Shown here in pieces: positions 1 to 44,779 of a stretch of DNA of 44,779 nucleotides (position 1 is the stretch's first letter; each line of letters begins with the position of its first letter). The stretch comes from an uncultured Prevotellaceae bacterium. Its GTDB lineage: Bacteria; Bacteroidota; Bacteroidia; Bacteroidales; Muribaculaceae. The DNA is taken from positions 1 through 44,779 of the forward strand of contig ONIY01000034.1 in assembly GCA_900318065.1 (NCBI GenBank), given 5' to 3'. The notes beneath the pieces were generated by a model. That model made no database searches, had not been told where the DNA came from, and saw nothing but the letters and a program-made list of their open reading frames with translations. The position numbers and the translations under genes are program-made.

Positions 1-261
1 GAAATACACATAGAAGGCAATCTCCAACACAATCGTTATGATTGACAGAAGGGAAAGGGAGCCGATGATGTAGAACAAACGCTGTGACAGCCATACACCC
101 TCATTGTTCTTAACGATTTCAGAGAGTCTGCTACTATGCTTCTGCCAAATCGTTTCCTGCTGTTGGTTATGGTCGGCAAGCCAAATAACACTAACTTTGC
201 ACCAGAAACCTAACTTGGGTGGAGATAAGGGTTCTGCACGAAATTCGTCAGCTGAACGTGA
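1..261 (-). CDS. Partial open frame with one membrane helix, runs off the left edge
   Basis: Reading leftwards from 261, an uninterrupted frame runs to the window edge. It encodes a polar stretch (LADHNQQQETIWQKH and onwards) followed by a hydrophobic helix (YIIGSLSLLSIITIVLEI). The composition is that of a real protein, with a cytosolic head and a membrane anchor. No ATG, GTG or TTG lies in frame between the upstream TGA (262-264) and the conserved-looking part, and the same frame upstream of that TGA also looks coding (MEGLAIRKDSREL), so this may be a gene broken by a stop. The family is not recognised. Its distal end lies outside the window. Confidence 0.35.
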
Positions 262-384
262 TCATAATTCTCGGCTGTCCTTACGAATAGCTAACCCTTC
301 CATCCATTTAATTGGCAAGTGCTACGTGCTGCACGAATCTTGGCTAACTGATGACCCTGTACAATCTCTCACGCTCGCTTGCCA

Positions 385-639
385 ATGGTTTCTTTTTCAG
401 TTATGTATATACTCAGAACACATCTACTGGAAGACCCAAATGTGGTTTTCTATTACAAAGGAACGGATAAGGAGCATGGCGTTCCTTTCGCTCTTAATAC
501 CATAGTGGCCTTCAATAAAGATTAGGCAAAGAAGATTTAGACTCTAGATGATACATTATTTCTTTGTCAGCAATTAAATAAAGATAAAACAACACTTCGT
601 GAGTACGGATTTAAAGAGTTTGTTATTATAGTTATATGA
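385..639 (+). pseudogene. Gene remnant with two in-frame TAG codons
   Basis: From the ATG at 385 the frame reads MVSFSVMYILRTHLLEDPN and continues, then meets TAG at 523-525 and TAG at 538-540. It carries on in the same frame with strongly protein-like sequence (DDTLFLCQQLNKDKTTLREY) to a TGA at 637-639. If both TAG codons stood for sense codons this would be an 84-residue protein. Either two nonsense changes have killed a small gene or the codons are read through; genes elsewhere in the window use TAG as a normal stop (clpA, for example), so decay is the simpler reading. The family is unknown. Nothing else is supported in 262-631. Confidence 0.38.
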
Positions 640-952
640 GTTGTAATACAAGAGATATAATGGTTAACCCCAAAATTATAATAGAAATAATAGTAGTTAT
701 TTTAAATTTTGTGTCATCCCAAATGGATGGATTATCAAGATTAGGATTAGACAAAAGATAAGCTTTGCCTTTAGGCTTTAAATAAATGAGAGGATACTGA
801 GACGCGACTTGTGTCTTCGATCCAATAAGTCCTTCAATGGTAAGGAATAAAAGCTCTTTAGCTTCCTCATCTGTGTCTTGAAGTATGTATTCTTCATTAT
901 CTAAAAGAAGAAGGATTTCTTTGCCTCTTTCAGTCAGTTTTATTTTTTCCAC
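632..952 (-). CDS. Small protein with C-terminal membrane anchor
   Basis: A 106-residue protein. Residues 1-80 are charged and soluble and begin like a winged-helix module (KLTERGKEILLLL, then an acidic helix and a beta-hairpin-like LIYLKPKGKAYL). The motif NPSIWDDTKFKITT leads into a single C-terminal transmembrane helix at about residues 87-106 (IISIIILGLTIISLVLQ). The layout suggests a soluble domain tethered to the inner membrane by its tail. Proteins of this shape are common in Bacteroidetes mobile elements, but no function is known to me. The gene is AT-rich and sits alone between decayed sequence on the left and the minus-strand gene at 1019. Confidence 0.6.
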   Translation of the reverse strand: MEKIKLTERGKEILLLLDNEEYILQDTDEEAKELLFLTIEGLIGSKTQVASQYPLIYLKPKGKAYLLSNPNLDNPSIWDDTKFKITTIISIIILGLTIISLVLQLI

Positions 953-1018
953 TCTCTATTATGTTCTAATATTTATGTAATTAAGTATAATGTCTAGTTT
1001 GTTAAATCTCTTGTGTCC

Positions 1019-1378
1019 TTAGATATTATATGCTTCTGAAATATCTGAATAAAAGCCTATTAATGAATTCTTGAGGTCCATGTCAACGTATGGAATCTCA
1101 CCATGCTGGAGCAACCTGATGCACTCGGATAGATACTCTGGTGGTGAAGTCTTGAAGCTCGCCAACCAATATGCGTTTGCTCCTCGTGGTGGCAGTGTAT
1201 AAGTGCTGCCATACCCAAGTTTATGCCACACATAGAACATTGGAACCTTCAGGGCCTCTACATTGGCGACTTTTGGCTCTTGGATGAAGTCAGGCATTCC
1301 ATATTCGGCTTTAATCTTATCCTGAATGAGGCACAACCCGTTCACCATATCTATCATATCCCTTTTACTCGGCCACAT
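1019..1378 (-). CDS. Hypothetical protein, 119 aa
   Basis: A soluble protein rich in aromatic residues (VPMFYVWHKLGYG, GANAYWLASF) with no signal peptide, membrane helix or recognised motif. The start ATG at 1378 is followed by MWPSKRDMIDMVNG. Just upstream, on the same strand, lies a TAAATTTG box (1398-1405) inside a 10-bp inverted repeat, which suggests its own regulated promoter. Its codon use fits the surrounding accessory DNA. A reading frame on the opposite strand across this region is not credible. Function unknown. Confidence 0.5.
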   Translation of the reverse strand: MWPSKRDMIDMVNGLCLIQDKIKAEYGMPDFIQEPKVANVEALKVPMFYVWHKLGYGSTYTLPPRGANAYWLASFKTSPPEYLSECIRLLQHGEIPYVDMDLKNSLIGFYSDISEAYNI

Positions 1379-1393
1379 GATTATTGCTTAATG

Positions 1394-1429
1394 GTTGCAA
1401 ATTTACCGATTATACAAGCAATTTGCAAC
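1394..1429 (-). promoter_or_regulatory. Inverted repeat over a TAnnTTTG promoter box
   Basis: The arms GTTGCAAATT (1394-1403) and AATTTGCAAC (1420-1429) form a perfect 10-bp inverted repeat with a 16-nt spacer. On the minus strand the left arm overlaps TAAATTTG, a match to the Bacteroidetes -7 element, 20-27 nt upstream of the start of the 119-aa gene. A repressor or activator dimer could bind here. The upstream -33 element is poor (CAAAA at 1429 is 23 nt away). Confidence 0.4.
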
Positions 1430-1630
1430 AAAAATTACTCACATTATCAATTTCGCCCACAAAGATAATTCATGATAGTGCCAAAATCGAGCCCATCATC
1501 AGCAAAGAAACTAAAAAGGCTCTGAAAGTTGAAAAATGCCGATGATAATACTTCAAAACCTTAATGATGAAAAAGGTGGTTCAAGATGACGAGAAATCCT
1601 TATTAATGGAAAATTTTTAATTAAATTTTA

Positions 1631-1900
1631 ATGCTTATGTCGAAAGAAAAAGAGAAAATGAGAGTAATGAATAACTCTATTGAATATGACATCACTCTAA
1701 ATGAGTATGATAAAAACTGGGCTTATCTCAGTTTTAAGACACCTATAGGTGAAATTGACAACATCGGATTTCTCATTAAATCCGATATTGTTGTCGATGG
1801 CATGGAATGCCTTGCCGACCACTTGAAGATAATGGTTGCAATGGAACGAGAGGGCATGTCAAATCTTCAAGATGAAGTTGAAAACAAACCTACTGTATGA
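1631..1900 (+). CDS. Hypothetical protein, 89 aa
   Basis: A small acidic soluble protein. After a lysine-rich start (MLMSKEKEKMRVMNNS) it alternates beta-like strands (YDITLNEYDKNWAYLSF, IDNIGFLIKSDIVV) and ends in a helix with acidic tail. The first ATG has no clear ribosome-binding site; ATG 1637 or later ones are possible starts. It is the first gene of a plus-strand run (1631-3199), 16 nt before the next gene. The 252 bp before it hold only the inverted repeat at 1394 and short lysine-rich open stretches without a start. No family recognised. Confidence 0.5.
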   Translation: MLMSKEKEKMRVMNNSIEYDITLNEYDKNWAYLSFKTPIGEIDNIGFLIKSDIVVDGMECLADHLKIMVAMEREGMSNLQDEVENKPTV

Positions 1901-1916
1901 TGTATAAAAAGATAAT

Positions 1917-2294
1917 ATGATTCAATTAATGCAAGCTATGTTCTCCACCCTTTGGGGAACAGAGTTACAACCAAAGCGGCAGGATAAAAGCGCTCGTCCT
2001 GCCGTAGATGTTGTAAAACGTGAGATTATGAGTGCATCGCCTGAGGAGACAAGCGAAATCCAGAGCAAAACCAATACATGCTCAAGGACGAAGCATGACA
2101 TCGACGGCGACATAAAGCGGCTTGAGAATGCTTTTTTTGATGGGCATGAGCTTCAAAGCGGCTTCATTATAGAAACCACTTTACATGATTTGCTTGCTGT
2201 ATGCCCTAGAGAACGTAGACGCAAGGACGCTTATAAATCATTAATTCATGCCCTTAATAAAATGGGGGTGGAACTTATTATTAAAACCAAGTGA
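1917..2294 (+). CDS. Hypothetical protein with CPRERRR motif, first of two paralogs
   Basis: A 125-residue protein. The first 60 residues look disordered (KRQDKSARPAVDVVKREI, then a Ser/Thr-rich part). The C-terminal half is a compact domain with the motif LLAVCPRERRRKDAYKSL followed by IHALNKMGVELIIKTK. The next gene has the same domain (IYAICPRKRQRKQLYERL, then LVQFLAHKGLTLRIT), so the two arose by duplication. The conserved Cys-Pro-Arg-x-Arg and basic helix suggest nucleic-acid contact, which is inference. The genes are separated by one base and are probably translated together. Confidence 0.6.
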   Translation: MIQLMQAMFSTLWGTELQPKRQDKSARPAVDVVKREIMSASPEETSEIQSKTNTCSRTKHDIDGDIKRLENAFFDGHELQSGFIIETTLHDLLAVCPRERRRKDAYKSLIHALNKMGVELIIKTK

Positions 2295-2295
2295 A

Positions 2296-2598
2296 ATGGA
2301 AGCAACTTTTAAGCACAACCTTGATGTTGAAGAAAGATATTTTTCTCTTGATATTGAGGCTTTAAAGAATTACGACGAAGGTTTTAGGCAAGCCTACGAT
2401 AACGGCAAAGAATATGAAATGAGTATAAAGCTCAGCAATATCTACGCTATCTGTCCTAGAAAACGTCAAAGGAAACAGCTGTACGAAAGACTGGTTCAGT
2501 TTTTGGCGCATAAAGGCTTGACACTTAGAATCACCAGTCGAAAGCACGAGAAGGAAAAAGTAATTAACAATCAATTAAGTAAAGAACATTATGATTAA
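2296..2598 (+). CDS. Hypothetical protein with CPRKRQR motif, second of two paralogs
   Basis: A 100-residue protein starting at the ATG at 2296, one base after the stop of its paralog; a longer reading from 2248 would overlap the upstream gene by 47 nt and adds nothing similar to the paralog. The N-terminus (MEATFKHNLDVEERYFSLD) differs from the paralog; the core at residues 39-82 matches it around CPRKRQRKQLYERL. The end overlaps the HNH gene by 8 nt, pointing to translational coupling. Role unknown. Confidence 0.6.
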   Translation: MEATFKHNLDVEERYFSLDIEALKNYDEGFRQAYDNGKEYEMSIKLSNIYAICPRKRQRKQLYERLVQFLAHKGLTLRITSRKHEKEKVINNQLSKEHYD

Positions 2599-3199
2599 AA
2601 CAGCGGAAATTAATGGAACTTTGTGCCGGTACTACTTTGCCGGTAAGGTTTATGTTTCAAAAGACGGTACTGTCGCTGGTGTGCCAAACAACAGATGGGG
2701 AGGCTATAGGCAGTTAAACATAATCGACGATAGAGGCAGAAAGTTTATCAAAGTTAATAAGAATAAATCCATTAGACTAGATTTGGCGGTAATGAGATGC
2801 TTTGGCTCCCCAATGCCGGTTGACGGCAAGAGATACATGATAAACCACAAGGACGGAGATGGGCTGAACTGCGACGTTAACAACCTTGAATGGGCAATAC
2901 ATCACTATGAACACACCGCAGAGGATTCAATTGTGCTCAACTGTTGTGGAAATCGCATAACCGCCTTCAAAGATGGCCATATAGAGATGGACGGTAAAAC
3001 AATGATGGTCCATGATAGTTTATATGATCCAGATATCGAGCTAGAGGTGTGTATTGATCCACATATTGCTGTATCAAGGCCCAGGAGCATATATCATGAA
3101 CGTGTCGACATTGATAAAATCATGAATGTAGCTGGCTATATCCAAGGTGATGATATGATACTTTCTTGCCCCCAAATTCTACATATAGACAATGATTGA
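2591..3199 (+). CDS. HNH endonuclease family protein, truncated by an in-frame TGA
   Basis: A 202-residue product. Residues 84-102 (INHKDGDGLNCDVNNLEWA) are the HNH motif of the HNH_3/homing endonuclease family: His and Asp of the first half, the paired Asn, and NLEW. The N-terminal beta-rich part (YVSKDGTVAGVPNNRWGGYR) is usual for these phage and element nucleases. The frame stops at TGA 3197-3199 in the middle of a second motif of the same kind and stays open for 46 more codons (see next entry). The intact ancestor would have been 249 codons. Such proteins nick or cleave DNA and often spread within mobile elements; whether this short form still acts is uncertain. Confidence 0.7.
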   Translation: MIKTAEINGTLCRYYFAGKVYVSKDGTVAGVPNNRWGGYRQLNIIDDRGRKFIKVNKNKSIRLDLAVMRCFGSPMPVDGKRYMINHKDGDGLNCDVNNLEWAIHHYEHTAEDSIVLNCCGNRITAFKDGHIEMDGKTMMVHDSLYDPDIELEVCIDPHIAVSRPRSIYHERVDIDKIMNVAGYIQGDDMILSCPQILHIDND

Positions 3200-3340
3200 A
3201 AGAACTTCTCATCTGACAATTTGATGTGGGTTGAATATGATGACGAGAGGTTCAAATCTTACCAGTTAAAAAAGAAAGAAGACAAGCACAAGAGGAATGT
3301 AGAACTAAATCCAGGCAAAGAACTATATCATGGAATGTGA
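3200..3340 (+). pseudogene. Cut-off 3' part of the HNH gene
   Basis: It continues the frame of the preceding gene after its TGA: KNFSSDNLMWVEYDDERF then a lysine-rich tail to a TGA at 3338-3340. Together with the last residues before the stop (LHIDND) it gives a second H-x-D-x-D, N, NLMWVEY motif, so the stop falls inside an HNH-like repeat. A single base change would restore it. Confidence 0.6.
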
Positions 3341-3380
3341 TTAAGATAAATGGTAACTATATTCTAGGTGCATGTCAGTT

Positions 3381-3418
3381 ATGGCTCTGCGGCGATAAGT
3401 CGAGAGCCATTTTTCTTT
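3381..3418 (+). terminator. Rho-independent terminator
   Basis: ATGGCTCT (3381-3388) pairs with AGAGCCAT (3403-3410) and is followed by TTTTCTTT. It ends the plus-strand run that finishes with the HNH gene. A second small hairpin (AAGGGG 3443-3448 with CCCCTT 3457-3462) lies between it and the next gene and may shape the leader of that gene. Confidence 0.75.
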
Positions 3419-3496
3419 ATATATGAATGATGAAAATAAACAAAGGGGAATTGCCACCCCTTAAAAATCTAATAGGTATGAGGACTAAAGATTTTC

Positions 3497-5425
3497 ATGA
3501 AATTAATATTGGAAAAGATGATGAAAGAGATAAAAATTAAAGTACCAGCAGAGTATGAGTATTTGTCGATGTGGAAAGACTTTGAAACATTTTTGCCACC
3601 AGGTCACATTATCTTGAACAAAGAAATATGTGGCTGCGGTTGTACTGACTATTACTTGACCAATAACTCGCCAGTGATTCTTGTGAGTCCACGGCGACGG
3701 TTGATTGAGAGTAAGCTTAATGACCCGAGAACGGCCAATAACTTGTTCTACTTTGACAGGAGCGTGAAAGGCTCGACAGTGAATAATACGATTGACGAGC
3801 TAAGACGTTACCTGCAAGACTGTCAAGAAACACCATGGACAGATTCTAAGGTGCCGAAGATTATGGTTACATACGACTCTATGGGGGTTGTTATTGACAC
3901 TCTTCACGATTGGGGGCTTATGGACCGATTCACTATTGTCGTGGACGAGTTTACATGCATATTTACGGATGTCAAGCTGAAAGGGTCCACAGAGATCAAT
4001 CTATTGCACCGGCTAAATACGTTGCCAAACAGAATTGTCTATATCAGTGCGACTCCACTGAAGGATCTCTATCTGCAAATGCTGGACGAATTCGAGTATA
4101 TGCCCGTTGTGAACCTGGAGTGGCACCCGTCAAGAATCGAGAGAGCCAACATCTACTACTCAAAGATGACGAGTTGTGCCACCGCGTTTGAGAAAATCTA
4201 CAACGGTTATAAGAACGACGGTTATTTCAAGACCAAAATCGTAAACGGGGTGACATACTACTCTAAAGAGGGCGTGTTTTTCTTGAACAGCGTTCGGGAT
4301 ATCGTGAACATCATCAGGAAGTGCAGTCTCACTCCAAGAGAGACTTTGATTATCTGTGCTAACGAAGACAAGAACCGGGCCGCACTAAGGAAAGTGGGGT
4401 TTAGGGTGGGTTCAGTGCCAGGGAAGAATAACTACCAGCTCTTGAACAAGCCTTTCACATTCGTGACCAAGTGTTCATTTGAGGGGACTGACTTCTTCTC
4501 TGACAACTCCACCACGTTTATATTCTCCGACTGCAACAGGGAGAACATGACTCTTGACATATCGATTGACCTGCCGCAGATAGCAGGACGATGCAGGTCA
4601 AGAAATAACGTGTTCAGGAACGACATCTACTACTATTACAAAAATACAGATACAGAGCAGATTGATGTTAAGACGATGACACAGGAGGTCTTTAATAAGA
4701 AGCAGGATACCGAGTATTTGGTGAACACTCTATCGGGAGCAAATGTGGATGCGTTGAAGAACAAATTACTGGTGGCTCAAAAGGTCGAGAAATACAGCAA
4801 CGACTACCTGGATGTTGAAATTGCAGCAGACGGAAGCGCTGTGCCAGTCTGCAATAACCTCGCTTTTGTTGCCGATCTCAGAGCAATAGAGATAAAGTCA
4901 CAACAATACACTAACACGTACAAGATGGCCAGTTATATGAAGAGCGCCGGTTTCAACGCCTCTCATCAGCAGGCTCAAGTTGACCAGCAGTTCAACATGT
5001 TCATGACACAGTTTATGGCCGACAACAACTTTCAACGCAGAATGGAGCTATATGTCGATGCCGTTGAACATAATCCAGTATTGCTTGAGATGATTGAGAA
5101 CACATCGGCAATACCGCTGGAATACAAGCAATACTATCGTGAGCTGGGTGCAGAAAGGATAAGACGTTGCGCTTACATCGAGGCAAATCTGCAACGCGAG
5201 CTGGAAGACCTGTCAAAGTGGGGCGATGTTTCTCTGGACTTGGAAGAGGGAAGAACATACTCCAACGCTGAGATAAAGTCAATGATTCAGGCTGAGTATA
5301 ATCGCCTCGGAATGAACAAGACGGCTAAAGCGACAGATATTGAGATGTTTGCTGATGTTATACCTAAGAAATTTACAATTAACAATCAACGAACTAACGG
5401 ATATAAAATCATTAAAAACAAGTGA
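3497..5425 (+). CDS. SF2 helicase-like protein with degenerate motif I
   Basis: A 642-residue protein with the layout of a DEAD/DEAH-type helicase: a motif I position GCGCTDYY (residues 46-53), VVDEF as motif II (148-152), SATP as motif III (184-187) and QIAGRCRSR as motif VI in the second RecA-like lobe. Motif I has no lysine, so classical ATP hydrolysis is doubtful. A helical domain of about 230 residues follows. It belongs with the downstream primase-like gene (they are adjacent, end to start) and probably acts in element replication. Alternative starts are ATG 3518 or 3521, preceded by GGAAAAG; the first 7 residues are therefore unsure. Confidence 0.7.
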   Translation: MKLILEKMMKEIKIKVPAEYEYLSMWKDFETFLPPGHIILNKEICGCGCTDYYLTNNSPVILVSPRRRLIESKLNDPRTANNLFYFDRSVKGSTVNNTIDELRRYLQDCQETPWTDSKVPKIMVTYDSMGVVIDTLHDWGLMDRFTIVVDEFTCIFTDVKLKGSTEINLLHRLNTLPNRIVYISATPLKDLYLQMLDEFEYMPVVNLEWHPSRIERANIYYSKMTSCATAFEKIYNGYKNDGYFKTKIVNGVTYYSKEGVFFLNSVRDIVNIIRKCSLTPRETLIICANEDKNRAALRKVGFRVGSVPGKNNYQLLNKPFTFVTKCSFEGTDFFSDNSTTFIFSDCNRENMTLDISIDLPQIAGRCRSRNNVFRNDIYYYYKNTDTEQIDVKTMTQEVFNKKQDTEYLVNTLSGANVDALKNKLLVAQKVEKYSNDYLDVEIAADGSAVPVCNNLAFVADLRAIEIKSQQYTNTYKMASYMKSAGFNASHQQAQVDQQFNMFMTQFMADNNFQRRMELYVDAVEHNPVLLEMIENTSAIPLEYKQYYRELGAERIRRCAYIEANLQRELEDLSKWGDVSLDLEEGRTYSNAEIKSMIQAEYNRLGMNKTAKATDIEMFADVIPKKFTINNQRTNGYKIIKNK

Positions 5426-5427
5426 TT

Positions 5428-6429
5428 ATGGATAATTTAAGTAAAATTGTTGTGAGCACATTCCATTGTATATGTGACACAAAAGACCATGAAGGTAGGA
5501 AACGATGCACAGCTGGCCATGTCATCAATGCTATACAAACGAATGAAGTTATAGCGAAGAAGATTGATTACATCAGGTCCATTCACGATGACAAACAAAG
5601 AAAGGCAGCAAAAAGAGAGTTGCTGCCTGTTGTCATGTGGCAGGGCATCTTCAGCGAGAGGAGCAATGACGGGTGTATCTCATTATCCTCACTGGTTTGC
5701 ATCGACATAGATCATAAGAGTGAGGCCGAACTGAACATGATTAGGAATACAATAGTTCAATGGCCGTTTGTGTATGCTTTCTTCAGGAGTCCAAGTGGTG
5801 ACGGGTTGAAGGTGGTGGTTAAAACCGATAACTGCAACATCGCTAACTACTCCAATTGCTATCGACAGGTGGAACAGTTATTCATAGACACTTTCGGTGG
5901 TATTGGTATTAAACCCGATAACAGTTGTGAGGATGTCGGTAGAGCTTGCTATATGAGCCATGATCCTAATCCATATTGTAACGCTTCAGCAACTTCATGG
6001 CACTATGAGTATAAGCCAGAGTTCGACAAGGTTTCATCCTCGGACTCATCTTCAACAAGCCAAGGCAACTATGTGGCTCCGGTATTATCTCCTGGAGAGA
6101 TGTTCATGGCAAAACTTAATGCTGCCAGATGTCCACTGAATGATGAGCAAATTATCGAAATTCTTGACAGGAAGTTCATGAGATATAAAGTCAACTACAC
6201 AGATGGACATAGGACTAAAAGCGTATTTGTCCAAGCAAAGACTCTATGTGAAGCAGGTGTTGATGAGAGTAAAGCCATCAATTACCTAAAGACTAGATTT
6301 CTCCCGACAGGCTTTGATGAGAGAAAACTTGAATGGGAAGCAAGACGAGCCTACGAGAAGACAGGCTCATCGTTTGGTGTATATCGTGGCAACTACAAGT
6401 CATATAGTGAGTATAAGAGTTCTCACTAA
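5428..6429 (+). CDS. BT4734/VirE_N-type primase-like protein
   Basis: A 333-residue protein. The N-terminal two thirds match the BT4734-like/VirE_N domain, an archaeo-eukaryotic-primase-type fold: a strand with CIDIDHKS (acidic pair), FFRSPSGDGLKVVVK and the later GRACYMSHDPN. After a Ser-rich linker comes a helical C-terminal region (FMAKLNAARCPLNDEQI onwards) like those of element primases. In many Bacteroidetes elements this domain is fused to a DUF3987 ATPase; here it is separate, and a DUF3987 gene lies on the other strand at 8012. A GTG at 5422 overlapping the previous stop is a possible start, but the ATG at 5428 is preferred. Confidence 0.75.
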   Translation: MDNLSKIVVSTFHCICDTKDHEGRKRCTAGHVINAIQTNEVIAKKIDYIRSIHDDKQRKAAKRELLPVVMWQGIFSERSNDGCISLSSLVCIDIDHKSEAELNMIRNTIVQWPFVYAFFRSPSGDGLKVVVKTDNCNIANYSNCYRQVEQLFIDTFGGIGIKPDNSCEDVGRACYMSHDPNPYCNASATSWHYEYKPEFDKVSSSDSSSTSQGNYVAPVLSPGEMFMAKLNAARCPLNDEQIIEILDRKFMRYKVNYTDGHRTKSVFVQAKTLCEAGVDESKAINYLKTRFLPTGFDERKLEWEARRAYEKTGSSFGVYRGNYKSYSEYKSSH

Positions 6430-6443
6430 TGCAACAATTTCTA

Positions 6444-6475
6444 CAACATCACTCTAATGTGGTGTTGTTTTTTTC
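6444..6475 (+). terminator. Rho-independent terminator after the primase-like gene
   Basis: ACAACATCAC (6444-6453) pairs with GTGGTGTTGT (6460-6469), one G-T pair, followed by a run of T. The same style of hairpin (CATCACTC with GGGTGGTG) follows the radical SAM gene, so the two may share an origin. Confidence 0.85.
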
Positions 6476-7121
6476 AAAATCAGGACATTTTAGCATGTGA
6501 GAGGAACTGGTTTCCTGTTTCATAAAGTGTCCATTTTTTTTGTATTTCTTAATAGAAATGAGAATTTTCTAAAAAAAATTGGACATTTTTATAGGGATAA
6601 TAACAGTTCGCCAAGACTCACTTAATCCGGAGAGGAGAGAAAACGCAGCGACACACCCCCTCTTCTTTACGGATTGGGTGAGCGATAGCGAGCCGTTCTT
6701 TATCTTGTGCTACATGTGTGCAAACCCGAATGACAAGCAATCCTCTCCACTCCCGCCTTAGACCACGGGAGTGGAGAGATATAGATTGCGAGGAGTGAGG
6801 TATAGCGATGAGGTCCTGTGAGAGCATGAGCGAGGGATTGAGCGGGTTCTTGAGCTGGTTCTTGAGCGGATTGTGATTATCCTCCTGACAGCCTTAATTC
6901 AAAAGCTAAAAAATGCCAGGAATTTGAAACCGCCTTGAATTCTTATGTATGTGATAATTAATAAATTAGTTTATAAAAGCGATTTAGATTAATTGTGAAT
7001 TTACAATTTAAAGAAGAGTGCAATCAACTTGCTATGTGGGAAGATTGCAGGCGTAGTACCAGCCTCGAGGTGCAATCAGTGATTAATAACTTTATTTACA
7101 AACCAATTAAATCATTTAGTT
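6476..7121. other. Non-coding stretch with strong inverted and direct repeats, candidate origin or control region
   Basis: No convincing gene is present. GGACATTTT-type words occur at about 6483, 6529 (inverted) and 6582 in very AT-rich DNA. A perfect 13-bp inverted repeat with arms CTCTCCACTCCCG (6743-6755) and CGGGAGTGGAGAG (6766-6778) has a 10-nt loop. Then come near-perfect 12-bp direct repeats GAGCGGGTTCTT / GAGCTGGTTCTT / GAGCGG (6840-6869), and a leader-like structure at 7043-7077. The place, just after the helicase and primase-like genes, suits a replication origin or transfer site; this is inference. Confidence 0.45.
7043..7077 (+). promoter_or_regulatory. Structured leader before the radical SAM gene
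   Basis: The outer arms GATTGCA (7043-7049) and TGCAATC (7071-7077) enclose GGC...GCC and the palindrome CCTCGAGG, giving a compact GC-rich hairpin in otherwise AT-rich DNA 45 nt before the ATG at 7122. It may be a leader RNA or an operator. It does not match a riboswitch class I can name. Confidence 0.35.
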
Positions 7122-7805
7122 ATGTCGTTAAATAAATCAACTGGCAACATGTACTCTTTTGTGACTCATACACTTAACTTCATCAAAGGCAAGTGCTTTC
7201 ACGACTGCCTGTACTGCTTTATGAAATTCATGTTCAATATTGCTCTAGGTGATATCTGCCTGGACGAGAAAGAATTCAAAACAAATCTCGGCAGCGGCAG
7301 GTTCATCTTCGTGGGCAGTAGCACCGACATGTGGGCTATGAATGTGCCGTCGGAGTGGATTCGGCGTGTGCTTGATCGGTGCCACGAATTCACGAACCGG
7401 TACCTCTTTCAATCGAAGAATCCACTACGCTTTCTAGAGTTTCTTGGGCATGAGATCTTTCAGTCTGGCAAGGCGGTCTTATGTACTACTTTAGAGACCA
7501 ATCGCTGGTATTCTGATATTATGTGCAACGCTCCTCGTCCTGAAGAGCGTGTTCAAGCTATGGCTGAGATAGCATCACATGGCATCGACACTTTCGTTAC
7601 GTGCGAGCCTCTCATGGATTTCGATCTTGATGAGATGGTAGCGATGTTGAAAGCCTGTCAACCAAAGCAGGTGAACATTGGAAGGAACAGTGTGCGTCAG
7701 GTGCAACTGCCAGAGCCTGACGACGACAAAGTTAAAGCACTAATTGCTGAGCTCAAGACGTTCACAACAGTGCATGTCAAGAGCAACGCCACATGTTGGA
7801 AGTAA
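7122..7805 (+). CDS. Radical SAM / DUF5131-like protein
   Basis: A 227-residue protein with a CxxxCxxC iron-sulfur site near the N-terminus (GKCFHDCLYCFMK, about residues 23-35), the hallmark of radical SAM enzymes. Later conserved-looking pieces are FIFVGSSTDMWA, CTTLETNRWY, TCEPLMDFDL and VNIGRNS, which resemble the phage Gp37/DUF5131 and photolyase-like radical SAM groups. The substrate is not known; these proteins are common in phages and elements. It stands alone between a long control region and a terminator and converges on the DUF3987 gene. Confidence 0.75.
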   Translation: MSLNKSTGNMYSFVTHTLNFIKGKCFHDCLYCFMKFMFNIALGDICLDEKEFKTNLGSGRFIFVGSSTDMWAMNVPSEWIRRVLDRCHEFTNRYLFQSKNPLRFLEFLGHEIFQSGKAVLCTTLETNRWYSDIMCNAPRPEERVQAMAEIASHGIDTFVTCEPLMDFDLDEMVAMLKACQPKQVNIGRNSVRQVQLPEPDDDKVKALIAELKTFTTVHVKSNATCWK

Positions 7806-7814
7806 TCACAAACC

Positions 7815-7848
7815 ACATCACTCAAATGTTGGGTGGTGTTTTTTTTTT
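7815..7848 (+). terminator. Rho-independent terminator after the radical SAM gene
   Basis: ACATCACTC (7815-7823) pairs with GGGTGGTGT (7831-7839), two G-T pairs, 7-nt loop, followed by a run of ten T. Confidence 0.85.
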
Positions 7849-7867
7849 CGGTGTATACACGGGGATA

Positions 7868-7936
7868 TTACACCTTACACCCTTACTGCCAACTCGCAAT
7901 AAACCTTTGATTATCATGGGGTGTATGGGGTGTAAG
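7868..7936. repeat. Paired TTACACC sites in inverted orientation
   Basis: TTACACC (7868-7874) is followed directly by TTACACCC (7875-7882). Facing copies are GGGGTGTA (7918-7925) and GGGTGTAAG (7928-7936). CTTACACCC and GGGTGTAAG form a perfect 9-bp inverted repeat 45 nt apart. Four copies of one short word in a convergent intergenic gap look like protein-binding sites rather than a terminator. Confidence 0.5.
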
Positions 7937-7961
7937 ACTGGAATCACTCGTAGAACTAACA

Positions 7962-7993
7962 AAGGCGCACCACCCTTGCGGATAATGCGCCTT
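7962..7993 (-). terminator. Hairpin ending the minus-strand operon
   Basis: AAGGCGCA (7962-7969) pairs with TGCGCCTT (7986-7993). On the minus strand it follows the DUF3987 stop and is trailed by TTTGTTAG, so a moderate terminator. Confidence 0.5.
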
Positions 7994-8011
7994 CTTCACA
8001 TTAAGGTCGCC

Positions 8012-9619
8012 CTACAAGCCTCTCTCTTTTTTATATTTATTTATGGCGTTCTTGACAATATACTTGACTCTATCACTGTCACCTGTTAAACCGAATTCTC
8101 TGCCAACTCTTGCATATCCCATCCCAGGTGACGACTGATACAAATCGTACATGGCTATGACTTTTTCCTTAGACATACCACCGCTGTAATTGTCAGTGTT
8201 GCTACAACTAGGAGTAGCAGCTTTATGGTTCGATGCAGCGTGCAAGGCTCTCTGTTGTACCCCAAACTTCTCCAAAAATCTCTCCATGCAGTAGTCAGCG
8301 ATGAGGATGGTGAGGTCAACTATCACTTGCTTTGTTGCAGCATCAGTTGGCTCACCATAAAGCATGTGCAACACTATGGCGGCATGGAAGGCGATACAAG
8401 CCATTCTACCACGAGCACCATTTCTGGCAGGGTCATCTTCTCTGACATTATCATACTGGGTGATCTCAATCCAGTTTTTGAGTGCGTCGTTGATATAGTC
8501 TAAGTTGATGTGGTGCTCATCGGCTGCAACATCGACACCATTAATAGTTTTGTGGCAGTATTTCTCGTTCCACTCCATGATTTGGTCACGCATCATCCTT
8601 ATCTCGTCATCCTCTGGGAGGTCAAGGCTCTCTAGAACTCTGCCCGGGTCAGGGATTGTGCTCCAAATGAACCTTGATGCACTGCCACCTTCAAGCTCTT
8701 TCGAGATGAACTTGGTAACATCACCAGGCGTACCGGTAAATGCAGCATTAAGAAACACTGCGAACAAACCTTGGATGTCCTTGCTCTTGTTCTGTCGTTC
8801 AACTTCACCGTTATCAAAGGCTTTCCTTATATGCTCGAAAGTTAAACCATTGGTTTTCTTCATGGCGTTATTAAGAGTTAGAATCTCTGAGCTGAAAGAA
8901 AACATGTGTACGCCTTGGTTGTTTGCCATGATGTCAATAAACTTAGATGCAGTCGCATTGATGCCGGAATACTGGATGATAGACCCATCCTTACTCAGTA
9001 TTGACTTATCTCGATTAATGATATCACGGAACAGGTAATGGAGGATTTGATTGAACTTTTCTTTACCTGATCCCCAATTACCCTCGATGATAACCATAAG
9101 GTTTGGTGCATGGATTTTACCATCAAGATATATGGAACGTACCTTGCTGAAACACAGAGCGCCCAATGCCGTTAAAAGAAACATTAACATGGCCATCTCA
9201 TAGCCAGCGGGCACTCGGGACAGGATGTTTGCGAGGAGGTCAGGTAGTTCAACAACAGAGTGCTTGGAAATGAAGCTGTCCCAAGTGAGATGAGATACTG
9301 CCTCTTTTGGTTCGTCTTTCACTTCAATGCTACTATCCGTCACATCTATTGCGGGCTGGGATGAGCTGGCAGTTTTTTTAGTACCTCTAACATATTTATA
9401 AATAGAGAAACCTAACCCTATGACAGCTAAACCCAAACCAACCCAAACTGGAGCATTGTGATGACTTTTAATTTTGGCTCCACCTACACTGATTTCAGTA
9501 CCAGTGCTATCTTCCAGCCCTCCAGCGATCATTGCCAGTTCTTTCATTTCTTTGACAGAAGTGCCTTTAAGCTCGATATCACCGATCTTAATATACATTT
9601 GCTTGAAAAACTTTCTCAT
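8012..9619 (-). CDS. Membrane-anchored DUF3987-type ATPase
   Basis: A 535-residue protein. Residues about 57-76 (VWVGLGLAVIGLGFSIYKYV) and 141-158 (EMAMLMFLLTALGALCFS) are membrane helices. The rest matches the DUF3987 helicase-like family: Walker A GNWGSGK (180-186) after a strand, FSSEILTLNNAM, IRKAFDNGEVERQNK, FTGTPGDVTKFI and GGSASRFIWSTIPD in the usual order. The C-terminal 60 residues look like a DNA-binding helix-turn-helix. DUF3987 proteins are usually soluble and linked to primase-like domains; membrane helices in front of the ATPase are unusual. It is the last gene of a five-gene operon whose other members include a tail-anchored protein. The start may be Met8 (9598). Confidence 0.7.
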   Translation of the reverse strand: MRKFFKQMYIKIGDIELKGTSVKEMKELAMIAGGLEDSTGTEISVGGAKIKSHHNAPVWVGLGLAVIGLGFSIYKYVRGTKKTASSSQPAIDVTDSSIEVKDEPKEAVSHLTWDSFISKHSVVELPDLLANILSRVPAGYEMAMLMFLLTALGALCFSKVRSIYLDGKIHAPNLMVIIEGNWGSGKEKFNQILHYLFRDIINRDKSILSKDGSIIQYSGINATASKFIDIMANNQGVHMFSFSSEILTLNNAMKKTNGLTFEHIRKAFDNGEVERQNKSKDIQGLFAVFLNAAFTGTPGDVTKFISKELEGGSASRFIWSTIPDPGRVLESLDLPEDDEIRMMRDQIMEWNEKYCHKTINGVDVAADEHHINLDYINDALKNWIEITQYDNVREDDPARNGARGRMACIAFHAAIVLHMLYGEPTDAATKQVIVDLTILIADYCMERFLEKFGVQQRALHAASNHKAATPSCSNTDNYSGGMSKEKVIAMYDLYQSSPGMGYARVGREFGLTGDSDRVKYIVKNAINKYKKERGL

Positions 9620-9758
9620 AAAGAATGTTTTGGGTAGTTAATATTGAGTTTGAATCTCTCGACAACAGCACCACTTGGGTAGGCGCTGTCACATCACCTT
9701 CAACCACCCCGCCCTTGGCGAAGAGGTTGAATAAATTATGGATTCTCATGATGTCCAT
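9588..9758 (-). CDS. Small protein, 56 aa, overlapping the ATPase start
   Basis: The frame starts at ATG 9758 (MDIMRIHNLFNLFAKGG) and ends with TAA at 9588-9590, 32 nt inside the following ATPase gene. It contains VVEGDVTAPTQVVLLSRDSN and a polar end. Length, balanced composition and overlap with the next gene suggest a translated, coupled gene rather than chance. No similarity recognised. Confidence 0.45.
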   Translation of the reverse strand: MDIMRIHNLFNLFAKGGVVEGDVTAPTQVVLLSRDSNSILTTQNILYEKVFQANVY

Positions 9759-9853
9759 TAGGAATTTAGATTAATGGCAGTGTAGAGAGTTGCGAGCTAC
9801 ACTACCGTTAGTACTAGCACCCTCGCTTGATGCTTTTCATTGCGGAGGTGAAC

Positions 9854-10492
9854 TTAGGCGCGATAATGCTTGTTGTAAATCCATGCACATACACCAAGCG
9901 CACCCAAACCAAGAATAGCAAGAATAGTCTTCCCTATGCCTTTTGTCTCGCCAGAACCCTTATCGTTTTTTTGTGACTGGGGCTGTGGCTTGGACTTAGG
10001 TTTAGGTTGAGAAGCCTTAGCAGAAGCATTCGAGGTTCTTCTAGGGCGCTTAGGATAGGCAGCGTTAATAACATTGCCGCCTTCTTGAACGATCGTCACA
10101 TTGAGTGAGTTGTCGGTGCCTTGGCTGGCGTCAATATGGACTCTGGGGTGAGAACGCTCATAGTTGAGCCTACGCTTGGCTTTGCGGCGCTCTTTGCGTT
10201 GCGCGGCAGTACTACATTTCTTGCCCATATTCTCACGGTTGAGTTTACGTCGTTCCTTGCTCTTCATGCGTTGCTTAATAGCAGAGTTTTCTTCAACGAC
10301 TGCCTGAGCTTTCTGGTCGGAGAAGTCGCCATAGTCGGTGCTGTGTCCTTTAGCACAGCTTTGGAGATTGTTCACTTGCTCAGTACTAGTTTGAGCGTTC
10401 TTGCTCACGTTTGTTGATGCTTCACTAGCACCATTGTCGATATCAGCTGCAACCTTGGCAGCGGATTCCACGTTATTACTAAATTCAGTCAT
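9854..10492 (-). CDS. Basic tail-anchored protein, 212 aa
   Basis: The N-terminal 75 residues are acidic and Asn/Ser-rich. Residues about 75-115 are very basic (RMKSKERRKLNRE, RKERRKAKRRLNYER), followed by a Pro/Lys/Gln-rich disordered linker. A C-terminal membrane helix (TILAILGLGALGVCAWIY) is capped by NKHYRA. This is the layout of a tail-anchored membrane protein with a nucleic-acid-binding or partner-binding basic segment facing the cytosol. It starts one base after the stop of the preceding gene, so the two are co-translated. No family is recognised; a link to the membrane ATPase in the same operon is likely. Confidence 0.6.
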   Translation of the reverse strand: MTEFSNNVESAAKVAADIDNGASEASTNVSKNAQTSTEQVNNLQSCAKGHSTDYGDFSDQKAQAVVEENSAIKQRMKSKERRKLNRENMGKKCSTAAQRKERRKAKRRLNYERSHPRVHIDASQGTDNSLNVTIVQEGGNVINAAYPKRPRRTSNASAKASQPKPKSKPQPQSQKNDKGSGETKGIGKTILAILGLGALGVCAWIYNKHYRA

Positions 10493-10493
10493 A

Positions 10494-11036
10494 TTAGTTT
10501 TGTGTGAAATTGTTCATAATCTCGTCTTCCCTGTTAGCATCAGCAAGTCGCAGTGTTCCGTCTTCGTCTTGCTCAACCAACATCTTACGACCGATGGACT
10601 TGGTCGCTTGCTTCTTAAGGGCACGAATAATGTGCTCTGGGAGTATAGGTAACTCACTATCTACTATCACAAACACCACGGCATAACCAGATTGGTGCTT
10701 GAAAGAAATGAAGTCAGCCTCCTTGTTTTCTTGAGCATTGCACATCGCCAGAAGAGTATTCCATACCTCTTTGTCGCTGGATACAACCACTGCAGCAATT
10801 GGTGTGTTGCTGTCGCAAGAGAAAGCGCTTTCGTTACGAAAAACCTCAGTTGCAAAACCAAATTTCTCGAAAAGTGGCTCTACATCTCCCTCTGAACAAA
10901 ATATTGAATAGAGGTGCTTAGAATTACGTGGCACTTCAACCAAATTGACCATCTGCTTGCCAGTGGTTTTAGTAGTTTTGCTAGTCTTAGTCATGTTCAT
11001 GTCTTTTTCGTGTTTTTTTATTAATGAATTATTCAT
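10494..11036 (-). CDS. Hypothetical protein, 180 aa, first of the coupled pair
   Basis: The ATG at 11036 (MNNSLIKKHEKDMNMTK) is preferred to the GTG at 11072, which would add a proline-rich start over a purine run that looks like a leader. After a Lys/Thr-rich head comes an alpha/beta domain: LVEVPRNSKHLYSIFC, AAVVVSSDKEVWNTLLAM, GYAVVFVIVDSELPILPE, IIRALKKQATKSIGRKM. The alternating strands and helices suggest a compact globular fold. It lies one base before the tail-anchored gene. No motif known to me; the gene order and spacing are its only functional clue. Confidence 0.55.
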   Translation of the reverse strand: MNNSLIKKHEKDMNMTKTSKTTKTTGKQMVNLVEVPRNSKHLYSIFCSEGDVEPLFEKFGFATEVFRNESAFSCDSNTPIAAVVVSSDKEVWNTLLAMCNAQENKEADFISFKHQSGYAVVFVIVDSELPILPEHIIRALKKQATKSIGRKMLVEQDEDGTLRLADANREDEIMNNFTQN

Positions 11037-11148
11037 ATTGTGTTTTTTTTCAGGTGCGGGTAATAGGGGCACACCAAAATTTATATAACCAGCCCCCCCT
11101 TGTGGACTGTGCTTTGTTTAGTATCGGGTGACAACTTCCCGGAAAAGA

Positions 11149-11163
11149 ACCGCTCGGGGCGGT
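11149..11163 (-). repeat. Short GC-rich hairpin between the HTH gene and the operon
   Basis: ACCGC (11149-11153) and GCGGT (11159-11163) with a 5-nt loop, in the 181-bp gap downstream of the HTH gene. No run of T follows on either strand, so it may act as an attenuator or operator rather than a terminator. Confidence 0.25.
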
Positions 11164-11217
11164 GAGTGTGATTCTTACAATCAAGGAGGTCTTGCTTGTG
11201 TGGTCGGTCCCATAGCC

Positions 11218-11496
11218 TTAGCGATTTAGGGTGTTACGATCAAGCAACGCTTCTAGGTCACTACGCTTGAAACGTAGCTTGCGACCGATCTTGCTTACCT
11301 TGACAATGCCCTTGTTAATCCAAATCTGGAGAGTCCTCGTGGTGACTCCAAGGAACTTGGCTGCCGCTTTAGCGTTGAGCCAATCGTCTTGTTTTTTACC
11401 TGAGCCGCTACACATATTATATAGAAGCTCTTTCACCTCACTGAGCTCAGCTTTGAGCTCCTCAATCTCCTCGTGGGGTATAACTGCTATTTTCAT
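11218..11496 (-). CDS. Helix-turn-helix (MerR/excisionase-type) DNA-binding protein
   Basis: 92 residues. An N-terminal coiled-coil-like helix (EEIEELKAELSEVKELLYN) is followed by a HTH_17-type domain: WLNAKAAAKFLGVTTRTLQI, then WINKGIVKVSKIGRKLRFKR and SDLEALL. This is the usual fold of Bacteroidetes element excisionases and regulators. It heads the minus-strand operon and is the best candidate for its control, possibly also for excision. The gap upstream (11497-11853) is AT-rich and holds the divergent promoter region. Confidence 0.85.
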   Translation of the reverse strand: MKIAVIPHEEIEELKAELSEVKELLYNMCSGSGKKQDDWLNAKAAAKFLGVTTRTLQIWINKGIVKVSKIGRKLRFKRSDLEALLDRNTLNR

Positions 11497-11795
11497 GATT
11501 TTAACATTGTTTTACTGTTTGAACAACTCTCAATGGTGAGAATTGCGGTGCAAAAATATGTCGTTTTTTTTTAATTGACAAAACTTTTTGCGACTTGTTT
11601 AATTGATAATCAATAAGTTAGCTTAACGGTAGTAAACAGATTCAATGATTTTGTAAACAAAAATCCAAAGACTAGTGAACAAAAAATAGACTCTTGTTAA
11701 ACATAAAAAATGTTAATTATTTGAGGGTATAAAATCTAATTTGTTATATAAGAGCATAATAGAAATATTCCATTTTGAATAATGGTTTTCTGACA

Positions 11796-11827
11796 TTGAA
11801 AATAGTCCCAAAAAATCATTACTTTTG
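11796..11827 (+). promoter_or_regulatory. Bacteroidetes-type promoter for the 557-aa gene
   Basis: TTG at 11796-11798 and TACTTTTG at 11820-11827 are 21 nt apart, matching TTTG / TAnnTTTG. Transcription would begin near 11834, downstream of the GTG at 11827, which makes the ATG at 11854 the real start. Confidence 0.65.
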
Positions 11828-11853
11828 TGGTTGAAAACAAAAGCAGAAACAGA

Positions 11854-13527
11854 ATGAAAAATGACTTTTTTTTACACAGATTTAGTTCAAATAATTTGAA
11901 AGATTTCAATGAAACCCTTGCGTTTGATGTTGATTTTGGAGAATATTCGTTGCTGTTGCATGTTGAAAAACAACATGAGTTCTTTGTTTTCTCTTCAGAG
12001 GCGATTATTGACCACAACAACTACTATGGGATTTCCTCTGCCAGGCAAGTGCGAGTTGAGGGAACAAGAAAATTCAATCTAAAACACAATGGGTGTCCTC
12101 TTAAACTCGACTTGGGACACTACTTGATAACAATAAACCTTGAGGACTTTAGCATGTGGGTTAAGAATATTACTCACTATGTCAATCATTATGATCGAAA
12201 CTATGTAGATAATATAGATTATCAAGAACAATTATTGTATTATGTCGATGAAACATTGAAAAAGAGGATTTTTGGAAATCTAAATTCAGAGTTGTTCTGG
12301 AGTCGTCATAATAGCACTTCTAATGATTCGTTTTTGCTATTTGCCCATAAATTTTTTACCCATTTGGAGAACGGAAATAATATACCTGATGATGAAAAAA
12401 ATGATGAGTTTAATCATGAACTTGATAAGAAAATACAAAAAAATGATATTGAGCCTATTATAAATACGTATGAAGAGTTAAAACTAAAAGAACAAATAAA
12501 GAAGGAACTCAAGAAATATTTAAAAACTAGCGCGCCAATATTACAATTACTTAATGGTGTAAGAAAAAAAGTGACATTCAGAGATTTTTATTCACTTACC
12601 TTATGGATGAATAAGGTTTTTATTCTAAAAGTTCCTATTGACAATGCAAAAGATGAAAGACAATATGTATCTAGAAATGACATTAGACAACTTGAGATTG
12701 ATATTTACGGCAGAATCATCGATATTACAAAGCAATTGTCTAAAACATCAAGACTTATAGGAGTTGATAAGCAAACGGAAATAAATAATGTTTACGGTAA
12801 GCGCTTTCGTCCTTTAGAATACTATGAAAGATGTGAAACATATGAAAAGAAAAATGAAAAATATGCATTAGAAGCAAATGAAATTATTAATATTATATTC
12901 TTCTATATGTCTTCACCCTTTGTTTCAGTTCTGGAAAAACACAAAATTGTAGAAGATATTCGCAATTCGCAATTTGCAAAGGATATTCAAAGGAAATATA
13001 ATGACTTTTGTGCTACATTTCAAATACCAAATGAACATATATTCTCTTACGAAGATGTGGCTACTACGATATTAAAAGATTCTGATTTTCAACATTATTA
13101 TTATGAAAAGGAGACCTGCAATTTTGATTTAACAATATACCAGATTGAAAAACTATACAGTTTGTTAAGAGACTGCAAATATGTTGTTGAAGATTGCGAC
13201 ATACGAAATCTGTCCTGTGCTCTTACCGGCAAATATGATGGTGACATGGTGTTTAAAAAGATAAGATGGCAAAATACACATGATTCTCTAGCCCTTATGA
13301 TTGGGTTACTACAAGACAAAGCCTCTTCAACTAGCAGTAAATTTCATTGGAAAAATCTCGATGGTTTATTTATTATAAATGGAGTTGACGTTGATGGTAT
13401 AAAGCTCAACGTAGCATACAATCGTTACAAGAGACAACCACCCAAGAAGCGAAAGGAGATGGAGAGGATTATTGATAAGATTCTCAGCCTCAACGAGACA
13501 GTGGGCAAGGAGAATGAAGAAAACTAG
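11854..13527 (+). CDS. Orphan protein, 557 aa, AT-rich
   Basis: Starts at ATG 11854 (MKNDFFLHRFSSNN); a longer reading from GTG 11827 would begin inside the promoter. The protein is soluble, rich in Asn, Lys, Tyr and Phe. A beta-rich first 120 residues (FDVDFGEYSLLLHVE, FVFSSEAIID) precede a long helical middle (IKKELKKYLKTSAPILQLL) and a basic C-terminus (YNRYKRQPPKKRKEME). No catalytic motif is recognisable. It has its own promoter, is far more AT-rich than the core genes and is the last gene before the tRNA, where elements often carry cargo such as defence genes. That role is inference. Confidence 0.6.
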   Translation: MKNDFFLHRFSSNNLKDFNETLAFDVDFGEYSLLLHVEKQHEFFVFSSEAIIDHNNYYGISSARQVRVEGTRKFNLKHNGCPLKLDLGHYLITINLEDFSMWVKNITHYVNHYDRNYVDNIDYQEQLLYYVDETLKKRIFGNLNSELFWSRHNSTSNDSFLLFAHKFFTHLENGNNIPDDEKNDEFNHELDKKIQKNDIEPIINTYEELKLKEQIKKELKKYLKTSAPILQLLNGVRKKVTFRDFYSLTLWMNKVFILKVPIDNAKDERQYVSRNDIRQLEIDIYGRIIDITKQLSKTSRLIGVDKQTEINNVYGKRFRPLEYYERCETYEKKNEKYALEANEIINIIFFYMSSPFVSVLEKHKIVEDIRNSQFAKDIQRKYNDFCATFQIPNEHIFSYEDVATTILKDSDFQHYYYEKETCNFDLTIYQIEKLYSLLRDCKYVVEDCDIRNLSCALTGKYDGDMVFKKIRWQNTHDSLALMIGLLQDKASSTSSKFHWKNLDGLFIINGVDVDGIKLNVAYNRYKRQPPKKRKEMERIIDKILSLNETVGKENEEN

Positions 13528-13543
13528 ATTTGTCGACAGAAAC

Positions 13544-13575
13544 AAAAAAAGAGCGAGGTAGGTAAGACCTCGCTC
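13544..13575 (-). terminator. Terminator facing leftwards
   Basis: GAGCGAGGT (13551-13559) pairs with ACCTCGCTC (13567-13575). The run of seven A at 13544-13550 becomes a U tract only for minus-strand transcription, so it stops transcripts coming from the tRNA side, and may also serve the plus-strand gene ending at 13527. Confidence 0.7.
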
Positions 13576-13699
13576 TCATATTGATATCATAATGCCATAT
13601 TTAATACTGAACAATAATGAACTGATGTGCGTGCTATTTTGAGAGATAGAAATTTCCATATAAACGGGAAAATAGTTCCAGTAATGTTCCAGTTAAATA

Positions 13700-13735
13700 A
13701 AACAAAAACACCACAAATGTATTGATTTGTAGTGT
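13700..13735 (-). terminator. Terminator of the tRNA-Arg transcript
   Basis: ACACCACAAAT (13708-13718) and ATTTGTAGTGT (13725-13735) pair over 11 positions with one mismatch. On the minus strand the hairpin follows the tRNA by 19 nt and is trailed by TTTTTGTTTT. Confidence 0.7.
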
Positions 13736-13753
13736 AATAGGTAATAATTATTG

Positions 13754-13825
13754 TACTCCGACTGGGAATCGAACCCAGATTTTAGGTTTAGGAAACCCAC
13801 GTTCTATCCGTTGAACTATCAGAGC
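13754..13825 (-). tRNA. tRNA-Arg (anticodon CCT)
   Basis: Read on the minus strand it folds into a full cloverleaf of 72 nt: acceptor GCTCTGA/TCGGAGT, D stem GTTC/GAAC, anticodon stem TGGGT/ACCTA with loop TTCCTAA, T stem CTGGG/CCCAG with loop TTCGATT, discriminator A. CCA is not encoded. It decodes AGG. Its 3' end points towards the accessory region, the usual geometry for element integration into a tRNA gene. Confidence 0.95.
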
Positions 13826-13865
13826 ATGGTCATGACGATTGTGGTTGTGACCTTATTTTGCGGTG

Positions 13866-13873
13866 CAAAGATA
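13866..13873 (-). promoter_or_regulatory. -7 box for tRNA-Arg
   Basis: CAAAGATA on the plus strand reads TATCTTTG on the minus strand, a TAnnTTTG match about 40 nt upstream of the tRNA. No good -33 element is visible. Confidence 0.45.
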
Positions 13874-13927
13874 GCGAAATATTCTGACATTAATCGCTTT
13901 TTGGCACATATTTTGCAGTAATATTCG

Positions 13928-13935
13928 TAACTTTG
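13928..13935 (+). promoter_or_regulatory. -7 box for clpS-clpA
   Basis: TAACTTTG, the commonest form of the Bacteroidetes -7 box in this window, about 55 nt before clpS. TTTG words lie upstream at 13900 and 13912 but at poor spacing. Confidence 0.5.
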
Positions 13936-13989
13936 CACTATGATTACTGTCGCAAAGTGTAGACACTAACTAGTACAAAAGGTTTAATT

Positions 13990-14292
13990 ATGGCAAAACA
14001 GCAAGGGGCATTAAGAGATCGCACGCGCGAGTTCACCAATTTCCCTAAGAATTACAAGGTGATATTTCACAACGACGATTTCACCACGATGCAATTTGTG
14101 GTGGAGTTGCTCGTGACGGTGTTTTTCAAGACCGAGAGAGAGGCCACTGCCATCATGCTCGAGGTGCATGAGCAAGGCCGTGGCGTGGTGGGCGTTTACA
14201 GCTACGACATGGCGTTGACGCTTGTGAAGAAGGGCATTGACATGGCGCGCGCATGCGGCTTCCCTCTTCGCATCACCTATGAGCCCGAATAA
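13990..14292 (+). CDS. clpS: ClpS, N-degron adaptor of ClpAP
   Basis: A 100-residue cytosolic adaptor that delivers proteins with destabilising N-terminal residues to ClpA. The substrate pocket residues are present: N28 and D29 in HNDDFTTMQF, the gatekeeper Met34, and H60 in LEVHEQGRGVVGVYSYDMA. The flexible N-terminal arm (residues 1-20) that engages ClpA is retained. Length matches the family. It lies 53 nt before clpA and probably shares its transcript, as in many bacteria; aat follows, completing the pathway. Confidence 0.97.
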   Translation: MAKQQGALRDRTREFTNFPKNYKVIFHNDDFTTMQFVVELLVTVFFKTEREATAIMLEVHEQGRGVVGVYSYDMALTLVKKGIDMARACGFPLRITYEPE

Positions 14293-14345
14293 GCAACCAA
14301 TCACTAAAAAGAGTATTATATAAAACACACAATTTTTAAAAAGTT

Positions 14346-16745
14346 ATGCCACAAGAGATTATAAATAGTTTTCATCTACAAATAGCAATGCGCTCGGCCG
14401 TTGAAAAGGCAATAGAGTATCGCAGCGTGTTCATGACCCCCGAGCACCTGGTGAGCGCCATCTTAACTCTCAACCCCATAAAGGAGGCTATGCGGGAGTT
14501 TGACCTCAATGTGGAGCCAATGGTGGGGATTCTTGACCGCTACTTGATGAGTCAAGACCACCGTGTTGACGACGATAAGGAGTATGGCATAGACCCCTCG
14601 GCGCAGTTTGAGAGCTTGATAATGGGTGCTATAGGCATCATGAGGTCGTCTCAGGCTCCCGAGCTTGAGGTCACCCATGTGCTCAGGGCAGCAATGAACC
14701 TGGAAAACTCGTTGGCAGGTAATCTCATCGCCCACTATGTGAACAGCGAGAGCGGCTTGATGAGTGAGATAATCTCCAAGGTGGAGGAATATGCCCAAAA
14801 GTTCCCCGTCAAGGGAAAAGATGTGGCAGTGAACAAGGGGCTCATACCCACCAAATATATGGGTAAGTACTATTTTATGAGGTCGGACCCCGAGAGCGAT
14901 TTGCCACCGAGCGAAGAACGTCATGTTGAGAAAGACATCATCGATGATGACTTCATCGACGATGACTGGAGTGACATGGATATGTTTGACGACCCAATGG
15001 CTCCGCAGAGCGACAATGCCCAGCTGAGTTCCTTTGTCACTTGCATCAACGACCATGTCAAGGAGCACAATCCGCTCATTGGGCGCGATGCCGAGCTTGA
15101 GCGCACCATCCATGTGCTGTGCCGCAAGGACAAGAACAACCCGCTGCACGTGGGTGAGCCTGGCGTGGGCAAGACCGCTCTGGTCTATGGCCTGGCGCAG
15201 CGCATTGAGGAGGGCCGCGTGCCCAGCGTGCTTGAGGGCTTCAAGATTTATCAACTCGACATGGCAGGAATGGTTGCCGGCACGCAATATCGTGGCGACT
15301 TTGAGAAGCGCTTCAAGAAGACCATGGATCACCTGCTCAAACTTGAGAAGGTGATTGTGTATATCGATGAGATCCACACCATCGTGGGTATTGGAGCCAC
15401 TGGCGACAGCGCAATGGATGCGTCAAACATGCTCAAGCCCTATCTCGAGGGCGGCAAGCTGCGATTCATAGGGTCGACTACCTACGAGGAGTTTAACCGC
15501 CATTTCTCTCGCAGCAAGGGCATCGTGCGACGGTTCCAGCAAATCGACATCCTTGAGCCCAGCGTTGAGGAAGCCATCGAGATTGTCAATGGCTTGAAGG
15601 CTGGCTATGAGGCGTTTCACCAGGTGAAATACTCGGCAGCCGCCATCGACTATGCCGTTAGGGCAAGCGCCAAGCACATCATGGGTCGCTACCTGCCCGA
15701 CAAGGCCATCGACCTCATCGACGAGGCTGGCGCCTATCGCCACATTCATCCCACCAGCAAGAAGCAGCAGACGGTGGACCGTGCCCTCATCGACGACGTG
15801 CTCATGAAGGTGATGAAGATAAAGGCGAGCGCTATGAAGGAAGACAGCAACAAGCAGCTCAAGACGCTCAACACCCGCATCAAGAGCCGCATCTACGGCC
15901 AGGACCAGGCAGTGCGCGAGGTGGTGGAGGCAGTGCAGATGTCGAAGGCAGGGCTCATCGACGACAACAAGCCGCTGGCGTCGCTGCTCTTTGTGGGTCC
16001 CACAGGAGTGGGAAAGACCGAGGTGGCGCGCGTGCTGGCGCAGGAGCTGGGCGTGGAGCTGGTGCGCTTCGACATGAGCGAGTACACCGAGAAGCACACC
16101 GTTGCCAAGCTCATTGGCTCGCCAGCGGGCTATGTGGGCTATGACGACGGCGGCCTGCTCACCGACGCCATTCGCAAGACTCCCAACTGCGTGTTGCTGC
16201 TCGACGAGATAGAGAAGGCTCACGAGGACATCTACAACATCTTGCTGCAGGTGATGGACTATGCCAGCCTTGCCGACAATAAAGGGCGCCGTGCCGACTT
16301 CCGCAACGTGGTACTCATCATGACGAGCAACGCCGGGGCGCAGTATGCCGGCATGAGTGTGGGCTTCGACAGCAGTGGCAGCCGTGGTGGCGACATGCTC
16401 AAGCAGGTGAAGAAGACCTTCAAGCCCGAGTTTATCAACCGCCTGTCGAATATCGTGGTGTTCAACGACATGGACGAGACCATGGCGGGCATGATTCTCG
16501 ACAAGAAACTGCGTGAGCTGCAGGCAAAGCTCGCTGCCAAGAAGGTGACACTCAAAGTGTCGGCCGAGGCACGTGCATGGCTGCTTAAGGAAGGCTTTAC
16601 TGCCGAGTATGGCGCTCGCGAGCTCGACCGCGTGCTGCACCGCGAGCTCAAGACCCGGCTGGTGCGAGAGATACTCTTTGGCACCCTCAAGCGTGGTGGC
16701 ACAGCCCGCGTCACCCTCAACGACGGCAGCATAGTCATCAAGTAG
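14346..16745 (+). CDS. clpA: ClpA, AAA+ unfoldase of the ClpAP protease
   Basis: 799 residues. The N-domain (about 1-150) binds ClpS. An unusually acidic linker (Asp-rich, residues about 197-218) follows. D1 has Walker A GEPGVGKT (about 269-276) and Walker B VYIDEIHT (about 340). D2 has GPTGVGKT (about 550-557), the pore loop in SPAGYVGYDDGG, and LLLDEIEKAH (about 619). It unfolds substrates and threads them into ClpP, which is not in the window. The C-terminus shows the ClpA-type D2 small domain (AEYGARELDR). Very long open frames on the opposite strand here are caused by the GC-rich codon pattern and are not genes. Confidence 0.97.
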   Translation: MPQEIINSFHLQIAMRSAVEKAIEYRSVFMTPEHLVSAILTLNPIKEAMREFDLNVEPMVGILDRYLMSQDHRVDDDKEYGIDPSAQFESLIMGAIGIMRSSQAPELEVTHVLRAAMNLENSLAGNLIAHYVNSESGLMSEIISKVEEYAQKFPVKGKDVAVNKGLIPTKYMGKYYFMRSDPESDLPPSEERHVEKDIIDDDFIDDDWSDMDMFDDPMAPQSDNAQLSSFVTCINDHVKEHNPLIGRDAELERTIHVLCRKDKNNPLHVGEPGVGKTALVYGLAQRIEEGRVPSVLEGFKIYQLDMAGMVAGTQYRGDFEKRFKKTMDHLLKLEKVIVYIDEIHTIVGIGATGDSAMDASNMLKPYLEGGKLRFIGSTTYEEFNRHFSRSKGIVRRFQQIDILEPSVEEAIEIVNGLKAGYEAFHQVKYSAAAIDYAVRASAKHIMGRYLPDKAIDLIDEAGAYRHIHPTSKKQQTVDRALIDDVLMKVMKIKASAMKEDSNKQLKTLNTRIKSRIYGQDQAVREVVEAVQMSKAGLIDDNKPLASLLFVGPTGVGKTEVARVLAQELGVELVRFDMSEYTEKHTVAKLIGSPAGYVGYDDGGLLTDAIRKTPNCVLLLDEIEKAHEDIYNILLQVMDYASLADNKGRRADFRNVVLIMTSNAGAQYAGMSVGFDSSGSRGGDMLKQVKKTFKPEFINRLSNIVVFNDMDETMAGMILDKKLRELQAKLAAKKVTLKVSAEARAWLLKEGFTAEYGARELDRVLHRELKTRLVREILFGTLKRGGTARVTLNDGSIVIK

Positions 16746-16817
16746 AGGAGAGACATAAAATTCAAGTTTCAAAAGTAATAATGAGATTCCAAACCGCTAA
16801 ATATAAGGCGACAAACT

Positions 16818-16838
16818 CCCCCTCTATCTTAGAGGGGG
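16818..16838. repeat. Palindromic repeat, inverse copy of the one at 32860
   Basis: Arms CCCCCTCTA (16818-16826) and TAGAGGGGG (16830-16838) with loop TCT. The 21 bases are the exact reverse complement of 32860-32880. It sits between clpA and aat. Confidence 0.7.
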
Positions 16839-16880
16839 AACTGATCTCCGAAAATTGGGGGAACTGATCTCCGAAAATTG
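16835..16880 (+). repeat. Two perfect 23-bp direct repeats before aat
   Basis: A 23-bp unit (GGGGAACTGATC... ending CGAAAATTG) occurs at 16835-16857 and again at 16858-16880 with no spacer. The second copy ends 24 nt before the aat ATG, so a change in copy number would alter the leader. Confidence 0.85.
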
Positions 16881-16904
16881 AGTGAGCAATTAGAGCAAGG
16901 AATT

Positions 16905-17675
16905 ATGCGAGAGATACTTAACGGAAATGTTGTCTTTGAGCTTGACGATGAGCTATGGTTTCCTCATCCCGAGGAACTGTATGTTGATGATAGAGACAAT
17001 GTGATACGCTACATTGGCGCTGGCGACCAGGGATTTATTGCAGTGGGCGGCGACCTGAGGACTGAGCGGCTGTTGCTCGCCTACGACAACGGATATTTCC
17101 CCTGGTATCCCTTCCGCAAGTGTGAGATTCACTGGTACTGCCCGCGACAGCGGTTTGTGATTTTCCCCGAAGAGATACACGTGAGCCACTCCATGCGCAC
17201 CTTGATGAACAAGCACCAGTACCGCGTCACGTTCAACACCGCCTTCGACCAGGTGATTAGAGGATGCGGCACTGTAGATGGGCGCATCAACGAGTATGGG
17301 GCGTGGCTAGGCGACAATGTCGTCGAGGCCTACACCCGCCTGCATGAGCTGGGACGTGCTCGCAGCGTGGAGGTGTGGCGTGGCGACACGCTTGCCGGCG
17401 GGCTCTATGGCGTGACCTGTGGCAATGGATTTGTGGGAGAGAGCATGTTCTCGCTCGAACCCAGCGCCAGCAAGCTCGCCCTCATTGCCCTGGCGCGACA
17501 CATGCAGGAGCATGGCGGCACGCTCATCGACTGCCAGGAACCCACTCCGCACCTCAAGAGCATGGGAGGGCGCTTCATTGGCTACAAGGAATACATAACC
17601 CTAATGCGAGGCCCCGAAGCCTACCATAGCCCCGACGACTCACCCACACGCAACGGCTTTGCCGTGATAGTGTGA
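16905..17675 (+). CDS. aat: Aat, leucyl/phenylalanyl-tRNA--protein transferase
   Basis: A 256-residue enzyme that adds Leu or Phe from aminoacyl-tRNA to proteins with N-terminal Arg or Lys, marking them for ClpS-ClpAP. Family motifs are present: FPHPEE, GLIAVGGDL-like FIAVGGDLRTERLLLAY, GYFPWY, W-C-P-R (HWYCPRQRFVIFP), HVSHSMR, YGVTCGNGFVGESMFS and LIDCQEPTPHLKSMGG. The ATG at 16905 with AAGGA 5 nt upstream is preferred to a TTG at 16878 that would start inside a repeat. It directly follows clpS-clpA, so substrate maker, adaptor and unfoldase are neighbours. Confidence 0.95.
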   Translation: MREILNGNVVFELDDELWFPHPEELYVDDRDNVIRYIGAGDQGFIAVGGDLRTERLLLAYDNGYFPWYPFRKCEIHWYCPRQRFVIFPEEIHVSHSMRTLMNKHQYRVTFNTAFDQVIRGCGTVDGRINEYGAWLGDNVVEAYTRLHELGRARSVEVWRGDTLAGGLYGVTCGNGFVGESMFSLEPSASKLALIALARHMQEHGGTLIDCQEPTPHLKSMGGRFIGYKEYITLMRGPEAYHSPDDSPTRNGFAVIV

Positions 17676-17736
17676 GCCGTGAGCACCATGAGCACCATGA
17701 GCACAGCAGGCTGTGTTACCCTTCAGGTAACAAAAA

Positions 17737-17758
17737 AACCACCCGATATCGGGTGGTT
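17737..17758. terminator. Perfect palindrome terminator between aat and the first secreted-protein gene
   Basis: AACCACCCGAT / ATCGGGTGGTT is a perfect 22-bp palindrome, with a run of A on its left side (U run for the minus strand) and TTTCGTG on its right. It can serve both converging genes. A smaller hairpin GTTACC/GGTAAC lies at 17715-17731. A near copy follows the second secreted-protein gene at 19011. Confidence 0.8.
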
Positions 17759-17785
17759 TCGTGTGTTGTAGCAATTAAGTTTTAA

Positions 17786-18563
17786 TTACTTAACATACTT
17801 TTTGCCGTTCTGGATGTAGATACCACTGTCGGGAACGCGGTTGAGCTCACGACCCTGGAGGTCGAAGATGCGGTTGTCGGCAGGAGTCTCATCAACAGCG
17901 ATAGTGCTGATTGCAGTTGGGATAACCTTGTCACCATCCTTCTTGAGCTCAAGATAGATAGGAGCGTCGGTTGTCCAAGCGCGGTTGCCCTCAGGACCAC
18001 CAGTGAACGAGAACGAGCATCCGGTAGGAGTAGCCTCCGACATGAGAGCGTAAACGCCATCGGCGCAACCGCTCATGTCAAGGGTAAATCTTGCGATGCC
18101 AGCAGGCTCCTCAAGTATAGGGAAGAAGCGGCATTCTTCAGTCGACAAGATCTCGATGATAACGAGCTTACCGTCCTTGATACTGCATTTCAGGTCGGCC
18201 TTCTTAAAGAGCTGTTGCTCGCGCTTGCTGTCGGTAACGCCTTCCCATCTTGCAAGGATAGTGTGGCCATAGCCAGAGAATCCCAGAGAATCCTACCCAG
18301 TCCTCATCTTCCTCGTCAGTGGCCCATTGCATGGTCTCGTCGGCAGTGAGAGTACCGTCCTCGGCAACTGCATAGCGGCCAACCTCCATGTTGAAACCAT
18401 TGAGGTTCAAGCTAGAGTTCACGAGCTGGAGCTCGATCATAACCTTGTTAGCATCCTGCTCTTCTGCCATAGGGGCAAACGAAAGAACAGAAGGACATGC
18501 TTCCTGAGCATAGGCAGCAAAACCCAGTGCTACAGCTGCAAAAAGAGTAAAAATTTTCTTCAT
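17786..18563 (-). pseudogene. Secreted protein with Por-like tail, copy A, frameshifted by a 10-bp duplication
   Basis: The N-terminal frame (from ATG 18563) gives a signal peptide (MKKIFTLFAAVALGFAAYA) and a beta-rich region (LVNSSLNLNGFNMEV). It runs out of frame at 18284-18293, where CCAGAGAATC is repeated in tandem. The remaining frame down to 17786 encodes GYGHTILARWEGV, ECRFFPILEEPAG and the tail IFDLQGRELNRVPDSGIY. With one repeat unit removed the gene is 256 codons with no stop. The tail resembles type IX secretion (Por) sorting domains; the body may be a cohesin-like beta sandwich, by inference. It is a tandem paralog of 19062-19813. Confidence 0.8.
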
Positions 18564-18680
18564 TTTAAATCGATTTTAATGTTAAAAATTTAATTATTAT
18601 TTATTAGTCACGTCATTCGATTGTATAGAAGCGACATCCATTTGAAGCATTTTGTTGACTGCTTCGCGTGGAAATCAATG

Positions 18681-18712
18681 CAAAATAAGTAAAAGTTTTT
18701 TTAACCACCAAA
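18681..18712 (-). promoter_or_regulatory. Promoter of secreted-protein copy A
   Basis: On the minus strand TTTG (18709-18712) and TATTTTG (18681-18687) are 21 nt apart, close to the TTTG / TAnnTTTG consensus. The leader of about 110 nt shares the word TTATTTATTAGTCACGTCA with copy B. Confidence 0.6.
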
Positions 18713-19010
18713 CTTTTTAATAAAAAAATATCAAAAAACACTTTTTGTTACATGTTTGTTACATGTGATATGTTTCATCTTGTGCGGGGTGATAATGTGG
18801 TCGCTCCTGGGGCAATATCTTTACTATCAGTCACAATGGGCACATTGTGGCGATTGAGCCATTACCCATTAGGGTAGTGGTGGCTGGCGGGTGGTGTCCA
18901 AGCAGTTTTCTTGCAAGGCGTGCCTTGTGGCTGCAATGTGGCGCAATTTGCACCTGTCGCAACTATAAAAAGAGACCACCCGAAAAAAATGAGCCCCCCC
19001 CTGAAAACGA
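18713..19010. other. Gap between the two paralogs, no gene seen
   Basis: The only structures are the hairpin CAAGGC/GCCTTG (18914-18927), a relative of the stronger one at 21002-21020, and homopolymer C and A tracts before the terminator. Open frames here are short and lack coding character. Confidence 0.6.
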
Positions 19011-19036
19011 GAAACCACCCGGTATCGGGTGGTTTC
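19011..19036. terminator. Palindromic terminator after secreted-protein copy B
   Basis: GAAACCACCCG (19011-19021) pairs perfectly with CGGGTGGTTTC (19026-19036). It is nearly the same as the palindrome after copy A, so the terminator was duplicated with the gene. Confidence 0.7.
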
Positions 19037-19061
19037 TTGTGTTTCAGCAATTAAGTTTTAA

Positions 19062-19813
19062 TTACTTAACATACTTTTTGCCGTTCTGGATGTAGATACC
19101 GCTCTCAGGAACACGGTTGAGCTCACGACCCTGGAGGTCGAAGATGCGGTTGTCGGCGGGTTGATCAGTGTTGATAGTGCTGATGCCAGTATCAACAGCT
19201 TTCTTGATGATGCCGTCAATCTTGTCGAGCTTAAGAACGATAGGAGCGTCGATAGTCCAAGCTACAGTACCCTCTACACCACCAGTGTAAGAGAACGAGC
19301 ATCCTTGAGGAGTAGCATCCGACATAAGGATGAGGGGCTCTCTTGTGTCACCGCAAGCCGAGAAGTCAACAGTGAATCTTGCGATAGTGTTGTCGTCTTC
19401 CTCAGTAAGGATTGGGAAGAAGCGGCAGTCGTTGGTCGACAAGAGCTCGATGATAACGAGGTTGCCAGTCTCTTCCTTAACATTGCATTTCAGGTCGGCC
19501 TTCTTAAAGAGCTGTTGCTCGCGCTTGCTGTCGGTAACGCCTTCCCATCTTGCAAGGATAGTGTGGCCATAGCCAGAGAATCCTCATCGTCGGCATCCTC
19601 TACCCAAACAGCGGCCTCAGGTTTTTGAACCTCCATGTTGAAGCCGTTGAGGTTCTCGCTTGAGTTAACGAGCTTGAGCAAGAATGTAGCATTGTTAGCG
19701 GGTTGCTCATCGGCAGCGGGCTCAAAATAGAGTCTTGATGGGCATGGTCCCTCCTGTGCAAAAGCGCAGAGGCCCAGTAATGCAGCTGCAAAAAGTGTAA
19801 AAACTTTCTTCAT
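19062..19813 (-). pseudogene. Secreted protein with Por-like tail, copy B, frameshifted by a 10-bp deletion
   Basis: A signal peptide (MKKVFTLFAAALLGLCAFA) from ATG 19813, then LVNSSENLNGFNMEV as in copy A. Near 19583 the sequence lacks 10 bases that copy A has (between two TCC words), so the frame is lost at the same codon. The downstream frame gives GYGHTILARWEGV, DCRFFPILTEEDDNT and the tail IFDLQGRELNRVPESGIY. Adding 10 bases gives 254 codons without a stop. Positions 19484-19583 are identical, base for base, to 18184-18283, although the rest has diverged clearly. Confidence 0.8.
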
Positions 19814-19898
19814 TTTAAAATGGTTTTTAATAAGTTAGAGATTAATTGTTATTTATTAGTCACGTCAATCGGTTTATAGAATCTCATTTATCAGTTTG

Positions 19899-19930
19899 CA
19901 AATTAACTACATTTTTTTCAAAATACCAAA
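19899..19930 (-). promoter_or_regulatory. Promoter of secreted-protein copy B
   Basis: On the minus strand TTTG (19927-19930) and TAATTTG (19899-19905) are 21 nt apart, the same arrangement as copy A. The leader shares TTATTTATTAGTCACGTCA. Confidence 0.6.
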
Positions 19931-19962
19931 CATTTTAATGTTTTTTTATGCGCTTTTTTCTG

Positions 19963-20874
19963 TTATATTATCATTTTATTGAAATTCTCGGGGACGGGTG
20001 AATTGAATGTAACCTGCTTACCAGTAATGGGGTGTACGAAGCTCAAGACGGTGGCGTGCAGTGCGATGCGGTTGATGGGGCTGGGATGGCCGCCATACTT
20101 GCGGTCGCCGCTCACGGGGTTCCCCAGGTCGCGCATGTGCACCCTGATTTGATTCTTGCGCCCGGTCTTTATCGCCAGTTCCACCATGGCAAAGCGCTTG
20201 CCTTGCTTGACAACCTGATATCGTGTCACAGCGAGTCGTCCCAGTTTCTTGTCGGTAGTGGAGTACATCTCGTAGGTCTCGGGATTCTCGGCGAGGAAGC
20301 TTTTCACCACTCCCTCGGGTTGCTCCACCTTGCCCTCTACCACAGCGATGTACTTGCGCTCAATCACCATGTTGTTCCAGTTGCTGATGAGCTTGTCGCG
20401 TGCCTGCTTGGTGCGTGTGAGCAGCATCAGTCCCGAGGTGTCGCGGTCGAGGCGGTGCACGACGAAGACGTTGGCATGTGGGCTGAAGCGCCTGGCATAG
20501 CTGCGCATGATGTTGTAGACGGTGTCGTCGCTGGGTCGCCCGGCGGCAGTCGAGAGCACGCCATAGCCCTTGTCGATGACGATGATGTCGCTGTCCTCGT
20601 ATATGAGCTTGATGCGTGGATGGCTGAAGACCTGGAACGAGCGGTCGAAGTTCACCCACAACTCATCGCCAGCCTTCACTGGCAGGTCAAATTGTGTGCT
20701 GGGCACTCCGTTGACTGCCAGCTGGTTGTGGCGCAATAGCGACTTGAGTTTTGTGGGTTTGTGGTCGGGCAGGAGTATAGCGGCGGCAGCCAGCAGTGTG
20801 CCATCTTCTTTGATGGTGAACTTGGCGACATTGTCGGTGGCAGGCCCGCGCCGGGGTTGTTTCTTGTTGTTCAT
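19963..20874 (-). CDS. RluA-family 23S/tRNA pseudouridine synthase
   Basis: 303 residues. An S4-like RNA-binding domain (residues about 20-75, KLKSLLRHNQLAVNGVPS) precedes the RluA catalytic domain with HRLDRDTSG (140-148; the catalytic Asp is the D of HRLD). The later motifs KTGRKNQIRVHM and GDRKYGG are also typical. It converts uridine to pseudouridine in structured RNA; the target cannot be assigned from sequence. It stands downstream of xerD behind a repeat-filled gap and ends close to the promoter of secreted-protein copy B. Confidence 0.93.
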   Translation of the reverse strand: MNNKKQPRRGPATDNVAKFTIKEDGTLLAAAAILLPDHKPTKLKSLLRHNQLAVNGVPSTQFDLPVKAGDELWVNFDRSFQVFSHPRIKLIYEDSDIIVIDKGYGVLSTAAGRPSDDTVYNIMRSYARRFSPHANVFVVHRLDRDTSGLMLLTRTKQARDKLISNWNNMVIERKYIAVVEGKVEQPEGVVKSFLAENPETYEMYSTTDKKLGRLAVTRYQVVKQGKRFAMVELAIKTGRKNQIRVHMRDLGNPVSGDRKYGGHPSPINRIALHATVLSFVHPITGKQVTFNSPVPENFNKMII

Positions 20875-20883
20875 TGCTGTGAG

Positions 20884-20953
20884 AGTTATCAGTAGTCAGT
20901 TATCAGTAGTCAGTTATCAGTAGTCAGTTATCAGTAGTCAGTTATCAGTTTTC
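20884..20953. repeat. 14-bp tandem repeat upstream of the RluA-type gene
   Basis: AGTTATCAGTAGTC occurs four times in perfect tandem (20884-20939) and a fifth imperfect copy ends at 20953, followed by GAGTAGTTGAGTAGTAGAG. It lies 9 bp before the start of the RluA-type gene, within its 5' leader or promoter. Confidence 0.9.
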
Positions 20954-21001
20954 AGTATAATAGTTGAGTAGTTGAGTAGTAGAGCAGTTTTCATTTGGTT
21001 T

Positions 21002-21020
21002 CGCAAGGCGGTGCCTTGCG
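21002..21020. repeat. GCAAGGC hairpin
   Basis: CGCAAGGC (21002-21009) and GCCTTGCG (21013-21020) with a 3-nt loop. A shorter relative is at 18914-18927. Between here and xerD (21068-21132) the word CCATAAAC recurs several times. Nothing else is seen in this gap. Confidence 0.6.
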
Positions 21021-21139
21021 ACCTGCCGACCGATTGTGAGATCGCAGTGCTTTTAGTCTCGCCTCTGGCTTCCATAAACAATAAACCATAAACGAAGCTT
21101 GTCTTCCATAAACCAAATCAACCATAAACCAAAAAGCTT

Positions 21140-22054
21140 TTATTTATTCATTTTGTTCCTGGGGTGGTGTGCCAGGATTTCGTTGCGCAGGGTGGAGCGG
21201 TCGATGTGGACGTAGATCTCGGTGGTCTCGATGCTCTCATGCCCCAGCATCTGCTGGATGGCGCGCAGGTTGGCGCCTCCCTCGAGCAGGTGGGTGGCAA
21301 AGGAGTGCCTGAGCGTGTGTGGGCTCACGGTCTTCCTGATGCCGGCGAGCTCGCACAGTTGCTTGACGATGTAGAATATCATCACGCGAGTGAGCTTGCC
21401 GCCGCGGCGGTTGAGGAAGAGGATGTCGTCGCAGCCGGGTTTCACCGTCTGGTTGCTGCGCGTGAGCTCGAGGTAAAGGTCGATTTGCCTGAGTGCCTCT
21501 TGCGAGATGGGGACGAGGCGCTGCTTGTCGCCCTTGCCCACCACAACGATATATTCTTCTTGCTCAAAGACTTGCGACATTTTCAGCTCGACCAGTTCCG
21601 ACACCCGCAGCCCGCAGCCGTAGAGCACCTCGATGATGGCGCGGTTGCGTTGTCCCTGTGGGTGCGAGAGGTCGATGCACGCTATCATGCGGTCAATCTC
21701 GTCGAGGGTGAGAACCTCGGGCAGGTGCCTGCCCATGTGTGGCGCCGGCAGCAGCAGGGTGGGGTTGACGTCGACAATGCCCTCCATCTTGAGGAACTTG
21801 TAGAAGCTCTTCACGCCCGAGATGATGCGTGCCTGCGAGCGTGGCGCAATGCCCAGGTCGTGCAGCGTTGCCACAAAGTTCTCAAGGTCGTCTTGCGTGG
21901 CGGTTTCCATGCTCTTGCCGCTGGCGTCGAGGTAGCGCACGAGGTGGTCCACATCGCGGCAGTAGGCTGCTGCGGTGTTGCTCGACAGTCCCTTCTCAAT
22001 GCGCAGGTAACCGTCGTAGCGTTGCCTTATCATCTCGAGGCTGGCTTGTGACAT
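21140..22054 (-). CDS. xerD: XerD-type tyrosine recombinase
   Basis: 304 residues, the usual length for XerD. A SAM-like core-binding N-domain (1-100) precedes the catalytic domain. The full active set is visible: R150 (CGLRVSEL), K174 (GKGDKQR), H246 and R249 (HTLRHSF), H272 (LGHESI) and Tyr281 (TTEIYVHI). It resolves chromosome dimers at dif together with XerC. Its location in a core gene run, not beside the element, argues for the housekeeping enzyme rather than the element integrase. Confidence 0.93.
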   Translation of the reverse strand: MSQASLEMIRQRYDGYLRIEKGLSSNTAAAYCRDVDHLVRYLDASGKSMETATQDDLENFVATLHDLGIAPRSQARIISGVKSFYKFLKMEGIVDVNPTLLLPAPHMGRHLPEVLTLDEIDRMIACIDLSHPQGQRNRAIIEVLYGCGLRVSELVELKMSQVFEQEEYIVVVGKGDKQRLVPISQEALRQIDLYLELTRSNQTVKPGCDDILFLNRRGGKLTRVMIFYIVKQLCELAGIRKTVSPHTLRHSFATHLLEGGANLRAIQQMLGHESIETTEIYVHIDRSTLRNEILAHHPRNKMNK

Positions 22055-22070
22055 GGGTAGCGGTTAACAA

Positions 22071-22111
22071 AACTGTCATCAAAAGGTGTTGTATTCCTCT
22101 TGATGACAGTT
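22071..22111 (-). terminator. Hairpin after secG
   Basis: AACTGTCATCAA (22071-22082) pairs perfectly with TTGATGACAGTT (22100-22111). On the minus strand it lies between secG and xerD and is followed by TTGTTAAC. Confidence 0.65.
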
Positions 22112-22134
22112 GCTTTTAGCATAAAAAAGCTTTT

Positions 22135-22524
22135 TTACTTCTTCTCGGCTGGAGCTGCTGGAGCCTGGGCTGCTGGAGCCTGGGCAGCAGGTGCTTGCTC
22201 CTCCTGGGCAGGAGCGGCTTGCTGAGTTGGGAACTGAGGAGCCTTCTGGTCCTTCTGGGTCTTCATGTCCTCAAGTGTTATCTTTTTGTTAGAAACAACT
22301 GATGGTTGCGAGATGAAGGGAGTAGCGATACTCAACACGCAAATGAAGATAGCGAGTCCCCAAGTAGCTTTCTCGATAAAGTCGGTTGTCTTGCGGACAC
22401 CCATAAACTGGTTGTAGTTGCTGGCACTTGCTGCCAAACCACCACCTTTAGACTTCTGAATGAGCACAACTCCAATGAGCAGAATTGATGCCAAGAAGAT
22501 CAAAATTGAAAGTGTAATTGCCAT
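22135..22524 (-). CDS. secG: SecG, preprotein translocase subunit
   Basis: 129 residues. Two membrane helices (about 2-22 and 53-72) enclose the conserved cytosolic loop VLIQKSKGGGLAASAS typical of SecG. The C-terminal 45 residues are an Ala/Pro/Gln-rich tail with repeated QAPAA, longer than in E. coli. It assists SecYE in protein export. It is 12 nt after the TPR-like gene in an operon with lptE, an arrangement usual in Bacteroidales. Confidence 0.95.
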   Translation of the reverse strand: MAITLSILIFLASILLIGVVLIQKSKGGGLAASASNYNQFMGVRKTTDFIEKATWGLAIFICVLSIATPFISQPSVVSNKKITLEDMKTQKDQKAPQFPTQQAAPAQEEQAPAAQAPAAQAPAAPAEKK

Positions 22525-22536
22525 TTTATCAAATAG

Positions 22537-23280
22537 TTATAGTTTGTTTTTTAATGTTTCTATTAACACTAATTTTCGCAAGAAGCGAATTTGGTCTGCA
22601 AAGTAAATACTTTTTTCTGGAAAATTCAAATTTATGCTTTCAATAATTTCAAGAGCTTTAGAATATTTATGCCTTGAGATGTACATTTTTGCCAGACTCT
22701 CGCTGAGCATGGAGTCGTCATTTTGGGTGGAATTATCCACATTGTCGTGAGCGGCTTGCTCCACTTTTTCCTGTTGCAAATGCTGTGCCACGACGGGTTG
22801 CTGTGACATAACTTCCTGTTCTTGCTCGCGCGAGTGGGCGATAAAACTGTTGATGAGCTGGTCTTCCTTGTCGTTGAGGGCGGCACCATCGTCTTGGGCG
22901 GCAAGGATGTCGGCATAGTCGGGCGTGGGATTGAAAATCGCGTTGCTCAGCGCGTCAATCTCCTTCTGGTTACTGCCGGCGGCATAGGTGTCGAGAAACT
23001 TGTCGATGATACTGTCAACGCTGGGAGTCTCGCCAGGCTGAGCGTCGGGGTAGAAATGGGCAAACGCCGCTGGCGCGCTCCCCGCCATGATGGCGAGGTC
23101 GCGGCGGTCGGGGCTCATGATGGCGAGTCGCTGCAGTGCCTCGTTGTCGCTGGTGTGCTTCACGTGAAGCAGCAGCGGCAGTGTGAAGTAGGGGTAACGC
23201 TGCATCGCCTCGTCAACCCACTGCTGCCCAGGCGCTACGTCGCCATCGAGCAATTTCTCTATGTCGTCACTTAGATTCAA
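22537..23280 (-). CDS. Conserved TPR-like protein of the lptE-secG cluster
   Basis: 247 residues. The N-terminal half (DDIEKLLDGD, WVDEAMQRYPYF, ALQRLAIMSPDRRDL) and the C-terminal helices (SLAKMYISRHKYSKALEIIE, NFPEKSIYFADQIRFLRKL) have helical-hairpin, TPR-like spacing; the middle is Gln/Glu-rich and disordered. There is no signal peptide, so it is cytosolic. Its place between lptE and secG is conserved in the order as far as I know, but its function is not established. Confidence 0.8.
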   Translation of the reverse strand: MNLSDDIEKLLDGDVAPGQQWVDEAMQRYPYFTLPLLLHVKHTSDNEALQRLAIMSPDRRDLAIMAGSAPAAFAHFYPDAQPGETPSVDSIIDKFLDTYAAGSNQKEIDALSNAIFNPTPDYADILAAQDDGAALNDKEDQLINSFIAHSREQEQEVMSQQPVVAQHLQQEKVEQAAHDNVDNSTQNDDSMLSESLAKMYISRHKYSKALEIIESINLNFPEKSIYFADQIRFLRKLVLIETLKNKL

Positions 23281-23327
23281 TAGTGTAATTTAAATTTTTT
23301 CTAGATTTTCTAGACATTCTAGATTGT

Positions 23328-23376
23328 GCATTATGCATTATGAATTGAGCATTATGCATTGTGCATTGAGCAATTA
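23328..23376. repeat. 7-bp tandem repeat GCATTRT
   Basis: GCATTAT/GCATTGT-like units recur every 7 bp from 23328 to about 23376, with one GAATTGA variant in the middle, running up to the end of lptE. The gap before it holds TCTAGA-type words (23300-23325). Confidence 0.8.
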
Positions 23377-23892
23377 CCAGTTTCCGAGCGTCTGGTTGAA
23401 GATCAGGTCCACGAGCTCGGCGCTGATTTCCTCGCATAGCTGGTCCTGCACATCGATGAGCAGCTGATTGCTGTCGAAGTCGCGGTAGGCCGAGACGGTG
23501 ACGTCGTTGCTCAGTGCCGAGTTCACATTGTCGATGTATCTCACTCTCACTGCGATAGTTAGCCTGGTGCGGGTGGCATAGGCGTTATCGCCCACGGCTT
23601 GTGGCGACAGGCTGTAGTTGGTGATCTCGCCCTCAAACCTCAAGTCGCTGTTGGGATTGTCGATCTGCGAGAGCCTGGTCTGTTGTGTTACCACATCTTG
23701 CAGCTTGTTTTGAAACACCTGCTGCAGTGGAGGGTAGACCAGCGCCGCACGAATGGGGAAAGGGGCAAACGAAACGGTCTTGTACTTGTTGTAGTCGATA
23801 GAAGCGCCGTTGAACTTATAGCTGATGCATCCCTGTGCGATAACGGTTATCGCGAGCAGCGCCAATATAATGTGTGCAAAACGGGTTCTCAT
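23374..23892 (-). CDS. lptE: LptE, LPS-assembly lipoprotein
   Basis: 172 residues. A lipoprotein signal ends in AQGC with lipidated Cys22. The body has the LptE pattern of Bacteroidetes: SYKFNGASIDYNKYKTVSF, then NKLQDVVTQQTRLSQID (the helix that contacts LptD), RFEGEITNYSLSPQAV and RVRYIDNVNSAL. It forms the outer-membrane plug of LptD and helps insert lipopolysaccharide. It starts 3 nt after the stop of the sigma-54 activator gene. Confidence 0.9.
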   Translation of the reverse strand: MRTRFAHIILALLAITVIAQGCISYKFNGASIDYNKYKTVSFAPFPIRAALVYPPLQQVFQNKLQDVVTQQTRLSQIDNPNSDLRFEGEITNYSLSPQAVGDNAYATRTRLTIAVRVRYIDNVNSALSNDVTVSAYRDFDSNQLLIDVQDQLCEEISAELVDLIFNQTLGNW

Positions 23893-23895
23893 AGC

Positions 23896-25215
23896 TCACT
23901 TGCGGTTGTTGCGGTACTCAAGACCATATTCTTTGATTTTGCGGTAGAGGGTGCGCTCGCTAATTCCCAGTTCCTCGGCGGTGGGCTTGCGCTTGCCGTG
24001 GTTGCGCTCGAGGGCAGTGGTGATGACCTCGCGCTCAGTGTCTTGCAGGGTCTTGATGCGGTCTTCCTCCACGTCGACGGCGGTAGCCCTGATGTCGCTG
24101 ATGGCGTGGCGCGCCTGTGGCGTGTGGTTGTCGCTGTAGGCGTTGCTCATATTCTGCCACTGCGGCTGGTCGATTGTCTCGTCGTTGTCGTCGATGTGTG
24201 CGACAAGAGGGGTGGTGGGGCGCTGAAGCTCGCCAGTGTTGGAGGTGAGGTGTAGCTTGTTGCCATGGGCATGAGTGTCGTAGTTGCCGCTGCGCACCAC
24301 CTCTTTCAGCTCCTTGATTTCCTGCTGCATTTGCAGGATGAGCTGGAAGATGAGCTCGCGCTCCTGGGTGTAGTCGTGCTGCGCCTTGTCGAAGACCACG
24401 GGCAGGTTGGTGCTGTGGTTCTTCTGGTTGAGATAGCGCTTCACCACCTCGCCGGTGGCGATGCCGCTCTCAAACGACGACATCTCGCGCACGAGGCTCT
24501 GCAACTCACGCACGTTGCCACTCCAGTGGAATGCCATGAGCTGGCGGTAGGCGCTCTCGTCAAACATCAGCGGCGGACGGTTGTGGGCCTCGGCATAGTC
24601 GTAGCTGAACTTGGTGGCAAGCATCTTGATGTCCTCGCCGCGCTCGCGCAGCGGTGGCACCTCGATGCGTATTGCTGCGATGCGGTAGAACAGGTCTTCG
24701 CGGAACTCGCCCTTGCCAACCATCTGCATCAGGTCGCGGTTGGTGGCAGCCACCACGCGCACGTTGGTAGTTCTCACCTTCGACGAGCCCACTCTCAGGT
24801 ACTCACCGCTCTCGAGCACACGCAGCAGTCGTGCCTGTGCGTCGAGGGTGAGGTCGGCAACCTCGTCAAGGAAGATGGTTCCTCCGTCGGCCACCTCAAA
24901 GTATCCTGCGTGCTCGGTCTCGGCGTTGGTAAACGCTCCACGCTCATGGCCAAAGAGTTCGCTCGAGATGGTTCCCGAGGGGATGGCGCCGCAGTTCACT
25001 GCTATGTATTTCTTGTGCTTGCGCGGACTGTTGTCGTGAATGATTTTAGGGAAGAATTCCTTACCCGTACCATTCTCGCCATTGATGAGCACCGAGATGT
25101 CGATGGGGGCGATTATCAGTGCTCGTTTCACAGCGTTGAGCAGTCCTGGTGCAGCGCCAATGATGCTGTAGCGCTGCATGGTCTCTTTTATCTTTTGTGC
25201 AGTTATTGTTGCCAT
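23896..25215 (-). CDS. Sigma-54-dependent activator without receiver domain, GAFTNA loop
   Basis: 439 residues. The AAA+ domain starts at the N-terminus with no sensing domain: Walker A GENGTGKE (46-53), the sigma-54 contact loop as GAFTNA (93-98) instead of GAFTGA, Walker B GTIFLDEV (112-119) and the arginine finger region FREDLFYRI. A Gln/Thr-rich linker leads to a Fis-type HTH (about 395-436, AEELGISERTLYRKIKEYGL). It opens sigma-54 promoters. The changed loop may alter this contact. Operon with the acyltransferase upstream (13-nt overlap) and lptE downstream. Confidence 0.92.
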   Translation of the reverse strand: MATITAQKIKETMQRYSIIGAAPGLLNAVKRALIIAPIDISVLINGENGTGKEFFPKIIHDNSPRKHKKYIAVNCGAIPSGTISSELFGHERGAFTNAETEHAGYFEVADGGTIFLDEVADLTLDAQARLLRVLESGEYLRVGSSKVRTTNVRVVAATNRDLMQMVGKGEFREDLFYRIAAIRIEVPPLRERGEDIKMLATKFSYDYAEAHNRPPLMFDESAYRQLMAFHWSGNVRELQSLVREMSSFESGIATGEVVKRYLNQKNHSTNLPVVFDKAQHDYTQERELIFQLILQMQQEIKELKEVVRSGNYDTHAHGNKLHLTSNTGELQRPTTPLVAHIDDNDETIDQPQWQNMSNAYSDNHTPQARHAISDIRATAVDVEEDRIKTLQDTEREVITTALERNHGKRKPTAEELGISERTLYRKIKEYGLEYRNNRK

Positions 25216-26063
25216 TTCTTCATTTTATAGGTTTGTTCTTTCAAGAATGCTCCCAGTTCCTCGGGAGTGCTGTATTGCGCCATCTGCTCGGGTGAGATGG
25301 GCTCGCCCACCGACACGCGGAAGGTGTGGCCCGTCTTGTTCCACACCTCGATAGGAAGTCGCAGGGTGCGCAGGCGCCAGTCTATCATGCCCAGGGCAGT
25401 GAACTTCCAGCTGTTGTGACCGTGGAAGTAGATGGGGATTACCGGCACTTTGAGCTTCTGGATGATGCGAATCACCGAGGGCTGCCACTGGCGGTCCTCA
25501 ATGCGCATGCCCCACGTGAGCTTCGACACAGCGCCGGCAGGGAAGAATCCCAGCGGATGGCCCTGCTTGACGTGCCGCATGGCATCGGCAATGCCTTTTA
25601 CCGAGACGGCTCGCTTGCTGGGGTCGTTGCTTGCCAGTGCGTCCACTGCGATAAAGCTGGGCCTGAGGGCTCCAATTTGGTTGAGAATCATGTTCACCAT
25701 CACTTTATAGTCGGGTCGTCGCTTGCTCACGATGTCGATGAGTGCCATGCCGTCGAGCGATCCATAGGGGTGGTTCGACACCGTGATGAAAGGTCCTTCG
25801 GGCAGATTGTCAAGCACTTGCTCGTTGCTGATGACGATTTTAGCGTTAAGTTCGTCGAAGATGTTCTCGCAAAACTTCTGTGGTGGAAACATGACGTTGC
25901 GGCTATGGTAGTCGTTGGTGGTGTCAATCTTCAGCCATCTAAAGAGTGTGTTCACCAGCTTTTCCTTTCCCTTGAAGAAAGGAGCTATCTTGCAGATGTC
26001 ATCATAGTCAAGAACGTTGTTCTTGATGGGCTGGGGTGTATTGTTATTGTTGTTATTGGTCAT
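25203..26063 (-). CDS. Lysophospholipid/lyso-ornithine-type O-acyltransferase
   Basis: 286 residues from ATG 26063 (MTNNNNNNTPQP); a reading from 26111 would begin within 8 nt of the predicted transcription start. The acyltransferase signature HPYGSLD (H-x4-D) is followed by FFPAGAVSK and PVIPIYFHGHN, as in PlsC-type enzymes. It resembles the OlsA/hemolysin-like group; in Bacteroides a related protein (GlsA) makes glycine lipids, but that role here is inference. No membrane helix. It heads the operon with the sigma-54 activator. Confidence 0.85.
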   Translation of the reverse strand: MTNNNNNNTPQPIKNNVLDYDDICKIAPFFKGKEKLVNTLFRWLKIDTTNDYHSRNVMFPPQKFCENIFDELNAKIVISNEQVLDNLPEGPFITVSNHPYGSLDGMALIDIVSKRRPDYKVMVNMILNQIGALRPSFIAVDALASNDPSKRAVSVKGIADAMRHVKQGHPLGFFPAGAVSKLTWGMRIEDRQWQPSVIRIIQKLKVPVIPIYFHGHNSWKFTALGMIDWRLRTLRLPIEVWNKTGHTFRVSVGEPISPEQMAQYSTPEELGAFLKEQTYKMKKWQQ

Positions 26064-26125
26064 AAAATGCTGTTTTTCAATAAGATTATAGCAAAATGCA
26101 GTGCTACCCACTCATTTTGCGACTA

Positions 26126-26133
26126 CAAAGTTA
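26126..26133 (-). promoter_or_regulatory. -7 box for the acyltransferase operon
   Basis: CAAAGTTA on the plus strand reads TAACTTTG on the minus strand, about 60 nt upstream of ATG 26063. No clear -33 element, partly because a terminator hairpin lies directly upstream. Confidence 0.5.
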
Positions 26134-26135
26134 AA

Positions 26136-26166
26136 GCAAAAAACTGAAAAAATGTCAGTTTTTTGC
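26136..26166 (-). terminator. Terminator of the histidine phosphatase gene
   Basis: GCAAAAAACTGA (26136-26147) pairs perfectly with TCAGTTTTTTGC (26155-26166). Confidence 0.75.
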
Positions 26167-26197
26167 TTTTTTTTACTTTTGGGAGATGGGGGAGAGG

Positions 26198-27505
26198 CTA
26201 AACTGGCCAGTTGATGATGGTTTTGAGTTTCTGCTGGTAGTAGGGCTTGATGTCGTTCCAGCGGTAGTAGGGGAACTGGCTTGTTGGGAATGGCAGTGTT
26301 GCCTCGTGTTCGTTGAGCAGCACCTTGACGAGGATGTCGTTGCTGGCGTTGCGGTAGAACACCATCTGGATGTTGCATCCCATGGGGAAAATCTCATAGT
26401 TGCGCCAGTGCTTGTGCAGGTCGTCGAGGTTGTCGCACGAGTAGTTCACGCTGTCGAGTTCGAGCAGGCATGCCAGTGGCAGCACGCACGTCTCGTGGCC
26501 AAAGCGCAGTGCCGCTCCGTGTTGCTCGGGATGGGCGATGGCGCTGTCGGCAGTCTCAATCATGTTGGTGAGCAGTGCTCGCTCGATGAACGGCATGCGG
26601 TTGCCGCCCTGGGGGGAGTTGGCCCACTGCAGGTACCAGTAGATGTTCTTCACTTTCCACAGTTCGTAGATCTCCTCGTCGGTGAAATACTTGAACAGGT
26701 CGATGCCGTCGAAGGCGTGGTGGTTCTGGAGGCTGCCAGCAATTTCAAACACGTCGTCCATAAGTTGCTGAGTGGCTTGTGGTTTTGCTTGCATGAAGAA
26801 ATCCTTGTTGAGAAACTGATGCAGGAAGCGCGTGGGGTTGATGCGTGCGTTCATGATGCTGTCGCTGATGCGACGAATGGCCTTGCGCTGTGGGTTGGCA
26901 AGTGTGTCCTCGCCATAGCCCCAGCCAGTGTAGTACATGTCGTGGTAGCTGGCATCGGTGAAGATGCGTGCCTTGGGGTTGAAGGCGCTAATCTGCGCTG
27001 TCTCGTTGCCCATCGACAGGATGCAGCGAATCCACACCGTGGAGCGGGCGTCGATGCGGGCGTCGCCCTGGAACACCTGGGGGAAGTTCTCGCACATGCG
27101 CTGTGCGATGCCCTGGTGCTGCTCGGCTCCCACGTCGCTCAGTTCGCCCGCGCGGCCTTGTGCCTCGAGAGCCACCTTCTTCAAGATGCCCAGCAGCACC
27201 TCGCCTTCCTGGTTTAGGTAGTTGAGCTTCTTGAGTTGCTCAAGCGCGGCGACGGGTCGCTCGTAACTGCTCTGCTTGGTGAGCCAGCGGCTGCCGTGGC
27301 GGCCGTAGTGGTTGATGAAAAACGGCTCATAGCCTGCCGGTGCCGCTGTGAGCTTGGGCAGCCCTTGGGCGGGGTAGGGGTAGGCATAGTGGTTGCTGCC
27401 GCTGCGGTTGTGGTTGGCAGCAATCTGCTGCTGTGCTACCTCGGTTTGAGCCATTGCCGCTATCGAGGCGGCACACATAATAATATAAATAAAAATCCTG
27501 CGCAT
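26198..27505 (-). CDS. Secreted histidine acid phosphatase, MINPP/phytase-like
   Basis: 435 residues with signal peptide (MRRIFIYIIMCAASIAAMAQ). The catalytic RHGSR motif is at residues 69-73 and the acid/base motif reads RFGHET (about 335), a His-Glu pair as in MINPP-type enzymes rather than His-Asp. ELSDVGAEQHQGIAQRM and RIDARSTVWIRC fit the same family. It probably removes phosphates from inositol phosphates in the periplasm. It lies 24 nt after mutS and may be transcribed with it. Confidence 0.88.
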   Translation of the reverse strand: MRRIFIYIIMCAASIAAMAQTEVAQQQIAANHNRSGSNHYAYPYPAQGLPKLTAAPAGYEPFFINHYGRHGSRWLTKQSSYERPVAALEQLKKLNYLNQEGEVLLGILKKVALEAQGRAGELSDVGAEQHQGIAQRMCENFPQVFQGDARIDARSTVWIRCILSMGNETAQISAFNPKARIFTDASYHDMYYTGWGYGEDTLANPQRKAIRRISDSIMNARINPTRFLHQFLNKDFFMQAKPQATQQLMDDVFEIAGSLQNHHAFDGIDLFKYFTDEEIYELWKVKNIYWYLQWANSPQGGNRMPFIERALLTNMIETADSAIAHPEQHGAALRFGHETCVLPLACLLELDSVNYSCDNLDDLHKHWRNYEIFPMGCNIQMVFYRNASNDILVKVLLNEHEATLPFPTSQFPYYRWNDIKPYYQQKLKTIINWPV

Positions 27506-27529
27506 GATGTAGGGGGGTAAGTAATATGA

Positions 27530-30148
27530 TTAGTTTTTCTTGCCTGTTATTATCGACTTGATTTCGTTGAGCTTGTTGAGCGCCTCCATGGGGGTGAGGT
27601 TGTTGATGTCGGTGTTGAGAATCTCGTCGCGCACCTGGCTCAGCACTGGGTCGTCGAGCTGGAAGAACGAGAGCTGCACGCCGTTGCGGTTGTTGGCCAC
27701 GTCGTCGAGGTCCTTGCTCAGCGAGTCGTTGTTGCTGTTCTGCTCCAGGCGCTTGAGCACCTCGTCGGCACGGTGCACAATGGTCTTGGGCATGCCGGCA
27801 ATCTTTGCCACGTGGATACCAAAGCTGTGCTCGCTGCCACCAGGCACGAGTTTGCGCAAGAACACCACCTTGCCGTTCATCTCCCGCACGCTCACGTTGT
27901 AGTTCTTCACGCGCTTGAAGGTCTTCTCCATCTCGTTAAGTTCGTGATAGTGAGTGGCAAAGAGGGTCTTGGGATGTGCCTGAATCTCGTGGATGTATTC
28001 CACTATCGACCAGGCTATGGAGATGCCGTCGTAGGTGCTGGTGCCGCGGCCCAGCTCGTCGAAGAGCACCAGGCTGCGCTCACTCAGGTTGTTGAGGATT
28101 GACGACGCCTCGGTCATCTCGACCATGAAGGTGGACTCGCCCAGCGAGATGTTGTCGCTGGCGCCCACACGCGTGAATACCTTGTCGACGATGCCTATGT
28201 GGGCTGCCTGTGCCGGCACAAAGCTGCCCATCTGCGCCATGAGAACGATGAGGGCAGTTTGTCGCAGCAGTGCCGACTTACCAGCCATGTTAGGACCGGT
28301 GATAATCATCACTTGCTGCTCGTCGTTGCTCAGCTTGATATCGTTGGGCACATACACTTCGCCCACCGGCAGCTGCTTCTCGATAACGGGATGGCGGCCC
28401 TCGGTGATGTCGATGTCGAGCGAGTCGTCCACCTCGGGGCGGTTGTACTTGTTCTCGATTGCCACGCGCGTGAACGACAGCAGGCAGTCGAGCTGTGCAA
28501 GCAGCGCCGAGTCGGTTTGGATGGCGGGGATGTAGTCGCTCACGGCAGTGACGAGTTCGTTGAAGAGGCGGTTCTCAATAATGAGAATGCGCTCCTCGGC
28601 GCCCAGGATTTTCTCTTCTAATTCTTTGAGTTCCTGGGTGATATATCGCTCAGCATTGACGAGGGTCTGTTTTCTTATCCACTCGCTGGGCACTTTGTCC
28701 TTGTGGGTGTTGCGCACCTCGATGTAGTAGCCAAAGACGTTGTTGTAGGCGATCTTCAGGCTCGGGATGCCTGTGCGCTCGCTCTCGCGCTGCTGGATGC
28801 GCATCAAGAAGTCCTTGCTGCTCGAGGAGATGTTGCGCAGCTCGTCGAGCTCGTCGTCAACGCCATTTCTTATCACGTTGCCGCGGTTGAGCTGGCTGGG
28901 CGCGTCGGGGTTGATTTCGCGCTCTATGCGGTCGCGAATCAGGTGGCACGCGTTCAACTGCTCGCCCAGGCTGTAGAGCACCTCGTTGTCGCTGGTCTCG
29001 CACATGTGCTTGATGGGCACAATGGCGTGCAACGCGCACTTGAGCTGCACGAGTTCACGCGGCGAGATGCGTCCCACCGCCACCTTCGACACCAGTCGCT
29101 CAATGTCGCCTATCACCTCGAGTTGCTCCTTGAGCAGCTCGCGCCCCTCGGGGTCTTTGAAGAAGTGCTCCACCACATCGAGGCGGCGGTTGATGGCTTT
29201 CACGTCCTTGAGGGGGAACATGGTCCAGCGGTGCATCATTCTCGCGCCCATGGGCGAGAGGGTCTTGTCGATGACGCTGAGCAGGCTCTTGCCGTCGTCG
29301 GCCATGGGAGCCACGAGCTCGAGGTTGCGCACGGTGAACTTGTCGAGGCGCACATATCGCTCCACCTCGATGCGCGAGAGCGATGTGATGTGCTTCACCT
29401 GGGTGTGCTGGGTGAGGTCGAGGTAGTGGAGAATGGCGCCCGACGCCACGATGGCGCACTCCATGTTCTGCACGCCAAAGCCCTTCAGGTTCTTGGTCTC
29501 GAAGTGCTTGAGCAGGCGGTCGATGGCCGAGTCGGGGGTGAAAATCCAGTCCTCCATCTCAAAGGTGAGATACTTGCTTGTGAACGACTGCTGGAAGCGG
29601 GTGCGGTTGCTGCGCTCGATGAGCACCTCCTTGGGGGCAAAGTTGCCCAGGAGCTTGTCAACATAGTCGACCGAGCCTTCGGCAGTGAGAAACTCGCCAG
29701 TGCTGATGTCGAGAAATGCTACGCCAGTGGCTTTCTTGCCAAAGTGCACCGCGGCGAGGAAGTTGTTCTCCTTGCGGTCGAGCAGGGTGTTGCCTATCAC
29801 CACGCCGGGCGTGACGAGCTCGGTGATGCCGCGCTTGACGAGTTTCTTGGTGAGCTTGGGGTCCTCGAGCTGGTCGCAGATGGCAACTCGCTTGCCGGCG
29901 CGCACGAGCTTGGGCAGGTAGGTGTCGAGGGCATGATGTGGAAATCCTGCCATCTCCAGGTTCTTGCCGCCCGTTCCGTTAGAACGTCGCGTGAGAGTGA
30001 TTCCCAGTATCTCGCTTGCCACGATGGCATCCTCGCCATAGGTCTCATAAAAGTCGCCCACGCGATAAAGCAGCAACGCGTCGGGGTGCTTTGCCTTCAT
30101 CTCGTAGAACTGTTTCATCATTGGGGTTTGTCCCACTTCCTTTGCCAT
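27530..30148 (-). CDS. mutS: MutS, DNA mismatch recognition protein
   Basis: 872 residues. The mismatch-binding N-domain has the F-x-E motif in [11 protein letters not shown] (about residues 31-41). Connector, core and clamp domains follow, then the ATPase with GPNMAGKS (about 617-624), and [12 protein letters not shown] and ATHYHEL. The C-terminal dimerisation helices end in [10 protein letters not shown]. It recognises mispairs and recruits MutL. A strong promoter lies directly upstream. Long open frames on the opposite strand are codon-pattern artefacts. Confidence 0.98.
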
Positions 30149-30167
30149 AAGTTATACTGATTTGGTG

Positions 30168-30198
30168 CAAAGTTACATCTTTTTGTCGAGATATCAAA
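30168..30198 (-). promoter_or_regulatory. Promoter of mutS
   Basis: On the minus strand TTTG (30195-30198), 19 nt, then TAACTTTG (30168-30175): a full match to the Bacteroidetes promoter consensus, 20 nt before the ATG. Confidence 0.8.
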
Positions 30199-30200
30199 AC

Positions 30201-30235
30201 AAAAAAACTGGCGGGCACAGTTGGTGCCAGCCAGT
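30201..30235 (-). terminator. Terminator after the PCMD gene
   Basis: ACTGGCGGGCAC (30207-30218) pairs with GTGCCAGCCAGT (30224-30235), one mismatch; on the minus strand it is followed by a run of T. Confidence 0.8.
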
Positions 30236-30257
30236 GATGTGGTGTTGTGTGAAGGGC

Positions 30258-31208
30258 TTAGTAAACCAGCGACACATTGTCAACCCAGAAGGTCATGCCA
30301 GGGGTGCCGGTGTAAGGAGTGCCACAACCTGCCGAGATCATGACCAGGATGTGGGTGGGAGTGGCATTGGCATCGTCCCATTTCTCTTCGATAACGGGAA
30401 CCATCTTGCCCTTGCTGTTCTTGGCATAATAAGATTTGTCCTTGGGGAGCAGGCCCATGTAGCTCTGGTAGCCAGCATGCTTGGTGATGTCGCCATACCA
30501 CACGGGGATGCGGTGCTTGGTCCAGTTGGCAACACTGGTGCCATAGCGCTCGCGGCCAGTGCCCACGCGGGCTGCGTGGATGTTGCCCTTGGCGTCCTCC
30601 CAGCGGCGCTGGAGCAGGATGAATACCTCGGCATAGTCCTGGCCGGGAAGGGTCTTCTTGCTGCCAAAACCGCTTGAGTAGATGCGCTGGCCACTGGGAA
30701 CGGTGAGTTTGTACTCAAACTGCAGTGCGTTTGGTCGCTTGGTGAAAGGTACGCCCATGTTCATCTTGCTGTAGGGGTTCTTGGTGCTGCTCACGGGTTC
30801 GAGCATCTGTCCCATGAAGATGGTGCCCGATGCCAGCACGTCCATGTTGATGATGCCCAGAGCCTTAACGTGCTCATATTGGGTGGTGAGCTTGGCGCAG
30901 TAGCCATTGCCATGATGGTCGGGGTAGACCTGGTTGCTGGTCTTTACCACGCCAGCCACCTTGGCAAGCACGTTGCTGGTAGCCCATGGCGACCCGCCCA
31001 TGTTGGTATAAGCGTTAGCTCCTGAGATCGACCTGGTGGGAGCGATTTCAAATACTTTCTTCTCTTGTCCGCCAATGATTGCCGACTCCTTGATGTGACG
31101 GGTTACCCATTGGTCAAAATTTCCAAAACTCAGTGGAACTACTGTCTCGGCATTAGCACTCGACATTGCCATGCATGCCAGTGCTGAAAGCAAAAAAGTT
31201 TTTCTCAT
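30258..31208 (-). CDS. Secreted PCMD-domain protein
   Basis: 316 residues with a clear signal peptide (MRKTFLLSALACMAMSSANA). The body matches the putative carbohydrate metabolism domain (PCMD) seen in Bacteroidetes surface proteins: GSPWATSNVLAKV, MNMGVPFTKRPNALQFEYK, EVFILLQRRWEDAKGN and the end GTPGMTFWVDNVSLVY. Such domains are jelly-roll-like and linked to glycan binding or use; no catalytic residues can be named. It ends at the DUF2851 gene side with a 51-nt gap and may share its transcript. Confidence 0.8.
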   Translation of the reverse strand: MRKTFLLSALACMAMSSANAETVVPLSFGNFDQWVTRHIKESAIIGGQEKKVFEIAPTRSISGANAYTNMGGSPWATSNVLAKVAGVVKTSNQVYPDHHGNGYCAKLTTQYEHVKALGIINMDVLASGTIFMGQMLEPVSSTKNPYSKMNMGVPFTKRPNALQFEYKLTVPSGQRIYSSGFGSKKTLPGQDYAEVFILLQRRWEDAKGNIHAARVGTGRERYGTSVANWTKHRIPVWYGDITKHAGYQSYMGLLPKDKSYYAKNSKGKMVPVIEEKWDDANATPTHILVMISAGCGTPYTGTPGMTFWVDNVSLVY

Positions 31209-31259
31209 TTTTCTCTGTTTTTTTGTTCTTGTATATGTGTTGTTTATTAATATAATGTG

Positions 31260-32543
31260 TCATTCTCGGTGGGCAGCCTCGCTCAGCAGCCGGTGTCCTA
31301 TCTTGCAGTAGATGCACTTGCGGGCGTCGCAATAGCTGCGCCTGAGCTCGATGAGGGCCTGAGTGGTGAGCGCGCTGTCGCAGTCGATGCCCGCCCGGGC
31401 AAAGGAGTCGACAATCGAGTTCTTCTCGGCTGGCAGGCTCTCGAGCAGCGAGATGGCCTTGTCGGTGAGGGCATAGTTGCCGGTGATCTCGCCGTAGGCA
31501 TAGTAGAGTGGCGCCACGGTGTTGATGAGCACGATGTCGATCGACCGGTTGCTCAGCGCCAGCGACGGCCGCTCCTGTGGCTTGCCAAAGCTGTAGTGGT
31601 TGCTCCAGTAGCCCGTGAGCTCCACCTGGAAGAGCTTGCGCAGCTCTTTCTCGCCGCTGGCGTCGAGAATCTGCGCCATGAGCCTGAAACTGCCCTCGAT
31701 GTAGTGCGCCAGCATCGCTATGCGGCGGTAGGGGAAGTTCTGCGGCCTGATGCGGAACAGTTTCCACGACTCGGGCTCCATGGGGCGTAGCGAGAACTTG
31801 TTGGCAAGGAAGGCATACTCCGAGCACAGGTGCTGGTAGTAGGTGTCGGTGCCGGTCGCCATTGGGTCGAGCATTCCCGCTTGGCCAAAGAGCAAAGCCT
31901 CGATTTGCATCAGCGAGTCGCTGTGCTTGTGCAGCAGTCGCAGCGGGGTGCGTCGCGCCAGGCGCTCAAAGGCGTCGTTGTTGATGCCAAAGCCCAGGTT
32001 GCGCGCCACTGTCACATAGCACACGTCCTCCCAGCTGCCGTGGTACATCTCCAGCAGGTCGCGCACGCGCTGCACCTTGCTGTGCAACCGCTCAAACGCC
32101 AGCCGCTCAATCCACTCGGTGATGGTGAGGCGAGGCACGCTCGCTATCACGTTCTCGCAAGGCAGCTCGAGCTTGCTGTTCACCAGCTGGCGGTAGCTGC
32201 TGTCGAAGAGCGGCGACACCTGCAGCACCAGCTGCGGGATGCGCTCGCCGTTGGAGCGCAGCACTGGCGCGTCGTCCTTGTCAACCACATGCAGCACCAC
32301 GCTGTCGTAGGCGTTGTCACGGTCGTGACCATGCCGCTTCCAGTCGCTTGCCCTCACGTGTATCTCCACGTTGCCAACCCACGTTTGCCCGTCAATCTCC
32401 ACCTTGGCGTTAAAGAAGTCGGGACCAGCGTCGGTGTTGAGCAGCCCAGGATCCAGCACGCGCACGGGGCGGCCGTCGTTGGTGAGCATGTCCTCACTGC
32501 GCCACAACCTGTGCTGCCATATGTACTGCATCAACTGTTCCAT
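31260..32543 (-). CDS. DUF2851 family protein
   Basis: 427 residues from ATG 32543 (MEQLMQYIWQHRLW), the usual start of DUF2851; a reading from 32654 adds 37 atypical residues. Typical features: LNTDAGPDFFNAKVEIDGQT, GNVEIHVRASDWKRHGHD, YDSVVLHVVDKDD and the C-terminal CDARKCIYCKIGH cluster that could bind a metal. The first part resembles nuclease-like folds, but no activity is established. It is a conserved Bacteroidetes core protein. Confidence 0.9.
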   Translation of the reverse strand: MEQLMQYIWQHRLWRSEDMLTNDGRPVRVLDPGLLNTDAGPDFFNAKVEIDGQTWVGNVEIHVRASDWKRHGHDRDNAYDSVVLHVVDKDDAPVLRSNGERIPQLVLQVSPLFDSSYRQLVNSKLELPCENVIASVPRLTITEWIERLAFERLHSKVQRVRDLLEMYHGSWEDVCYVTVARNLGFGINNDAFERLARRTPLRLLHKHSDSLMQIEALLFGQAGMLDPMATGTDTYYQHLCSEYAFLANKFSLRPMEPESWKLFRIRPQNFPYRRIAMLAHYIEGSFRLMAQILDASGEKELRKLFQVELTGYWSNHYSFGKPQERPSLALSNRSIDIVLINTVAPLYYAYGEITGNYALTDKAISLLESLPAEKNSIVDSFARAGIDCDSALTTQALIELRRSYCDARKCIYCKIGHRLLSEAAHRE

Positions 32544-32671
32544 TGTGCTCTCGTTATCTCGATGTCCCAACCATGGGAGGTCAAAATAATCTGCTAAGGT
32601 AAGTATTTTTTCAATACAACATGCAGTTTTTTTACTTTTTAATAAAGAAAACAAAATTTTTTGCCCAAAAG

Positions 32672-32703
32672 TTTGGTCATCTCAAAAACTTGTCGTAACT
32701 TTG
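32672..32703 (+). promoter_or_regulatory. Promoter of tRNA-Phe
   Basis: TTTG (32672-32675), 20 nt, TAACTTTG (32696-32703): a full consensus match 24 nt before the tRNA. Confidence 0.8.
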
Positions 32704-32727
32704 CACTCGCAAATCGCAAAAAAAATT

Positions 32728-32800
32728 GGTGCCTTAGCTCAGGTGGTAGAGCAATGGACTGAAAATCCATGTGTCCCCGGTTCGAATCCTGGAGGTACCA
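32728..32800 (+). tRNA. tRNA-Phe (anticodon GAA)
   Basis: A 73-nt cloverleaf: acceptor GGTGCCT/AGGTACC, D arm GCTC/GAGC, anticodon stem ATGGA/TCCAT with loop CTGAAAA, T arm CCCGG/CCTGG with TTCGAAT, discriminator A. CCA is not encoded. Confidence 0.96.
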
Positions 32801-32829
32801 CAACTCTGAATCGCAAGTAGTTAGTAGAT

Positions 32830-32855
32830 AACCGCTTGCGGTTTTTCTTTTTTTT
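32830..32855 (+). terminator. Terminator of tRNA-Phe
   Basis: AACCGC (32830-32835) pairs with GCGGTT (32838-32843), followed by TTTCTTTTTTTT. Confidence 0.8.
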
Positions 32856-32993
32856 AACTCCCCCTCTAAGATAGAGGGGGCGGGGGGAGTATGACAAACG
32901 TCTCTATTTCTTTATTGCTTGATATACAGTTGTTTTTAGTGTGCTAGACCCCTCTGCCCTGCGGGCACCTCCCCTAGCTTAGGGGAGGAGTTG
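32856..32993. mobile_element. MITE-like element with terminal inverted repeats
   Basis: The left end begins AACTCCCCCTCTAAG and the reverse complement of the right end begins AACTCCTCCCCTAAG: 13 of 15 positions agree. Each end is itself a palindrome (CCCCCTCTA/TAGAGGGGG at 32860-32880; CCTCCCCTA/TAGGGGAGG at 32968-32988). The 138-bp body has no gene. The left palindrome reappears inverted at 16818. Size and ends fit a small non-autonomous element, though no target duplication is evident. Positions 32994-33100 hold no gene. Confidence 0.5.
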
Positions 32994-33100
32994 TCGTTAG
33001 TTTAAATCTTTTGCAACATTCTCGCAGCTTGGTGATATGCATCGACTTCTGAATGTGCCTCGCAGAGGAACTTCACTAGCTACAACTGTATTATTGCTAC

Positions 33101-33139
33101 TACAAAAAAAGCCTGATGCCACTTTGGCACCAGGCTTTT
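33101..33139 (-). terminator. Terminator of secDF
   Basis: AAAAGCCTGATGCC (33107-33120) pairs with GGCACCAGGCTTTT (33126-33139), one G-T pair; on the minus strand a run of T follows. Confidence 0.9.
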
Positions 33140-33166
33140 GATTGTTATGAAAAAATCTAAACTGAT

Positions 33167-36127
33167 TTATTTCTTGGCTTTCTTCTCGCCGCGCTTTGCA
33201 ATGGCGTAGGCCACTGGCGAAGCGATGAACAGCGACGAGCAAGTACCGATGATAACACCCAGGATCATCGCGAAGATGAAGCTGCGAATCGACTCACCGC
33301 CCAGGAAGAAGATGACGAGCAATACCAGCAAGGTGGTGATTGAGGTCATTGTTGTACGGGCAAGTGTCGAGCACAACGCATTGTTGAAGGTGTCATAGAG
33401 GTTCTGCTTGGGATAGAGGTTGCGGTACTCACGCACGCGGTCAAATACCACCACAGTATCGTTCACCTGGTAACCAATTACGGTCAGGATGGCGGCGATG
33501 AAGGTCTGGTCAATCTCCATTGAGAATGGGAACACGCCGTGCAAGGTGTAGAAACCAATTACCACAAATGCGGTGAAGGCTACAGCGGCAAGTGCGCCAA
33601 GCGAGAATGCCACGTTGCGGAAGCGGATGAGGATGTAGAGCGCCATTGCGAGCAATGCGAAGAACACTGCCCAGCTGGCGTCGCGGGTCATGTCGCTTGC
33701 GATGGTTGGTCCCACCTGCTCACTCTGCTGGATTCCAATCTCGGTGTTGGTAACGTCAAACTGCTCGCGAGTGGGCTGCTGCTTGAACGAACCCTTGAGG
33801 CTCTCATAGAGAGCGTCCTCGATTTCCTTGTCCACCTTCTTGCTGTCGGCGTCCTTAATCTTATAGTTGGTCGACACGCGCACCTTGGTGTTGTTGTCAA
33901 TGGTGATTACCGAGGTGTTGGCACCTGGCAACTTGGCGGCAACAGCAGTGCGCAGAGCTTCGGTCTGAACTGGCTGGTCAAATTGAACAACATAGTTGCG
34001 ACCACCCGAGAAGTCGATACCCAGGCTCAAGCCACGGCCAGGAATGAAGAACATGGCGATGATGGCTGCTACAACGATGATGACGATGGTACCGCTTATC
34101 TTGCGCTTGCCCATGAAGTCAAACTTCACGTTCTCGAGCATGTGGCGGGTCCAGGGGGTGGTGAAGCTGATGTTGGCAAACCAGCCCTTGTTGATGAGCC
34201 ACTCGAGGATGACGCGGGTAGCATATACTGCAGTGAAGAACGAGCAGCAAATACCAATGATGGTGGTAACGGCAAAACCCTTGATTGGGCCAGTACCCAG
34301 GATGGCAAGGATGATACCAGTGATGATAGATGTCAAGTTAGAGTCGAAGATTGCCGAGAAGGCGTTGCCATAACCGTCGGCAACAGCAGCCTTGAGGCCC
34401 TTGCCGGCACGAAGCTCTTCCTTGATGCGCTCGAAGATAAGCACGTTGGCGTCAACCGCCATACCCAGCGCGAGCACAATACCGGCGATACCAGGCAGGG
34501 TGAGCACGCTCTGGAATGATGCCAGGATACCAGCAGTGAAGAACAGGTTGAGGATCAATCCCAGGTTGGCAATCGAACCGGCCTTGATGCCGTAGACGCA
34601 CGCCATGAAGATCATCAGCAGCACGAGTGCCACGAGGAATGAAACGAGTCCCTTGCGGATTGACTCTTGACCGAGCGACGGACCAATCACGCTCTGGCTA
34701 ACGATGTTAACCTTGGCGTCCATCTTACCACTCTCGAGCACGTTGGCAAGGTCGCTTGCCTCCTCGGGGGTGAAGTTACCGGTGATCTGGCTGCGGCCAC
34801 CGTCAATCTGGCTATTTACGTTAGGATAAGAGTAAACCTGGTCGTCGAGCACGATGGCGATGGCACGGCGCAGGTTCTGAGCAGTGATCGACGACCACTT
34901 ACGGGCACCCTCATCGTTCATTGTCATCGACACTACATTACCTTGCAGGTTGTCATACTCGCTGGTGGCGCTGGTAACAACGTCGCCGGTGAGCACGGCC
35001 TCCTCGGGCTGGTGGGCCTTCAGGGCTACGAGAGCAAATGTCTCGGCGCCACCCTTGGCAGCACGGCCCTCGGGCTTGTTGGTCCAGCAAAGCTTGAGGT
35101 CGCTCTTGAGGGTCTTCTTGGCGAGGTCGCTGTAGATAATCTTGTTAACAGCGGCGGTGTCGCTCTCGGCAACGTGGCCAATGGCGGGACTCTCACCGTC
35201 CATGCCACCAAGCAGCTCCATCAGGGTCTTGCCAGTGTTCTTGGCAGCGGCCTTGGCGGGCTTGGCTTTCTGAGCGGTAGCGGCCTTGGCGGTGCTGTCG
35301 GCGGCAGCAGCGGCAGTAGTGTCGGCAGGTGCTGCGGCGCCACTGTTGGCAAACGCGTTGCTCAGGGTCTGCAGGTCGGATGCAATCTCACTGCCCTTAT
35401 AGGTCTCAAAGAACTGAAGGTTGGCAGTGCTCTGGAGCAGTGCGGTAACACGCTCTGGCTCCTTGATGCCTGGTAACTCGAGCAGGATGCGGCCAGTGCT
35501 CTGAAGCTTCTGGATGTTAGGAGCTACCACACCAAAGCGGTCGATACGGGTGCGCAGCACCTTATAAGAGTTGTCGACCATCTTGTCGACTTCCTCTTTG
35601 AGGTAGCTCTCCACCTCGGCATCGTTGGCCTGGGGATTGTCCTTGATCTTCTGGACGCGGTTGCGGAAGATTTGCACCAAGCTGCCTTCGGGGGCCATCT
35701 GCTTGTAGTTCTTGCAGAAGTCGCCCACGAAGTTCTCGCTGCTTGGGCTCACCTTAGCGATAGCGTCGTTGAACTTCTTGTCCTGGTTGTTTCCTGAGAG
35801 AACTTTCAGGATGTCGGGTACCGAGATTTGAAGGGTTACGTTCATACCGCCCTTCAAGTCAAGACCCAAACCCAGCTGTTTCTCTCGCACTTCCTGATAG
35901 GTGTATCCTAGATACACTTTCTGCTTCTCGATGCTACTGATGTAGTTGTTGTAGGCTTTGCGATATGTATCGTTCGACATGTCGGGGCTCTTGATCTTAG
36001 CCGCCTTCAGGGCGGTAGTCTGAGCGATGCCCTCGTAGTGACTAGTCACAAACGAGAACGACAGGTAGAAAATGCATATCAGCACCAGTGCAGTAGCAAT
36101 AGTTACGATAAAACCTTTAGTTTGCAT
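33167..36127 (-). CDS. secDF: SecDF, fused protein-export membrane subunits
   Basis: 986 residues joining SecD and SecF in one chain, normal for Bacteroidetes. The SecD part has an N-terminal helix, GLGLDLKGGMNVTL, the large periplasmic P1 region and the VLALGMAVDANVLIFERI helix. SecF repeats the pattern with GIDFSGGRNYVVQF and VNDTVVVFDRVRE. Twelve membrane helices are expected. It uses the proton gradient to drive late export through SecYEG. An Ala/Lys/Thr-rich low-complexity insert (about residues 268-310) interrupts the SecD periplasmic region. A TATATTTG box at 36236-36243 (minus strand) may be its promoter. Confidence 0.97.
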   Translation of the reverse strand: MQTKGFIVTIATALVLICIFYLSFSFVTSHYEGIAQTTALKAAKIKSPDMSNDTYRKAYNNYISSIEKQKVYLGYTYQEVREKQLGLGLDLKGGMNVTLQISVPDILKVLSGNNQDKKFNDAIAKVSPSSENFVGDFCKNYKQMAPEGSLVQIFRNRVQKIKDNPQANDAEVESYLKEEVDKMVDNSYKVLRTRIDRFGVVAPNIQKLQSTGRILLELPGIKEPERVTALLQSTANLQFFETYKGSEIASDLQTLSNAFANSGAAAPADTTAAAAADSTAKAATAQKAKPAKAAAKNTGKTLMELLGGMDGESPAIGHVAESDTAAVNKIIYSDLAKKTLKSDLKLCWTNKPEGRAAKGGAETFALVALKAHQPEEAVLTGDVVTSATSEYDNLQGNVVSMTMNDEGARKWSSITAQNLRRAIAIVLDDQVYSYPNVNSQIDGGRSQITGNFTPEEASDLANVLESGKMDAKVNIVSQSVIGPSLGQESIRKGLVSFLVALVLLMIFMACVYGIKAGSIANLGLILNLFFTAGILASFQSVLTLPGIAGIVLALGMAVDANVLIFERIKEELRAGKGLKAAVADGYGNAFSAIFDSNLTSIITGIILAILGTGPIKGFAVTTIIGICCSFFTAVYATRVILEWLINKGWFANISFTTPWTRHMLENVKFDFMGKRKISGTIVIIVVAAIIAMFFIPGRGLSLGIDFSGGRNYVVQFDQPVQTEALRTAVAAKLPGANTSVITIDNNTKVRVSTNYKIKDADSKKVDKEIEDALYESLKGSFKQQPTREQFDVTNTEIGIQQSEQVGPTIASDMTRDASWAVFFALLAMALYILIRFRNVAFSLGALAAVAFTAFVVIGFYTLHGVFPFSMEIDQTFIAAILTVIGYQVNDTVVVFDRVREYRNLYPKQNLYDTFNNALCSTLARTTMTSITTLLVLLVIFFLGGESIRSFIFAMILGVIIGTCSSLFIASPVAYAIAKRGEKKAKK

Positions 36128-36316
36128 TTCTTAGTGTTATTAATTATTTTGTTTATTTATGTGCAAATAATTGTAAGAGCAGTGTTAATCACCATTTTAA
36201 GCGATGAGATAACACTTCTCCACGATTTCAGCCTGCAAATATACAATAAAATATTAACGTGGAAAAATTATTCTCACTTTTTTTGAAAAAGGCCACCGAG
36301 CATTAGCTTCAAGAAA

Positions 36317-36542
36317 TCGACCACTCGACCACTCGAGCAGTCGATTTTTTTCTCCTTTCTCGAGCGGTCGAGCATTCGAGCATTCGAGCGGTCGATGTTT
36401 TTTTCTCATTTCTCGAGCGGTCGAGCAATCGAGCGGTCGATGTTTTCTCATTTCTCGAGCGGTCGAGCAATCGAGCAATCGAGCGGTCGATGTTTTTTGA
36501 TTACATCGAGTGTTCGAGCATTCGAGTGTTCGAGTGTTCGAT
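36317..36542. repeat. Octamer repeat array left of the four-helix gene
   Basis: Five blocks (36317, 36360, 36413, 36455, 36506) are built from three to four 8-bp words: TCGAGCGG, TCGAGCAT, TCGAGCAA, TCGAGTGT, TCGACCAC. Each ends in TCGATG or TCGAT and a T run, with CTCATTTC or CTCCTTTC between blocks. It falls just 3' of the gene at 36559. Not a CRISPR array, since the spacers are near-identical T-rich words. The rest of 36128-36316 shows no gene. Confidence 0.85.
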
Positions 36543-36558
36543 TTTTTTTTTGGTGACT

Positions 36559-37305
36559 TCAATAGTTTCGTGTGCCTTGGCACTCGGGGTAATTGGAACA
36601 GCCCCAAAATTGGTGGCCTGCTTTTGCGCCGCGTTTGATTGTGCGCTTGATCATGGGTTTGCCACACAAGGGGCACTGTGGAGCATTTTGCTCAATTGCC
36701 TGGTGCGCTTGTGTAGCGATTCTTTCCTTGCTTAGTCCCTCGGTGAAGCCGCCGTCGTGCTTGAAATCCTCGAGTTGTCGCGAAATCATTTTTTGCAGCA
36801 TTTCTATATTCCTGTTTATGAGCTGCTTGATGGAATTGACCCGTATTGCTAGGTTTTCGTTTTCTACCCAAGGGGCAAACCGCTTTCGCTGTGCCTGAAT
36901 GTGAATCCACGCATCATGTTCTATATCGTTGCCATAATTAGGTCGCTCAAGTTGGAGGCTTTTCAGGGCACGGTAGTTCTCACTGTCCTTTGGCCAGGGC
37001 TCTATATTATAAGTGAGTGAGAATGCTAAAAAATCATTCAGCAGCTCGCTCAACGTGGCGCGTGCCACATCGGTGAGGCGCATTTCCGTTTCACGGCTGG
37101 TCTGTCGGCGCGAGCTGCCCTCGGCAATGTTGGCTGGTGCGCTTCGTGCTGCCATCACCATTTGGTCATAGAGGCGGCCACTGGGGTCGTTGTCTTTGTT
37201 GAGATAACGCTGGCAAAAGCTGACTGTTGCCTGGTAGATTATGTGTGACATCACCCACGCGTCAAGGTAGTAATAGCCCTTGATGGATTTTATTTCGATG
37301 GCCAT
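36559..37305 (-). CDS. Four-helix-bundle suffix protein with topoisomerase-type zinc ribbon
   Basis: 248 residues. Residues about 10-125 are the four-helix bundle of the 23S rRNA intervening-sequence family (YYLDAWVMSHIIYQATVSF, RSAPANIAEGSSRRQTSRET). A helical linker follows, and then the C-terminal zinc ribbon (about 208-248): CPLCGKPMIKRTIKRGAKAG and FWGCSNYPECQG, four Cys as in the topoisomerase I C-terminal fingers. The combination is known as a four-helix suffix protein. It may bind nucleic acid, but no function is proven. It is flanked on both sides by the same octamer repeats, in the same orientation. Confidence 0.85.
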   Translation of the reverse strand: MAIEIKSIKGYYYLDAWVMSHIIYQATVSFCQRYLNKDNDPSGRLYDQMVMAARSAPANIAEGSSRRQTSRETEMRLTDVARATLSELLNDFLAFSLTYNIEPWPKDSENYRALKSLQLERPNYGNDIEHDAWIHIQAQRKRFAPWVENENLAIRVNSIKQLINRNIEMLQKMISRQLEDFKHDGGFTEGLSKERIATQAHQAIEQNAPQCPLCGKPMIKRTIKRGAKAGHQFWGCSNYPECQGTRNY

Positions 37306-37342
37306 CTTGGTTGAGTTTTTTAGTTATAGTTTTATTGTTTTC

Positions 37343-37515
37343 TCGAGCATTCGAGCATTCGAGCGGTCGATGTTTTTTTCTCATTTCTCGAGCGGTCGAG
37401 CATTCGAGCATTCGAGCGGTCGATGTTTTCTCATTTCTCGAGCGGTCGAGCGGTCGAGGTTTTTTCTTTTTCTTTTCTCGAGCGGTCGAGCATTCGAGCA
37501 TTCGAGCGGTCGAGG
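37343..37515. repeat. Octamer repeat array right of the four-helix gene
   Basis: Four blocks (37343, 37388, 37438, 37478) use the same words TCGAGCGG and TCGAGCAT, in the same orientation and with the same TTTCTCATTTC linkers as the left array. It lies upstream of the gene at 36559 and just 3' of the lipoprotein gene at 37542. Confidence 0.85.
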
Positions 37516-37541
37516 TTTTTGGGGGCTGGTGAGTGTTTTTA

Positions 37542-39635
37542 TTACCTCACCACACCGCGCTTGACGTCGTCATATTTGTTGCCGCTGTAGGTGCTGTTGT
37601 TCATGAAGCCGTTGCTGTTGAACTCGTCTTCGTCTTCCTCGTCGTCGGTCTTCTTCTTGTTGTCGTTCTTCTTGAGCTTGGTGTTGCGCTCCTCGGGGTG
37701 GATCTTGCGGATGGCGTCGGGCTTCTGCTTGTCGACGGCGACGTCATAGATGTTCCAAGTTAAGGTTATGTCGCTGAATTTCTTTAGCTTGATGGGATTA
37801 TGGTAGTAGAACACCTCTTCGGGCTGCAGGTGCTGGCTGTAGTTGCCGGTGTCCCAGCGGCCGTTGCCGTTGGCGTCGAGCACCATCATCACGTAATACA
37901 CGTCGGGGAGCAGGTCGTAGAAGTCGGCATACTGCTCCAGCACGTCTACTTTTCGCAGTGTGCGGCCGTTCTTGTCGAGAAGCATGGCAAATGCCTTGCT
38001 GCCCTCAAATCCCAGGCAGTTGACGTGCAGGTTGGCATACTCTTCCTCGCTTTTCACCTTAAACTTTGTCTTGATGGTGTCGCATGCTATGCCGTAGATC
38101 GATGTCACGGCAAGGGAGTCGATGGTGAGGCGGTAGTCGGTGTTCTGCTCCAGGCGCTTGGGGGCGACGTAGCGGAACACGTCCCACGGGCTGGCCTGCA
38201 CCATCGTGGGCACCTCCACAGGCGTCCACGTGCTGTCGCTGTTCATCTTCTCGAGGTGGATGCCGCTCATGTCGATGCGCTCGATGGGCGAGTCGGCTTT
38301 TATGAATAGTGAGTCGGTGATCTCCACCGTACCGGTGCATGTGGTGAGGTTGAGCACCACGGGTTTCTCCTTGAGCATGTCGCGCAGGCCCGAGAGCTCG
38401 ATAGCCACGTCGGTGGTGTCTTTGCCATCGCGGCGCTGCTTGTCGAGTTTCTCTTGCAGCTTGGCAAGTTCCTTGAGGTTCTTCTCGCGCTCCTTGGCGG
38501 CCTTCTCCTCTTGCTTGCGTGTGCTGTTGTTGCGTGGCATGGCATAGGTGAGGGTGTCGGTCTTGAGCTCGAGCGAGTCGTTGTCGGCGGTGCGCCAGTA
38601 AGTCATCTCGAGCTTGATGGTGTCGGCCTTTATCATGGTGGAGTCGGTGAGCCAGTACACGAGCGAGTCTTGCGCCTCGCGGGTCTCGAGCTTGTACCAC
38701 TCGTCGAGCATGGGCTGTGGCGACAGGGCTCTTGCCGTGGGCATCTCGGGCATGGGTGCCGAGAACAGGGTCAGGAGCTTGTTGTTGCCCAGGCGCTCGT
38801 TTTTCTTGAAGTACAGTGAGCGGTAGTCCTCGTTGAAGAGGCTCAGCAGCAGGTCGTTAGGGAGGAACTCGGTGTGGGTGGCGCTCACGATGGTGTCTAC
38901 CTTGTGGTCGAAGGTGAACACCGTGTCTTGCGACGCATACTCCTGGGTGCTGGGCACTATCACGCGGTCGAGGAAGGCAATGTCCTCGCTGCGTGCCATC
39001 TTGTAGTCGCCGTCGGCATCGCGCAGGGCAAAGATGTGATAGTCGCCAGGGGCAATGTTGCGAAGCGTGAACTGCCCAAAGCTGTTGGTGCGGCTCACGC
39101 GCTCCAGCGGCAGCGTGGTGAACGCCGAGTCGTCGAGGTTGCTGTGAAGGCCCACGAGCACGTTGCGCATGGGCTCCAGGTCGCTGGCACGCAGCACGAT
39201 GCCCGACACCTGCAGCGAGTCCACATGGTCGCCGGTGGAGAAGGCAAAGCTAAAGCCGTCGAGCACGTTGGCCTCGTTGTTGTCTTCGATGGCGTCGGTG
39301 AAGTCTATCACATAGGTGGTGCCTGGCAAGAGGTCTTCCTGAAACTCCACAGTGATTTTCTTGCCCTGAGCCCTGATGGCGGGTTGCTCTTTAGGGGCGG
39401 GCGACACCACCACGCGGGTGGTCTGGTCCTTGATGTTGACAATCTCGTCGAAGTAGATCTCCACCTTCTTGCCCTTGAAGTTCACCGCTCCAGGCGCGGG
39501 ATTGCTGCGCAGCATCACCGGCGGGGTGTAGTCGCGCGGACCGCCCTCGGGGTTGCCAATGTTGGCGCACGAAGCCACCGCCATCGCCACCAGCAACAGC
39601 ACCGCCATGTGATATGTAAACCTCAATAGCCGCAT
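37542..39635 (-). CDS. Ig-like (Big_5/SbsA-type) lipoprotein
   Basis: 697 residues. The signal ends in the lipobox VASC with Cys23. Right after it comes NPEGGPRDYTPPVMLRSNPA, and the first domain (about 38-135) is an SbsA-like Ig fold ending FSFAFSTGDHVDSL. Next is a carboxypeptidase-regulatory-like domain (SGIVLRASDLEPMRNVLVG, FTLRNIAPGDYHIFALRDAD). A charged coiled-coil-like helix (about 375-420) follows, more beta domains, and then an acidic, Lys/Asp-rich, Asn-rich tail. It is likely anchored at the outer membrane. TACCTTTG at 39656-39663 (minus strand) may be its -7 box. Confidence 0.82.
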   Translation of the reverse strand: MRLLRFTYHMAVLLLVAMAVASCANIGNPEGGPRDYTPPVMLRSNPAPGAVNFKGKKVEIYFDEIVNIKDQTTRVVVSPAPKEQPAIRAQGKKITVEFQEDLLPGTTYVIDFTDAIEDNNEANVLDGFSFAFSTGDHVDSLQVSGIVLRASDLEPMRNVLVGLHSNLDDSAFTTLPLERVSRTNSFGQFTLRNIAPGDYHIFALRDADGDYKMARSEDIAFLDRVIVPSTQEYASQDTVFTFDHKVDTIVSATHTEFLPNDLLLSLFNEDYRSLYFKKNERLGNNKLLTLFSAPMPEMPTARALSPQPMLDEWYKLETREAQDSLVYWLTDSTMIKADTIKLEMTYWRTADNDSLELKTDTLTYAMPRNNSTRKQEEKAAKEREKNLKELAKLQEKLDKQRRDGKDTTDVAIELSGLRDMLKEKPVVLNLTTCTGTVEITDSLFIKADSPIERIDMSGIHLEKMNSDSTWTPVEVPTMVQASPWDVFRYVAPKRLEQNTDYRLTIDSLAVTSIYGIACDTIKTKFKVKSEEEYANLHVNCLGFEGSKAFAMLLDKNGRTLRKVDVLEQYADFYDLLPDVYYVMMVLDANGNGRWDTGNYSQHLQPEEVFYYHNPIKLKKFSDITLTWNIYDVAVDKQKPDAIRKIHPEERNTKLKKNDNKKKTDDEEDEDEFNSNGFMNNSTYSGNKYDDVKRGVVR

Positions 39636-39717
39636 GAGAAATCATTTCGTGACTGCAAAGGTAGTAAATAGTTTTCAGTTTTAAGATATTAGTAGGTTAG
39701 TTTTTAGTTTAGTTAAG

Positions 39718-39756
39718 AAAAAGGGTTGCCACCATGCTATGGAAGCAACCCTTTTT
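39718..39756 (-). terminator. Terminator of the giant secreted protein gene
   Basis: AAAAAGGGTTGC (39718-39729) pairs perfectly with GCAACCCTTTTT (39745-39756). Confidence 0.85.
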
Positions 39757-39814
39757 AAAAACAATATCTTTAACGTTTATCTAACGCCTATTGGGTAGAA
39801 ATCACATTTTCCGC

Positions 39815-42800
39815 TTAGCGATACAGCTTCTTCACTGTAGTGCGGCTGCCGTCGCTGTAGCGAGTCACAACGATGTTCACGCCCTTGAATGGCTTGTCGC
39901 TCGTGAGGCCAGCAGCGTTGACATATTCCACGCCCACCACCTCACGGTAACCGTCAAGAGTGTAGATGTCGGTAATGGTGCCGTTGGGATCCTTGTCTTG
40001 GCGTTGCCAGTTCTCAAGAGGATAAACCACCATTGCAGTAGCATCACCTTCGGCAAGTGTGGTTATGCCCTTGAGGGTAGAGGCGCTCACGCCGTTGACA
40101 TTCACAGCGGCAAAGCCGATGAAGTTGTACACGCCACCGTCCTCAATCTCGCCAATGGGGTTACTTGAGTCGTTGTAGTACTTGGTCAAGTCGGCATAGA
40201 ACGCGCCATCGATGCGGCCAGTGCTGTTGTTCACTGGTGAGGCAACGACAAACTTGCCGCTGGCAGCATCCCACATAGCCCACATCACTTTGGCAACCTC
40301 CATGGGCTTAGCAGGCAGGAAGAAGTAGTTTTCTGTCAGTGCAAGCATCTCTGGGTCGAAGTCGGTGGCAAGGTAGGTGTTGAAGTTAACGGTTGCTTGT
40401 TCGCCAGGAGTGGGAACCTTAGTGAGCTGCAGGGTGGGGTTGACCTTGTTGATCAGGGTGCCGCGCACGCCACTCAGCTTGTGGCCTGTGGGGTATTGAG
40501 ACTGAGTGAGTTCGGTGCCAGCAGGAAGTTTAAGCATAATCCAGTTGCTCTGGTCCCAAGAAGTGGTTTGCCAACCATGCTCAGTCATGAAGTCGGTTTG
40601 ACCGGTGGTTATCTCCTTCTTGTTGGTGAAGCCATTGTCGTCCTTACAGAAGATATACTTGCTGTCATTGCTCAGATAAGCACCTATCAAGTTGTCGTCA
40701 ACAATGCGATACTGCTTGCCAGCAACAACACTTGGGTCATTAACAATCTGCGCCAGAGTCACCTCCTGAGGCAACGGAGTTTGGAAGGCGATCTCCAGCA
40801 TGTCGGGATAAGAACCACCACCTGTCAATCTTACCATATAAACCTTGGATGCATCAAGAGTAGCCGAAGTGATAACTGCTGTGCCACTTGCTCCTCCTTG
40901 TTGACTGTCGGTTGCTGTAGTAGCCGCAGTGACTGTGCCATCGGCGTTGACTGTGCACTCATAGATTGCCAGTGTGGCCGAAGCACTGCTCCAACTGCTG
41001 CCCTTGACAAGCGCTTTTACTTGTGAGCAGTTAGTTACATAGAAGGTTTGGTTGCCACTTCCATAGATAGAAAAGCCCGAAGTACTGTTGGTAAAGTAAG
41101 AGGCGTTGCCCAGGAAGATGTCACTTGCGCTCCATGTGTTATTGTATTGAGTGAGTGATGTGGTTGTATACCAGTTCTGATTAGCATCGGCACTCATTGC
41201 ACCATAGTTCGATACAGTGAGCCAAGCTATATCCTGGGCTTCATACTCGGTGTACTTGTAGATAGTGCTCATGCCACTCACTGTAGCGCCAGCATCGTCG
41301 ATGGTTTCATACTTGGCGATATCGAGGTAAGCATCCTTAGCAGTACCGCCATTGCTGCATCTACCAGTTAATGTGACAGTAGCGCTAAGCGAGCCGCTGG
41401 TGAATGTGACAGTACCGTAGTAGGTGCCCTCAACAGCCGAGTTGAATGCTACCGAAACAGATGTACCAAATTCTACTATCGACGATTCAATAGTTGTGGG
41501 ATCAATTGTGAACACTCCATTAGGATCGTCTAATGTTACGGTCACATTAGCAGGAAGCATCTTGCCCTTAACGGTTATCGACCCTGTTGCTGTCTCGCCA
41601 AGACCAGCATTTAATGTCAATTCACTTGGAGTGGCCCTAAGTGCTGGATTATTATTTGATGTCTTGAATCCAATCTCATAAATCTTTGACTTAGTTGTAG
41701 AAACAACTACTTTATAAATCTTGGATTCATCAAGATCGATAGATGTCAAAGTGAAGTCGGAATTCTTAGTCGAGAATGATTCCTCATCAACTGTACTTGT
41801 TGCGGCTGTGATTGAGCCATCGGCATTCTTTGTGCACTCATATATTCTAAGGTAAGCAGGATAAGTGTTGTTGCTACTTGCACTTTCATTATGTCCACGT
41901 ACCTTTACCTGTGAGCAATTAGTCACAAAGAATGTTTCACTTTGAGTTGTGTAAGAACTACCCCATCCACTGCCACTGCGGGCATAATAGGTTGCTCCTG
42001 TTGTTCCATAGGCTGTGTTGCCCTGGAAGATGTCGGTGGCACTCCATGAAGCAGTAGTGGTTGCTGTAATGCTGGTTTGAATCCACTCTTGTGGGCTGTC
42101 GGCTTGATAAGCGCCATAGGCTGGCAATGTGAGCCAAGCAGCACCGTCATCTTCATATTCGGTGAACTTATACAGTGTGCCAGTAAAGCTGCCCTTACCG
42201 GCATCGTCAATAGTGGCATACTTAGCGATATTGAGATAAGCATCACTTGCTGTTCCACCATCGTTGGCCGTTGCGGTAATAGGAATGGTGATGTCCTCGG
42301 CATAGGCAGTCCTCAGCACTACAGAACCTGTGTAAGTGCCTTCGGCGGGAGCATTGAACGATACCATAAAGCTGGCGGCCTCCTCGGCAGCAGCAATGCT
42401 GATGGTGCTTGTTGAAATCGAGAACACGTTGCTTGGGTCGTTCAAGGTAACACTTATGTCCTCATAAAGGTTCTCGGCAATGAGTTGTACTTCTTTGTTA
42501 ACTGTGGTGTTAATGTCGGAAGTGAACGACAGTGCCTCTGGCTCAACGACAATGAATGGCTCGTTAACCTTACCAGTGAGTGCTATTGTCTTGGTCTCGG
42601 CATTTGTCGATGCTACTGTAACAGTGCCAGTATAGTCATTGAATGCTTCGGCTGTGGGTTTGAATTTCACCACAACCTCAACAGGTGTTTCTTCGCTTAT
42701 GCTTGCTGCAGGAATTGTCACTGTGCCTAAACTGAACACATTGTTTGCATCGGTAAGAGTCAATGTTACATCATTATTGATGAACCGTCCCGAAACGTTG

Positions 42801-44551
42801 AATGTTTTTTGAACCTCCGTTCCGATATAAGAATTAAGGGTGATTTCTGAAGGTTCTACAATCAACGTGGGTATAGCGGCTTGAGCGTTGCCAGTGATGT
42901 TTATTGTCACGTCATCGGCATTGCGGCTTGAAAGCACTACGGTTGCAGTGGTTTGTCCAGCACTGGTAGGAGCCCATGTGATGGTGAGAGCCACTCCATT
43001 TGCTGTCTTGCTGATGCTTGTGGGGTTGATGCTGTAGATGCCGTTGGCATCGTTGAGCGTTGCAGTAATGTCTTCCTCAAGGTTGGCGCCTGTCACGTTC
43101 ACAGTTTGAGTGTAGGTAAGAGTAGCATAACCACTAAACGAAACTGTGGTTGGACTTGCGGTAATTGTTCCACCCTGTGCTGTACCAGTGATGGGGATTA
43201 CCACATCGTCAACACCATTGCATCTGAGAGTAAGTGTAGCGTTTGTCTCGCCACGAGTGGTGGGTTTCCAGGTCACGGTGATTGTGGCACCATTGGTGCT
43301 TGTGGCCTGTGAATAGGTGATGCTGTTCTTGTCGATACTATAAACATTTGCACCAGTCAGCGTCGCCGTAATGTTGTTGGAGCCAATGTTGGTGCCTTTA
43401 ACAGTTATGGTCTTTGTGTAGGTTTGACCTGTGTAACCAGTGAAAGAAAGGCTGCTTGGTGTCGCGGTAACCGAAGGACCAGTAGCGGTACCAGTGATGG
43501 GAACGGTCACAGTATTTGCGCCAGTGCCAGTGGTGGTGAACACCAGGTTGGCAGTTGTTGTGCCGCCCGATGTTGGTGCCCAAGTAACAGTGACATCGTA
43601 GCCTGCTGCTGCCTGAGCGGCAGTGATTGTGGTGGGCGTAACACTGTAGACATTGCTGCCCGAAATGGCAATACTAACGCCTCCTTGCAAGTTACTGCCT
43701 GTTACTCTCACGGTTTTTGTATAGGTCTGGCCGCTATTGCCTGTGAACGATAGGCTGGTGGGATTAGCTGTTAATGCTGGTGCACTATAGACGCCATTAC
43801 CAGTGAGTGACACTGTCACTGTGCTTGCGCTGGTGCTGGTGAGGGTTACTGTGCCAGTATAGGTTGCACTGGCGTTGGCAGTGGGCGAGAAGGTTACGGT
43901 AACAGTGGCGCTAGCAGTGCCATCACTGTTTTTGGTGATGTTAGTCTTGTCGATAGAGAAGTTGTTGCCACTCTTTGACAATGAAATGTTGCCAGTGAGA
44001 TTGGTACCAGTAACAGTAAATGTCTTTGTCGTAGTTGTTCCAGCAGTCACGTTGCCAAAGTCGAGAGAGGTGGGATTGGCGGTGATTGCGGGACCGTTGC
44101 AATTAAGGATTTCTTGAATACCTGCTAATGCGTCAATCTTACCATTACCAAAGTGACTGGCATTGGCACCACCATCGGTGTAACTGTCGTGGATGGCGGT
44201 TTGTGCCATCAGTTGCTTCACTTTGTTGACGGTGAGGTTCTTCCACTCACTCTTGGCATTGTCATGGAGTGACGCCTGCAGCCACAATGCCACGATACCT
44301 GCAGCAGTGGGGGTCGCCATCGAGGTGCCTTCCATGTAGGCGTAGGGGCTGGTGGTGCTGTTAACCTTCAAATCAGAGTTGTAATTAGAACCATAATAGC
44401 TGTAATCGTCAACCGAAGTTGTGTGGTTATGGTTCACACCAGCAATCAATCGAGCACCAGGAGCCGAAATCCACGGATAGAATAATCCTGTGGGACTGTG
44501 GGCAGCTGTTCCCCAACTGGAGAAATAGGCGATATCACCATTGGTATACAC
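39815..44551 (-). CDS. Giant secreted subtilase with Ig-like repeats, 5' truncated
   Basis: The frame is open from 44689 to 39815 (1,624 codons); the first possible start, GTG at 44551, gives 1,578 residues. The N-terminal part is the end of an S8 protease domain with the catalytic Ser in GTSMATPTAAGIVALW and an earlier FSSWGTAAHSP; the Asp and His parts are missing. Six ~100-residue Ig-like repeats (TANPTSLSFTG type, about 44100-42270) follow. Then come a ~200-residue module (AKYATIDDAG to IYECTKNADGS), a seventh Ig repeat, a second copy of the module (AKYETIDDAG to IYECTVNADGT) and a C-terminal tail ending VVTRYSDGSRTTVKKL. Without its signal peptide and protease N-half it is probably non-functional, unless the start is misassembled. 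Confidence 0.75.
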   Translation of the reverse strand: MYTNGDIAYFSSWGTAAHSPTGLFYPWISAPGARLIAGVNHNHTTSVDDYSYYGSNYNSDLKVNSTTSPYAYMEGTSMATPTAAGIVALWLQASLHDNAKSEWKNLTVNKVKQLMAQTAIHDSYTDGGANASHFGNGKIDALAGIQEILNCNGPAITANPTSLDFGNVTAGTTTTKTFTVTGTNLTGNISLSKSGNNFSIDKTNITKNSDGTASATVTVTFSPTANASATYTGTVTLTSTSASTVTVSLTGNGVYSAPALTANPTSLSFTGNSGQTYTKTVRVTGSNLQGGVSIAISGSNVYSVTPTTITAAQAAAGYDVTVTWAPTSGGTTTANLVFTTTGTGANTVTVPITGTATGPSVTATPSSLSFTGYTGQTYTKTITVKGTNIGSNNITATLTGANVYSIDKNSITYSQATSTNGATITVTWKPTTRGETNATLTLRCNGVDDVVIPITGTAQGGTITASPTTVSFSGYATLTYTQTVNVTGANLEEDITATLNDANGIYSINPTSISKTANGVALTITWAPTSAGQTTATVVLSSRNADDVTINITGNAQAAIPTLIVEPSEITLNSYIGTEVQKTFNVSGRFINNDVTLTLTDANNVFSLGTVTIPAASISEETPVEVVVKFKPTAEAFNDYTGTVTVASTNAETKTIALTGKVNEPFIVVEPEALSFTSDINTTVNKEVQLIAENLYEDISVTLNDPSNVFSISTSTISIAAAEEAASFMVSFNAPAEGTYTGSVVLRTAYAEDITIPITATANDGGTASDAYLNIAKYATIDDAGKGSFTGTLYKFTEYEDDGAAWLTLPAYGAYQADSPQEWIQTSITATTTASWSATDIFQGNTAYGTTGATYYARSGSGWGSSYTTQSETFFVTNCSQVKVRGHNESASSNNTYPAYLRIYECTKNADGSITAATSTVDEESFSTKNSDFTLTSIDLDESKIYKVVVSTTKSKIYEIGFKTSNNNPALRATPSELTLNAGLGETATGSITVKGKMLPANVTVTLDDPNGVFTIDPTTIESSIVEFGTSVSVAFNSAVEGTYYGTVTFTSGSLSATVTLTGRCSNGGTAKDAYLDIAKYETIDDAGATVSGMSTIYKYTEYEAQDIAWLTVSNYGAMSADANQNWYTTTSLTQYNNTWSASDIFLGNASYFTNSTSGFSIYGSGNQTFYVTNCSQVKALVKGSSWSSASATLAIYECTVNADGTVTAATTATDSQQGGASGTAVITSATLDASKVYMVRLTGGGSYPDMLEIAFQTPLPQEVTLAQIVNDPSVVAGKQYRIVDDNLIGAYLSNDSKYIFCKDDNGFTNKKEITTGQTDFMTEHGWQTTSWDQSNWIMLKLPAGTELTQSQYPTGHKLSGVRGTLINKVNPTLQLTKVPTPGEQATVNFNTYLATDFDPEMLALTENYFFLPAKPMEVAKVMWAMWDAASGKFVVASPVNNSTGRIDGAFYADLTKYYNDSSNPIGEIEDGGVYNFIGFAAVNVNGVSASTLKGITTLAEGDATAMVVYPLENWQRQDKDPNGTITDIYTLDGYREVVGVEYVNAAGLTSDKPFKGVNIVVTRYSDGSRTTVKKLYR

Positions 44552-44684
44552 ATCACTATAATCGGTGCTTGTGCCTGCATAGTTAGTGGTTGTTCTCTCC
44601 GATACGTATGCTCCAATCGAAATGACATTAGCAATAGTAGCCTCATCGCTGTAGCAACCATCATCGGAACCTGCTGACCATGAG

Positions 44685-44743
44685 TAACATTAAGTTTGCA
44701 GCATCGTTGCGGACGAAGTCCGCCAAAAGCAAACAAAATGTTA
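44685..44743. repeat. 59-bp palindromic element at the broken 5' end of the subtilase
   Basis: The outer arms TAACATTAAGTTTGC (44685-44699) and GCAAACAAAATGTTA (44729-44743) match at 13 of 15 pairs. The centre is the hairpin GCGGAC-GAA-GTCCGC (44709-44723). The left arm supplies the in-frame TAA (44690-44692) that closes the subtilase frame upstream. Beyond it (44744-44779) no subtilase-like frame is seen. Confidence 0.65.
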
Positions 44744-44779
44744 ATATAATACGAAGAATGCCAGGTTGATTTCTTACTT

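Follow-up and report, generated by a model that had tools for sequence, protein, structure and literature searches.

Paired 10-bp frameshifts in two tandem paralogs of an uncultured Prevotellaceae draft genome very probably stem from contig joins at a 99-bp overlap

Two neighbouring paralogous genes of an uncultured Prevotellaceae bacterium, termed A and B, are both interrupted at the same point, A by a duplication and B by a loss of about 10 bp, and both frameshifts are very probably join errors of short-read assembly. Assembly error is strongly supported as the origin of the indels, because both breaks are found at the left edge of a shared repeat plus 99 bp, the length of the contig overlap of the draft, and because a like signature occurs at the relative locus L045. 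Paired frameshifts at repeat edges of draft genomes can mimic switches or pseudogenes, and the test for such errors needs the assembly alone, i.e., the contig-end overlap length and the distance of the break from the repeat edge.

The window, i.e., the whole stretch of 44,779 bp that was analysed, corresponds to the complete contig C31 of a 97-contig, 2.99-Mb draft with a completeness of 93.85%. Gene A (17786–18563) and its tandem paralog B (19062–19813) are located on the minus strand and are flanked by genes coding for leucyl/phenylalanyl-tRNA protein transferase and a pseudouridine synthase. The frame of A is interrupted at 18283–18292 and that of B after position 19582; outside these points both frames are open. 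Including start and stop codons, A and B measure 778 bp and 752 bp, which is +1 and –1 modulo 3 and consistent with indels of +10 and –10 bp. In both proteins the N-terminal stretch reads as a signal peptide, judged from the sequence, and both end in a tail of the type DLQGRELNRVP.SGIYIQNGKKYVK.

The longest exact repeat in the window consists of 18184–18283 and 19484–19583, which are identical over 100 bp and lie 1,300 bp apart. The original prediction had described this identity between differing flanks, and it was borne out with one refinement. The left edge of the repeat is genuine, the preceding base being mismatched between A and B. Counted from this edge, the first 99 bp extend to 18282 in A (18184–18282) and to 19582 in B (19484–19582), and at the next base the duplicate or the missing stretch begins. 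The relevant shared unit is hence 99 bp long. A 100th base matches because the duplicate in A and the sequence following the gap in B happen to start with the same letter, a by-product of both errors. The tandem duplication predicted just past the block in A was recovered as two perfect copies of the 10-bp unit CCAGAGAATC at 18273–18292, the putative site of the contig join. B does not contain the duplication. The shortage of 10 bp ascribed to it also holds: at the homologous point, the putative join at 19582/19583, about 10 bp are missing, whereas the proteins of close relatives have residues such as E-W-V at this place. The spacing of exactly 1,300 bp was considered as a meaningful feature and discarded as coincidence, the other five aligned blocks of A and B being spaced by 1,247–1,294 bp.

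At the right end of the contig, 44681–44779 lies inside a repeat common to the ends of contigs C3 and C45, and this match prompted a comparison of contig ends throughout the draft; the left end of the window showed no match elsewhere in the draft. A total of 82 ends were compared, comprising 60 starts (C1–C60), 20 ends (C1–C20), and the ends of C31 and C45. Five of them were left out as N-masked, namely the starts of C1, C28, C35 and C55 and the end of C1, the last judged to be masked because it matched masked starts across all 400 bases. Fifteen readable pairs of contig ends had an exact shared stretch of at least 60 bp. In nine of these it measured exactly 99 bp, which was also the maximum, and started from the very end of both contigs, indicating a 99-bp overlap between adjacent contigs in this draft; the other six pairs shared 93 bp (two), 88 bp (two), 69 bp (one) and 67 bp (one). 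Both breaks are thus situated exactly one contig-overlap length past the left edge of the repeat.

In a scan of 10 complete or partial contigs of the draft (786,927 bp), exact repeats of at least 99 bp were limited to the A/B pair, two contig-end pairs, and one interior pair of 99 bp in C32 and C43. The latter is not crossed by any open reading frame of 100 codons; its C32 copy has a 5-bp duplication at the right edge, a weak case in T-rich sequence. The edges of repeats were further surveyed in 77 relative loci and 10 stretches of the draft, which together contained 31 within-contig direct exact repeats of at least 60 bp. Right-edge duplications of at least 7 bp occurred at two of the 31, the A/B repeat (10 bp) and a repeat of L045 (7 and 4 bp); the other right-edge duplications were 4 bp long in two pairs and 5 bp long in one, and none of the 31 repeats had a left-edge duplication of at least 4 bp. 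The background rate, determined at 784,927 positions, was 1.3% for duplications of at least 4 bp, 0.72% for at least 5 bp, 0.37% for at least 7 bp, and 0.12% for at least 10 bp. In L045, from isolate RUG378, tandem paralogs have tails with an identical stretch of exactly 99 bp (3204–3302 and 4461–4559), and the duplications of 7 and 4 bp directly follow the two copies. This signature resembles that of the A/B joins, although a search with one contig end of the L045 draft did not reveal an exact end match of 99 bp. No edge duplication of at least 5 bp accompanied the repeats of 101 bp (L063), 179 bp (L040) and 205 bp (L046), from drafts whose overlap lengths may differ from 99 bp, indicating that the join error is not universal.

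According to the proposed course of events, A and B would truly have at least 99 bp of exact sequence in common, probably because gene conversion took place between these tandem paralogs. With contig overlaps of 99 bp, this stretch would form a knot in the assembly graph: both left-hand contigs would terminate 99 bp into it, and the right-hand contigs would start within it. Each left-hand contig would then have been joined to its right-hand contig at a wrong overlap length, suggested by read-pair distance estimates or introduced by a gap-closing step, such that 10 bp were retained twice in A and 10 bp were lost in B. Both genes would presumably be intact in the organism. Further points against this model are that it does not account for the size of exactly 10 bp in both errors, and that the joining step left no direct mark in the form of N at the joins. 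The equal and opposite sizes may be due to chance, given the values of +7 and +4 in L045.

A comparable class of errors has been reported. Chen et al. 2020 (PMC7111523) describe scaffold ends sharing an overlap that is tied to the largest k-mer size, as is the case for the shared overlap of the contig ends here, and wrong joins that lead to duplicate sequence or unsupported consensus and to incorrect protein-coding genes, likewise similar to the present case. The description, however, is of Ns between the overlapping ends, whereas the joins in A and B are free of Ns, and in one of the two, sequence was lost rather than duplicated. The sampled contigs of our draft contain no N. An attempt to put a name on the assembler was dropped; passages of PMC5830445 name IDBA-UD in the reference list only.

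The identical block is set between much less similar flanks. In a DNA alignment, the two genes match at 230 of 281 ungapped positions (82%) on its left and at 172 of 213 (81%) on its right, and in a protein-guided codon alignment at 189 of 267 (71%) and 153 of 228 (67%), respectively, which argues against a block of identity arising by chance. The same codons are used by both genes at 32 of 32 comparable sites in the block (99 of 99 bp), at 40 of 53 and 25 of 43 on its two sides, and at 31 of 34 in the tail. Such a short, fully identical tract between diverged flanks is like that known from gene conversion of tandem paralogs, and judging from these sequences the block is probably the result of a recent conversion. 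Scores against nine relatives, taken without a tree, were highest for L038_7779 and L051 with the flanks of B, and for L042 and L038_3719 with the block, suggesting that the direction of transfer was probably into B. The block itself is likely real rather than an assembly product, because a knot in the graph requires reads that carry the individual left flanks of A and B into the 99 bp. Among 20 tandem pairs from other genomes, 15 showed higher similarity in the same region than in either adjoining region, and the excess reached at least ten points in seven of them, as in L039 (96% versus 80% and 68%) and L040 (90% versus 62% and 62%); the five pairs without the excess were two of L038, one of L046, and two of L050. 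Protein constraint may explain part of this higher likeness. Same-codon rates rise along with the likeness of the region in L039 and L040, and not clearly so in L048. The biology left over once the indels are set aside would be local homogenisation in tandem secreted paralogs, which is ordinary.

Relatives of A and B were sought in 77 loci obtained by protein search. Most of these come from metagenome drafts that bear the titles Muribaculaceae, Bacteroidales, Prevotellaceae or Prevotella, with names that often refer to ruminants. Of these loci, 24 (L036–L059) yielded 41 related open frames, often as tandem copies. The N and C halves of A were matched within one frame in 40 of the 41; the remaining one, from L052, is open as well, its N half being without a match to the N half of A. 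None of the 41 frames is broken at the A/B site. The genome under study contains six further matches, several of them confined to the tail and all free of internal stops. A search of 101 genomes of the genus for one suited to a same-species comparison gave, outside the own genome, only pieces of 66–90% identity.

Of the three readings originally offered, assembly error has strong support as the source of the indels, and gene conversion has support for the block and not for the paired indels. A real conversion with faulty junctions, in which the upstream tract edge was sealed by end-joining at short homologies with gain or loss of 10 bp, would agree with the full identity of the block between less similar flanks and with the separate affinities of flanks and block among the nine relatives, and each junction can be written, by eye, with 2–3 bp of homology. 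However, one conversion event alters the recipient alone, so that a further mishap at this very position would be needed for A; moreover, the breaks sit at the repeat edge plus the 99-bp contig overlap of the draft, and the same geometry recurs in the second draft, that of L045, in a different part of the gene. We consider this course very unlikely. Another possibility is that some members of the population truly have the paired indels, in which case out-of-register reciprocal exchange between tandem cohesin-like paralogs would have produced opposite 10-bp shifts. If true, the exchange would turn two secreted proteins on or off in a coupled manner; we regard it as highly improbable.

The third original reading, a reversible switch in which A and B exchange the site and the 10-bp difference in register toggles their frames, found no support. 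In its favour, recombination is conceivable between tandem paralogs that have a long stretch of identity. Against it, none of the 41 related frames, which stem from other species, is broken or in an alternative state, A and B are off simultaneously, which is not obviously expected of switching between them, and the position of the break is explained by the assembler overlap. We regard the switch as extremely improbable. Paralog families do lose members, and independent decay of two unneeded genes would be in line with this; yet the rest of both A and B is open, and two unrelated hits at one point, both at the repeat edge plus 99 bp, would be a very unlikely coincidence, making decay an extremely improbable origin of the two breaks.

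A and B are members of a family of tandem, putatively secreted proteins. A structure model of an intact relative (263 amino acids), built with 29 sequences, reached a mean pLDDT of 88.4. Among its ten PDB matches with E values ≤0.001, nine titles name cohesin (one of them CohA2), and the remaining match is to a scaffoldin complex. The model was aligned in part only, with TM values by query length of 0.34–0.41 for the ten best hits. Its best matches are thus to cohesin modules, which are known from cellulosome scaffoldins and clostridial glycoside hydrolases, suggesting a cohesin-like predicted fold for the tandem secreted proteins. In contrast, searches of Pfam and NCBIfam with 29 members identified no fitting family and no match to a cohesin profile. 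DUF6035 was touched by one of the 29 members (E = 0.01), and DUF3868 by the N-terminal half of A, with an E value of 0.0024 that stays below the cut-off of that family. Tandem families of small proteins with the predicted cohesin-like fold are also present in other drafts of uncultured Bacteroidales, among them L038, L039, L046, and L050.

Several further repeats were observed in the window. The leucyl/phenylalanyl-tRNA transferase gene has a perfect 23-bp tandem duplication at its start (16834–16880). The intergenic segment 20884–20949 comprises 4.7 perfect copies of the 14-bp unit AGTTATCAGTAGTC, and 60 bp of this array occur again, in inverted orientation, in contig C29 at position 105601. 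Two arrays at 36325–36541 and 37343–37519 are composed of short units such as TCGAGCAT and TCGAGCGG, with spacers such as GTTTTCTCATTTC. They flank a minus-strand gene (36559–37305) coding for a protein of 248 amino acids, which matches the four-helix-bundle family TIGR02436, shows a weak match to the 23S rRNA IVP family, and also matches a topoisomerase-type zinc ribbon.
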